From Enterococcus viikkiensis (GTDB lineage Bacteria; Bacillota; Bacilli; Lactobacillales; Enterococcaceae): DNA of 44,105 bases. The translations under genes and the position numbers were made by a program. This document shows, piece by piece, positions 1 to 44,105 of the stretch. The notes under the pieces were generated by a model. The model saw only the letters and a program-made list of their open reading frames with translations, was not told the origin of the DNA and searched no databases. Numbering within the stretch: the first letter of the stretch is position 1; each line of letters starts with the position of its first letter. The stretch spans positions 1 to 44,105 of the forward strand of contig NZ_BJDW01000019.1 in the NCBI RefSeq assembly GCF_005405345.1. Direction: 5' to 3'.

Positions 1-2
1 CT

Positions 3-77
3 ACAAAAAAACCGCTATATATCAAGCGTTACAGCGGTTTTTCGAGTGATTATCGTTACACAATTCGGGAATGCAGG
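3..77 (-). repeat. 75 bp terminal inverted repeat, left copy (probable IS256-family end)
   Basis: Positions 3-77 are identical to the reverse complement of 44031-44105, and the sequences diverge immediately beyond. The repeat holds a terminator-like hairpin (ACCGCT and AGCGGT arms followed by a T or A run) and the motif AATTGTGTAA near its inner edge, a motif also found in IS256 terminal repeats. Identity over 75 bp is longer than a terminal repeat alone, so both window ends probably carry the same end of the same element facing inward. No transposase is inside the window. Family assignment is inference. Confidence 0.6.
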
Positions 78-112
78 GAATAAATAGTCGTCCAGAAGAA
101 CCTTACCCGGAC

Positions 113-148
113 AACAAAAAAACCGTCCCTAGGAGGAGGCGGTTTATC
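113..148 (-). terminator. Terminator of the cold-shock gene
   Basis: On the minus strand a GC-rich hairpin (arms AACCG and CGGTT with further imperfect pairing) is followed by seven T. It begins just 3' of the cspA stop codon. Confidence 0.75.
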
Positions 149-158
149 GTTTATCTAA

Positions 159-359
159 TTAAGCTTTAACGATGTTAGTTGCTTGAGGTCCACGTTGGCC
201 TTCTTCAACATCATAAGTTACTGCTTGACCTTCTTCTAAAGTTTTGAAGCCGTCGCCTTGGATAGCTGAGAAATGTGCAAATACGTCATTTCCATCTTCA
301 CCAGTGATAAAGCCAAAACCTTTGTCTGAGTTAAACCATTTTACAGTACCGTTATTCAT
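159..359 (-). CDS. cspA: Cold-shock protein, CspA family
   Basis: A 66 aa single cold-shock domain protein that binds single-stranded nucleic acid and acts as an RNA chaperone in the cytoplasm. The RNP1 motif KGFGFI (about residues 13-18) and RNP2 motif VFAHF (about 26-30) are intact and the length is standard for the family. The start is set by AGGAGG eight bases before the ATG at 359. An in-frame start 15 codons upstream is disfavoured because it would add a non-family leader. A promoter at 439-467 gives an mRNA leader of roughly 70 nt, as is usual for csp genes. It is monocistronic, between the left IS end and unrelated small genes. Confidence 0.95.
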
Positions 360-438
360 AAATATTTCCTCCTGATACGTATCAAAGTACGTTCTTATTT
401 GCAATTAATTGTTGATAGTAAAAGGAGATTAATACGGT

Positions 439-467
439 TAAATATCTAGGCTCAAATCACATTTCAA
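439..467 (-). promoter_or_regulatory. Sigma-A promoter of cspA
   Basis: On the minus strand the -35 is TTGAAA (462-467), the spacer is 17 bp and the -10 is TATTTA (439-444). It predicts a structured leader of about 70 nt before the cspA start. Confidence 0.55.
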
Positions 468-667
468 AATCGATTACTTTGTTACTTTACCATGTCTTCG
501 TACAAATAGCTACTTAAATCAGTCAATTCATCCTACCAAACCGAGAGTAAGCGCTTCCCTTTAGTAAAACTTACAAACTACATGGCTATATAAACAACTG
601 TCTTCCATAAGGAACGCCATTTAACCCTTATCTTCATTCATGGCCTTCCCCTTCCCGGTCTTTTTTG
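468..667. other. Intergenic region with a weak cre-like site
   Basis: There is no convincing gene here. At 548-561 there is a sequence close to a CcpA catabolite site (core TAAGCGCTT), with mismatches at the outer positions. Near 666-673 TGCTAGAAT reads as an extended -10 for the small gene that starts at 699. Confidence 0.3.
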
Positions 668-698
668 CTAGAATTTGTGGTGACGGAGGTACAAAAAC

Positions 699-881
699 AT
701 GCAAACATTGTATATTTTGTTCAGTTTCCTAACGAGTGTAGGAATTTTAATAATGGTCTACGCATTTTATCGCGATTTCAAAAAACTAACCTTACTTCAG
801 AAAATTTCTCTTATCTTAGTTTCTATAAGTGGGCTACTGCCGATGCTCTTGGGAATGATTGAAGGGTTTCTTTCAAACTAA
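699..881 (+). CDS. Small membrane protein, 60 aa, unknown function
   Basis: Not recognised. The 60 aa product is predicted to have two membrane segments (about residues 4-24 and 34-56) joined by a short basic loop (YRDFKK). GGAGG lies eight bases before the ATG, which makes it a better choice than the overlapping frame starting at 665. An extended -10 (TGCTAGAAT) sits about 26 bp upstream. It is the first of several AT-rich small membrane genes on the plus strand. It could be a bacteriocin-immunity-like or stress peptide, but nothing in the sequence decides this. Confidence 0.6.
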   Translation: MQTLYILFSFLTSVGILIMVYAFYRDFKKLTLLQKISLILVSISGLLPMLLGMIEGFLSN

Positions 882-972
882 CCGGTTCTCAGCTCTTTTT
901 GAGCAAAAACCAGGCTTTCAAGTAGTGATTTAAAAAGTTTTCTACAAACTATCTTTTAACGGAAGTGATCCT

Positions 973-1167
973 ATGACTTACATGATCGGTATTTTTTTCT
1001 TATTAATCAGCATTTGGCAATTTTATATCACTAAGCGGACATTCAGTCAGATTAGAAAAAAAGGTAACGAAAGTACCTCCCCGTTTATCTTGTTCGGCCT
1101 ATGGGGAAGTTTGGTCTTTGCACTTTGTTCTCTATATGTTGCGATCCTTTGTTTCTTTATTTACTAA
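973..1167 (+). CDS. Small membrane protein, 64 aa, unknown function
   Basis: Not recognised. Two predicted membrane segments (about residues 3-20 and 40-63) flank a basic, polar loop with RTFSQIRKKGNE. A Shine-Dalgarno-like GGAAGTGAT precedes the ATG. It lies 91 bp downstream of the previous small gene and shows the same two-helix design, so the two may be co-transcribed. Sequence similarity between them is not obvious by eye. Confidence 0.55.
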   Translation: MTYMIGIFFLLISIWQFYITKRTFSQIRKKGNESTSPFILFGLWGSLVFALCSLYVAILCFFIY

Positions 1168-1235
1168 TTTCTAGACTTTTAGAAAACACCTTGATTCTGT
1201 TTTCTAAAATTATTTTTTAAGTAGGAGGATTTATA

Positions 1236-1535
1236 ATGAAAAAAATCTGTTTTGTATTGACGGTCAGCACCGGAATAAACTATGGTTCGATTTCTGCTGC
1301 TCCAATTCTTAGAAATAACGAGGACTTAAAAGCATACTTCTCAAACGATTATGATGTCTCTATCAATTACATTCGTGACAAGGACACAGTGGATTATTTA
1401 GTTGTTCCCGACCCATTCACGCCTTTTGATAATGAAAATGAATTACCAATCATCAAAGTACCTGCAAGATTGTTTATGACGAAGGATTTTGCGGCAATAA
1501 AGACGCATATCGATGATTATTTTTCGAATAACTAG
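1236..1535 (+). CDS. Hypothetical protein, 99 aa
   Basis: Not recognised. The 99 aa protein has a basic N-terminus and a moderately hydrophobic stretch to about residue 22 that could be a weak signal peptide or simply a folded strand. The rest is acidic and soluble (DYDVSINYIRDKDTVDYL). AGGAGG lies seven bases before the ATG. A strong terminator hairpin follows 9 bp after the stop, so this gene ends the first small-gene transcript. The size and acidity would suit an immunity protein, but no family feature is visible. Confidence 0.5.
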   Translation: MKKICFVLTVSTGINYGSISAAPILRNNEDLKAYFSNDYDVSINYIRDKDTVDYLVVPDPFTPFDNENELPIIKVPARLFMTKDFAAIKTHIDDYFSNN

Positions 1536-1543
1536 GACAGATG

Positions 1544-1573
1544 ATACAAGAGAGCAATCTCTTGTATTTTTTG
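1544..1573 (+). terminator. Terminator after the 99 aa gene
   Basis: The arms ATACAAGAG and CTCTTGTAT surround a six-base loop and are followed by a run of T on the plus strand. Confidence 0.8.
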
Positions 1574-2039
1574 ATCAGTTGAATAAATAAACTTTAAAAA
1601 TTTGTTCCGTATTTTTATTTAGGAGCATATAGTCAAACCCAACAATCCAGAAGTCTCAAATGAAAACAAAAACATTCACGTCATTCACAGAAAATGGCTT
1701 AGACAAAAAAACGCAACATTCTTAGCTTCAGATAACAATGTGCTTCCTACAGTGAATAAAACTGGTGTGCTGGTCCTTCTTTTTTATACTATCCACTCCC
1801 GAATTAACTCATGATAAACATACACAACGATGATTTAGCTGTCTACAAACATCAAATGCATAATTAATGATCTGTTTGCTAATCCCCTTCTAGTTCAAGT
1901 ATTTTCCATTCTTCACTCATAAATTCATTCTCTGTAGTTATCTTCAACCCAAATACTCATATTCCTTCAATTTTTTCTAAAATCGCAACATTGATATCGA
2001 TTTCACAAGATGATATGCTCTTTCAAAAGGAGTGATCGT
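1574..2039. other. AT-rich gene-poor stretch with a possible gene remnant
   Basis: No intact gene is seen. On the minus strand from about 2014 to 1879 an open stretch with a protein-like C-terminus (ENEFMSEEWKILELEGD) is interrupted by a TGA. It might be the decayed tail of a gene. The family is not recognisable and the call is weak. Confidence 0.3.
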
Positions 2040-2216
2040 ATGTTCAAACATGCTAAAAATAATTACCTATTAACTTCACTTATCTCTTTTTTCGGATCCG
2101 TTTTCTTCTTTTTTACTAGCAAAAATTATGTTGGTAAGGTGACAGGAATTCTATTCTTTCTGAGCTTCTTATTAAATGTACGGTCATCCTTTAAAAAGAT
2201 GCATAAACTACCTTAG
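2040..2216 (+). CDS. Small membrane protein, paralogue A
   Basis: A 58 aa protein with two hydrophobic segments separated by a short TSKNYVGKVTG turn and ending in a basic tail. The start at 2040 is chosen because AAAGGAG lies seven bases upstream; an in-frame ATG at 2010 has no such site. It is clearly related to the product of 2976-3146. They share YxLTS near the N-terminus, then YVGK, GILFF, LNVR and a terminal KK-x-H. Function is unknown. Confidence 0.6.
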   Translation: MFKHAKNNYLLTSLISFFGSVFFFFTSKNYVGKVTGILFFLSFLLNVRSSFKKMHKLP

Positions 2217-2239
2217 ACAAGCATGGAGGAGCGATTTTA

Positions 2240-2386
2240 TTGAAAAAGAAAAATATAAAAGCACTACTTTTTGGTGGCCTACTATTTATTGTCGCTAGTT
2301 TCTTTTTGAACGACAGATCTCTGATAGTGATAGGAATTGCTTTTTTTGTTTGGTACTTTGTAGAATTGAAAAAGAAAACTGCTTAA
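2240..2386 (+). CDS. Small membrane protein with TTG start, 48 aa
   Basis: Begins at a TTG preceded by GGAGGAG nine bases upstream, 23 bp after the previous stop. The product has a lysine-rich N-terminus (KKKNIK), two hydrophobic segments with an FLNDRS turn between them, and a lysine-rich C-terminus (ELKKKTA). The topology resembles the neighbouring small proteins, but the YVGK and LNVR signatures are missing. Function is unknown. A weak hairpin with a T run overlaps and follows its stop codon. Confidence 0.45.
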   Translation: MKKKNIKALLFGGLLFIVASFFLNDRSLIVIGIAFFVWYFVELKKKTA

Positions 2387-2437
2387 GATGCTTCAGTTTT
2401 TTGTTTACAAAATAGTTCTCGCGGAGGTAAACTTTCT

Positions 2438-2758
2438 ATGGATTGGCAAACTGTTTTAGTTAGCTTTATAACTTCTTGTATTCCTGCTGCAATAGCATAC
2501 CTTTCAGCTTCAAAGCAAGCAAAAACTCAATTGCAGCAAGTCGAAAAAAATAACCAAGCTGAATTAGAAAAAATGAAACTTGAATATGAATTAAAGCTCA
2601 AAGAAAAAGATAACGACTCCCAAAATGAATTAATGGGAAAATTTTTCAGTGGCGATTTAAATCTAGGGAAAATCACAGATTCACTTGATGATCTTAATGC
2701 TCTTAATGAAAAAGCCCAAAAACTTCAAAACTCAAACTTTATTAAGAACAAAAAGTAA
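2438..2758 (+). CDS. Membrane-anchored coiled-coil protein, 106 aa
   Basis: Not recognised as a named family. An N-terminal hydrophobic segment (about residues 5-24) is followed by a long charged heptad-like helix (about 26-65, rich in K, E, Q and L). A less charged C-terminus follows. The strong GGAGGT site precedes the ATG. Proteins of this shape occur as hypothetical proteins on phages and plasmids. The design suggests a membrane-tethered coiled coil that could oligomerise; function is unknown. Confidence 0.55.
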   Translation: MDWQTVLVSFITSCIPAAIAYLSASKQAKTQLQQVEKNNQAELEKMKLEYELKLKEKDNDSQNELMGKFFSGDLNLGKITDSLDDLNALNEKAQKLQNSNFIKNKK

Positions 2759-2776
2759 TTACCATCATTTCATCGC

Positions 2777-2798
2777 ATTAATGATTGCAATCATTAAT
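2777..2798. repeat. 22 bp perfect palindrome
   Basis: Arms ATTAATGATTG and CAATCATTAAT meet with no loop, 18 bp after the coiled-coil gene. With no T run directly attached it reads more like a protein-binding dyad than a terminator. Confidence 0.45.
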
Positions 2799-2823
2799 AC
2801 TAACTTTTCTTTTGTTCATCTAT

Positions 2824-2869
2824 AGAAATATTGGATAGCATTCCAATATTTCTTGTATTTTTTTATCTT
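2824..2869 (+). terminator. Terminator of the small-gene cluster
   Basis: Arms AGAAATATTGG and CCAATATTTCT enclose an eight-base loop and are followed by TGTATTTTTTTA on the plus strand. Confidence 0.7.
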
Positions 2870-2975
2870 TCATAACTTCCCTCTTTTTCTACTTGAAAGC
2901 GGTCCATTAGCTGAAAAATCGACTATTCTAAAAACATTTTTTTGTGTACAATCTTTTTAAAAAGGAGACTATATA

Positions 2976-3146
2976 GTGAATCGAATTAAAAATATTTATA
3001 TACTAACTTCAATTCTTTATCTTATTGCAGCCTCGATATTCTTTACCACTCAAACTTATGTTGGAAAATTAGCTGGTATCCTATTCTTTGTAACGTTCAT
3101 ATTAAATGTGCGATTAGGCCTAAAAAAAACACATGAATCCCATTAG
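2976..3146 (+). CDS. Small membrane protein, paralogue B (GTG start)
   Basis: A 56 aa protein starting at GTG with AAAGGAG nine bases upstream. Two hydrophobic segments flank TTQTYVGKLAG. It repeats the signature of the gene at 2040: YILTS, an FF pair, YVGK, GILFF, LNVR and KK-x-H. The pair therefore arose by duplication. Function is unknown; the basic tail and two-helix hairpin would fit a small inner-membrane peptide. Confidence 0.55.
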   Translation: MNRIKNIYILTSILYLIAASIFFTTQTYVGKLAGILFFVTFILNVRLGLKKTHESH

Positions 3147-3290
3147 ACTCCTTTGTAGCAGTTTTTTTGTCATGGATAGCCCCAAATCCATTACTTTTCT
3201 ACTTATTCATGTATATACTTCTCACATTTTATCTCGTGTTCTACTTCTTAATCGTATTTTTCTATAATTTTAAAAAAATAGGTGAGCGAT

Positions 3291-3449
3291 ATGGGCAAGT
3301 ATAGTATTTCCACATTATTCGTTGTTTCTGCTCTTATATTTTTTAACAATCAAAAAAATCCGCTAAACGAAGAATCTCAACGTTTAACGGACATCAATTT
3401 CATATTGGCGGGAATGTGTGAGAATCGAACTCACCCAAGAAGCTCTTAA
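3291..3449 (+). pseudogene. Possible truncated third paralogue running into selC
   Basis: The ATG at 3291 follows AGGTGAG. The first 21 residues (KYSISTLF, then SALIFFNNQ) resemble the N-terminal helix of paralogues A and B (YILTSILY, then ASIFFTTQ). The frame then loses the YVGK/LNVR half and runs through the selC terminator and antisense to selC itself. It looks like a family member whose 3' half was lost where selC now lies. The alignment is short and by eye only. Confidence 0.3.
3352..3390 (-). terminator. Terminator of selC
   Basis: On the minus strand, arms CCGTTAAACG and CGTTTAGCGG (one G-T pair) surround an 11-base loop and are followed by a run of seven T. It sits 15 bp past the CCA end of tRNA-Sec. 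Confidence 0.8.
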
Positions 3450-3502
3450 CTCCTCATACTGGTTTTGAAGACCAGAGGGAACACCAGAACCCATCCACTC
3501 CC
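3406..3502 (-). tRNA. selC: tRNA-Sec (anticodon TCA)
   Basis: A 97 nt tRNA including an encoded CCA end. The anticodon arm is CTGGT, loop CTTCAAA, ACCAG, giving anticodon TCA for UGA. The T arm is GTGAG, TTCGATT, CTCAC and the discriminator is G. The extra arm is long (GAGGAG and CTTCTT stem), as in tRNA-Sec and tRNA-Ser. The acceptor stem is GGGAGTG(G) with (A)CATTCCC; its eighth position appears mismatched. The D arm is unusual, with only partly paired GGG and CCC around a TGGT loop. It is charged with Ser, converted by SelA and delivered by SelB. It is transcribed alone, about 6.2 kb from the nearest edge of the selenium operon. Confidence 0.93.
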
Positions 3503-3513
3503 GAAACAAGATA

Positions 3514-3542
3514 ATCATACCATTACTTTACTTAGTAATCAA
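3514..3542 (-). promoter_or_regulatory. Promoter of selC
   Basis: On the minus strand the -35 is TTGATT (3537-3542), the spacer is 17 bp and the -10 is TATGAT (3514-3519). Transcription would begin only a few bases before the mature tRNA end. Confidence 0.7.
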
Positions 3543-3556
3543 TAACAATTTTTTAC

Positions 3557-3603
3557 AAAAAAAGGAGAGAAATTCCCATTCACTGGGTTCTTCTCTCCTT
3601 TTT
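3557..3603. terminator. Bidirectional terminator between selC and the DUF1622 gene
   Basis: Arms AAAGGAGAGAA and TTCTCTCCTTT, with an inner CCC/GGG pair, have an A run on one side and a T run on the other. Confidence 0.8.
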
Positions 3604-3623
3604 AAAATTACTGTTATATGCAG

Positions 3624-3977
3624 CTAATGCGCATCCGTTACTTCGTTGATTTCTTTATTCAAGAAATACGAGATCACTGTACGGATCAACACGATCAAGG
3701 CCAATTTGAGAATGTCTTGAAAGGTTGGATTGACGATCGTTTCAATGATATCGGCCACGATCAGAAATTCCAAGCTCAGTAAAATATAGCTGCCTAAGTA
3801 TGCTTTAATGTATTTATTCTTTTGCAAGATCGATGGAAAAACTTTACCGTTTTTGCGAGGAATTAGCTTGATAAAGGCAAGAATCGCCCCTACAATAATG
3901 ATCCCGATCGACAGAACATCTAGCAACAATACGATTGGTTGAAAAAAATGTTGAATCATCTTTTCGATCATCGCCAT
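3624..3977 (-). CDS. DUF1622 family membrane protein
   Basis: A 117 aa integral membrane protein matching the DUF1622 pattern. A first helix lies at about residues 12-38, then a basic connector (IPRKNGKVF), then helices at about 58-80 and 85-108. Function is unknown for the family. Two ATG codons (3977 and 3971) are possible behind GCAGGTGAGAGGTG, and either gives the same domain. It is monocistronic, with a terminator on each side. Confidence 0.75.
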   Translation of the reverse strand: MAMIEKMIQHFFQPIVLLLDVLSIGIIIVGAILAFIKLIPRKNGKVFPSILQKNKYIKAYLGSYILLSLEFLIVADIIETIVNPTFQDILKLALIVLIRTVISYFLNKEINEVTDAH

Positions 3978-4054
3978 CACCTCTCACCTGCTTCCTTGAT
4001 AAATCAATCATACGAAGAAAATTCCTTAAGGGCAACTAATTCGCTGTGGCACGA

Positions 4055-4090
4055 CAAAAAGCCATCCCTTTTTAAAGGGATGGCTTTTTG
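4055..4090 (-). terminator. Terminator of ltaS-like gene
   Basis: A 36 nt near-perfect palindrome with GCCATCCCTTT and AAAGGGATGGC arms. Flanking A and T runs let it work in both directions. It ends just before the stop codon region of the LtaS gene on the minus strand. Confidence 0.8.
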
Positions 4091-4091
4091 T

Positions 4092-6158
4092 TTACTGAAT
4101 TGGCGGATACAGAGCTGTTGTAGTCTTGTTGCCATTCTTCGAGTAAATACTGGTTGATTGTGCGCCTTTTTGTTTTTCGATAGCGGCGTTTTTTTGGTCT
4201 AAGTCATGATAATCGTATTTCTTCGGATCGACTGGCGTAAAGTCTGCTGGTGTGTAAAACCGCAAGAGGTTCTCTTGGTTCAACTTATCTGACAGGCTCA
4301 AGGCTTGCTTGACTTGTTTTTGTTCCGCGTCGATCATTGGTGCGATGCCTAGAACTTTCGGATCAACGACTTGGCCGGTCTTATTATCATATGTTTGACC
4401 GCCCAGCTCAGTATAGTTTGGCGAAACGAAATCACCATTTCTAAAGGCGACGGTTTGGTCGTGTTTTGGTGAAAACAGATCGGTCCCGAACTGGATATAT
4501 TTTTGACTATCCACGCCTACTAAATGTAATAGAGTTGGCAAGACGTCGATCTCGCCGCCGTATTGGTGCTGGATTCCGCCACTGGTATATCCAGGGATAT
4601 GGAACATTAGTGGCACCCGTTGCATTTGCGCATCATCAAATTTACTCCAAGTCGTAGGATCTTTGCCTAAAGCTGTTGCTAGATCTTTATTGTTGCTGTC
4701 GGAGATTCCGAAGTGATCGCCATAGATCATAAAGATCGAATTTTGGTACACGCCGGAAGCTTTCAAATAATCAAAGAACTGACGCAAAGACTCATCCAAA
4801 TAATGAGCCGTTCGCACGTAATCATCAACGGTACTGTCGCCGGTCTTCAATGATGGGAAAGTAAAGTTCTTATCATCCGTTAGATACGGCGTATGGTTGG
4901 TGACCGTTAAGAATTTTGTATAAAAAGGCTGTTGCAAATGTTCCAAGTGGCCAACGGTTTCCTTCAGCATATCCTTATCCAAGATACCGTAGCCTAAGCT
5001 TTCATCGGAGGCGTTGAAATACGAACGGTCAAAGAAATTTTGATAGCCGAGATTTTTATACACGTGGTCACGATTCCAGAAGCTACTGACATTCCCATGG
5101 AATACGGCACTCGAATAACCGGCTTGCTGATTTAAAATGGCTGGCGCCCCTTGGAAAGTGTTGTCATTGCCCAGTTGAGTGAACAACGACCCTTGTGGCA
5201 ACCCAAAGGTCCCCGTCTCTAGCATATTCTCAGCGTCACTGGTCTTTCCTTGGCCAACTTCATGGAAAAAGTTATCAAAAGCTAAAGTCTGCTTGTTATC
5301 ATTTTCAATACTGTTTAAAAATGGAGTGACCTCTTGACCATCTACCTTCATATTGATCAAAAATTGTTGGAAGCTTTCCAAGTGGATCACGATGATATTT
5401 TTCCCTTTAGCAATGCCGTATTTACTTGGATCAGGCGCCGCATAATGTTGCTTTGTATATTTCAAAATATCTGTTAGGCCGTTACTTGAGGCATGAGCCC
5501 GCACACTGTTGGTCTGTTCGGTCTTGATTCCGTCATAAATCGTAAAGGCGTCTAAACCGAGATATTTGACGATATACGAGCGGTCAAAGGTCCGTTGTAA
5601 TAATTGCGGCCGATTGGCTTCACTCATGGATAAATTCACGGAAAAAATCAAGGCTGATAAACAGCTAATCGCAATGGCAAAGGTTTTTTTGACCGGCTTG
5701 CTGACGATCTCTTTTCTTTTCGCAAACATGTAGATCAAGAGACCTAAAAATACCAGCAGATCGATCCAATAAAACACATCATGCACCTTCATCAAGGCAA
5801 AGGAGCTGCCGGAGATTCCTTGCGAGACCTTTGAGAACCCTAAAACCGATTTAATCGTCACAAAATCAGTGAACTCACGATAGAAAATCACGTTCAAATA
5901 TAAGATCACCGTATTCAGCAGGTCTAGTAAAAATAAGAAAATCAGGGCTGGCTTGATCTTTTTAACATAGAGAAACAGACCAAAGATCAACAACGTCGTG
6001 GCGATTGGATTGATCCACAAAATAAAATATTGTACTGATCCTTGCACGCCTAGTGAAAAATCGGCGTAATACGCAAAGATTGTTTTTGCCCAAAATAATA
6101 CGCTGACCGTTAACAGAATCAACCAACGATTCGTAAAAGCTTTTTTTACCCGCTCCAT
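4092..6158 (-). CDS. ltaS: Lipoteichoic acid synthase family protein (LtaS type)
   Basis: A 688 aa polytopic membrane enzyme with a large extracellular alkaline-phosphatase-fold domain. It transfers glycerol phosphate from phosphatidylglycerol to build lipoteichoic acid. Five N-terminal helices (to about residue 180) precede the catalytic part. Visible active-site elements are IHLESFQ (metal ligand Glu), GQGKTSDAE (catalytic Thr, about residue 306) and YGDHFG (Asp-His metal ligands). The ATG at 6158 has a weak GAAG site eight bases away; a GTG three codons upstream is the alternative. It is monocistronic. Enterococci usually carry more than one LtaS paralogue, so this plasmid copy may be accessory. 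Confidence 0.92.
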   Translation of the reverse strand: MERVKKAFTNRWLILLTVSVLFWAKTIFAYYADFSLGVQGSVQYFILWINPIATTLLIFGLFLYVKKIKPALIFLFLLDLLNTVILYLNVIFYREFTDFVTIKSVLGFSKVSQGISGSSFALMKVHDVFYWIDLLVFLGLLIYMFAKRKEIVSKPVKKTFAIAISCLSALIFSVNLSMSEANRPQLLQRTFDRSYIVKYLGLDAFTIYDGIKTEQTNSVRAHASSNGLTDILKYTKQHYAAPDPSKYGIAKGKNIIVIHLESFQQFLINMKVDGQEVTPFLNSIENDNKQTLAFDNFFHEVGQGKTSDAENMLETGTFGLPQGSLFTQLGNDNTFQGAPAILNQQAGYSSAVFHGNVSSFWNRDHVYKNLGYQNFFDRSYFNASDESLGYGILDKDMLKETVGHLEHLQQPFYTKFLTVTNHTPYLTDDKNFTFPSLKTGDSTVDDYVRTAHYLDESLRQFFDYLKASGVYQNSIFMIYGDHFGISDSNNKDLATALGKDPTTWSKFDDAQMQRVPLMFHIPGYTSGGIQHQYGGEIDVLPTLLHLVGVDSQKYIQFGTDLFSPKHDQTVAFRNGDFVSPNYTELGGQTYDNKTGQVVDPKVLGIAPMIDAEQKQVKQALSLSDKLNQENLLRFYTPADFTPVDPKKYDYHDLDQKNAAIEKQKGAQSTSIYSKNGNKTTTALYPPIQ

Positions 6159-6195
6159 CCGGAACACTTCTTTCTTTATTAAATTGTCCGTATCT

Positions 6196-6201
6196 ACTAT
6201 A
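6196..6201 (-). promoter_or_regulatory. Extended -10 of ltaS
   Basis: TGATATAGT on the minus strand reads as TGn plus a TATAGT -10. No good -35 is seen at the expected distance. Confidence 0.4.
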
Positions 6202-6392
6202 TCAGATTTTTAAAAAAATACCGTTAGAATAGGTGTTTCCGGTGTAATTTTATAAATTTCAGAAAAACACCATATTTTCTTTCAAAATTTACTCGCAGAT
6301 CCGCATTCGGCGTTGCTTTTTCAAGCCAACTAAAAGTTTCCTTAGACATAAAAAATTCACATTCTTAAGAAATTACTATAAAATAACAGAAA

Positions 6393-6424
6393 AACGACAC
6401 CGAATACCGGTGCCGTCTTTTTTT
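6393..6424 (-). terminator. Terminator of the yxeA-ABC operon
   Basis: Nine-base arms with one mismatch (ACGACACCG and CGGTGCCGT) around AATAC are flanked by an A run on one side and a T run on the other. It is placed 30 bp after the permease stop. Confidence 0.7.
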
Positions 6425-6455
6425 GGAACAAGTGATGTACCTCGCCCACAGCTAC

Positions 6456-8255
6456 TTAAGCTTCTCGCTTCATAACGATTCCGGTATAAATCCAAATCGT
6501 CAGCACGTAATACACAAAGTATAAAACAAAGAAAATCAAGAATGGTACCCAGATATTGCTATACGGTTCGCTCAATAGCGAAGTAAACATTTTTAGCCCG
6601 AACAACACATGGATCACACCTAGTAATCCTGGGACGAGGAATAAGACACCAATTTCTTTCCGAATCGAAGCCGTCAAAAGCTGGCGCCGCGTTCCGATTT
6701 TTTCTAGCATGGTATAACGTTGAACATCACTTTTAGCACCTGAAAGAATTTTAAACATCAAACAGCTGGCCAGCATCGTCAAGAAGGCGATTCCTAGGAA
6801 AAAGCCCATAAATTCAAACCCAGAGAATAAAGAATTAAAGGTGTTATACACTGCTGTCTTTTGTGTAAAGTTGTCTCCTTGCACCAATGTTGGATTATTT
6901 TTATCATTTTGTGTCGCTAGCTTTTGCAACGCTTTTTTCTCGGCCATAAAATCGTTGACCTTAACTACTTGCAAGCTACTCTTTTTCCCTTGCACTGCAG
7001 AAAATTCTGCTGGTGAAACGAATTGGTGTTCTTTGGTTTTTTGTTCTGGCAGTTCTAATTGTCGCAAGGCGTCGACCTTCGTAACGTCTTTGGCCAATTC
7101 TTCCCTTGAATAGCGCACCGTTTTGGTGTTGCGACTACCAGTAAATTCTTTGTTTTCTAAGGGCGTCTGATTGAACTCCGTCTTGTCATAATAGACGGTC
7201 GTATCCGTTTCCTTTTGCTGATAGGTCGCATTTAGTGTCGGATTCAACCTTTCGATTTTATCCGCCGCAATTTTTTGGCTATTGTTTAAGACTAAATCGT
7301 AAACAGTCGTTTGATTGGTCATTTTAGGAATTTCATTTCTAAAACCAAGGCCAACGGTGATCGCACCTAATGCTAGGGCAAACAACATTGCCACTAACGA
7401 CAAAATCCGTGTGTAATCCTGAATCCGGAAGCTTAATTGTGAGAAGGTAAAATTATTTAACCCCTTCAAGGCTAATGAATCCGTTTGTTTCAATAAATTT
7501 AAAATGAAAATTAGCACGGCATGGAAGAAAAAATACGTTCCTGCCACAATCGTAATCAATGCAATCACCAATGCCACAAAAGCCAGCTTCATGACCAAAG
7601 TCATCATGACATAGCCAATGGCCAATAAGGCGATACCAAAAACGGCTTCAAAGAATAATGTGACCTTTTTACGTTTTGCGGGTGCAGGTGTTTCACTGGC
7701 TTTCAAGATTGAAAGCACTGGTTTTTTCACAATCGTCGTTGCATTAACAACTGCCGCCAGTAAAAAAATGATGGCAAAAAAGATCAAGGTGATCACTATA
7801 GCCTTACCATTGACTGCTGAAAAATGTGTGATCGCGATTTCCAACTGTTTTGTCAACAATTTTTCCACGATGGTTGTCAGACCCAAGCCTAATAAGATAC
7901 CGACAATTGTTGCGGCAACGCCGACAACAAAAGTTTCTACGAAGATTAGTTCAGCAATCTTCCGACCTTTGGCTCCTAGCATCATGAACATGCCGTAGTC
8001 CTTCTGCCGCATCGTCATTAAAAAGGAATTGGCATATAAAATATACACAAAGGTAATGATCGATAGCAGCACCGTTCCTAAGTGAAAAATAAAGACAACA
8101 GAGCTGACTAACGAGTTTTGTTGTAGAAAGACTTCATTTGTTGCTAATGATTCAAACATATAAAAGATCGCTGAAGCCATGACTAAACCAGAAAAAAGAA
8201 CGACATAGTCACGCAAACGACCTTTAATCCCAGTAAGTGATAATTTTAAAAGCAT
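6456..8255 (-). CDS. FtsX-like ABC permease of BceB type
   Basis: A 599 aa permease expected to work with the upstream ATPase. BceAB-type systems protect against cell-wall-active antimicrobial peptides. Helix 1 (about 18-34) is followed by an FtsX-type domain of three helices (about 55-185) with the MRQKDYGMFMMLGAKGRKI cytoplasmic loop. More helices follow (about 200-310). A roughly 200-residue, mostly soluble lysine- and glutamine-rich extracellular domain (about 310-495) and the final FtsX domain end the protein. The length is close to BceB (about 650). It follows the ATPase by 10 bp. No BceRS two-component pair is in the window. Confidence 0.85.
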   Translation of the reverse strand: MLLKLSLTGIKGRLRDYVVLFSGLVMASAIFYMFESLATNEVFLQQNSLVSSVVFIFHLGTVLLSIITFVYILYANSFLMTMRQKDYGMFMMLGAKGRKIAELIFVETFVVGVAATIVGILLGLGLTTIVEKLLTKQLEIAITHFSAVNGKAIVITLIFFAIIFLLAAVVNATTIVKKPVLSILKASETPAPAKRKKVTLFFEAVFGIALLAIGYVMMTLVMKLAFVALVIALITIVAGTYFFFHAVLIFILNLLKQTDSLALKGLNNFTFSQLSFRIQDYTRILSLVAMLFALALGAITVGLGFRNEIPKMTNQTTVYDLVLNNSQKIAADKIERLNPTLNATYQQKETDTTVYYDKTEFNQTPLENKEFTGSRNTKTVRYSREELAKDVTKVDALRQLELPEQKTKEHQFVSPAEFSAVQGKKSSLQVVKVNDFMAEKKALQKLATQNDKNNPTLVQGDNFTQKTAVYNTFNSLFSGFEFMGFFLGIAFLTMLASCLMFKILSGAKSDVQRYTMLEKIGTRRQLLTASIRKEIGVLFLVPGLLGVIHVLFGLKMFTSLLSEPYSNIWVPFLIFFVLYFVYYVLTIWIYTGIVMKREA

Positions 8256-8265
8256 CGAATTCCCC

Positions 8266-9018
8266 CTACTGTTCCAGATTACCGAGAATACTTAAAATCT
8301 GACGATAAAAAGCTTCTCGTGTTTGATCTTCGCGTTTGACCTCTTGATAGATTACCCCGTCTTTAATGAACAAAATCCGTTGGCAATAACTTGCTGAAAA
8401 AGGATCATGAGTGACTAAAAGAATGGAAACTTGATCCTGTTGATTCAATTCTTCCATTGTATCTAACAAGTCGCGAGCACTATTTGAGTCCAAAGCGCCC
8501 GTTGGCTCATCGCCTAAAAGAATCGTTGGCTGGGTGATCAAGGCCCGTGCCGCCGCGACCCGCTGCTTTTGTCCACCGGAGATTTGTGCTGGGTAACTAT
8601 TTAAAATACCATCGATGGATAAACGCTCTGCGATTGCTTTGACCCGTTGTTTGATTTCTTTAGGCTTCACCCCTTGAAGGGACAAAGGCACGGCGATATT
8701 TTCTGACGCTGTTAAATTTTCCAATAAATTGAAATCTTGGAAAATAAAACCGATCTCACGACTGCGAAAATCTGCCAGTTGATTGCCGGATAGTTTCGTC
8801 ACATCGGCTTGATTGATGGCGATCTTGCCAGCAGTAGGTTTGTCGAGGGTCGCCAATAAATTCAATAATGTTGATTTACCAGAACCTGATGCGCCCATGA
8901 TGCCGACAAATTCACCTTTTTCGACTTCAAAGGACAGCCCTTTTAACGCTTCCGTTTTTTTCTGGTTGCCTTTACCATAGGTTTTTCTCACTTCATCAAC
9001 TGTTACGATTTTTTCCAT
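8266..9018 (-). CDS. ABC transporter ATP-binding protein of BceA type
   Basis: A 250 aa cytoplasmic ATPase. Walker A is GASGSGKST (about residues 42-50), the Q-loop lies in FIFQDFNLL, the signature is ISGGQKQR, Walker B is ILLGDEPTGAL and the H-loop is LVTHD. It belongs to the MacB/BceA-like group that energises FtsX-fold permeases rather than classical import or export. It starts 7 bp after yxeA and is followed after 10 bp by the permease, so the three are one operon. Confidence 0.9.
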   Translation of the reverse strand: MEKIVTVDEVRKTYGKGNQKKTEALKGLSFEVEKGEFVGIMGASGSGKSTLLNLLATLDKPTAGKIAINQADVTKLSGNQLADFRSREIGFIFQDFNLLENLTASENIAVPLSLQGVKPKEIKQRVKAIAERLSIDGILNSYPAQISGGQKQRVAAARALITQPTILLGDEPTGALDSNSARDLLDTMEELNQQDQVSILLVTHDPFSASYCQRILFIKDGVIYQEVKREDQTREAFYRQILSILGNLEQ

Positions 9019-9024
9019 CCTACG

Positions 9025-9384
9025 CTACACTCCTAATTTTTCTGCGGCTTTTTTTGGTAATTGTTTTTGTTGGACCTCTTCATAAGAAGTCACACCTTTA
9101 TTTTTGTTCCAAGTCACTTTTAGGAAGGCTTCACGACGTAAAGGCCGGTCCTTCGAAGCATTGAAGTTCAATACTTTTTTATTTCCTTCTTTGTCATAAC
9201 CTGGTAATGAATATTTATAATCAACATAGGAATTGCCGCTGTCATCTTTAGCATTGATTTTTTCGCCATCATTGGTGATTTGAACATAATAGGCATCCCC
9301 ACTGGACATGACTTTTTCAGCGATTTGCAAACCGACAAAGCCGATTACGATGAGACTCACTAAGCCAATCAAGAATTTTTTCAT
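9025..9384 (-). CDS. yxeA: YxeA family (DUF1093) secreted or membrane-anchored protein
   Basis: A 119 aa protein. An N-terminal hydrophobic segment (MKKFLIGLVSLIVIGFVGLQ) acts as signal or anchor, followed by a small extracellular beta-rich domain with YYVQITNDGEK and YKYSLPGYDKEG. AAAGGAG lies eight bases before the ATG at 9384, which rejects the longer frame reaching 9495. YxeA proteins are often encoded beside BceAB-like ABC modules, as here. A regulatory or stabilising role with the transporter is likely, but their biochemical role is not known. Confidence 0.8.
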   Translation of the reverse strand: MKKFLIGLVSLIVIGFVGLQIAEKVMSSGDAYYVQITNDGEKINAKDDSGNSYVDYKYSLPGYDKEGNKKVLNFNASKDRPLRREAFLKVTWNKNKGVTSYEEVQQKQLPKKAAEKLGV

Positions 9385-9451
9385 ACTAATTGCTCCTTTT
9401 TTAATTTCTCTACACACTATACAACCTTTATATATATCCAACCATTGAATC

Positions 9452-9497
9452 AACTGTTCCTCACCTAACAGTTTTGTCATTTTAAAAATGGACAAAA
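9452..9497. promoter_or_regulatory. Two dyads upstream of yxeA
   Basis: The first is a perfect inverted repeat, AACTGTT, eight bases, AACAGTT (9452-9473). The second is an imperfect dyad with TGTC and GACA arms around ATTTT/AAAAT (9474-9497). A TATAGT -10 lies between them and the yxeA start (near 9422). Their position suits a response-regulator operator. Confidence 0.45.
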
Positions 9498-9540
9498 AAA
9501 TAAGCTAGTCTCAACCATCCTGTGTTGATACTAGCTCACT
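9495..9540 (-). terminator. Terminator of the selenium operon
   Basis: On the minus strand, arms of about 14 bp (GTATCAAC and GTTGAGAC cores within GAGCTAGT and ACTAGCTT) are followed by TTATTTTTTT. It lies 47 bp after the last gene of the operon. Confidence 0.8.
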
Positions 9541-9586
9541 TAAATTTTTCTAAGCCAAGCACGTTAGCTTTAGAAACGTTTCATAC

Positions 9587-10132
9587 TCATTTTACAGCAA
9601 AGCGGCGCATTTGCGGCAATTTGATAAACCATGCGACTAAAAGACAAGAAACGATCTTATCAACAAAGTTCCCTGTAACCGCACCCCAATAAACAGAGCT
9701 GATCATTTCTTTACCTGAAGCCCGTAATGCCATGATTACAACATCCGTCCCGGAACCGGTGAAGCCCCCGAACAACGCTAATCGAATCGGAGCGCCGATC
9801 ATTGGACAAATAAACGCTAATAAAATACCTGCTAAAAATGCTTTTTTATAACTAAAACCATTCTTCGCCAGCAACGCCACAACCACGGCGACCGCCACAT
9901 TGACTAATGCAAAGGGGATCGACAATGGCCCGCTGATCATTCCCATTAATAAATTCGTAGAAACCCCTGTTAAGATACCATAGCCCATGCCAAAATTTGC
10001 GGCGATAAAAATCGTTCCCATCGTATCTAAAAACAGTAATGGGATATGCAGCAGTGCTACCGCTTCGCCTAAGACAACATTCAATGCTACCGCGATAGCA
10101 CACATCGCGATCACTTTTGCTTTATTATTCAT
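9587..10132 (-). CDS. ECF transporter S component, CD3073-like
   Basis: A 181 aa membrane protein with about six helices and the small-residue-rich pattern of ECF substrate-binding (S) components. Family resemblance is to the putative S component CD3073 of Clostridioides difficile. S components bind a vitamin-like or nucleobase-like ligand and dock on a shared EcfAAT energising module, which is not in this window. The gene overlaps the 3' end of the desulfidase-like gene by 8 bp, with AAAGGAGG just before its ATG. Translational coupling suggests a common substrate. The ligand is unknown. Confidence 0.75.
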   Translation of the reverse strand: MNNKAKVIAMCAIAVALNVVLGEAVALLHIPLLFLDTMGTIFIAANFGMGYGILTGVSTNLLMGMISGPLSIPFALVNVAVAVVVALLAKNGFSYKKAFLAGILLAFICPMIGAPIRLALFGGFTGSGTDVVIMALRASGKEMISSVYWGAVTGNFVDKIVSCLLVAWFIKLPQMRRFAVK

Positions 10133-10625
10133 TTCTTCCTCCTTTTGCTAAAAACCGTTGCAACTCCTCCGAAAAATCTTGCTGCTCCGTCTCACTATAC
10201 CAAGTTGGAACTTCCAAATATGACGTTTGAATCTTGGCCGCCTGACAAGCGGCGAAAAATTCTTCCATTAACACGCCCCGTTGGCCACTGATGGAACAAT
10301 TGGGGCTTTCGTTAATGCCAATCACACCTAAATACTGATAGTCTTCTGCCTGATACGCTTGAATTTGTTGAATGATGGGCTGAAGCATCGTTTGACACGT
10401 TTGCCGATAATCGGGAAGTGCTTGATACTCCTGATAACTCATTGGCGGTCGATCACCGCCTAACACTAAAAATTCTGGACAGGGCAGCTGAATCAATGCG
10501 ATGCCTCGGCTTAACAGCTCGATGGCAAATGGAAAAGCTCCTCGTGCTCGCTCCCAGCCGTGAATTACCGCATTCTGATTCAAGATACAATGGGATACTG
10601 CAATTAATTGTTTCTGTGGTTGAAT
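10125..10625 (-). CDS. TudS-related putative desulfidase (CD3072-like), probable ATT start
   Basis: A 166 aa protein of the DUF523/TudS-like group; TudS is the Fe-S thiouracil desulfidase. The TTG at 10583 would remove the segment IAVSHCIL, which holds an N-terminal Cys typical of the Fe-S site of this group. Extending in frame gives an ATT at 10625 seven bases after AAGGAGG and sharing one base with the selA stop (TAATT). This is analogous to a TAATG coupling, so ATT is the likely start. Other candidate ligand cysteines are in LPCPEF, YRQTCQ and ESPNCS. It sits between selA and the ECF S component, suggesting a role in handling a sulfur- or selenium-containing compound. Function is inferred. 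Confidence 0.7.
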   Translation of the reverse strand: MQPQKQLIAVSHCILNQNAVIHGWERARGAFPFAIELLSRGIALIQLPCPEFLVLGGDRPPMSYQEYQALPDYRQTCQTMLQPIIQQIQAYQAEDYQYLGVIGINESPNCSISGQRGVLMEEFFAACQAAKIQTSYLEVPTWYSETEQQDFSEELQRFLAKGGRNE

Positions 10626-12019
10626 TATTTTTCCTCCTTTCCTTCTTTAAAAATTATTTGCAAACTCTTCTGAATTAAAGAAAATTCATCCGACGCAATG
10701 GTTCGCACGTCTAAGAGATTGGCTTCATTTTTGATCCGACTAATGATTGGTGTTGCCCCTTGACGCAATTTTTCCTGCAGTTCAGCGGCTGAGAATTCGG
10801 AACTATTCAAAACGACGGCATAGGTCGGCAATAAATGTTCCGGATAGGAACCACCGCCGATTTTACTGCTGTCTTTTTCCACTTCAACGTTTAGGTGGCT
10901 AATTGGTTTTAACATAGTAGCTAACTTCGTGGCTTTTTCAAGACAAGCAGCTTCACTTAAGCCAATCATCTCCAACGTTGGGATTGCTTGCAAGGCTTCT
11001 TTTTCATTGAGATACAGCGCTAGCGTTGCTTCTAGTGCGCTGAGGGTCATTTTATCGATCCGCAAGGCCCGTAGCAATTGATTCTTTTTCATTTTTTCGA
11101 TGTAAGCTCGTTTTCCAACGATGATTCCTGCCTGAGGGCCGCCTAATAATTTATCACCGCTAAAGGTAACGACATCACAGCCTTGTTCTAGCACTTCTTT
11201 GACCGTTGGCTCATAAGGTAGCCCAAATGGTCGCATATCTAACAACAGTCCGCTGCCTAGGTCATTGATCAGTGGCAAATCATTGGCATGAGCCAACTCC
11301 GCTAACTCACTTAACTCCGGTGTTTCGGTAAAGCCTACGATCCGATAATTGCTCGTATGGACTTTTAAAACGGCTCCAGTTTCTTCCGTCAAAGCCGTTT
11401 CATAATCAGCTAGATGGGTTTTATTGGTCGTGCCGACTTCTTTAATCGTTCCGCCACTGGAAGTGATGACATCAGGAATCCGAAAGGCTCCGCCGATTTC
11501 AACTAATTCACCACGTGAGACTAAGACTTCCTTTTCTTGCGTCAATGTGCTTAGGACTAGTAAGACCGCCGCTGCATTATTATTGACGACTAAAACATCC
11601 TCCGCCCCGGTCAGTTTTTTGACGATCGACACTAAATGACTGTAACGGGACCCCCGCTTGCCACTTTCTAAATCAAATTCCAAATTTGAATAATGAAAGC
11701 TTGTAGCGAGTAATTGTTCCTGAACTTTTTGGCTTAAAGAAGAGCGGCCTAAGTTGGTATGGATCACTGTTCCTGTCCCATTGATGACTCGACGTAAGGC
11801 AAATTGCTTTTCAGTTAATTCTTTTTGAATCCTTGTCAGGACTTCTGCGTGGTCGATCACGCTTTTTTGCGTGCCATCAATGACTTCTTTACGGATGCTT
11901 GTTAAGACTTTTTGAATGGCTTCCTTTGCGGCACCTTGGGGAAAATCACTACCTAGTTGCTTTAATAGCACATCTACGGAAGGCAAACTCGCAAAAATAT
12001 GCTGGATTTCTTTTGACAT
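10625..12019 (-). CDS. selA: L-seryl-tRNA(Sec) selenium transferase
   Basis: A 464 aa PLP enzyme that converts Ser-tRNA(Sec) to Sec-tRNA(Sec) using selenophosphate from SelD. The length is normal for SelA. An N-terminal tRNA-binding helical domain (about 1-80) is followed by RVINGTGTVIHTNLGRS. The PLP fold has the lysine in FSGDKLLGGPQAG and a C-terminal GGGSYPEHLLP segment. GGAGAGG precedes the ATG. It is the sixth gene of the selenium operon, 14 bp after the desulfurase-like gene. Its 3' end carries the ribosome-binding site of the next gene. Confidence 0.96.
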   Translation of the reverse strand: MSKEIQHIFASLPSVDVLLKQLGSDFPQGAAKEAIQKVLTSIRKEVIDGTQKSVIDHAEVLTRIQKELTEKQFALRRVINGTGTVIHTNLGRSSLSQKVQEQLLATSFHYSNLEFDLESGKRGSRYSHLVSIVKKLTGAEDVLVVNNNAAAVLLVLSTLTQEKEVLVSRGELVEIGGAFRIPDVITSSGGTIKEVGTTNKTHLADYETALTEETGAVLKVHTSNYRIVGFTETPELSELAELAHANDLPLINDLGSGLLLDMRPFGLPYEPTVKEVLEQGCDVVTFSGDKLLGGPQAGIIVGKRAYIEKMKKNQLLRALRIDKMTLSALEATLALYLNEKEALQAIPTLEMIGLSEAACLEKATKLATMLKPISHLNVEVEKDSSKIGGGSYPEHLLPTYAVVLNSSEFSAAELQEKLRQGATPIISRIKNEANLLDVRTIASDEFSLIQKSLQIIFKEGKEEK

Positions 12020-12033
12020 AAGTCCTCTCCTTT

Positions 12034-13158
12034 TTAGCGTTGCGCTAAATTTTTTAGTGCGTTCACTGTCAGCTCAAGCTCCGTTCTTGTCGTAAAGCTG
12101 GAGAACGACAAGCGGACTGTTCCGCGATCCGCCGTCCCTAATGCCTGATGCATCAAAGGGGCGCAGTGATAGCCGGGGCGCGTAGCGATTTGGTATTCTT
12201 CCCACAAAAGATCGCTGACAACCGCCGATTCGGCATCATGGAGATTGATGGAAAAGACGTCGACTCGTGGTTCAGTAAAATCCCCATAAAGCGTCAAACC
12301 ATCGATTTCTTTTAATGCTTGATAAAAATAGGTGCCTAAGCCTGAGTCTTTTTCTTTTTCCATCACCCATTCAATGCCGGCGGCTAACCCCGCAATCCCT
12401 GGAACATTTAATGTCCCCGCTTCTAATAAGGTCGGCAGCTCCTTGGGCTGAACTTTGGAAAAAGATTGCATCCCATCGCCGCCAGTTAATAGTGGCTCTA
12501 ATGGAAGATCTTGCCGGACACAAACCCCGCCAGTCCCTTGTGGCCCATAAAGCGATTTGTGCCCGGTAAAGCAGACTGCCGCAATTTTGCCGTCACTAAG
12601 ATCGATCGGAACGACACCGGCAGTCTGGGAGGCATCAATCACTAAATACAAATCGTGCTCCTGACAAAAAGTTTTGACCCATTCCAACTTCAAAAGATTC
12701 CCGGTAACATTGCTGGCATGATTGCAGACAACAACTTTTGTTTCAGGTCGCAATTTTTCAGCGAACTCTTCATAATGCAAGCGTCCAGTCACGGCTTCAC
12801 TAGTAACCACATCAACGCTCGCTCCTAATTTTTCCAGTTGATACAACGGACGTAAGACTGAATTATGCTCCCAATCCGTCGTCAGTACATGGTCGCCGGC
12901 TTGGATCAAGCCTTTTAAGACCTCATTCAAAGCGACGGTGGCATTATTGGTAAAGGCAACCTCATACTTTGAACCCGCTTTAAATAATTCTTTGACCTGC
13001 TGACGGCTATTCTCCACGACACGAAAGCCAGCTAAGGAATACCCGTGGGCTCCCCGTGCTGGATTGCCATATTGACCGTTGAGAATTTCCGCTACTGCAT
13101 TCGCCACCACTTTCGGTTTTTGGGCCGTTGTTGCTGCATTATCTAAATAAATACTCAT
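12034..13158 (-). CDS. Cysteine desulfurase/selenocysteine lyase-like enzyme (EF2568 type)
   Basis: A 374 aa class V aminotransferase-fold PLP enzyme. It starts MSIYLDNAATT and has the PLP lysine in FTGHKSLYGPQGTGG. A C-terminal RPGYHCAPLMHQ segment may carry the sulfur- or selenium-accepting Cys. GGGGGAG seven bases upstream fixes the start at 13158 rather than 13191. Members of this subfamily are repeatedly linked to selD/yedF-type loci. A role in supplying persulfide or selenide to SelD is likely; direct substrate preference cannot be read from sequence. Confidence 0.85.
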   Translation of the reverse strand: MSIYLDNAATTAQKPKVVANAVAEILNGQYGNPARGAHGYSLAGFRVVENSRQQVKELFKAGSKYEVAFTNNATVALNEVLKGLIQAGDHVLTTDWEHNSVLRPLYQLEKLGASVDVVTSEAVTGRLHYEEFAEKLRPETKVVVCNHASNVTGNLLKLEWVKTFCQEHDLYLVIDASQTAGVVPIDLSDGKIAAVCFTGHKSLYGPQGTGGVCVRQDLPLEPLLTGGDGMQSFSKVQPKELPTLLEAGTLNVPGIAGLAAGIEWVMEKEKDSGLGTYFYQALKEIDGLTLYGDFTEPRVDVFSINLHDAESAVVSDLLWEEYQIATRPGYHCAPLMHQALGTADRGTVRLSFSSFTTRTELELTVNALKNLAQR

Positions 13159-13197
13159 TGATTCTCCCCCTCTGAAGAAAGATTTTCGCAAACGCTC

Positions 13198-15075
13198 CTA
13201 GCCTAAGACCCGATAATTTTCTACACGTTTCGTAATTCCTTGTTTGTCCATGTATTCTAAGATCAGCATTGACGATTTACGGCTGGAATCGGTCACATCA
13301 CGAAAATCACCTAAGGTCATCTGCCCATGCTCACCAATATAGTTTTGGATCGCATTAACCGCTTGAGCGAAAACTTTCCCTAGCAAGACGTATTCATGGG
13401 TTAAGAAAATAACACTCTCACCATTCAGAGCTTCCAATACTTCTTCCGCATTTTTGTCTAACTCCGCCAGTTCTTCCTTTTTGACTGGCGTGTAACCACT
13501 GTTTGCTAAGGTCTGTTCAATTTTTTCTTTGGCGGCTTGCTGGTATTTATTGAAAACAACTTCAAATTCTTGTAAGGCAATCTTATCATTGGCTTCTTTG
13601 ACCGCTGCTGCTTTTAATAGAACAATGAGTGCTGAGATTTCTTTTTCCGCTAAATTTCCTCGCATTCGGGAACGGAATTCTTCTAACGGCATGCCAAAAC
13701 GCAACCGGTATTGCTTGTGATACGCTGATAAAATTTCTGTCACCTGTGCTGCTAATTTTTGATAGCGGGCTTGTGCTAAATAACCAGCTTTCGTTTCAAG
13801 CACCCGCTTGTCACTGACCATATCAGCCAGCACTTGCTGTAGTTCTTCCTGATCAACACCTAAGTATTCCTGCAATTCTTTTGCTTTCGTAAACGGCTGT
13901 TTCTTATTATTCAGAAAATCAGCGATCAATTCATCCAGGCTGCCTTCTTCTTTAGCTTTCAAGCTTTCAATGATCTCGGCCTTGAAGCGGCGATGCTTAT
14001 GGGGCGCCGCGTCCAACACTTCTCCACCGGCGATCGTCTGCATTGGTGAATACGCCCGCAAAATGAAGTGATCCCGTTCTTTGACCGCTACTTGTTCTTC
14101 TAAACGCAACTGTAAAAAGCCCTCTTCTCCCGGCCCAATCCAGTCCACGCCGATAGGAACCGTACGAGCCATGACTTCCCGCGTACCAACTAACAGACGA
14201 ACCCGATCCCACAAACCGATTCCGCCTTCAACTTCTGGCAAACAACTCACTTTGACATCCAGCATCCAAGTCGCTTCTAATTTTTCTGAGAGAGACAGAA
14301 CATCTCCTCGTTGAATTTCATCAGTGGAAAGATTCGCTAAGTTTAACGCCGTTCGTTGACCCGGCTGGGCACTTTTCACATCGGTCTCATGAACTTGGAT
14401 ATTCCGTACCCGTGTTTTTTTCCCGCTAGGATAGACATACATCTCATCACCAGCATTGATCGCACCATCCAATAACGTCCCTGTAATTACCGTACCGAAG
14501 CCTTTAACGCTAAAGACCCGATCGACGTTTAAACGAGCGGAGCCATTTGCTGAGCGTTCTTGCGCTTCTTCAGAATGCTCTTGGATTTTTGCCAACAATT
14601 CGTTGATCCCTGTGCCACTGACTGCATCCGTCTCAATCAGATCCGCTTCGGCTAAAGGCGTGTCTGCTAATTGCTCGCGAATATCTTCTACCACCAGTTC
14701 CTTCAAATCAGGATCGACGGTATCCACCTTCGTCAAGACAATTAAAAAGTCGCGAATCCCCAATAAGGTCAAAATATCAATGTGTTCCTTCGTTTGGGGC
14801 ATGATACCTTCCGCCGCATCAATGACTAATAATACGAGATTGATTCCCGGTAAACCGGCTACCATATTTTTGATAAACTTCTCATGTCCTGGCACATCCA
14901 CGATTCCGACCCGTTTGTCATTCGGCAGATCCAAATAAGCGAAGCCAAGGTTGATCGACATGCCCCGCTTTTTTTCTTCCTTCGTCGTGTCCGTCTCGAT
15001 TCCCGTCAACGCCTTGATCAAAGTGGTTTTCCCATGATCGATATGCCCTGCCGTTCCAATCACAATATTTGCCAT
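13198..15075 (-). CDS. selB: Selenocysteine-specific elongation factor
   Basis: A 625 aa GTPase that brings Sec-tRNA(Sec) to UGA codons followed by a SECIS hairpin. G motifs are GHIDHGKTT (G1), DVPGHE (G3) and LTKVD (G4) at the N-terminus. EF-Tu-like beta domains run to about residue 340. The C-terminal half contains the winged-helix repeats that bind mRNA, ending RVENYRVLG. Length is close to that of E. coli SelB. The ATG directly follows the stop of the DUF3343 gene (TAA ATG), so it is translationally coupled to it. Confidence 0.96.
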   Translation of the reverse strand: MANIVIGTAGHIDHGKTTLIKALTGIETDTTKEEKKRGMSINLGFAYLDLPNDKRVGIVDVPGHEKFIKNMVAGLPGINLVLLVIDAAEGIMPQTKEHIDILTLLGIRDFLIVLTKVDTVDPDLKELVVEDIREQLADTPLAEADLIETDAVSGTGINELLAKIQEHSEEAQERSANGSARLNVDRVFSVKGFGTVITGTLLDGAINAGDEMYVYPSGKKTRVRNIQVHETDVKSAQPGQRTALNLANLSTDEIQRGDVLSLSEKLEATWMLDVKVSCLPEVEGGIGLWDRVRLLVGTREVMARTVPIGVDWIGPGEEGFLQLRLEEQVAVKERDHFILRAYSPMQTIAGGEVLDAAPHKHRRFKAEIIESLKAKEEGSLDELIADFLNNKKQPFTKAKELQEYLGVDQEELQQVLADMVSDKRVLETKAGYLAQARYQKLAAQVTEILSAYHKQYRLRFGMPLEEFRSRMRGNLAEKEISALIVLLKAAAVKEANDKIALQEFEVVFNKYQQAAKEKIEQTLANSGYTPVKKEELAELDKNAEEVLEALNGESVIFLTHEYVLLGKVFAQAVNAIQNYIGEHGQMTLGDFRDVTDSSRKSSMLILEYMDKQGITKRVENYRVLG

Positions 15076-15342
15076 TTAGTTATCCTCTCTTAATTGGTAC
15101 TCGGTTTTCAAACCTATTTGTGTCCCATGATAAAAGCCTTCTGACGCGATTTTCTGCTCCTGCAACAATGTCTGTAGCGGCGCTTCTTCAGTCAGCGGAT
15201 ATTTTAAAGAAAAGCCACAACTGGCATGAATCTTTTCCGGGGTGGGAATGATTCGAACCGCCAGTTGGGCTTTCTTCGCAAGTTCCTCCGCTTTCATGGC
15301 CTCCCTTGTTGAATAAAACAAGGCAATTCCAAATGTCTGCAT
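15076..15342 (-). CDS. DUF3343 protein, putative Se/S carrier
   Basis: An 88 aa small cytoplasmic protein with the family hallmark CGFSLKYP around residues 41-48. Its Cys is thought to carry sulfur or selenium. AAAAGGAGC precedes the ATG. It lies between yedF and selB. The same association with yedF, selD and desulfurase-like genes is seen in other Firmicutes, which supports a role in delivering selenium. Confidence 0.85.
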   Translation of the reverse strand: MQTFGIALFYSTREAMKAEELAKKAQLAVRIIPTPEKIHASCGFSLKYPLTEEAPLQTLLQEQKIASEGFYHGTQIGLKTEYQLREDN

Positions 15343-15379
15343 AAAAACTGCTCCTTTTTTGTACTACTATTCATTTATC

Positions 15380-15400
15380 TCATATCCTTTTAAAGGATAT
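15380..15400. repeat. AT-rich palindrome in the selenium operon
   Basis: The sequence ATATCCTTTTAAAGGATAT is a perfect dyad in the 61 bp gap between yedF and the DUF3343 gene. Without a T run on the operon strand it is not an obvious terminator. It could influence mRNA processing. Confidence 0.35.
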
Positions 15401-15403
15401 ATT

Positions 15404-15994
15404 TTACGGCTTCACGATCTTCGGTGCTTGGCGCATCATTTCTACGATCCGATACATATTAGTTACTTCACCGACTGCGGCGGTTAATTCATAAAAGTTC
15501 AAGCAAGCGCCACAGGCATAGATTTCCACGCCTTGCTCGGCTAAGCCCTGCAAGTCTTCTAACGAGTCCGCACCTGTTGCTACCGATTGCACCCCACCAT
15601 TATAAAAAATCACCTTTTGTGGCAATACATCTTGTTCAGTCAGTGAATAAATAAAGCCTTTCAAAAGATTTTTCCCTAATTCATCCGAGCCGCGACCCAT
15701 CACATTAGTATCCACCACTACGATATAATCATCGACTGTTGCGACAGGTTCAGCGACTTGCGGTGTAATCTCAGTCAAATCTGCGTTCCCTTTTGAAATC
15801 ACCACCGTATAATGCCCAGGCCGATCTTGATCCATTTGATAAATATAGCCCAACTGCTCCGCCATTTTTTTCAAATTTTGCGTCGCGATTTCATTATCCA
15901 CAATCGTCTCAACCACTTCATGTTCCCGTAACGCCTTTTTCGTTTCAATTACCGGTAAGGGACAAGCCTTGCCTAATGCATCAATTTTAAACAT
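15404..15994 (-). CDS. yedF: Sulfurtransferase-like selenium metabolism protein YedF
   Basis: A 196 aa two-domain cytoplasmic protein. The N-terminal TusA-like domain has the CPLP motif (ACPLPVIETKKAL, Cys at about residue 10). The C-terminal DsrE-like part contains VMGRGSDELG and YACGACLNFYEL. Fusions of this kind co-occur with selD. It probably relays sulfur or selenium between the desulfurase-like enzyme and SelD; this role is inferred. It starts 14 bp after the selD stop. Confidence 0.9.
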   Translation of the reverse strand: MFKIDALGKACPLPVIETKKALREHEVVETIVDNEIATQNLKKMAEQLGYIYQMDQDRPGHYTVVISKGNADLTEITPQVAEPVATVDDYIVVVDTNVMGRGSDELGKNLLKGFIYSLTEQDVLPQKVIFYNGGVQSVATGADSLEDLQGLAEQGVEIYACGACLNFYELTAAVGEVTNMYRIVEMMRQAPKIVKP

Positions 15995-16008
15995 CTCTCT
16001 CCGCCTCT

Positions 16009-17031
16009 CTAATGCACAATTATTTCTTTGTCTTGTTTTTCAACAACTGTTCCAAAATCCTGCGCAGGAATGTCCGCTGCTTGCAGCTCGGCCACTAACG
16101 CCGCAACCTTTTCTGCCGGTACGCTAACCAAAAGCCCCCCTGAAGTTTGCGGATCAAACAATAATTCCTCGATTCCAAAATCATCAATCTGAAAATCCAT
16201 TTTAGCTTCCATGTAGTTGCGATTTCGCTGACCACCAGCAGTTAAAATAAATTCCTTTGCTCCTTGATAGGCCTCTTCAAAATACGGTAGATTTTGAGAA
16301 TCAAGCTTTGCGCTAAACTGTTCGTTCAGCATCTCATGCAAATGTCCAGCTAACCCGAAGCCTGTTACATCAGTACAGCTAGTAATGGGATATTTACGAA
16401 TGATCGCCATCGCATATTTATTCAACGTTTCCATGCTCGTGGTGGCTTTCACAAAAGCCTCTTCACTGATCTCCTCTGCGCTGTAACCTACCGTAATAAT
16501 GCTAACCCCTAGGGGCTTCGTCAAAATCAAATGATCCCCCAGCTGACAAGTATTGTTTTGATAGATATTATTCGGATCAATCGTTCCGGTCACCGACAAA
16601 CCGTATTTTACCGACTGGTCATGGATCGAGTGTCCCCCCGCTAAAATTGCACCGGCTTCCTGTACTTTTTCCGCACCGCCGCGTAAAATTTCTTTTAAGA
16701 TCGTTAAGTCTTTTTCTTCCGGAAAAGCGACGATATTCAAGGCTGATAACACTTCGCCTCCCATCGCGTAAACATCGCTCAGCGCATTCGCCGCCGCAAT
16801 CTTGCCAAACAGATACGGATCTGTCACCATCGTCGGGAAAAAATCCAAGGTTTGGATAATTGCTAGGTCTTCTCGCAGTTTAATAACAGCCGCGTCATCG
16901 GTTGAGTCAAACCCCACCAATAAATCTTCATGGGTCGTCTTAGGAAGGTCCGCTAATAATTCACCGAGATTGCCCGGTCCAATCTTCGCGTTGCACCCAC
17001 CGCAGACAATTAATTGTTGAACTGACTCCAT
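16009..17031 (-). CDS. selD: Selenide, water dikinase (selenophosphate synthetase)
   Basis: A 340 aa ATP-dependent enzyme that makes selenophosphate, the selenium donor for SelA. The glycine-rich N-terminus carries VCGGCNAKIG with catalytic Cys13 and Lys16. This position is Sec in many clostridial SelD proteins but Cys here, so SelD does not need its own product. FDSTDDAAVI and GGHSIHD are ATP and Mg sites. The ATG at 17031 has AAGGATGGTGG at proper spacing, whereas the in-frame ATG at 17043 has none. It is the first gene of the eight-gene operon. Confidence 0.96.
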   Translation of the reverse strand: MESVQQLIVCGGCNAKIGPGNLGELLADLPKTTHEDLLVGFDSTDDAAVIKLREDLAIIQTLDFFPTMVTDPYLFGKIAAANALSDVYAMGGEVLSALNIVAFPEEKDLTILKEILRGGAEKVQEAGAILAGGHSIHDQSVKYGLSVTGTIDPNNIYQNNTCQLGDHLILTKPLGVSIITVGYSAEEISEEAFVKATTSMETLNKYAMAIIRKYPITSCTDVTGFGLAGHLHEMLNEQFSAKLDSQNLPYFEEAYQGAKEFILTAGGQRNRNYMEAKMDFQIDDFGIEELLFDPQTSGGLLVSVPAEKVAALVAELQAADIPAQDFGTVVEKQDKEIIVH

Positions 17032-17057
17032 GTATTCCACCATCCTTCACGTGTTTT

Positions 17058-17063
17058 ATTATA
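17058..17063 (-). promoter_or_regulatory. Extended -10 promoter of the selenium operon
   Basis: TGCTATAAT on the minus strand is a consensus extended -10, 27 bp before the selD start. No strong -35 is present, as is common with extended -10 promoters. The seven following genes have gaps of 61 bp or less. Confidence 0.6.
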
Positions 17064-17242
17064 GCAGTTTGATTGTTATTTCTCTATGTATATTTAGTCA
17101 GCTACTAGTGACTTGGAAGCGTTCTATGCTAATGGTCATCTTTGCTTTATCCACCACTTTGATCATCCTAGCACAAAGTATCGAAAATAATTTTAAATTG
17201 CTTAAATTTTCATGATTTTCTTAACAATGAATTGGTTTTCGC

Positions 17243-17279
17243 ACAAAAAAACTACCTGCTCAATTCGAGCAAGTAGTTT
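17243..17279 (-). terminator. Terminator of the prd region
   Basis: Arms ACTACTTGCTC and GAGCAGGTAGT (one G-T pair) around GAATT are followed by seven T on the minus strand, just after the TSUP gene. Confidence 0.85.
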
Positions 17280-17290
17280 CCACTTTTATT

Positions 17291-18172
17291 CTAGTTAACT
17301 GCTGCTACTGGCTTACGGCTTTTCGTGATGTACGTAAAGCCTGTATAGACAATGACCGCGATAATAATCCAAGTCAAAATATCCAAATTCAGACCCGTGA
17401 CAAATTTCGCAGCAATAATTACTCCGATAATCCCACCGATTGTAATCGCTAAACTAACTTTACGTGCATAATCGCCTTCTTTAACGAAGTTCACGCTAGC
17501 AACGGGCATTAAGCCAGCACAAGAACCCATCATAACTGGAAACGCTACTAATGGACTCAACCCTAACATATAAACCATTGCCATACACGGTGCATAAAGA
17601 CCTACACCAATAGTCATCAACGCACCTAAAATAAAGTTAATAACGACACCAATCACTAATTTGATTCCAGTCAAGGCTGTGGCCGTATTGCCGGCACCTA
17701 ACATATCCAACATGCCTAATTGACGCAAGGCCATCAAGACTGCTGTGACGATCAAGGCAACTCCCATCCAAAACTGAACTTTTTTCTCTGGTAATTTCGT
17801 TACAAATTTTGAACCGATAAATGAACCCACGGTTGCAGCAATAATCAACGAAAACAAAGTAACCGGTGAAACTTTTACCACAGTGGTGAAGATAAATGCT
17901 TCAACCAATACCGGAATCGCATGAGCGACATTCAGCGTGCCCGGTAATAGACGGTCATGACCCAATTGCTTGGTAAAATCTAATAGCATCGCTGTTGGAG
18001 CAAAACTCCCGATCCCTAGAGTATCTAAAAAGTCAGTGATAAATCCGATTCCCCCAGAAACTGCCCAATTTCCATGTCCTAGATCATTTTTATGAGCAAC
18101 GAGATCACGCCCCATAACAAATGTATGCATCAAAATCAAAATTACATAAATTGCTAATAATAAAGTTACCAT
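17291..18172 (-). CDS. TSUP (TauE/SafE) family membrane transporter
   Basis: A 293 aa protein with about eight helices in two repeats. TSUP signatures are GGIGFITDFLDTLGIGSF in the first half and GVGLYAPCMAMVYMLG with GSCAGLMPVAS in the second. The family moves sulfite, sulfoacetate and other small anions. GGGAGG precedes the ATG. It lies 97 bp downstream of prdF on the same strand and ends at a terminator, so it can be the last gene of the prd transcript. Possible cargo is a sulfur or selenium oxyanion, or an organic acid product such as 5-aminovalerate; nothing decides. Confidence 0.85.
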   Translation of the reverse strand: MVTLLLAIYVILILMHTFVMGRDLVAHKNDLGHGNWAVSGGIGFITDFLDTLGIGSFAPTAMLLDFTKQLGHDRLLPGTLNVAHAIPVLVEAFIFTTVVKVSPVTLFSLIIAATVGSFIGSKFVTKLPEKKVQFWMGVALIVTAVLMALRQLGMLDMLGAGNTATALTGIKLVIGVVINFILGALMTIGVGLYAPCMAMVYMLGLSPLVAFPVMMGSCAGLMPVASVNFVKEGDYARKVSLAITIGGIIGVIIAAKFVTGLNLDILTWIIIAVIVYTGFTYITKSRKPVAAVN

Positions 18173-18269
18173 ATTATCCCTCCCTATTCAGTGAATGGAA
18201 ACCATTTTTCTAAACAAAATAATTCCCATTTCCATGCTATATATCCTTCTGCTAAAAAGCCTTCATCTT

Positions 18270-19286
18270 TTATCCCAACAAGAAACCGTCCTTCAGTGAA
18301 TCTTTAGGATCAACTAAGAATGAGTTGTATCCAGTGACATAAGCTGAGCCTGACACTCGCGGAATAATTGCTTTATAGCCACCTACTTCAGCTTCTTCAA
18401 CAATTTCGCCTTTGAATTTAGTACATAAAATACTTTCATAAACAAACGTATCGCCAACCTTCATTTCACCCTTGCCATACAATGTTGCAAGTTTGGCGCT
18501 AGTACCTGTTCCACAAGGTGAACGATCGACTTGGCCATCACCAAAGACCACTACGTTTTGATACGTTGCATCTGGACTTGTTGCTGGTCCATAGAATTCA
18601 ACCAAGTCAACTTCTTTGATGTGTTCCAACGTTGGATGTTGGATCTCAATTTGTTCATTGACCGCATCACGAATGATCATACCGATTTCATTAAATTTAG
18701 ACGCGTTTTCTGGCTTGATTTCTAAATTAATTGACGCAGCTGGCAAGATTGCAAAGAAGCTGCCGCCAAAGGAAATATCCATTGTTAATTCACCGATTTC
18801 AGGAACATTTACAGTGACATTTTCTTTATAAAGGAATGATTCCACATTTTCAAATGACACTGACTCAGCTGAATAGTCTTCATCTAAATGGACTGTTCCA
18901 CGAACGATTCCTGCTGGTGTATCTTGGACAACTTTGACTTCCCGTTCGCCTTCTTTTACTTCGACCCAGCCTTGTTCAACCGCTGAGGTCATCGCCGCAA
19001 TCGTATTGTGTCCACACATATTCAAGTAGCCACCTGAATCCATGAAGATAATACCGTAATCCGCTTCTTCGTGAACAGGTTCGGTAATAAATGCGCCGAA
19101 CATATCACGGTGTCCACGAGGTTCAAGCATCAACATTCTACGGATATCGTCTGCTTCTGTTTCTAAATATGCACGTTTGTCCGCCATTGTTTCACCAGGG
19201 AATCTGGGAATTCCGCCGATGATTAAACGTGCAGCTTCACCCGCTGTATGGGTATCGATTGCTGAGATCATTTTTGATACTTTCAT
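18270..19286 (-). CDS. prdF: Proline racemase
   Basis: A 338 aa cofactor-independent racemase that interconverts L- and D-proline and feeds D-proline to PrdA/PrdB. The two catalytic cysteines are in MCGHNT (Cys91) and SPCGTGTSAK (Cys258), as in the C. difficile enzyme. AGGAGG seven bases before the ATG fixes the start at 19286. The open frame extending to 19391 is not needed. It is the last enzymatic gene of the prd cluster, 179 bp after prdE. Confidence 0.95.
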   Translation of the reverse strand: MKVSKMISAIDTHTAGEAARLIIGGIPRFPGETMADKRAYLETEADDIRRMLMLEPRGHRDMFGAFITEPVHEEADYGIIFMDSGGYLNMCGHNTIAAMTSAVEQGWVEVKEGEREVKVVQDTPAGIVRGTVHLDEDYSAESVSFENVESFLYKENVTVNVPEIGELTMDISFGGSFFAILPAASINLEIKPENASKFNEIGMIIRDAVNEQIEIQHPTLEHIKEVDLVEFYGPATSPDATYQNVVVFGDGQVDRSPCGTGTSAKLATLYGKGEMKVGDTFVYESILCTKFKGEIVEEAEVGGYKAIIPRVSGSAYVTGYNSFLVDPKDSLKDGFLLG

Positions 19287-19465
19287 GATGTTCCTCCTCG
19301 TATTCATCATAAAGTATTTATTTTTCCATATTCGGGAAAAATAAATCTGATTGTCGAGTCGCGTATCATCAAGCAAAAGTCGTAGCCCCAAGTAGGAGCT
19401 AACGCTAACTTTAGAGCGACTCCGTTTGATTCTTCTGCATCCGTATCTATCAAGACACCGATAGC

Positions 19466-19945
19466 TTATCTGATTTGCTGATTGTCTTTTCGCATTTTTA
19501 ATTTGATTGACGCAAGCGCTTTTACTGCATCCCGCTGATTGATCGTATTTTCACCAACGACCTCGGTTTCGATACCTACTTCTGATTTATTAAAATCTAA
19601 GACATGCTTCGTAAAGTCATTTTCCACCACAAATTTCGCTTGTGTACCAATGAACTTAAGACCAATCACGCTGATATCTCGCCGACCGATTTCTTCCAAG
19701 GTATTCGCAAAGTCCACATCTGAATTGCCCCAGCCATCGGTTGAAGCGATCACACCATTAGTGCGCATACCTTCCAACCATGCAGCCGTTCGCTGCCCGA
19801 CTAAGTACTTCATTGCATTGCTTTGCGGTGTTCCAACAACTACGACTCCTTGAAAATCAATATCAGGGTCCTTTCCTAAAAGATCCACTAACGGGTCTTG
19901 GAAATGATGCAGGGATGTTTCTTTTGTCGATGGGCCAATTCCCAT
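19466..19945 (-). CDS. prdE: Proline reductase-associated protein PrdE
   Basis: A 159 aa protein that aligns by eye with the C-terminal (pyruvoyl) part of PrdA starting right after the PrdA cleavage Cys. It begins GIGPSTKETS against IGPASKETS in PrdA, then VVGTPQSN against FVGSPQAN, and DGWGNSDVDFANTLEEIG against EGFGNNHIDFASHIEEIG. It lacks the precursor Cys. The exact role of PrdE is unsettled; an accessory or structural role in the reductase complex is likely. AGGTGG precedes the ATG, 27 bp after prdD. Confidence 0.85.
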   Translation of the reverse strand: MGIGPSTKETSLHHFQDPLVDLLGKDPDIDFQGVVVVGTPQSNAMKYLVGQRTAAWLEGMRTNGVIASTDGWGNSDVDFANTLEEIGRRDISVIGLKFIGTQAKFVVENDFTKHVLDFNKSEVGIETEVVGENTINQRDAVKALASIKLKMRKDNQQIR

Positions 19946-19972
19946 AACGCCACCACCTATCCCTTATTTACC

Positions 19973-20710
19973 TTAGACCATGGAACGAATTGCACCATCA
20001 CGATACTCATTGGCTGACAAAAAGACCGGCATATTATTCATGTCGATAATAGAATTCCCACCTTTGAAACCGCTGGGTTCATTGGGAAAGAGCAGCATGT
20101 CGTACATTGCTCCTTGGCCAGCCACTTGTTTGACTAACGCGACCTTTGGCTTCCCTGGATTTGTTTTTTCTTCATAAACATGGGTCTCACAGGCAAATCT
20201 GCCTTCCAGCATTTTCATTCGTTCGCGAATTTCTTGCATAAATTCATCCACGATCGCAAACATTTTAAGACAAAGCTCACGATTAAAAGGGGTCCCCTTT
20301 TTCGCTAAAAGATCAATCAAAATGATGTAATCCTCTGCGTTAGGCGTCCCTGCTCGATTCAATACTAAATGATCACGCAATACGCCTTCAGAAGAACCAA
20401 ATTCATGCATTTGTTCTCCTTCTTCGATTGCTCCCGTCATTACAACGGAAACACCGGTAAGTGTATGCGTGATCCCAGAACCCAACACACCCAGCACCTT
20501 CGTGGATATCGGGATGATATCCATGATGGTGTTGGTCTCAACATTATGCTGATGTGGTTGGAGCAATCGAATCGTCAGCTTCTGAATAGCGGCGTCCTCG
20601 CAATCAAAGTCTTGCTTGATTTGCAAGCGAGTCGGTTCCATCCGGAAGTCGTTACCGATCGTAACCTCATCCATATGGAAAACTTTGATCTTTAACGTTT
20701 CGCCTCGCAT
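19973..20710 (-). CDS. prdD: Proline reductase-associated protein PrdD
   Basis: A 245 aa protein similar by eye to PrdA residues about 185-426, the part before the cleavage site. Shared blocks are MDIIPIS/MDVQPIA, GHTLTGV-like and VLDGVVMV stretches, EFGSSEG in both, and VAGQGAMYDM/IMGQGAMHDN. It ends RDGAIRSMV where PrdA reads DGGIHALTC. With PrdE it forms a genetically split PrdA-like pair without the self-cleaving Cys. GCAGGTG precedes the ATG. Its biochemical role is not established. Confidence 0.85.
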   Translation of the reverse strand: MRGETLKIKVFHMDEVTIGNDFRMEPTRLQIKQDFDCEDAAIQKLTIRLLQPHQHNVETNTIMDIIPISTKVLGVLGSGITHTLTGVSVVMTGAIEEGEQMHEFGSSEGVLRDHLVLNRAGTPNAEDYIILIDLLAKKGTPFNRELCLKMFAIVDEFMQEIRERMKMLEGRFACETHVYEEKTNPGKPKVALVKQVAGQGAMYDMLLFPNEPSGFKGGNSIIDMNNMPVFLSANEYRDGAIRSMV

Positions 20711-20743
20711 GATTCACACCTGCTTTCAACGTAAACGGCGATT

Positions 20744-20840
20744 AATAAGTAGCGTCCTCAGAAACAAGCCGAAAATTTACAAAAAGTAGAACAATTATTT
20801 TAGAAATTTCCGTCTTATTTCTCGACGCTAGGCACTTATT
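20744..20840 (-). other. Long-range stem in the prdB-prdD gap
   Basis: AATAAGTAGCGTC (20744-20756) pairs with GACGCTAGGCACTTATT (20824-20840), leaving a four-base bulge and a 67-base loop. It occupies most of the 147 bp gap and would fold in the prd mRNA. It has no T run, so attenuation or RNA processing is more plausible than termination. Confidence 0.45.
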
Positions 20841-20857
20841 AGCTCGACCTCTTGACT

Positions 20858-21583
20858 TTAGACGTGGGCAATGTATTCATAAGGTAATGGAACAATTTTC
20901 CCTGGCGTTTCGATTGATACTAGTGCTTCCAGTGTATCTTTCATGATACCTGTCTGCATTTCAATGTTGTGTGGTTCACCGGCATTGGCACCCATCGGTA
21001 CACGTGGTGCAACGGCACGTGGAGTCCCGTTTTGGCGTACAACTGGTGGTAACGCGGCGATTAAAATAGTAGGAATCCCTGCTTCCTCAATAGCTCTCTG
21101 CACGATCACGGCAGTTCTATGACAGGTTCCTCAGCCAGCGGTTAAGATGACTGCGTCAACTTCTTCTTCGACTAATTTTTGAGCGATTTCAGGACCAGTC
21201 ACATCGTGGAATGCGTCTTGGTCCCCACCGCCACCCATGAAGGCGTAGTGAACAGGTGCAGATTCTTTGATAAATCCTTCTGCTGCTAATTCATGTAAAC
21301 GGTCGATTGGGAACATTGCATTGATGTCACGGTTGGCATCAGCGTTATCATATCCACCGTGTGAAACCATCAATTCATCTGTGGTTGCAGTATCTGGTAC
21401 TTCACGGTATGAAGTATCACCTGCTAAGTTAAACCGTTTATCTGTTTTTAAGTGTACGCCGGCAGCTGTTGCTAATGCCACACGCATTTCTTTAAGTTCT
21501 TTTTTTACAGGGGTAAAGACAGATTTTGGCGTAATCGGCACAAAAATTTCTGACTGTAACCCTTCAAAGACTGTTAAGCCCAT
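20858..21583 (-). CDS. prdB: D-proline reductase selenoprotein subunit PrdB (UGA read as Sec)
   Basis: A 241 aa catalytic subunit whose Sec attacks D-proline bound to the PrdA pyruvoyl group to give 5-aminovalerate. The reading frame has an in-frame TGA at 21131-21133, codon 151. It reads ILTAG-Sec-GTCHRTAV and continues 90 more residues without interruption to a normal stop. The local motif is Sec-x-x-Cys, as known for PrdB. A bSECIS-like hairpin follows (21098-21114). GGAG nine bases upstream sets the ATG. An annotation that stops at TGA would wrongly split the gene into 150 and 83 aa pieces. Confidence 0.96.
21098..21114 (-). promoter_or_regulatory. Candidate bSECIS hairpin of prdB
   Basis: Sixteen bases after the UGA, CTGCCG pairs with CG-T-GCAG with a bulged T and a TGAT loop. 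A bulged U in the stem and a G in the apical loop are features of bacterial SECIS elements bound by SelB. Confidence 0.5.
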
Positions 21584-21586
21584 GTG

Positions 21587-21892
21587 TTAATTCTCCTCTC
21601 TTGTTTCTTCACGTTTTTTTCTGGCCTCGGCTCGACGACGTTCATGTTCATAAATAGCCGTTTTGTAATGTTCATCCGGCTCTTCTGCCAAGACTTCTGG
21701 ATAAGTCATTAAAAACCCAACTTCTTGACCGATTTCTAAATCATACTCAGAAATGATCATTCGACGAGGAATTTTAAGCTGGCCTAAACGACCCTTTAAA
21801 TCGATCGTCACGCTGGCATCATGAAGTTCAACAATGATCCCTTCAAACATTTGTTCCGTCGAAATATATTTGAGTTTATTCATTCCATCCAT
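21587..21892 (-). CDS. CBO2463/CBO2479-type protein of the prd operon
   Basis: A 101 aa small soluble protein. The N-terminal beta-rich part (MFEGIIVELHDASVTIDLKG, about 15-34) resembles a small RNA-binding or SH3-like barrel. The C-terminal 30 residues form a highly charged helix (HERRRAEARKKREETREEN). The same type of gene lies between prdA and prdB in clostridial prd operons. Function is unknown; assembly or maturation of the reductase is a guess. It begins 9 bp after prdA and ends 3 bp before prdB. Confidence 0.75.
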   Translation of the reverse strand: MDGMNKLKYISTEQMFEGIIVELHDASVTIDLKGRLGQLKIPRRMIISEYDLEIGQEVGFLMTYPEVLAEEPDEHYKTAIYEHERRRAEARKKREETREEN

Positions 21893-21901
21893 TACTTCAC
21901 C

Positions 21902-23800
21902 TTATTCTACTTCGTAAATTTCTTGACGTTTTTTACTCTTTGGCAAGATTTGTTCGTTATTAACTAACTCAACTTTCTTCCCAGTCGTTTTTTCGATGAT
22001 TTCAATGTTGTTCGCTTTTACATTTGGATTCCATTTACGTTCAGCAGCTTTGATTGTGCCGCCGCCCATTAATGTCTTCAACATTGCTAGATCACGAATT
22101 GCGTCTTCTTTACATAGTGTGTTATTTGACAAGATTTCGTTTTCGATCCCTTGCATTGATTTGTTGTTGTCAACCATCGCGATCATTTCAGGGTTTCCGA
22201 CAACTAACGCACCTTGGACAGCTGAATAAGAGTCGCCGACAACTTTGATACCACGTTTGCCGATTTCTTCGATATGTGAAGCAAAGTCGATATGGTTATT
22301 CCCAAATCCTTCGGTTGTAACGATTGCACCGTCAACATCCATTGCTTCGATCGTCATACCTAAACGTTTTGAAACATAGTATTTTTCTGTATTCGCTTGC
22401 GGAGAACCTACAAACAGAACACCGACTAAATCAATTTCTTCGTCTTCCATTGCTTCACGTACTAATGGTTCTCTCCAGTAGTGACGAGAAGTTTCTTTTG
22501 ATGCTGGTCCAATACAAGTTAACGCGTGGATCCCACCATCTAATACTTCCGTTGGTGCCAACATAATTGGTAAGTTACCAAGGTCAACGTTTGGTTTCGC
22601 GCCTAATGTCCCAACTGGTTCGATTGGCATGATCAAGTTATCGTGCATCGCACCTTGACCCATGATCTCTTTAACGATGACCACACGTTTGTTACCAATC
22701 CGGCGTGTTTGTACGATTTCATCATGTTCCACGACCAAGGATTCGTCTGCTTTTTTAACAGCTTCACGAATTTCTTGAGTAATGTGGTCAGATGCTTTAT
22801 GAGCGGCTAATGGTCCAGGACGTTCCATATTCGCGCCTTCTTTGATGGTTACTTGTGTCTTAATGAAGATTTCGCCTTTATCTGGTGCACCAGGACGTCC
22901 CCACATGATGTTACGGTCTAATTCACCTTCAGATGAACCGAATTCTCCGATTTGTACACCATTGGCATCAGTACCTGTAAGAACCATGACAACGCCGTCT
23001 AAGACACGGGTAACGCCATGGCCGATATCGGCACCATCAACTTTAGCAGCGATTGGCTGTACGTCCATGATCGTTTCACTATATTCGTTGTATTTGTCAG
23101 GTGTAATGATTTCAAAAGTAACACTTTCAACTAGCTCTTCTAGTTCCGCTGCTTCTTCGCACATGTCTTCCATTTTGCGTAGAACTAAAGTTGTACCGTC
23201 GATCTTTGTTTCGTCGCCGAAGATGACTTTTTCGATCTTAATATGGTCACGGCGAACAGAACGAACGACCTTTTCTTCTACTTTTGCTTCTGGAGTTGCT
23301 GCTTCAGGTGTTGGAGCAAGGGCTCCTTCAACTGATGGTGCTGGCGGTGCTGCTACTGGAGCGACACCCATTTGGCCGGCAACAGACATTGGTACTTCTA
23401 AATCAATGCCGCGTCCTTCAGCGATATGGATTCTAATTGTTTGTCCGCCCACTGATGCAACTGGCGCAACCGGTGGTACTGGAGCCATTGGCGCAGCCGG
23501 AGCTGCGTCTTCAGCAGGAGCCGCTGGAGCTTCCTCTTTAGTGTCCTCAGAAACACCATCTAATAATTCTCTTGTTAATGGAATCAGTGCATCTGTTGTT
23601 TCTTTTAAAGTAGTACCAAGTACTTGTTCGATTGTTAGAGTATCTTCGGCTAATTCTAGTAAGCCTGAATCCTCTAAATCTGGAAAGATCGCTGGATCTT
23701 CTAAATCATCTGCTGCGATTACTTTGCCCGCTTCTGCACGGCAACATAATACTGCAGGATCTTTGGCATGTTCTTTAGCAGTTTCTGCTGTAATAGACAT
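21902..23800 (-). CDS. prdA: D-proline reductase proprotein PrdA
   Basis: A 632 aa proprotein. It self-cleaves before a Cys, whose remnant becomes the pyruvoyl group that binds D-proline. The site is seen as HALTCIGPASKE with Cys429, giving pieces of about 428 and 204 residues. These match the 45 and 23 kDa chains known from C. sticklandii. An N-terminal domain (1-80) and a long Ala/Pro-rich flexible linker (about 88-175) precede the conserved core. AGGAGG precedes the ATG. It is the second gene of the operon after prdC. Confidence 0.96.
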   Translation of the reverse strand: MSITAETAKEHAKDPAVLCCRAEAGKVIAADDLEDPAIFPDLEDSGLLELAEDTLTIEQVLGTTLKETTDALIPLTRELLDGVSEDTKEEAPAAPAEDAAPAAPMAPVPPVAPVASVGGQTIRIHIAEGRGIDLEVPMSVAGQMGVAPVAAPPAPSVEGALAPTPEAATPEAKVEEKVVRSVRRDHIKIEKVIFGDETKIDGTTLVLRKMEDMCEEAAELEELVESVTFEIITPDKYNEYSETIMDVQPIAAKVDGADIGHGVTRVLDGVVMVLTGTDANGVQIGEFGSSEGELDRNIMWGRPGAPDKGEIFIKTQVTIKEGANMERPGPLAAHKASDHITQEIREAVKKADESLVVEHDEIVQTRRIGNKRVVIVKEIMGQGAMHDNLIMPIEPVGTLGAKPNVDLGNLPIMLAPTEVLDGGIHALTCIGPASKETSRHYWREPLVREAMEDEEIDLVGVLFVGSPQANTEKYYVSKRLGMTIEAMDVDGAIVTTEGFGNNHIDFASHIEEIGKRGIKVVGDSYSAVQGALVVGNPEMIAMVDNNKSMQGIENEILSNNTLCKEDAIRDLAMLKTLMGGGTIKAAERKWNPNVKANNIEIIEKTTGKKVELVNNEQILPKSKKRQEIYEVE

Positions 23801-23827
23801 TCGTTAATTCCTCCTAAATTGTTTTTC

Positions 23828-25117
23828 TTAATTTGTAGGTAATTTACGATATAGTCTGTGCCCATCAGCCCGCAGTACATGATCTGTATGATGATAAACC
23901 GGAACTCCTAACCTAGGAGCTACACCCATGACGGTGTTTGTTCAATCGGAACAGGACCCGGTCATTACTACTTCCGCGCCTTGTTTTTTCAAGGACATAA
24001 CAGTCGCAGCTTGACCTGGGCATATACCTGGTAAGGCACACCTATATCTTCCATTTACTTCTACCATTCGCTTGCAGCGTTCTGCAGCGACAACTTCAGC
24101 GCCCATATTGTTCGCGATTTCAGTCATCCGTTCAGCGGAGCCTCCGCATTCACAGATTAAAAGACCGACTTTCCGACTTTCTTGTGGGAACGGCATTGCA
24201 ACGAGCACACCACCACTTGTTTTGGTAATTGGTGTCATTTCATCGCCGCTTCTTCCCGTCATTGGTCCACCAATGACGATCTCACCATGAGGTTCGACAT
24301 AGCCGCCGACATTGTTGATCAGCGTCTTGACTGGTGTACCGATTGGAACATCTACAAAGACTGTTTCTTTTTGTTTCACACGTCCAGAAACAGTGACATC
24401 TTTATCAATAAAAGGCTTACGATCCTCGATTGCTTCCGCGATACGTTTGATTGTTTCAACATTATCAATGACCGCTCCGACTTCAGTTGGAAGTTGGCCA
24501 GGTTCTAAAACAATGTCCATAACTTCACGAACGATCATGCGCTCATCACCGGCTGGATAAATATCCGGCAATTGATAAACATCTAAGGTTGCATCTTCAG
24601 AAACAGCCTTCAGTAGACGTGCCACCAATAAGCGATGTTTGCCTTTGACTGCGATCACACCTTTTGGCGCTTTCGTCATTTCCATGCAGTATTTCATTCC
24701 ACGGATCAGTTGATCAATGTGTTCATTCATTTGCTTGACATTATGGATTAACAACGCTTCACATTCTGCACCGTTGGCAATAAAAAGACCTTCAGGAATT
24801 TCACAGGCAAGCTTCAAAAAAGTTGGAAAGCCCGCACCACCAGCACCGACGATTCCAGCAGATTCAATTGCTTTTGCGTGTGATTCCACTTCAGGAATCG
24901 GTACATACGTTGAAAAATCTTGTTCTTCATCAATCACTAAAACAATATTTTCACCATTTACATCAACGACATTTCCAGAAAAACTCGCATGAATGTTTGC
25001 ACCCAACCCATTGGGTTCAGCAATTAGTTGTCCGCGATCTACGTGGTCCCCAGCTTTGACGATTCCCTTACAAGGAGCCCCAACATGTTGTTTTAATGGT
25101 ATAAGAATTTGTGTCAA
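23828..25117 (-). CDS. prdC: Proline reductase electron-transfer selenoprotein PrdC (UGA read as Sec)
   Basis: A 429 aa RnfC-like protein that passes electrons to D-proline reductase. The N-terminal lipoyl-like region is followed by the NADH/flavin-type core with GAGGAGFPT, an SLBB-type segment and a Cys-rich C-terminus (LICECGG, RYRCALPGICPG). The frame meets TGA at 23942-23944 directly after MTGSCSD, giving a Cys-x-x-Sec pair (Cys389, Sec392). Reading through adds 37 residues (TNTVMGVAPRLG onward) up to a TAA at 23828. That lies just before the prdA ribosome-binding site and fills the gap. The start is TTG with TAGGAGG at good spacing. Confidence 0.92.
23903..23921 (-). promoter_or_regulatory. 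Candidate bSECIS hairpin of prdC
   Basis: Twenty bases after the UGA lies an 8 bp stem (AGCTCCTA and TAGGAGTT, with one G-T pair) closed by a GGT loop. Distance, stem length and the GGU apical loop all fit bacterial SECIS elements, for example that of E. coli fdhF. Confidence 0.7.
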
Positions 25118-25143
25118 ATTATTTCACCTCCTAACTTTTACAT

Positions 25144-25188
25144 TTGTTCGAACTTGAGCAAATCAGCCACCCGTAGTTCAAATAAATA
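25144..25188 (-). promoter_or_regulatory. Probable promoter and dyad operator of the prd operon
   Basis: TGCTATTAT on the minus strand (near 25185-25193) is an extended -10 about 70 bp before the prdC start. Just downstream lies an imperfect dyad, TTGCTCAAGTTCGAACAA (25144-25161). An operator there would block or modulate elongation from the promoter. No gene for the clostridial activator PrdR is in the window. Confidence 0.4.
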
Positions 25189-25193
25189 ATAGC

Positions 25194-25634
25194 ACACTCG
25201 TACTCACGATAAAAGGTTGTTTCCTGATCTTTTTGATATTTTCTGAAGAACAATTTTAAGAAAAGTATATTTTTTTGCATTCTCTAATTAAAAATTAATG
25301 GAATTCTTTGCGTTTACAAAAAGCGATTACATTCGTTGCAAATTAAGCGATTTGTTGAACACTAAAAATAATTATGCGTTAAAAAAGAGCTTGCATCCAA
25401 AAATAAAAGTTGTTATTTCACATATTCTAAAGCTTTCCATTTTCGTTATTTAATTGAGAGCTATTATCAATTACACAGCTATTCTATAAACAAAATCTAT
25501 CGTTAATTTAATTATTATGTTTCTTTTTCATATGTATACTTGTGCACATATCCTTTCTTTTTACTCGGTTTTACAAGGGCCAACGTTAGTCTTCTTTTTC
25601 CACTGCTTAAAAACGTTTCCTCCTTGAGTCAAAC
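25194..25634. other. AT-rich upstream region of the prd operon
   Basis: About 440 bp without a supportable gene. It is very AT-rich with many short A and T runs, consistent with an upstream regulatory region. No sigma-54 -24/-12 element was recognised by eye. Confidence 0.35.
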
Positions 25635-25673
25635 TACAAAAAAAGCTCTACCCACTGAAGGGCAGAGCTTGCG
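25635..25673 (-). terminator. Terminator of the peptide uptake operon
   Basis: Arms AAGCTCTGCCC and GGGTAGAGCTT (one mismatch) are followed by TTTTTTTG on the minus strand, 11 bp after the POT gene. Confidence 0.85.
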
Positions 25674-25683
25674 TAAATTGACA

Positions 25684-27051
25684 TTATTCAGCTGTTTCTA
25701 ATTTATCCAATGTTTTACTGCCGATCCATAAGACTAATCCTAGTGCAATAACAATTGCTCCTAACAAGCCATATCCCATTTGGAAACGAGCAGGATCACT
25801 TGTTTCCAAATAAGCGTAGATAATCGGATAAATCAATTGTGAGAAGAACACTGCGATCGTCCAGAACCCTAACAGCATCCCCATGAATTTAGCTGGTGCC
25901 AATTTCGAAATAAAGGAGTTCCCTAATGGAGAGAAGACCATTTCACCGACTGACATCAATAAGCTAACAAGAACTAACCACAAGATACTTGCATGTCCTT
26001 TACCAACCATATCACCTAATACCATCGCAAGGTAAGAAACGCCTACTAACATCATACCTAGCGCTGTTTTCTTGAACATACTCATATCACCCTTAGGACG
26101 GGCAGCTAATTTTGTCCATAAACGTCCTAAAATCGGACCTAAGATGATACAAGTCAAAGCGTTCATTGAGTCGAAATAAGACGTTGGAACTTTAAAACTA
26201 CCGACTAGCCAATTAGCACGTTCCAAGAATCCCGCACCATCGCCATAACCAAAGTAGTAATATGCTGGCATGTATGCCATATACCAAACCATCCAGAATA
26301 TTACAGAGAACATCGTTACTAAGAAAATCGCAAACATCCGTTTTTTATCACCTGAAGTCAATTTCGTATCTTCGTCTGCTGCTTTTTTACCGGCAGATTC
26401 GAATTTACGTTGGTCAACTTTAAATGGTTTCTTCCCTGCATCCCCCAAAGAGCGACCGTTTGCAACAAACCAAATCGCGTCAAGGATTAATAAAAGACCG
26501 CAAATCAAGAATACAAAATTAAAGCCAAATTTAGGAATTAACAATACCAAGAACGTAGTCCCGATGAATGATCCGATATTTACGAATGAATATTGAATGG
26601 AGAAGGCTTCGTTTAGCTCTTTCTCGTCATCAAAAAGCAACCCATTCACCCCTGATAGATTTCCTTTAAATAATCCTGTTCCAAGAGCCACTAGAACAGT
26701 CATCACTATTACCATGCTCATGGAATTTGCCCAAAAAGCTAAGGAATAACCGGCACCCATCATCAGCATTCCCACTGGTACACAAATCCGTGGGCTTATC
26801 CAATAATCAGCAATAATTCCGCCGAATGTCGGCGTGATGTAGGTTGCTGCTACAAAATAAGCTGAAATCATTGCGCCTTGTGCTGTCGTCATTCCTAACC
26901 CGCCAGTTGATGCGGTTGCTCGAGTAGCAATCCAAATCGCCAACATATATTTGGCAGTATAAAATGCCATCCGTTCAAATGTGAAGCCCATGGCACAGAC
27001 ATAAAACCCAAAAGGCTTTTTATTTTTTACTGGAGTTGTTTCCACTATCAT
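25684..27051 (-). CDS. POT family proton-dependent oligopeptide transporter
   Basis: A 455 aa transporter with about 12-14 helices that imports di- and tripeptides with protons. The FERMAFY segment near residue 25 corresponds to the POT ExxER-type motif. GLFKGNLSGVNG and FSIQYSFVNIGSF match the POT signature regions. The start is unsettled. The ATG at 27051 abuts AAGAAGGA, a GTG two codons further at 27045 is better spaced, and a TTG lies at 27066. It is the third gene of a pepQ-iminopeptidase-transporter operon, giving proline-peptide uptake next to proline catabolism. Confidence 0.88.
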   Translation of the reverse strand: MIVETTPVKNKKPFGFYVCAMGFTFERMAFYTAKYMLAIWIATRATASTGGLGMTTAQGAMISAYFVAATYITPTFGGIIADYWISPRICVPVGMLMMGAGYSLAFWANSMSMVIVMTVLVALGTGLFKGNLSGVNGLLFDDEKELNEAFSIQYSFVNIGSFIGTTFLVLLIPKFGFNFVFLICGLLLILDAIWFVANGRSLGDAGKKPFKVDQRKFESAGKKAADEDTKLTSGDKKRMFAIFLVTMFSVIFWMVWYMAYMPAYYYFGYGDGAGFLERANWLVGSFKVPTSYFDSMNALTCIILGPILGRLWTKLAARPKGDMSMFKKTALGMMLVGVSYLAMVLGDMVGKGHASILWLVLVSLLMSVGEMVFSPLGNSFISKLAPAKFMGMLLGFWTIAVFFSQLIYPIIYAYLETSDPARFQMGYGLLGAIVIALGLVLWIGSKTLDKLETAE

Positions 27052-27071
27052 TCCTTCTTTCTTCAACTAGT

Positions 27072-27953
27072 TTAATCGTTTGCTGCTAACCATTCCGTCA
27101 ACAGCTTCATGTATTTTTCTCGTTCTTCAACAAATGGCATGTGTCGGCTGTAGGCAAACAGCTCCCATTTTGCTTCTGGAATCGCGTCATACATTGTTTT
27201 TGCAACGAGCGGTGTACATAAATCATTGGTTCCGCTGGTTACCAGTGTTGGGATCGTCACATCACGTAATTTTTCAGTGTAATCATAGTCCTGTAATGTC
27301 CCTTCCGGTGAATACTCATTCGGACCCCAAGCCACTACATAGCTTTCGGTTCCCGGAACTTTCTTTCGCCACAAAGGTTCTGGATCTTCTTTGGTAAAGA
27401 CCGGAGCTGCATGACGAACCATGTAACGATCGTTTGCCGCAAGATAGGCCGGATCATCATAAACACCCGTTTCTTCCGCTTTCGCAATCGCCGCTTGGTC
27501 TTCTTCAGACATGAATTTGATCATTCGATGCTGTTCTTGAGCCCAAAGTTTCGCAGATGGCAATGTACTTGAAAGCACCATACTTTTCACGCCTTTAGGA
27601 GCATAATCACAAACATAGATAATCTCTAACATGCCGCCCCAAGATTGACCCAATAAATGAACTTCATCCAAACCTAAATGTTCTCTCAAAGCGATTAATT
27701 CATTGACCCATGTTTCTTTTGTCCAAAGATCTGGCTGAGATGGCACCGCGGATTTCCCGCAACCTAATTGATCATACATGATGATCTGACGGCCATCGAC
27801 CGCCATTTCATCAAGTACTTCAAAATAATTGTGGGTTGATCCAGGTCCGCCATGCATGACAATCAATGGTTTCTTATTGCCAGCTTGTTCGCCGACAATC
27901 CGATAGTAAGTCTGATGCCCTAAATAGGGCATATAGCCTTCTTCGATTTTCAT
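27072..27953 (-). CDS. pip: Proline iminopeptidase
   Basis: A 293 aa alpha/beta hydrolase that removes N-terminal proline from peptides. Motifs are HGGPGSTH (oxyanion region, about residues 34-41), GQSWGG (nucleophile Ser, about 102-107), TSGTNDL (Asp) and YSRHMPF (His). Length and spacing are those of peptidase family S33. AGGAGG precedes the ATG by ten bases. Its stop lies 20 bp before the transporter, and PepQ is 15 bp upstream. All three products release or import proline. Confidence 0.92.
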   Translation of the reverse strand: MKIEEGYMPYLGHQTYYRIVGEQAGNKKPLIVMHGGPGSTHNYFEVLDEMAVDGRQIIMYDQLGCGKSAVPSQPDLWTKETWVNELIALREHLGLDEVHLLGQSWGGMLEIIYVCDYAPKGVKSMVLSSTLPSAKLWAQEQHRMIKFMSEEDQAAIAKAEETGVYDDPAYLAANDRYMVRHAAPVFTKEDPEPLWRKKVPGTESYVVAWGPNEYSPEGTLQDYDYTEKLRDVTIPTLVTSGTNDLCTPLVAKTMYDAIPEAKWELFAYSRHMPFVEEREKYMKLLTEWLAAND

Positions 27954-27968
27954 ACGTTGCGCGGCCTC

Positions 27969-29045
27969 CTAACCGATTATTTCTAAATCTTTCGAATAAT
28001 GATTCAAGTTTTCGCAACCGTCTTCGGTCACAATCACCAAATCTTCAATCCGCACACCGACTTCGCCTGGAATATAAATTCCTGGTTCGATTGAAAAGAC
28101 ATTGCCGACTTCCGCCACATTGTCGTTAGCGCCGGAAACATCACCCGTTTCATGGCAATCGATACCGATGAAATGGCCTAGACGGTGCGTAAAGTATTCG
28201 CCGTAGCCTTTTTCTGTGATGTAATCACGAGCCGCTGCATCAAGTTCAGAGAATTTTACGCCTGGTTTTACAAGGTCGATTGCACGTTGCGCAGCTTCCT
28301 TGACGACTTCATAGACTTCACGGCTTTTATCAGAGACTTCTTTATAGAAGAATGTCCGAGTCATATCTGAAGCATAGGAATTTTTGATTCCGCCGATGTC
28401 TAAAATAATCGAATCGCCGGCTTTAACTTTTGAATCATCCGTTTCATGGTGAGGATCCGCTGCATTGGCACCATAGCCGACGATTGGATCAAATGAGAAG
28501 CCAGTGTTGCCTAGCTCTTTATAAATCTCACCTAATTTGTCTGCCATTTCTGCTTCAGTCAATTCTTGTGGCAGTAATTTTTTCAAGCGATCGATAGCAA
28601 TTTCGTTATCTGCTTGGGCGTCGCGCATCAATTGTTTTTCTTCTTCATCTTTGATTGCACGTACAGCGTCAGTAATTTCTGAACCATTGCCTAATTGGGC
28701 ATTTGGCACAAGTTCTAACAAGTGCAATAAGAAATGCGCTGGCCAGTTTTTATCGATACCGATTTTTTTGTCCGTATCAACATACTCTAAAACTTTTTTC
28801 ACAGCGTCGTCGGTATCATCAATAAATACTTTTTCCACGCCCAAATCTTCTTCGATTGGGAATAATTTGTTGACGATCAATGTGTTTTTGTTTTCAGGAG
28901 TAATTACTAATACTAACAACCGTTCACCAGGATGAATCCAGCGACCTGTTAGATAGAAAATAGTTGTTGGATCTGATACTAACAGTTGGCCATAACCTTG
29001 TTCATTCATTTTTTCAATTACTCTTTCAACGCGACTTTCTTTCAA
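27969..29045 (-). CDS. pepQ: Xaa-Pro dipeptidase (M24B)
   Basis: A 358 aa cytoplasmic metallopeptidase that cleaves Xaa-Pro dipeptides and frees proline. The creatinase-like N-domain spans about 1-125. The pita-bread domain has metal ligands in ILDIGG and SDMTRTF (Asp, Asp), LGHFIGID (His), SIEPGIY (Glu) and VRIEDLV (Glu). The start is a TTG at 29045 with AAAGGAG nine bases upstream. It is the first gene of the proline-peptide operon. Confidence 0.92.
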   Translation of the reverse strand: MKESRVERVIEKMNEQGYGQLLVSDPTTIFYLTGRWIHPGERLLVLVITPENKNTLIVNKLFPIEEDLGVEKVFIDDTDDAVKKVLEYVDTDKKIGIDKNWPAHFLLHLLELVPNAQLGNGSEITDAVRAIKDEEEKQLMRDAQADNEIAIDRLKKLLPQELTEAEMADKLGEIYKELGNTGFSFDPIVGYGANAADPHHETDDSKVKAGDSIILDIGGIKNSYASDMTRTFFYKEVSDKSREVYEVVKEAAQRAIDLVKPGVKFSELDAAARDYITEKGYGEYFTHRLGHFIGIDCHETGDVSGANDNVAEVGNVFSIEPGIYIPGEVGVRIEDLVIVTEDGCENLNHYSKDLEIIG

Positions 29046-29510
29046 AATCTTTCACTCCTTTAAATGGTATTCGCCCGTAGGCATTATTAAAAACAGCTCG
29101 ACATTTCACTCAGCTGTCAATAATCATCGTTCGCGGAAATCTATCTGCTATGTAACAGATAAATATTCATGATAGAAAAATGTGCAGCTATTCACCTAAT
29201 ACTAGTTTTAAAATAACCATAAAACCATGTATATTTCAAGGATTAATTGCAAAAAAATCATTTTTCAAAATTCGTATCCGCTCCCATTATTCTACTATAA
29301 TTTCCGCGAGGTTTAAACATTTCTTAAAACTTTTTTCGCGTCACGTGCTATCTGACTATTATTTTCTCAAGCATAGCAACAAATATTCCCTATCTCTATT
29401 ATAATCTTTACATTATCTATTTCTCATTAATTTATTTTTTTATTAAAAAGTTGGAATCATCAATAACACCTTATTCACAAAAAAAATTCCTATTAAACCG
29501 CTAAAACAAA
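29046..29510. other. Gene-free gap upstream of pepQ
   Basis: About 465 bp with no supportable gene; open frames here lack ribosome-binding sites and have skewed composition. A short dyad (TATCTG, eight bases, CAGATA at 29142-29161) lies about 100 bp before pepQ and might be an operator. Confidence 0.3.
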
Positions 29511-29550
29511 AAGAGAAGGCAAACTGTTGTGCAACAGTTTGCCTTCTCTT
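29511..29550 (-). terminator. Terminator of the ThrE-type exporter genes
   Basis: A 19 bp perfect stem (GAGAAGGCAAACTGTTG arm) with a two-base loop is followed by TTTTTG on the minus strand; strong in both directions. Confidence 0.85.
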
Positions 29551-29569
29551 CTTGTTTACGTAGCTGAAA

Positions 29570-30019
29570 TTAGCTGCGTTTCATTTTATGATAGGAATAA
29601 AAAAATTTGGGGGATAATTCATAGCCTGCAGTAATCCCAACTGCGATCGCGATCGCAATTTTCAACACTTGCACACCTATTTGTGCCGCTTTGAGGGAGT
29701 CCCCGATGAAAAAATTGTAAGTAAAGTTATAGATGCCCATCCCTGGGACTAAACAAAAGATCCCGCAAATTAAAAAAATTGTCACCGGTGCCTTCAAGGC
29801 AAAGGAGGCCTCGCGGGAAAGGTAGATTAAGACCAATGAAGCGATAAAAGTTGCTCCCACCGGTGCCACCCAAAAGCGCATGATCAATAGATAGATGAAC
29901 CAGCCGCAAGCACCGATTGCTCCGCAATGAACATAGTAGCGACGCGGGACTTCGAATAGGACCGCAAAAGAAATCGTCCCTAAAAAACCCGCCAAAATTT
30001 GAAAGAATAAATTGATCAT
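29570..30019 (-). CDS. Threonine/serine exporter family, small subunit (ThrE C-terminal half)
   Basis: A 149 aa protein with about five helices, matching the ThrE_2 (DUF3815) half of the exporter. Features include the YYVHCGAIGACGW turn, a C-terminal VGITAGYELSPKFFY segment and GMGIYNF. In corynebacteria ThrE is one protein; here, as in many Firmicutes, it is split in two. AAGGAGAAGG precedes the ATG, 20 bp after the partner gene. Substrate is presumed to be a small amino acid. Confidence 0.8.
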   Translation of the reverse strand: MINLFFQILAGFLGTISFAVLFEVPRRYYVHCGAIGACGWFIYLLIMRFWVAPVGATFIASLVLIYLSREASFALKAPVTIFLICGIFCLVPGMGIYNFTYNFFIGDSLKAAQIGVQVLKIAIAIAVGITAGYELSPKFFYSYHKMKRS

Positions 30020-30039
30020 CGACCTTACCTTCTCCTTTT

Positions 30040-30798
30040 TTACAGCGTATTAAAAATTTGCAAGACGAGTCCCACACCTACCGACACACACAAAGCCGTG
30101 ATCAGTGCATTGATCATCTGACCCCAGCCAGAGCTATAATCTCCATCAAATAAATAGCGAATCCCATTGACGATCGCCACACCCGGTAAAAGGGAAATGA
30201 TCCCGCCAGTTATCAAGCTAGTTAATTGTAAAGCCGGAATAAAATGGACGAATAAACAAGCCAAGATACTGACAAACCCACTGCTGGTAATGGTTGAAAT
30301 GATGTCTGACATATTGAATTTTGGCAGTAAATACATCGAAAAACAGGCCAACAAAACCCCTAAGAACAATGCCCCAATGGTATCCCACAAACTGCCACCA
30401 AAAATAAAGCAAAAACTAGCACTACCAAACGCGTACGCAAAAATTTTCAATGGATTTGAAGCAAAAGACTCACTTTTGATGTCTTGCAGCCACTCACGAG
30501 CATCTTCTGGACTCAGCCGTTTTTCTGTTAGCCGTCTAGATAACGTATTGATCTGTTCAATCCGCCCCAAATTGATGGGCGAAATGGGAATGTCTCGCAC
30601 TCGCGCTTGCACCGTTTGATCTTTTAACCGTGCAGTCATAAAGATCCCATTAATCAAAACAAAACTGTCAAATTCTTTCAATTCCAACGCTTCGGCAATA
30701 TGGCGAATCGTCGTCTCGATCCGCTTGATCTCCGCCCCATTTTTTAATAATGTCTCGCCTATATCATAAACAAAATCAAATGCTTCCTGCTCTTTCAT
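30040..30798 (-). CDS. Threonine/serine exporter family, large subunit (DUF1212/ThrE N-terminal half)
   Basis: A 252 aa protein. A soluble N-terminal part (about 1-110, with DIGETLLKNGAEIKRIE) precedes about five helices. LLPGVAIVNGIRYLFDGDYSSG is the family signature in the C-terminal half. GAGAGGGGGAGG precedes the ATG. It forms an operon with the smaller half. Placed in a proline-utilisation region, it may export an amino acid or a product of catabolism, but this is only contextual. Confidence 0.82.
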   Translation of the reverse strand: MKEQEAFDFVYDIGETLLKNGAEIKRIETTIRHIAEALELKEFDSFVLINGIFMTARLKDQTVQARVRDIPISPINLGRIEQINTLSRRLTEKRLSPEDAREWLQDIKSESFASNPLKIFAYAFGSASFCFIFGGSLWDTIGALFLGVLLACFSMYLLPKFNMSDIISTITSSGFVSILACLFVHFIPALQLTSLITGGIISLLPGVAIVNGIRYLFDGDYSSGWGQMINALITALCVSVGVGLVLQIFNTL

Positions 30799-31190
30799 CG
30801 GCCTCCCCCTCTCTAAATGAAAATAAATGCCCTTTTCTGACTGAACCTTATGTACATTCGGAGAAAAAGACGAATCCTGTCTATCGGTTTTTAATTCTAT
30901 TAAAAATCCAACTTGCCGTTCCTTAATACTACGAAAATATTTTTCATACGCCTATTATTGCGCGAAACAATTCCAACTAGCGATTTACTCAATTCATAGA
31001 TAGATCCCAGCCATAAACGGCAACAAGCGCAACTGACAGCTATCACAATTAAAGAAATCATTTTTTGAAAAACACAAAAATTGTACTATGTCTCGTCACG
31101 CAGACAATCAGACTAAATCGTTCTTACACTATTCTGATTAATCCCCTAAAATCGTCTACAACTTCTTTATTCTGCGAAAAGTCCAGTTCG
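30799..31190. other. Gene-free gap
   Basis: About 390 bp upstream of the ThrE-type operon with no supportable gene and no repeat noticed. It presumably contains the operon promoter, but no convincing -35/-10 pair was found. Confidence 0.3.
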
Positions 31191-31224
31191 CAAAAACGAC
31201 GACAGCTTTTTTTGCTGTCGTCGT
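31191..31224 (-). terminator. Terminator of the second M24 peptidase
   Basis: Arms ACGACGACAGC and GCTGTCGTCGT enclose seven bases and are followed by TTTTTG on the minus strand, 23 bp after the stop. Confidence 0.85.
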
Positions 31225-31247
31225 CAATAGTATAGCGTATCTACTAC

Positions 31248-32318
31248 TTATAATTCAATCAAATCATGAGAAATACTGATCATATTTTCATAGCCTTCAT
31301 CAGTGATCAAAACTTGGTCCTCAATTCGTACACCGCCCCAATCCGGAATGTAAATACCAGGTTCGATGGTCATCACCATGCCAGTCTCTAACACATCCTC
31401 GTATTGTTCATCGATATAGGGTAATTCATGAACAAATAAGCCGATGCTGTGGCCGATATTGCGGTACGTATATTGCGGGTATTCCGTGCCTTCCAGCGGT
31501 TTCAACGAAGCTTGATAAATATCTTTTACCGCAGCACCATTTTTCATTACAGCCATTGAAGCTTCTAAACTTTGTTTTTCAAATTCGTATACTTCCCGCT
31601 GTTTCTCTGACGCCTTGCCGACAACGACCGTCCGTGTCATATCAGACATGTACCCTTCATACTGACAACCGAAATCCATCAACACAAAATCGCCATATTC
31701 AATGGCCTTTTTCGAAGGAATTCCATGTAATAGCGAGGTATTGGCGCCAGAAATCAAAATATTACCGTAGGGTTGTGTATCCGCACCTTCTTGGACCATG
31801 TACATTGAAAGCTTCGCGGCTAAATCTTTTTCGGTCATTCCCACTCGAATCTCAGGCAGCAGACGGTTTAATGCACGACAAGAAATTTCACAAGCATTGC
31901 GCATGTATTGGATTTCCTGTGGAGATTTAATCGCCCGCATACGATCAATCACACCACCCGCTTGGACAAATTCGGCCTTCGTTTTCGTCGTAAAGTCAGA
32001 ATACATATCGTAAGTTAAATAATCCGCTTCAAAAGCGATTGTTTTTATATTTTTTTCAGCAACCAAGCGCGCCACCGTGTCCCCAACGGTTTTCCCCGGC
32101 AACCGCCAGTTGATGATTTCATAATCGGGAACTTCGATATCGGCTTGTTCCGTATAACGTGGGTCTGTTAAAAAATATTGACCCTCTTGTGTGAGCAAAA
32201 TAAATGAGTCGTCTCCAGTCCAACCGCTCGTAAAACGAACATTCACTCTTTTAGCAATAAAAAAAGCATCCAGTTTTTCTTTTTCCAAATACCCACGAAT
32301 CTTTTCTTCGTTTAACAT
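31248..32318 (-). CDS. M24 family Xaa-Pro peptidase (second copy)
   Basis: A 356 aa metallopeptidase of the aminopeptidase P/prolidase group. The N-terminal creatinase-like domain spans about 1-125. Metal ligands are in LMDFGC and SDMTRTV (Asp, Asp), IGHSIGLFVHE (His), TIEPGIY (Glu) and VRIEDQV (Glu). AAAGGA precedes the ATG at 32318, and the longer frame to 32393 would overlap its promoter. It is only distantly similar to the PepQ at 27969, so it probably has a different peptide length preference. Together they widen proline release. Confidence 0.9.
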   Translation of the reverse strand: MLNEEKIRGYLEKEKLDAFFIAKRVNVRFTSGWTGDDSFILLTQEGQYFLTDPRYTEQADIEVPDYEIINWRLPGKTVGDTVARLVAEKNIKTIAFEADYLTYDMYSDFTTKTKAEFVQAGGVIDRMRAIKSPQEIQYMRNACEISCRALNRLLPEIRVGMTEKDLAAKLSMYMVQEGADTQPYGNILISGANTSLLHGIPSKKAIEYGDFVLMDFGCQYEGYMSDMTRTVVVGKASEKQREVYEFEKQSLEASMAVMKNGAAVKDIYQASLKPLEGTEYPQYTYRNIGHSIGLFVHELPYIDEQYEDVLETGMVMTIEPGIYIPDWGGVRIEDQVLITDEGYENMISISHDLIEL

Positions 32319-32364
32319 TGTCACACGTTCCTTTCTATTTTGAAGTTCTAGCCTTCTACTAACA

Positions 32365-32393
32365 AGAGTAGCAGTCGGCAGAACTTTGGTCAA
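32365..32393 (-). promoter_or_regulatory. Promoter of the second M24 peptidase
   Basis: On the minus strand: -35 TTGACC (32388-32393), 17 bp spacer, -10 TACTCT (32365-32370). Confidence 0.65.
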
Positions 32394-32421
32394 CGCTGTA
32401 AAAAAAAAATCCCACCTTGCA

Positions 32422-32465
32422 AAAAAATAGAAGCAGCGATCAATTGATCGCTGCTTCTATTTTTT
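32422..32465 (-). terminator. Terminator overlapping the ClC stop codon
   Basis: A 44 bp perfect palindrome with an ATAGAAGCAGCGATCAA arm and A/T-run ends. The last bases of the ClC gene lie inside its first arm. Confidence 0.85.
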
Positions 32466-33981
32466 ATTTTCGACGATGACGGTTCATTCGAGTCCGTGGC
32501 TGCTCAGCTGCAGACGGATTTGAAGACGTCTTGATCTTTCTTTCTGTCGTTCGTAGGCCTTTTATTTCGCGAGTCAAAAGTTCTTTTTTCGGTGCTTCCA
32601 CTCTTGGCTGAGTATCAAGTTTAGCGGCTTTTTTACGCTCCGCAGCCCTTCTCAACTCCGCTACTTCAGTGGCAGACGATTTTTCCTCCGTTTGAACATT
32701 CGTTTTTATTGGACGCTTCGGCAATTCAGGAAATTTGAAGGACTTGATTGTTTGTTCCTCTTGGAAAAACGGGACCCGTTGTAAAAATAAATTTCCTAAG
32801 TAGCCTGCCAACCAAATCCATAAGAATAATTCCACTGGAAACAGCAATAAAAACAGACACGCCGTAGCAAACGGTTTTTTCATGATAACTGCACAGGCAC
32901 TCGCTGTAAATACAGCAACCAAAAGGCCTGGAGAATAAGGCAAGAGGTTCGCAAAGGCTAAACCTACGGCAATACTGGAAAAAATCATTGGAAAGATGGT
33001 TCCACCCCGCCAATTACAGGCTAAGCAAAGCATCGTAATCCCAACTTTTCCAAAACCAATCACTAATAGCCAAAAGAAATTCATCGTTTCTGCTTGGCGA
33101 GTAAAGGACAATAAATTATGTTCCCCGGAAAAAAGGAAATACGGTGAAATAATGCCTAGTACACCTAAAATAATCCCCGCAGCAATCGCTAACGGCAACG
33201 GATTCGCAATCCGTTGGTTCAATTTATCACTTTGTTCCTGTAAAACTAAAAAGAATTTTCCAAAAAGCGCCCCTAGCAAAATGAGTGGGATCACTAGTAA
33301 TAATCCCTGCCAAGTAAAACTGCTCTCCATTCTGCGAATTGCAAAGACTTGCTCTTGATTTGGAAAAATATTGTAAACTAACAAATAGCCAATAAAGCCC
33401 GTAAACGTCGCGAAGATATACAAGACATATTTCTTGATCTTGCTTTCCGTCACTATCTGCCAATCATCCCCTTCAAGGGAACGACCAACTCCAAACAGTG
33501 GTGTCATAAAAATGACTCCTAGAGACGTCCCAACGCCAAACTCTACCAAGTCTGCCCGCTGCGCCTCCCCAATCTTGCGGCGATCCGCCACATAGGTAAC
33601 TAAGCCGCCAATAATCGCGACTAACGCCGCCTCCGGCCCTAAACTGGCTCCAAAAAGCAAGACGATCAAGGCCCCCAGTAAGTTCTTGACCAGCTTCCCA
33701 TCATGATAATCGATCCGTTGCGTTTTTTGATACTCTTTCATTGATTCCTGCAAGGTTCGGGGATAACGACCAAATATTTTTACAAAGAATCCAATCGCTA
33801 CGCCTCCGATCGTGCAGACAATCAAAGGATAAATCCGCGGATTGCCAACAGCTTGCGGCAATAACTGCCATAAAAGCTGATGGCCTAATTCCGACAATCC
33901 CATAAACAAGGCTACAATCGCTCCGACAGCAAAGCCTAAAGCACCACTGTAGCCAAAAAACGTTAGTTTAAACTTATTCAT
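32464..33981 (-). CDS. ClC family chloride channel or transporter
   Basis: A 505 aa protein with a ClC core of about 10-12 helices in residues 1-420. Motif-like segments are GASLGPEAALVAIIGG, the GREGP-type loop with a gating Glu, and WRGGTIFPMIFSS, the GGxFxP-type loop. The C-terminal 90 residues are an unusual soluble, Lys/Arg-rich tail (RRAAERKKAAK, ending RMNRHRRK). ClC antiporters help bacteria in extreme acid; a link to proton-consuming amino acid reduction is speculative. AAAGGT precedes the ATG. An extended -10 lies at 34014-34019. Confidence 0.85.
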   Translation of the reverse strand: MNKFKLTFFGYSGALGFAVGAIVALFMGLSELGHQLLWQLLPQAVGNPRIYPLIVCTIGGVAIGFFVKIFGRYPRTLQESMKEYQKTQRIDYHDGKLVKNLLGALIVLLFGASLGPEAALVAIIGGLVTYVADRRKIGEAQRADLVEFGVGTSLGVIFMTPLFGVGRSLEGDDWQIVTESKIKKYVLYIFATFTGFIGYLLVYNIFPNQEQVFAIRRMESSFTWQGLLLVIPLILLGALFGKFFLVLQEQSDKLNQRIANPLPLAIAAGIILGVLGIISPYFLFSGEHNLLSFTRQAETMNFFWLLVIGFGKVGITMLCLACNWRGGTIFPMIFSSIAVGLAFANLLPYSPGLLVAVFTASACAVIMKKPFATACLFLLLFPVELFLWIWLAGYLGNLFLQRVPFFQEEQTIKSFKFPELPKRPIKTNVQTEEKSSATEVAELRRAAERKKAAKLDTQPRVEAPKKELLTREIKGLRTTERKIKTSSNPSAAEQPRTRMNRHRRK

Positions 33982-34013
33982 AAAATTAACCTTTCTCTGT
34001 TAGACTCCGCTAC

Positions 34014-34019
34014 ATTATA
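34014..34019 (-). promoter_or_regulatory. Extended -10 of the ClC gene
   Basis: TGTTATAAT on the minus strand, 33 bp before the ATG and just after the repA stop. No good -35 is seen. Confidence 0.5.
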
Positions 34020-34035
34020 ACAAAGGTTTTGCTTC

Positions 34036-35094
34036 TTAGGAGGCCTTTTTAGCGACTTTTTGCGTTTTTTTCTGTTGAATCAGCATTTGTACGCCTGAAA
34101 GGGTTTGCTTTAGCTCTGGTGTTAGCTGGTAATGGTCTACTAAATACTGTCTCGTTTTTTCCGTGAAGAATCCTCTCATAAAGGCAAAGAAGAAAGCTTC
34201 AGGATTTTTGACGGTTTTGTAACGATACATTTGTTCAATCGCTTTGGCTATCGCATCCGCTAGCTCTCCACGGAAGTAGTCATTATGCTCAAACGTTAAC
34301 ACATCGGACTCCGCCGGTAACCCGGCTTGAATAAATTGTTTCGTGCTTGCGAATTTGGCTTTAAAAATGGTGTCAACAAACCAGCGTGCTTTTTGATACT
34401 TGCCTTCACAAAAAGGCAGGAACCGTTGAAACGCTTGTTCCGGAATTAAATGAGCATAACGAGCACTTAGGGCCTGGATCAACGTTTGATCTTGAGAAAG
34501 GGTCGATGTCGAGGCTGGGACCGTTACATTTGTTGCATTTGTTATTGGTTTTACTAGGTGTTTTTGTGTACTTGTAAGCAAATTTTGCTTGTTCGTAGCC
34601 GCAGATTCTGCTTCTCTATCCACAGTGGATAACTTTTCGCTCTCGTCCGCTTTATTTTCCACAGGAACTAAAGATTTAGTGGTTGTATAGTTTTTAAAGG
34701 CCAGTTTCGGCAAAATGCCCTTTTCAGGTGCCAAAGGATTCGCCACATAAATTCGATAGTTCTTCAAGCCATGACGAAGAACTTGAATCAACCCAGCGTT
34801 CGTCAAGTTAGTTTTCAAATTGGTGATTTTTCTTTGTGATACGCGTAGCAATTCAGCTGCCTCTTCGTTAGAAAAATAAATGTACGGCAGTCCAGCTTCA
34901 TCCAGCCAATTCCCTTCTTTTTGAGAATTGTAAATACTGCAAGTCATACGCATGGTATATAACGCATGCAGCATCATTGCTTCAATAGAAAGTTGTTCAT
35001 AGCGGGGATTATTGATTAAATTCAAATCAATTGGGATATAATTTCCGTTGGGTAAGTTCGTTGCGGTCATGATGTTTGGTAAATTTGTGGACAT
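34036..35094 (-). CDS. repA: RepA_N family plasmid replication initiator
   Basis: A 352 aa initiator. The conserved N-terminal RepA_N domain (about 1-125) contains FSNEEAAELLRVSQRKITNLK, a winged-helix DNA-binding segment. A variable Ser/Thr/Asn-rich middle (about 125-210) and a host-linked C-terminal domain follow. AGGAGG eight bases before the ATG sets the start at 35094; the frame continues upstream from a GTG at 35163 but without such a site. In RepA_N plasmids the origin usually lies inside the rep gene. The palindrome TATCCACAGTGGATA at 34617-34631, in the variable middle, is a candidate. Expression appears to be under antisense RNA control. Confidence 0.95.
   Translation of the reverse strand: MSTNLPNIMTATNLPNGNYIPIDLNLINNPRYEQLSIEAMMLHALYTMRMTCSIYNSQKEGNWLDEAGLPYIYFSNEEAAELLRVSQRKITNLKTNLTNAGLIQVLRHGLKNYRIYVANPLAPEKGILPKLAFKNYTTTKSLVPVENKADESEKLSTVDREAESAATNKQNLLTSTQKHLVKPITNATNVTVPASTSTLSQDQTLIQALSARYAHLIPEQAFQRFLPFCEGKYQKARWFVDTIFKAKFASTKQFIQAGLPAESDVLTFEHNDYFRGELADAIAKAIEQMYRYKTVKNPEAFFFAFMRGFFTEKTRQYLVDHYQLTPELKQTLSGVQMLIQQKKTQKVAKKAS
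34617..34631. other. Candidate origin element inside repA
   Basis: A 15 bp perfect palindrome made of two overlapping near-DnaA boxes (CTATCCACA and AGTGGATAA). Nearby are the tandem 9-mers TTACATTTG and TTGCATTTG at 34524-34541. The position in the variable centre of repA fits the origins known for RepA_N plasmids. Confidence 0.45.
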
Positions 35095-35172
35095 GACAAA
35101 AACCTCCTTATTTAGTCTTTCATATTTATTAACGAAAGTTTTTAAAGGAATGCTTACTGTCACATTAACTAA

Positions 35173-35201
35173 TTGAGAAAATGTCCCAAATATGGTACAC
35201 T
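35173..35201 (+). promoter_or_regulatory. Promoter of the candidate antisense RNA
   Basis: -35 TTGAGA (35173-35178), 17 bp spacer, -10 TACACT (35196-35201) preceded by TGG, so also extended. It faces away from the repA start and into the repA leader. Confidence 0.7.
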
Positions 35202-35207
35202 TAATAA

Positions 35208-35330
35208 AGGTTAGGCAAACACCAATTTTTCTAACCCTTTAAAGATTTATTTGTATGTGACATGCTAATTCGCCAAAATTAGCTCAAACCTTTGAGTTTA
35301 AAGATCGCCAAATCTTTAAACTCTTTTTTT
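35208..35330 (+). ncRNA. Candidate antisense RNA controlling repA (about 120 nt)
   Basis: Starts a few bases after a good promoter and ends at a 12 bp perfect stem (GAGTTTAAAGAT arm) followed by TTTTTTT. Inside are three hairpins: AAAGGTTAG/CTAACCCTTT (35206-35240), GCTAATT/AATTAGC (35264-35283) and the terminator stem (35294-35323). The second and third have the identical six-base loop CGCCAA. The RNA is fully complementary to the 5' part of the repA leader. RepA_N plasmids such as staphylococcal pSK41 are known to limit Rep synthesis with an antisense RNAI. UUGGCG target loops are known from IncI-type replicons. No coding potential is seen. Confidence 0.7.
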
Positions 35331-35404
35331 CGCTTTTTTTTCTACATGTCTAGAATAATAGATTGAAACCCTATTGTAAAGCGATTCCTGAGCATCTTTT
35401 TTTA

Positions 35405-35735
35405 GAGTAAACTTTTTATTTGTTTGCAAAAGCAATTGTGGTTTACCGAAATATTGAAATAAAAACGAATAAGGTTTACTTTATTAAAGGATACAAAATC
35501 TGTTTTGGTAAACTCCAACTTAACGAAACATTCGTCCTCTTCTATCGAAGCTGTGGATAAAGAGTATGCTCGATAAGGCCTCTATTAGTTATCCACAGAA
35601 GAGAAATTGGACTCGCTTTCCTGCAAAAGTAAACTTTTTAAAGAAAATTAAGGTTAATAAAGGTAAACTGAAATATAAGATAACATAAAAAAAAGTAAAC
35701 CCCAATGTAGGATATAATCGACATTGAGGTTTACT
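35405..35735. repeat. Iteron group 2 (about 8 copies of AAAGTAAACT-like units)
   Basis: Copies in both orientations of the unit found upstream of parA (consensus AAAGTAAACT), for example near 35405, 35441, 35473, 35507, 35628, 35660, 35692 and 35726. They lie between repA and the repC-like gene. They probably bind the partition protein or RepA. Confidence 0.75.
35552..35597. other. Pair of inverted consensus DnaA boxes
   Basis: TGTGGATAA (35552-35560) and TTATCCACA (35589-35597) are perfect 9-mers in opposite orientation, 28 bp apart, within the AT-rich iteron region. They suggest that DnaA joins initiation or regulation here. Confidence 0.6.
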
Positions 35736-35740
35736 TTTTT
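35689..35740 (-). terminator. Terminator after the repC-like gene, built from two iterons
   Basis: AAAAAAGTAAACC pairs with GGTTTACTTTTTT, and CAATGT with ACATTG, around a 12-base loop; one C-A mismatch. The outer arms are iteron units in inverted orientation. Confidence 0.75.
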
Positions 35741-35745
35741 TAGTT

Positions 35746-36285
35746 CTAATTCTCATCATTTTCTAATTCTTTGAATAGTTTTTGGTATTTCGGTTTGCCT
35801 TTATACTCCTCCATAGAGGCTTCTTCTAGCTGATTTAGGAAGTTTCGGTCGTCTCTCGACAAGCCCTTTTCTAAATAATAATCGTAAAGATAATCAATCA
35901 TCTTATCAGGAGTATAGCCGTCAAACTTAGCATTGATCAAATTTTGCATACGAATTTTAGTTCGCGCTGAGATTTTTTGCATTTCTAACGCTTTTAAACG
36001 AGGATCGTAGTATTGGCGCTTTCTACCCCTCTTCCCTGCTTCATTTTCGGAAGAGGAAGCGGAATTTTCTTGCGAAGGATGACGTTCACTGAAGTGCCGC
36101 GTTTCCTCATGGGCAGCAGCGCGTCGAAAGTCAGTTTCCTGACTCAAGGTTCGGTTTGCTAACAAATCCTGAGAGGTTGGCTTCTTCTCCTCTTTGTCTT
36201 GATTGGAATATTCGGACATTTTTTCAATGCCCTTATTCTTCTTGTTCGCCGTTAAAAGCGAATCTAGTTTCATTTTTTTCGCCAT
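35746..36285 (-). CDS. Partition DNA-binding protein (PrgO/RepC-like)
   Basis: A 179 aa hydrophilic protein encoded directly after ParA (12 bp gap), the usual place of the centromere-binding partner. The N-terminal half (1-85) is charged, low-complexity and probably disordered, possibly contacting ParA. KRGRKRQYYDPRLKALEMQK begins a basic segment, and residues about 90-150 (SARTKIRMQNLINAKFDG) look like a helical DNA-binding domain of ribbon-helix-helix type. Likely targets are the AAAGTAAACT repeats. Family name rests on context more than on a clear motif. Confidence 0.75.
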   Translation of the reverse strand: MAKKMKLDSLLTANKKNKGIEKMSEYSNQDKEEKKPTSQDLLANRTLSQETDFRRAAAHEETRHFSERHPSQENSASSSENEAGKRGRKRQYYDPRLKALEMQKISARTKIRMQNLINAKFDGYTPDKMIDYLYDYYLEKGLSRDDRNFLNQLEEASMEEYKGKPKYQKLFKELENDEN

Positions 36286-36297
36286 TTAACGTCTCCC

Positions 36298-37146
36298 CTA
36301 CTCTTCTCCGCTTAATATCAGACGATGTTCGTCAATTTCATCTAAAATATTGACGAAAACTTCATGTGCACGCTTATCCCACTGTTCCACTTTGCCATTT
36401 TTGTTGATTTCATAAGTAATTCCAGAGCCATCATAGCGTTTCAATCGGCTTTGACTTAAGACAACGGTGTCTAAAAGGTGTGCCCCATAGATGTCCTTTG
36501 CTGCGGTATAAATCTCTTGGTCTACCGAATCACGTTTTTGCATCATAAAAGGAACGATGCCGACGACTTCTAGGTCGGTTTCGTATTGTTCAATGAAGAA
36601 ATTCATGTAATCAATGTAGTTCTGTGCGCCTTTTAGTGATTTCACCTGCGTTTGTAGAATCACAATAACATATTCTGCTACGTACATGGCCGCATTTGAA
36701 TACGTGCTGATCGTCGGCGGAACGTCGATATAGATGACATCATAGATACTCTTTAAGGGTTCAATCAACGCTTCTATATATTTAAATTGCATTAATTTAT
36801 CGCCAGGATATTTTTCAATCATATAATCTGGAAAATCTGAAAATGAAATATTTGCAGGAATCAGATCCAAATTAGGAATGATTTGATAAATCGAAGACTG
36901 AATGTCTCCTGAGCGGACTGCTTCCCAAATAGTCGCGTCAAATTCCTCTGGCAAGGTGTCATTTCCAAAATTTTCTGCGGTTAGAGATAATACATCACTT
37001 GTATTTCCTTGCGGGTCCAAATCGATGACTAAGGTTTTGCGCTTCTTGCGAAAGGCACTCTCAAAAGAAAGCATTTGAACCGTTGTTGATTTACCAACAC
37101 CGCCCTTAAAATTTCCTACTACATACGTTTCAGCTCTTTTTGGCAT
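36298..37146 (-). CDS. parA: ParA family partition ATPase (PrgP/RepB-like)
   Basis: A 282 aa ATPase that segregates the plasmid together with the downstream DNA-binding partner. The deviant Walker A is KGGVGKST (about residues 14-21), with DLDPQGN (Walker A') and VIYIDVPPTIS (Walker B) following. There is no N-terminal helix-turn-helix, as in short ParA proteins of Gram-positive plasmids such as pCF10 PrgP and pAD1 RepB. GGAG precedes the ATG. A large iteron array lies immediately upstream and may be both centromere and autoregulatory operator. Confidence 0.93.
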   Translation of the reverse strand: MPKRAETYVVGNFKGGVGKSTTVQMLSFESAFRKKRKTLVIDLDPQGNTSDVLSLTAENFGNDTLPEEFDATIWEAVRSGDIQSSIYQIIPNLDLIPANISFSDFPDYMIEKYPGDKLMQFKYIEALIEPLKSIYDVIYIDVPPTISTYSNAAMYVAEYVIVILQTQVKSLKGAQNYIDYMNFFIEQYETDLEVVGIVPFMMQKRDSVDQEIYTAAKDIYGAHLLDTVVLSQSRLKRYDGSGITYEINKNGKVEQWDKRAHEVFVNILDEIDEHRLILSGEE

Positions 37147-37781
37147 AAAGATTCTCCAATCATTAGTTCTCGTTTAAAGTTTACTATAAAACGGTTGAAA
37201 GAGCAATAAAGTTTACTACAATTGTTTTAATAAGGTAAACCACAATGACAAACTAAATTGAAGTACGCCTCAAAAATTGTATAATAAAAGTTTACTCTAA
37301 TTTTATAGTATAAGTAAACTTCAAATTGACTGATCAAAGACACTTTTTTAAAAAGTTTACCGCAAATATTATTAAAAGAGTAAGACTTTAATTAATAAAG
37401 TGTACTCTTAGATGAAATAAAGTAGACTCTATTATATGATAAAGTTTACTTGAATTTCATTTAGGTAAACTATATAAATGTTTAAATGCTTTTATTACAG
37501 TATTATATCATATAAAAAGTAAACTTTTAAATTAATCAAGTAAACCTAATTAAATTAAAAGGTCAACTCTTAAAAACATAAAAGTAAACTTATGTAATTG
37601 AAGTTTACTCAATTAAGTAGGGTTTAAAGTAAACATTTAAATGAGCATAATGAATAATAGATCTATAAGGTAAACCCTATAATTATTTAAAAAGTAAACT
37701 CTTTAAATTTGAGGTAAACGGTATTACAATCGTTTAGAGTAAACTTTTTATAAAATAGAAATAAAGTAAACTACAAAAAAC

Positions 37782-37823
37782 AAAAAGAAGTAAACTCTAT
37801 TTAATAAAGGTTTACTTCTTTTT
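37782..37823. terminator. Inverted iteron pair forming a terminator-like hairpin
   Basis: A 14 bp perfect stem (AAAAAGAAGTAAAC with GTTTACTTCTTTTT) around 14 bases, inside the iteron array, T-run ended on either strand. No gene abuts it. It may insulate the array from transcription. Confidence 0.55.
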
Positions 37824-38026
37824 GCGTTCTTTAAGGTTAGCCGGATCTAAGGGGGAATTCTTGGAATTAAAGTGTACTTTTTAAATGTTAGAATAGAAAA
37901 TTTTGATCATATAAAAAGTAAACTGTAAAAAACATATTAAAGTATACCGTATTAGGGAGAAGCGTGCTAGAATTCAAGCACTATCTAGCAGTTATTATGA
38001 CTATTGAAAGGAGGTTTACTTGAATA

Positions 38027-38061
38027 AAAGAAAAATCCAATGAGGTATACCTCATTGGATT
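38027..38061 (-). terminator. Terminator of the alcohol dehydrogenase gene
   Basis: A 28 bp perfect palindrome (38034-38061) with the iteron-like core GAGGTATACCTC is followed by TTTTTCTTTT on the minus strand, 11 bp after the stop. Confidence 0.8.
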
Positions 38062-38071
38062 AAAGTAAACT

Positions 38072-39139
38072 TTATAAAGATTCGACTGTTTGAATTGCTT
38101 GGTAGATTTTTTTAGATGTAATTGTGGGATCGACCATATTAAAGGTTTCATTCAAAGATGCAGCATGGTTGACAACGGGTGTCAGGGCTTCTTCTGATCG
38201 ATCAAAAACGTTTAATTCTGCTAGCTTTAAAGGGAGGCCGGTCGCTTGATAAAAGGGTTTTAGATTTTCGATTTCTGCTAAATTATTCGTATGAGCTAAT
38301 TGGACTAAGATACCATAGGCAACTTTTTTACCGTGGAGCTGTTCGTGCGTGTTTTCAAGATAGGATAGGCCGTCATGAATGGCGTGAGCTCCGGCTGAAC
38401 GGCCAAAACCAGCTGCAAAGCCGCCGGTTTCACCAGCTAAACCAATGATTGCATCGGTCACACGACTAAAGGCAGGGGTGGCTTGACGATTTTCCAGGTC
38501 CTGAATGGCGGGGATTGCATCGGTAAGCAAAAGCGCTTGAATGGCCTTTGCACTAGCAATTCCTAGCCGAACGTAGGCGGACTTCTCATCTTCTGTTAAA
38601 TTTCTCGTGATGCCCTCGATTTCGTACCATTTTGCTAGCGTATCGCCAATACCGGCCACAAAATATTCTTTTGGAGTGGCTAGTAGAAAGTTCCAGTCCA
38701 CTAATGTCAAAAACGGCGCGCGTTTCATGTAGCCGATGGCTTTAAAGGTTTGATTTGGGTGGTAAACGGCAACGATTGGTGTGAAAGGTGCGCAGTTGGA
38801 AATCAATGTTGGAATCACTATCAGCTCAGCGTTCAGCTCTTCGGCAACCATTTTTGCGGTATCAATCACGCGTCCAGCACCGATCGCCAGAATCAAGTCC
38901 GACTGTTGAATTTTTTCCGCGATTTCTACGGCGTTTTCATGACTCGAACTGCCGTCATAGGAATACGTTGGATAAGGGAGCTCTTTATGGTAAAACCTTC
39001 TAAAGGCCTCTGAAGATTTTTCTCCAGTAACGATGGCGATCTCTTTAAAATCGGATAAATAGCTAGGTAAGCTTTGTAAAATGTTGCTTCCACTGACGTA
39101 GCGATTCGCGCCAGGTCGGACTTCGGTAGTGATATCCAT
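38072..39139 (-). CDS. Iron-containing alcohol dehydrogenase family protein (GldA-like)
   Basis: A 355 aa NAD(P)-dependent dehydrogenase related to glycerol dehydrogenase. Visible elements are the nucleotide-binding GAGRVIDTAK (about residues 83-92) and metal ligands in GIGDTLAKWYE (Asp), SAGAHAIHDG (His) and EQLHGKKVAYG (His). Length fits the glycerol dehydrogenase/glycerol-1-phosphate dehydrogenase group. The substrate is uncertain. TTAGGAG precedes the ATG. It is monocistronic and divergent from the met genes. Confidence 0.85.
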   Translation of the reverse strand: MDITTEVRPGANRYVSGSNILQSLPSYLSDFKEIAIVTGEKSSEAFRRFYHKELPYPTYSYDGSSSHENAVEIAEKIQQSDLILAIGAGRVIDTAKMVAEELNAELIVIPTLISNCAPFTPIVAVYHPNQTFKAIGYMKRAPFLTLVDWNFLLATPKEYFVAGIGDTLAKWYEIEGITRNLTEDEKSAYVRLGIASAKAIQALLLTDAIPAIQDLENRQATPAFSRVTDAIIGLAGETGGFAAGFGRSAGAHAIHDGLSYLENTHEQLHGKKVAYGILVQLAHTNNLAEIENLKPFYQATGLPLKLAELNVFDRSEEALTPVVNHAASLNETFNMVDPTITSKKIYQAIQTVESL

Positions 39140-39223
39140 AATGATCAGCTCCTAAAATTAAATTTCAACTAGTTTATGCTTAAAATAAATGAAAGTCAAC
39201 TGTGTTTTTGCTGATAAAAAATA

Positions 39224-39252
39224 TTGACAGTTTTCATTTTGAGATGTAAGAT
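39224..39252 (+). promoter_or_regulatory. Promoter of the metQNI operon
   Basis: Consensus -35 TTGACA (39224-39229), 17 bp spacer and -10 TAAGAT (39247-39252). Confidence 0.8.
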
Positions 39253-39258
39253 ACGTTT

Positions 39259-39543
39259 TATCAATTTGCAAAACAAAAACGTGATGAAGAGAAAAGTATA
39301 AATGACAAAGCATCAAAGAGAATCCGGGTAGGTGAGAGCGGATATGTGGAAGAATTTAGAAAATGGTCTCTGAATGGCAGCGTCGATAAGTAGACGGTGA
39401 CGGGGTAGCGCTCGTTAACAACGCTCAAGTATACTAGTACTTGTTAAGGTGATAGTCGCGAGACTATTGCAAATGAAGGTGGTAACGCGAGCAAGCTCGT
39501 CCTTTTCCAGCACAAAATGTGCGGAAAAGGACGAGCTTTTTTT
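39259..39543 (+). promoter_or_regulatory. T-box riboswitch, methionine type
   Basis: The leader begins with GATGAAGAGAAAAGTA (stem I base and AGTA motif), continues with a stem I distal region, and has the T-box core GAAGGTGGTAACGCG (39475-39489). The TGGT there would pair with the tRNA end and suits discriminator A, as in tRNA-Met. An ATG at 39363-39365, followed by GTCTCTGA, is the best specifier codon. A long terminator (39494-39537, AGCTCGTCCTTTTCC arm) with seven T ends the element. Uncharged tRNA-Met should prevent termination and switch on metQNI. Confidence 0.9.
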
Positions 39544-39759
39544 GTTTTTACTATTCACAAAAGTTGAAATGAAATTTTGTTTTCAATTATTGAGTAGTCT
39601 TGCGGCTTAGCGTAATCGTAGCTCGATGAAGGTAGGTCTAAATTTTTTTTAGAAGTTATGTTCCTAGGCTGAGCTCAATCGTGTGACCTTCTGCATACTA
39701 CATACGTTAGTGAGTTGTTAGCAAATTGAGATTCAAATGAAAAAATGGAGGAATGACGA

Positions 39760-40584
39760 ATGAAGAAATTGAGTAAAGGGATTGTATTGAGTGTGGCGTT
39801 GTTTGCGGTGAGTGGCTTATTGGCAGGTTGTGGCAGTAAAGGAGAGGCCAAACAGTTAGATCAGAAGAAAGTGACGATCGGAGTGACTTCGGGTCCCCAT
39901 CAGGAAATCATGGAAGAAGTTGCCAAGCAAGCAAAAAAGGATGGAATAGAGTTAACCGTAAAAAGTTTTGATGATTATAATACACCTAACACCGCGTTAA
40001 ATGACGGTGATTTAGATGGTAATAGCTACCAAACACTCTCTTTCTTAAAGCAACAAGTGAAGGATAAAGACTATCAAATCAGTTCTGCTTTTAAAACAGT
40101 AGCTTTCCCATTAGGGGTTTACTCTAAAAAGATTTCTGATTTAAGTAAACTTCAATTAGGAGACAAAGTGGGTGTACCCAATGACCCAACCAATGAGTTT
40201 CGAGCGTTGAAGCTTTTGGAAAAAGCCGGTGTGTTGAAATTGAAAGCTGGCGTAAATGTGAAAGCGACCAAAAATGATATTGCTGAGAATCCTAAAAAAA
40301 TTGAAATTGTTGAATTGGAGGCTTCTCAAATTCCTTCACAACTAGGGGAATTAGCAGCCGCTACGATCAATACAAACTTTGCTTTTGGGGCGGGGCTGAC
40401 AATCAATGACGACGCGATCTATCATGAACCATTAGAGAATAATCCAAACTACAATGTGTTTGCGGTACGGACGAAGAATAAGGACGACAAAGTTATTAAA
40501 GAAATTGAAAAGTATTATCATTCGGCTGAAACAAAGAAATTTATTGAGAAAAAATTCAAAGGTTCGGTCGTTCCGGCATTTTAG
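39760..40584 (+). CDS. metQ: Methionine ABC transporter substrate-binding lipoprotein
   Basis: A 274 aa NlpA/MetQ lipoprotein. The signal peptide ends in lipobox LLAGC (Cys24), and the mature protein has the family pattern VTIGVTSGPH, FDDYNTPNTALNDGDLDGNSYQ and VAFPLGVYS. It captures methionine (possibly also D-methionine) outside the membrane. GGAGG precedes the ATG. It is the first gene after the T-box, 217 bp from its terminator, with nothing recognised in that gap. Confidence 0.94.
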   Translation: MKKLSKGIVLSVALFAVSGLLAGCGSKGEAKQLDQKKVTIGVTSGPHQEIMEEVAKQAKKDGIELTVKSFDDYNTPNTALNDGDLDGNSYQTLSFLKQQVKDKDYQISSAFKTVAFPLGVYSKKISDLSKLQLGDKVGVPNDPTNEFRALKLLEKAGVLKLKAGVNVKATKNDIAENPKKIEIVELEASQIPSQLGELAAATINTNFAFGAGLTINDDAIYHEPLENNPNYNVFAVRTKNKDDKVIKEIEKYYHSAETKKFIEKKFKGSVVPAF

Positions 40585-40605
40585 TGAAAAAGAAGGAGGA
40601 TCCAC

Positions 40606-41619
40606 ATGATCGAGCTTAGAAATGTCTCCAAAGTTTATCAGCAGAAAAAACGCCAGATCGAGGCGGTCAAGGAGGTTAGTCTAAAAATTGAAGCGGGAGA
40701 GATCTTCGGCGTAGTAGGTTATTCTGGGGCGGGAAAATCCACCTTGATCCGGATGATTAATTTTTTAGAGCCGCCAACGAGTGGAGATATTTTGATTAAT
40801 GATCAGAATTTGCGGGAACTTAACAAAAAGGAATTATTGTTAACTAGAAGGAAGATCGGGATGATTTTCCAAGGTTATAATTTATTATCAACGGCGACGG
40901 TCTATGAAAATATTGCGAAGCCATTGAAGCTTGAAGGCGTGGCCAAAGACGTGATTGCTGAGAGAGTGGCGAAGTATTTGGCCCTCGTGGGATTAACAGA
41001 CCGTAAGGATAATTATCCCGCTCAGCTATCGGGTGGGCAAAGACAGCGGGTGGCTATCGCGCGGGCGTTGGCTCACGAGCCTGAGATCTTACTGTCTGAT
41101 GAGGCGACGAGTGCTCTTGATCCGGAAACGACGGAATCGATTTTACGTTTGCTGATGAAAATTAATCAAGAGTTAGGGATTACGATTTTTTTGATCACTC
41201 ATGAGATCGAGGTGGTTCAGAAAATTTGTGATCGAGTAGCAGTGATGGAAGAAGGGCGCATCGTGGAAACCGGACCTGTGATCGATCTGTTTACCCGACC
41301 TAAAGAAGAAACCACCAAGCGATTCATTGGGGCAAATGACAGCTACGGTGTCCCAGAAGATGTTTTAACGGCGTATAAGGGCACTGGTCGATTGGTTCAA
41401 CTGCAATTTATCGGTGATGATGCGACGGAACCAGTCTTATCGCGGGTCGCTAAGGATTTTGCGTTGTCACCGAATATTTTAAGCGGTACGATCGGTTATT
41501 TGAAAGAGAAACGTCACGGACAATTATTAGTCCAGTTTTCTGGCGGTGAAGAAGCGGATTTTCTGGCCGCAAAAGACTATATCAAGAGTCAGGGAGTCTT
41601 GATTAAAGAGGTCTACTGA
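40606..41619 (+). CDS. metN: Methionine ABC transporter ATP-binding protein
   Basis: A 337 aa ATPase. Walker A is GYSGAGKST (about residues 38-46), the signature LSGGQRQR, Walker B ILLSDEATSALD and the H-loop ITHE. The C-terminal NIL regulatory domain (about 260-337, RLVQLQFIGDDATEP) senses intracellular methionine. AAGGAGG precedes the ATG, 21 bp after metQ. Confidence 0.95.
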   Translation: MIELRNVSKVYQQKKRQIEAVKEVSLKIEAGEIFGVVGYSGAGKSTLIRMINFLEPPTSGDILINDQNLRELNKKELLLTRRKIGMIFQGYNLLSTATVYENIAKPLKLEGVAKDVIAERVAKYLALVGLTDRKDNYPAQLSGGQRQRVAIARALAHEPEILLSDEATSALDPETTESILRLLMKINQELGITIFLITHEIEVVQKICDRVAVMEEGRIVETGPVIDLFTRPKEETTKRFIGANDSYGVPEDVLTAYKGTGRLVQLQFIGDDATEPVLSRVAKDFALSPNILSGTIGYLKEKRHGQLLVQFSGGEEADFLAAKDYIKSQGVLIKEVY

Positions 41620-41647
41620 TGAAAGAAAGAGAAAGTGAGGGTGTCCA

Positions 41648-42310
41648 ATGAGTGAATTTTGGAGCCAGTGGGGTTCGGTTGTAGTGGAAGGGCTGGGGCA
41701 GACACTAGTGATGGTCTGTGTCGCGCTAGGTTTGTCAATCGTGATTGGGATTCCTTTAGGAGTGTTGTTAGTGATCGCGCGCCCTGGCGGCTTGAACAGT
41801 AATTTAGCGCTGTATTCGGTACTGAACAGTGTCATTAATGTTTTGCGATCCTTGCCATTTATTATTTTATTGTTTTTGATTTTACCCTTGACGAAGTTGA
41901 TTGTAGGAACCACGATCGGGGTGCAAGGGGTGTTGCTGCCTCTGATTATTTATACGGCGCCGTATCTCGCTCGGTTGGTGGAGACATCGTTACTGGAAGT
42001 TGACGGTGGCGTGATCGAAGCGTATCAAGCAATGGGAATCAGTCAGTTTCATATTATCCGCAGTGTGTTGCTAAGAGAGGCGCGAGGCGGGATCATTCGC
42101 GGTTTGACGATTGCAATGATCGGTCTGATTGGTGCCACGGCGATGGCAGGACTGGTGGGGGCTGGCGGCCTCGGCAGCATCGCCTATCAATATGGTTTTT
42201 TGCGAAATGAACCCGCGGTGATGTACACGACGATTCTTTTACTGATCGTTTTAGTCCAAATCGTTCAGTCACTAGGCAATCAACTGGCTAAAAGCTTAGA
42301 TCGGAGCTAG
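41648..42310 (+). CDS. metI: Methionine ABC transporter permease
   Basis: A 220 aa permease with five helices. The EAA loop appears as EAYQAMGISQFHIIRSVLLREA, contacting MetN, and is followed by the GAGGLGSIAYQYGF region typical of MetI. GTGAGG precedes the ATG, 28 bp after metN. It is the last gene of the metQNI operon. Confidence 0.94.
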   Translation: MSEFWSQWGSVVVEGLGQTLVMVCVALGLSIVIGIPLGVLLVIARPGGLNSNLALYSVLNSVINVLRSLPFIILLFLILPLTKLIVGTTIGVQGVLLPLIIYTAPYLARLVETSLLEVDGGVIEAYQAMGISQFHIIRSVLLREARGGIIRGLTIAMIGLIGATAMAGLVGAGGLGSIAYQYGFLRNEPAVMYTTILLLIVLVQIVQSLGNQLAKSLDRS

Positions 42311-42506
42311 TAGAAAAAAGTCACAACGAAGGGTATTTTTCACTATTTTAAAAAAGGGTTTCTCTTACTTTTGATTTGGCGGCTTACTGATAGGAAACTA
42401 AAGAATCATAGCCCGAACCAAAGGGGAAGACAGCCGGTGAAAAAGTTTGGGTTGCGAATCGTTTGCTTCATTTTGATTGTTGAGTAATTGGTAGAAATAA
42501 AAACTG
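42311..42506. other. Gap after metI
   Basis: No supportable gene. A 16-codon frame starting at GTG near 42437 with a hydrophobic product (KKFGLRIVCFILIVE) follows AAAGGGGAAG but is too short to call. Confidence 0.25.
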
Positions 42507-42547
42507 GGAGTCTTAGCCTAAATCGTTGGGCTAGGATTCCTTTTTTT
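42507..42547 (+). terminator. Terminator of the metQNI operon
   Basis: A 14 bp stem with G-T pairs (GGAGTCTTAGCCTA arm) and loop AATCGT is followed by seven T. Confidence 0.8.
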
Positions 42548-42576
42548 GACTTTTTTTTCTTTGAGGTGGGTATAAT
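42546..42576 (+). promoter_or_regulatory. Promoter of the 95 aa gene
   Basis: -35 TTGACT (42546-42551), overlapping the terminator T run, and consensus -10 TATAAT (42571-42576); the 19 bp spacer is long. Confidence 0.5.
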
Positions 42577-42609
42577 AGAAAGAGAATTTTAGATGCAGGA
42601 GGGGAAACT

Positions 42610-42897
42610 GTGAAAGCAAAGGATTTATTGACGGCGATTCAAGTAGATGCTGCGGGTGAGCTGAAAAAGTTATCGACTTATGCCTATGTTTTCGTCCGTA
42701 AGGGAGAAAAGGAAACCAACCAACTAGTGATCCAAGTCGAAACGGATAGGATCGTTTTGAAGCAACAAGCTAACACGCGTTTGACCTTGAATCAATTCAT
42801 TAAGGTCTTGAATGAGTCAAAAGAGGCGGATATTTACCTTAACGAGGAATTGATCTTTGGCTATCGTTTGGTTGAAGAGGGGATTCTTTTAGGATAA
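42610..42897 (+). CDS. Hypothetical protein, 95 aa, GTG start
   Basis: Not recognised. A small soluble alpha/beta protein with no membrane segment or Cys. The GTG start follows AGGAGGGG at normal spacing and a consensus -10 lies 34 bp upstream, so it is well supported as a gene. The alternation of charged strands and a helix (TLNQFIKVLNESKEADIYLNEE) suggests a compact single domain. It is monocistronic. Confidence 0.6.
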   Translation: MKAKDLLTAIQVDAAGELKKLSTYAYVFVRKGEKETNQLVIQVETDRIVLKQQANTRLTLNQFIKVLNESKEADIYLNEELIFGYRLVEEGILLG

Positions 42898-42923
42898 TTT
42901 AACAAATAGTTTTTAAAACTAGA

Positions 42924-42952
42924 TTGAATTATCTTGTTAACCGTGATATATT
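42924..42952 (+). promoter_or_regulatory. Promoter of the hemolysin III family gene
   Basis: -35 TTGAAT (42924-42929), 17 bp spacer, extended -10 TGATATATT (-10 hexamer 42947-42952). Confidence 0.7.
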
Positions 42953-42984
42953 ATCTTTAATAAATGAGTACGAGGTGACAGGTA

Positions 42985-43620
42985 ATGGAAATGAAATTTA
43001 GCCGAAAGTATCAGATCACAAATGAAGTGTTGAATGCGGTGACCCATGGAGTGGGTGTGGTGTTGAGTATTGTTGGGTTTGTTTTTCTGTTAAGAAAGGC
43101 CGAGACAGGGCTGGATTATGTTTCCTTCACGATTTATGGGATCTCGCTGTTGCTGCTGTTTTTAGCATCAACCTTGTACCACAGTTTGATCTTTACGAAG
43201 GCGAAAAAAGTATTTCAAGTCTTCGATCATTGTTCGATCTACTTATTGATCGCAGGAACTTATACGCCGTATTGTCTGTTGTATATTAAAGGGACAATCG
43301 GGATCGTGCTATTAAGTATCATTTGGCTGGCGGCGATCGTGGGGATCGTCTACAAGAGTTTGACTCTGAGCAAAGTAAAATCGGTCTCGAAGCTTTCAAC
43401 GATTCTCTATAATGTGATGGGCTGGGGGGTCGTGATCGCCTTACCTAGTTTGTATCAAAATGTTGGCCTAAAGGGCTTGTTGCTACTAGTTGGCGGTGGT
43501 GTGGCCTATACGGTGGGTTCAGTCTTTTATAGTATGAAAAACAAACGCTTCATGCATGTGGTTTGGCATTTATTTGTAATGCTAGGGGCCTTGCTAATGT
43601 TCTTTTCGATTTATTCGTAA
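42985..43620 (+). CDS. Hemolysin III family (PAQR/TrhA) membrane protein
   Basis: A 211 aa protein with seven predicted helices. Family elements are NAVTHGVGVVLSI near the N-terminus, STLYHSL, FDHCSIYLLIAGTYTP and a C-terminal HVVWHLFVMLGA; conserved Asp and His residues probably bind zinc. Such proteins act in membrane lipid homeostasis more than in lysis. GAGGTGACAGG precedes the ATG. It is monocistronic and ends at a strong terminator. Confidence 0.9.
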   Translation: MEMKFSRKYQITNEVLNAVTHGVGVVLSIVGFVFLLRKAETGLDYVSFTIYGISLLLLFLASTLYHSLIFTKAKKVFQVFDHCSIYLLIAGTYTPYCLLYIKGTIGIVLLSIIWLAAIVGIVYKSLTLSKVKSVSKLSTILYNVMGWGVVIALPSLYQNVGLKGLLLLVGGGVAYTVGSVFYSMKNKRFMHVVWHLFVMLGALLMFFSIYS

Positions 43621-43635
43621 GGGAAAAGCCCTCAA

Positions 43636-43676
43636 AAAAATAAGGACTATGACAACTTGTCATAGTCCTTATTTTT
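43636..43676. terminator. Bidirectional terminator between hemolysin III and brnQ genes
   Basis: A 20 bp perfect stem (TAAGGACTATGACAA arm) with a one-base centre and A/T runs at its ends serves the two convergent genes. Confidence 0.85.
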
Positions 43677-43761
43677 AACTCTTAAAGAAAGTATAGAATT
43701 TTCATATAAATAAATCGCTTTACAGCAGGTATATCTATGTCCGGCTTCACAAAAGCCCTTC

Positions 43762-44030
43762 TTATTTTGAATCCAATACTACTCGTGGGACAGCTTTTAC
43801 GTAGATCACTCCGCAAGTAAAGCCGATCAGAGTTGGCAACACCCACCCTAGGCCTAAAGCGGCAAAGGGAACATAGCTATGATAGAGCTGCAGCAGACTG
43901 GCAACGACTGGTTGAGAAGCGACAACTTTGGGTGCGTTGGCAAGCATGTCTAAAACGGCTGGGACAACAGTAAAGCCCATGGTTATTTGATAAACGAACG
44001 ATTCTTTATTGAAATAATGATGAGTTAAAG
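43762..44030 (-). pseudogene. brnQ: brnQ, C-terminal fragment (branched-chain amino acid transporter)
   Basis: About 88 codons encode the last part of a BrnQ-type carrier: FTVVPAVLDMLANAP, then a final helix GLGWVLPTLIGFTCGVIYV and the tail KAVPRVVLDSK. Coding similarity starts exactly where the 75 bp terminal repeat ends (44031). The upstream frame inside the repeat reaches a stop within a few codons. The gene was therefore probably cut by insertion of the element whose end lies at 44031-44105. The rest of brnQ lies outside the window, if it is present at all. Confidence 0.85.
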
Positions 44031-44105
44031 CCTGCATTCCCGAATTGTGTAACGATAATCACTCGAAAAACCGCTGTAACGCTTGATATATAGCGGTTTT
44101 TTTGT
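44031..44105 (+). repeat. 75 bp terminal inverted repeat, right copy (probable IS256-family end)
   Basis: Exact reverse complement of 3-77. It abuts the broken brnQ reading frame, which supports its being an inserted element. The internal hairpin would end the transposase transcript. Confidence 0.6.

Follow-up and report, generated by a model that had tools for sequence, protein, structure and literature searches.

How a large plasmid of the Enterococcus avium group holds its own copying in check is the question raised by the leader of the repA gene described here. Judging from sequence comparison, the plasmid very probably does so with a small antisense RNA of three hairpins that carry near-identical loops. 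The window, by which we mean the whole stretch of DNA that was analyzed, is contig G000:C19 of Enterococcus viikkiensis with 44,105 bases, from a genome of 45 contigs and 2.55 Mb. RepA is assigned to the RepA_N initiators by a profile search against PF06970 (E = 4.8 × 10−12, 46.1 bits with a cut-off of 30), and its gene is the sole PF06970 gene found in the source genome. Beyond repA there is a gene for a 179-aa protein, here called gene X, which has no match in Pfam or NCBIfam, and then a gene for a ParA-type ATPase. The annotation of the E. raffinosus megaplasmid pCX012922 has repA, gene X and parA in this order as well. The interval from the repA start to gene X is taken up by the repA promoter, an antisense promoter and a hairpin array, and the features are as follows, with the basis of each in brackets.

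34036 to 35094, minus strand: repA, RepA_N replication initiator of 352 aa (PF06970; relatives in 19 of 20 genomes of the genus)
35103 to 35109, minus strand: Shine-Dalgarno (SD) AAGGAGG of repA, forming with the start codon the element DW (sequence)
35144 to 35152, minus strand: anti-SD segment CATTCCTTT (SD pairing in predicted folds)
35158 to 35165, minus strand: MID, ATGTGACA, whose partner is UP or the SD and start-codon region (UP-MID helix in 19 of 19 leaders; RNAalifold)
35173 to 35201, plus strand: antisense promoter TTGAGA-17-TACACT (scan; 19 of 19 leaders)
35208 to 35330, plus strand: predicted antisense RNA of about 123 nt with inferred ends (promoter, fold z-score of −3.95, terminator)
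35209 to 35236, plus strand: antisense hairpin SL1, loop CACCAA at 35220 to 35225 (fold and alignment)
35255 to 35262, minus strand: UP, TGTCACAT, within the antisense target (UP-MID helix; RNAalifold)
35264 to 35283, plus strand: antisense hairpin SL2, loop CGCCAA at 35271 to 35276 (4 of 7 pairs compensatory, all in leader L042; loop invariant)
35294 to 35323, plus strand: antisense hairpin SL3, loop CGCCAA at 35306 to 35311, an intrinsic terminator with its T-run at 35324 to 35330 (scan and alignment)
35352 to 35380, minus strand: repA promoter TTTACA-17-TATTCT (scan; 19 of 19 leaders)

The original prediction, made from the letters of the window, had placed two opposed promoters around a plus-strand RNA of roughly 120 nt with its own terminator, complementary to the repA leader. 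That anatomy is real: both promoters are correct in coordinates and sequence, and the RNA is present as a set of sequence features lying entirely opposite the leader. The loops also re-read as described, being TTGGCG for SL3, TTGGCG for SL2 and TTGGTG for SL1 on the mRNA strand. For the plus-strand RNA the predicted fold has the three hairpins and z = −3.95, a value that none of 200 shuffles equals, and the repA leader itself folds with z = −4.97. The terminator-like SL3 has a 12-bp stem, the loop CGCCAA and then T7, and its stem is the longest among 6 terminator-like sites, where 2.1 such sites are expected. A consensus scan finds 5 promoter-like sites in the region against 5.7 expected, which is not above chance, so that the case rests on the comparison between species.

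A DNA search matched all 20 genomes of the genus, but the match in G014 (78% complete) is merely 39 bases long and lacks RepA; we therefore count the element in 19 of 20, in agreement with a RepA protein search that also gives 19 of 20. The named relatives among 14 loci include E. devriesei (RepA 93% identical), E. avium, E. raffinosus, E. pseudoavium, E. malodoratus, E. hulanensis, E. xiangfangensis, E. hermanniensis, E. pallens and E. dongliensis. In PLSDB, the 501-bp region finds 6 records at 84% to 87% identity, five E. raffinosus plasmids and one E. gilvus plasmid, all of 0.92 to 1.19 Mb. With the leaders anchored on their −35 boxes, every one of the 19 has a repA promoter of the form TTTACA-17-TAT(T/C)CT. 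The antisense promoter likewise recurs in all 19, with a −35 box of TTGAGA (18) or TTGAGG (1), a spacing of 17 nt and a −10 box of TA(T/C)AxT. The −10 version TACACT, found in the window and in L025, is a poorer match to consensus than those of the other 17 leaders. Mean column identity is 0.96 to 1.00 in the promoter hexamers versus 0.75 and 0.82 in the spacers; it is 1.00 in the SL2 and SL3 loops and just 0.82 in MID.

Loops and stems that vary among related replicons would, according to the original prediction, have spoken against it, and the 19 leaders show them to be conserved, which supports an antisense RNA with the repA leader as its target. On the mRNA strand the SL2 and SL3 loops are TTGGCG in every leader, while the SL1 loop is TTGGTG in 12, TTGGCG in 6 and TTGGCA in 1, so that 6 of 19 species have one and the same loop on all three hairpins. 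Stem pairing was counted over the 18 distinct rows that the 19 leaders provide. On the mRNA strand 95.8% of stem cells pair and 5 pairs have a double compensatory change; 0 of 500 shuffles attain any of five measures, and sliding the partners by 1 to 3 columns leaves 0 to 3 double changes and a covariation of at most 0.035, versus 5 and 0.047. On the antisense strand 98.4% of stem cells pair, with 0 to 2 double changes in the slid versions. Most of the covariation is supplied by L042 alone, the most divergent species, in which 4 of the 7 SL2 pairs are changed on both sides around an unchanged loop. In SL1 on the antisense strand pairing is broken in 6.5% of cells, partly by misalignment of L036, L041 and L042. 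The SL3 stem has 10 departures in 216 cells, each of which gives a G-U pair on the antisense strand but an A-C mismatch on the mRNA strand, so its cells are 100% paired on the former versus 95.4% on the latter. This pattern lends strand-specific support to a plus-strand RNA, although modest support, because few evolutionary events lie behind the 10 departures.

The covariance search across RepA_N leaders that the original prediction had proposed did not reach beyond the genus. Covariance model R1, run with stricter filters, matched 19 of 105 Enterococcaceae genomes, all from the window's own genus, and within those 105 genomes other RepA_N leaders are out of reach by sequence. An Rfam search of the element gives zero matches at gathering score; the weak matches to tsr32 (21.3 bits with 98 needed), ceN109, ncS025 and IsrM fall below their gathering scores and were rejected.

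In IncI and IncB plasmids such as ColIb-P9, replicons unrelated to this one, a distal CGCCAA in the same mRNA leader forms an activating pseudoknot. No CGCCAA partner for a pseudoknot is found on the mRNA strand from 35400 to 35090, which rules out pseudoknot control of the IncI type here. The IncI-type parallel drawn in the original prediction accordingly survives for the target loop, 5'-UUGGCG-3', which in ColIb-P9 and in the IncB/IncK Inc RNA/RNAI systems is bound by antisense RNA (available text of PMC10724649). Antisense control of the RepA_N kind has mainly been tested in plasmids of staphylococci, where it is known from the portions at hand of PMC8129170 and PMC5703833. The parallel to pSK41 RNAI, also part of the original prediction, holds in that pSK41/pSK1 RNAI is antisense to the rep leader about 100 nt above the translation start and has a model of ribosome-binding-site (RBS) sequestration, whereas pSK41 RNAI has about 83 nt and two hairpins (PMC5703833, in part). 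Closest is RNA1 of Staphylococcus aureus pSA564, which shares the RepA_N initiator, the antisense RNA inside the repA leader, the identical CGCCAA loop on the terminator hairpin, and mutually exclusive pairings around the ribosome-binding site, there named GG-up, CC-mid and GG-down. When three bases of the RNA1 loop were mutated, copy number rose to the same extent as when RNA1 was lost. RNA1 is shorter than 100 nt, with two hairpins and one CGCCAA loop named (all pSA564 points from the accessible part of PMC8129170), in contrast to about 123 nt, three hairpins and a loop that comes twice or three times on different stems in the present element of an E. avium-clade megaplasmid. Of the staphylococcal-type features, the RepA_N gene, the antisense promoter in the leader, the terminator hairpin and the CGCCAA kissing loop are found here as sequence, the last in 19 of 19.

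The candidate counterpart of those exclusive pairings in the present leader is the choice of partners for MID, which would follow the scheme described for pSK41/pSK1 and pSA564. All 19 leaders contain the UP-MID helix (p ≤ 0.025 in each when the MID segment is shuffled 200 times); both of its sides are changed in L042, and RNAalifold returns it unprompted. MID lies outside the antisense RNA and, together with the adjoining anti-SD segment, can alternatively pair with the SD and start codon, a MID-DW pairing that is weaker in L030, L037 and L039 to L042 than in the other leaders. Under equilibrium folding without antisense RNA, 17 of 19 leaders already have the SD paired at a probability of at least 0.68. 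Masking of the antisense footprint adds 0.1 or more to SD pairing in just 6 of the 19, and in L039 and L040 SD pairing falls. Since equilibrium folding gives no clean switch, any switch would be kinetic or co-transcriptional. When the whole antisense target is offered to MID, the pairing is not significant in the window (p about 0.12), and it is significant in L090, L118, L179 and L235, four of the five other lineages tried, but not in L143 (p about 0.6). A U-run of at least 5 follows the SD in 13 of 19 leaders, so that a terminator-like OFF hairpin is possible there and not general. The first switch candidate, UUUAAAGG with CCUUUAAA, was dropped when the leader comparison pointed to UGUCACA/UGUGACA instead.

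To ask how widespread the loop is, 119 RepA_N leaders of at least 200 nt were surveyed in 55 clusters defined by shared 8-mers, with 6 leaders from the avium clade. They come from Enterococcaceae, a Bacilli sample, a presumed Staphylococcus genus (f14/g31), families f5 and f8, and PLSDB. Left aside were L105, L107 and L174 (under 200 nt), L100 and L101 (unclear start codons), L131 and L193 (below the Pfam cut-off, as is L147, which was kept), L181 and L182 (extra copies beside L180), 13 of the 19 avium-clade leaders and some PF06970 places. With all hexaloops counted and no restriction to a motif, UUGGCG is the commonest, with 30 loops in 10 of 55 clusters, and the next hexamer reaches 5 clusters. 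UUGGCG is absent from six dinucleotide-shuffled sets, in which the best hexamer reaches 4 to 6 clusters. The ten clusters are four from Enterococcaceae (the window's included), four from f8, one from f5 and one from the presumed Staphylococcus genus. That genus is presumed from the pSA564-like leader L121, in which the 39-nt pSA564 probe R1 occurs, as given in the part of PMC8129170 at hand. Two other leaders of that genus, L116 and L167, have an inverted terminator loop with CGCCAA on the mRNA strand, and such an inversion might be one way in which a new incompatibility group arises.

The original prediction held that reuse of one loop in adjacent hairpins is unusual. It is rare in shuffled leaders, but not unique to this element. 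Neighboring hairpins share a 6-nt loop stretch with at least 2 G/C in 4 of 55 clusters, where shuffled leaders give a mean of 0.07 and a maximum of 1; at a setting of k = 5 with 2 G/C the count is 6 of 55 (shuffled mean 0.48, maximum 2), leaving 49 clusters with no shared loop. The 6 include L171, which was discounted as a plain repeat because both of its hairpins have the same sequence. Different stems with one loop are found in the avium clade (UUGGCG), in L118/L180 (UUGGCG twice), in L179 (UUAGAG twice), in L143 (three loops with UUCGCA) and in megaplasmids of Ligilactobacillus salivarius (GACCA twice, with ACCA in the third loop). L118 and L179 are separate leader clusters and yet related replicons, their RepA proteins being 61% identical over 147 aa; L143 RepA is 50% identical to that of the window. 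Among 9 further plasmid leaders, a loop is shared only in L239 (GUCAA, with the inner stems alike too), and UUGGCG occurs only in L235, a Jeotgalibaca plasmid (Carnobacteriaceae) with two different loops, UGAAUC and UUGGCG. Strict concerted loop change as a rule was rejected on the counterexample of L235 and on the 49 clusters. Loop identity is thus frequent in some lineages and is not a rule.

Two of these lineages have leaders with points of their own. The subfamily has a second enterococcal RepA, that of L143 and L202 (G041:C2, 293-kb contig), with three leader hairpins sharing UUCGCA, and a hairpin in that leader buries the Shine-Dalgarno before a U-run. In the repA leaders of L. salivarius-type megaplasmids (L090, L226 to L229, L203), GACCA is common to two loops and a terminator-like hairpin lies in antisense orientation; an antisense RNA is likely there also. 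L090 has a strong target-MID helix.

Computed loop-loop energies indicate which loops could meet. The antisense SL2 and SL3 loops can kiss every target loop in the window at −5.7 to −7.6 kcal/mol, and the antisense SL1 loop prefers its own target (−6.1 versus −2.9 kcal/mol). Within one strand the loop-loop energies are −2.5 kcal/mol or weaker, and on this ground neither dimerization nor intramolecular pairing through the loops, both raised in the original prediction, is supported. Co-folds of whole RNAs of like strand gain about 8 kcal/mol versus 146 for antisense plus target, and there may be some weak self-association by parts other than the loops.

Quite probably, this region controls the copy number of an E. 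avium-clade megaplasmid by means of antisense RNA, kissing loops and a UP/MID switch. What the leaders show directly is the anatomy, conserved and covarying, together with the complementarity of MID to UP and to DW; that both RNAs are transcribed, that binding takes place in the order given below, that the leader switches and that copy number responds is inferred from them. In the proposed mechanism, a constitutive plus-strand RNA of about 123 nt would bind the repA mRNA leader, beginning with loop-loop kissing of CGCCAA with UUGGCG at up to three hairpins. The bound RNA would cover UP, which would leave MID free to pair with the ribosome-binding region, so that no RepA is made, and in many species the freed MID could also form the terminator-like hairpin before the U-run. 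A higher plasmid copy number would then mean more antisense RNA and fewer initiations.

The hairpins might instead act solely in the repA mRNA, as an attenuator or for stability, with an incidental plus-strand promoter and no functional antisense RNA, as promoter counts no higher than chance would allow. We regard this as very unlikely, because the antisense promoter hexamers are kept at a fixed 17-nt spacing in 19 of 19 leaders around a variable spacer, and the SL3 substitutions favor the plus strand. A stronger competitor, still rather unlikely in our estimate, accepts the antisense RNA and assigns its main effect to a full duplex with RNase III-type cleavage, or to promoter interference, and not to masking of the RBS by MID. 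The pairing of the SD in both states in most leaders, by folding alone, speaks for it; the UP-MID and MID-DW complementarities are nevertheless kept, the former with covariation, and the precedents of pSK41 and pSA564 (as far as PMC5703833 and PMC8129170 are at hand) point to masking.

Within the preferred reading of a kissing antisense RNA, the identity of the loops allows two interpretations. Each hairpin may have arrived independently at a good kissing loop, UUGGCG, the identity itself being functionless; we judge the chances of this evenly balanced. UUGGCG is the favorite hexaloop of the surveyed leaders and single in most of them, it is the target loop of ColIb-P9 as well (PMC10724649, in part), and L235 has two different loops, all as independent arrival would have it, whereas the arrays with a different shared loop in L179 (UUAGAG, two copies), L143 (UUCGCA, three) and L. 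salivarius (GACCA, two) are not what it would lead one to expect. The other interpretation, which we offer tentatively and as somewhat improbable, is that the hairpins of Lactobacillales RepA_N replicons form a redundant code of unrelated stems and a shared loop. The loops (UUGGCG, UUAGAG, UUCGCA, GACCA) would tend to change together, any antisense loop would kiss any target loop, and the shared loop would set both binding speed and incompatibility group.

The predicted antisense RNA would be of the pSK41/pSA564 kind, and what appears new is the host group, the replicon and the three-hairpin anatomy with its repeated loop. In the open-licence literature, no antisense RNA of an E. avium-clade megaplasmid is found among the matches listed. 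An antisense RNA has reportedly also been described for the Bacillus RepN plasmid pLS32. The E. raffinosus megaplasmids of about 1 Mb were reported to have no identifiable replication initiator in the text available of PMC10323788, from which the word antisense is absent, and novel replicons were reported for them in that of PMC8650288, where the word occurs once. The E. raffinosus plasmid pCX012922 (L102) carries the present repA, annotated as 'replication initiator protein A'. Through this locus, these megaplasmids would have an initiator and a partition region, along with a candidate switch for copy number. The predicted element would also extend staphylococcal RepA_N antisense control to another genus, contrary to a 2017 review (PMC5703833, the part at hand), by which similar systems are apparently absent from RepA_N plasmids of other genera. 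UUGGCG is a recurrent, predicted kissing loop across RepA_N replicons of Bacilli that is found in the unrelated ColIb-P9 too. If the shared-loop arrays are functional, the change of incompatibility group in antisense replicons becomes testable; this hypothesis and the general claim on UUGGCG are the parts most worth testing.

Two other features of the contig are recorded here. GTTTACY has 39 copies in the 44,105-base window versus 10.5 expected, with 8 copies at 35406 to 35735, between the repA promoter and the end of gene X, and a dense array upstream of parA at 37179 to 38070. The partition genes are thereby flanked on both sides, and the arrays are likely a parS-like centromere. At 3406 to 25117, the same contig has a D-proline reductase cluster with prdA, prdC and a PrdB-like gene in which an in-frame TGA is read as selenocysteine, along with selA, selB, selD, tRNA-Sec and a proline racemase-like gene.
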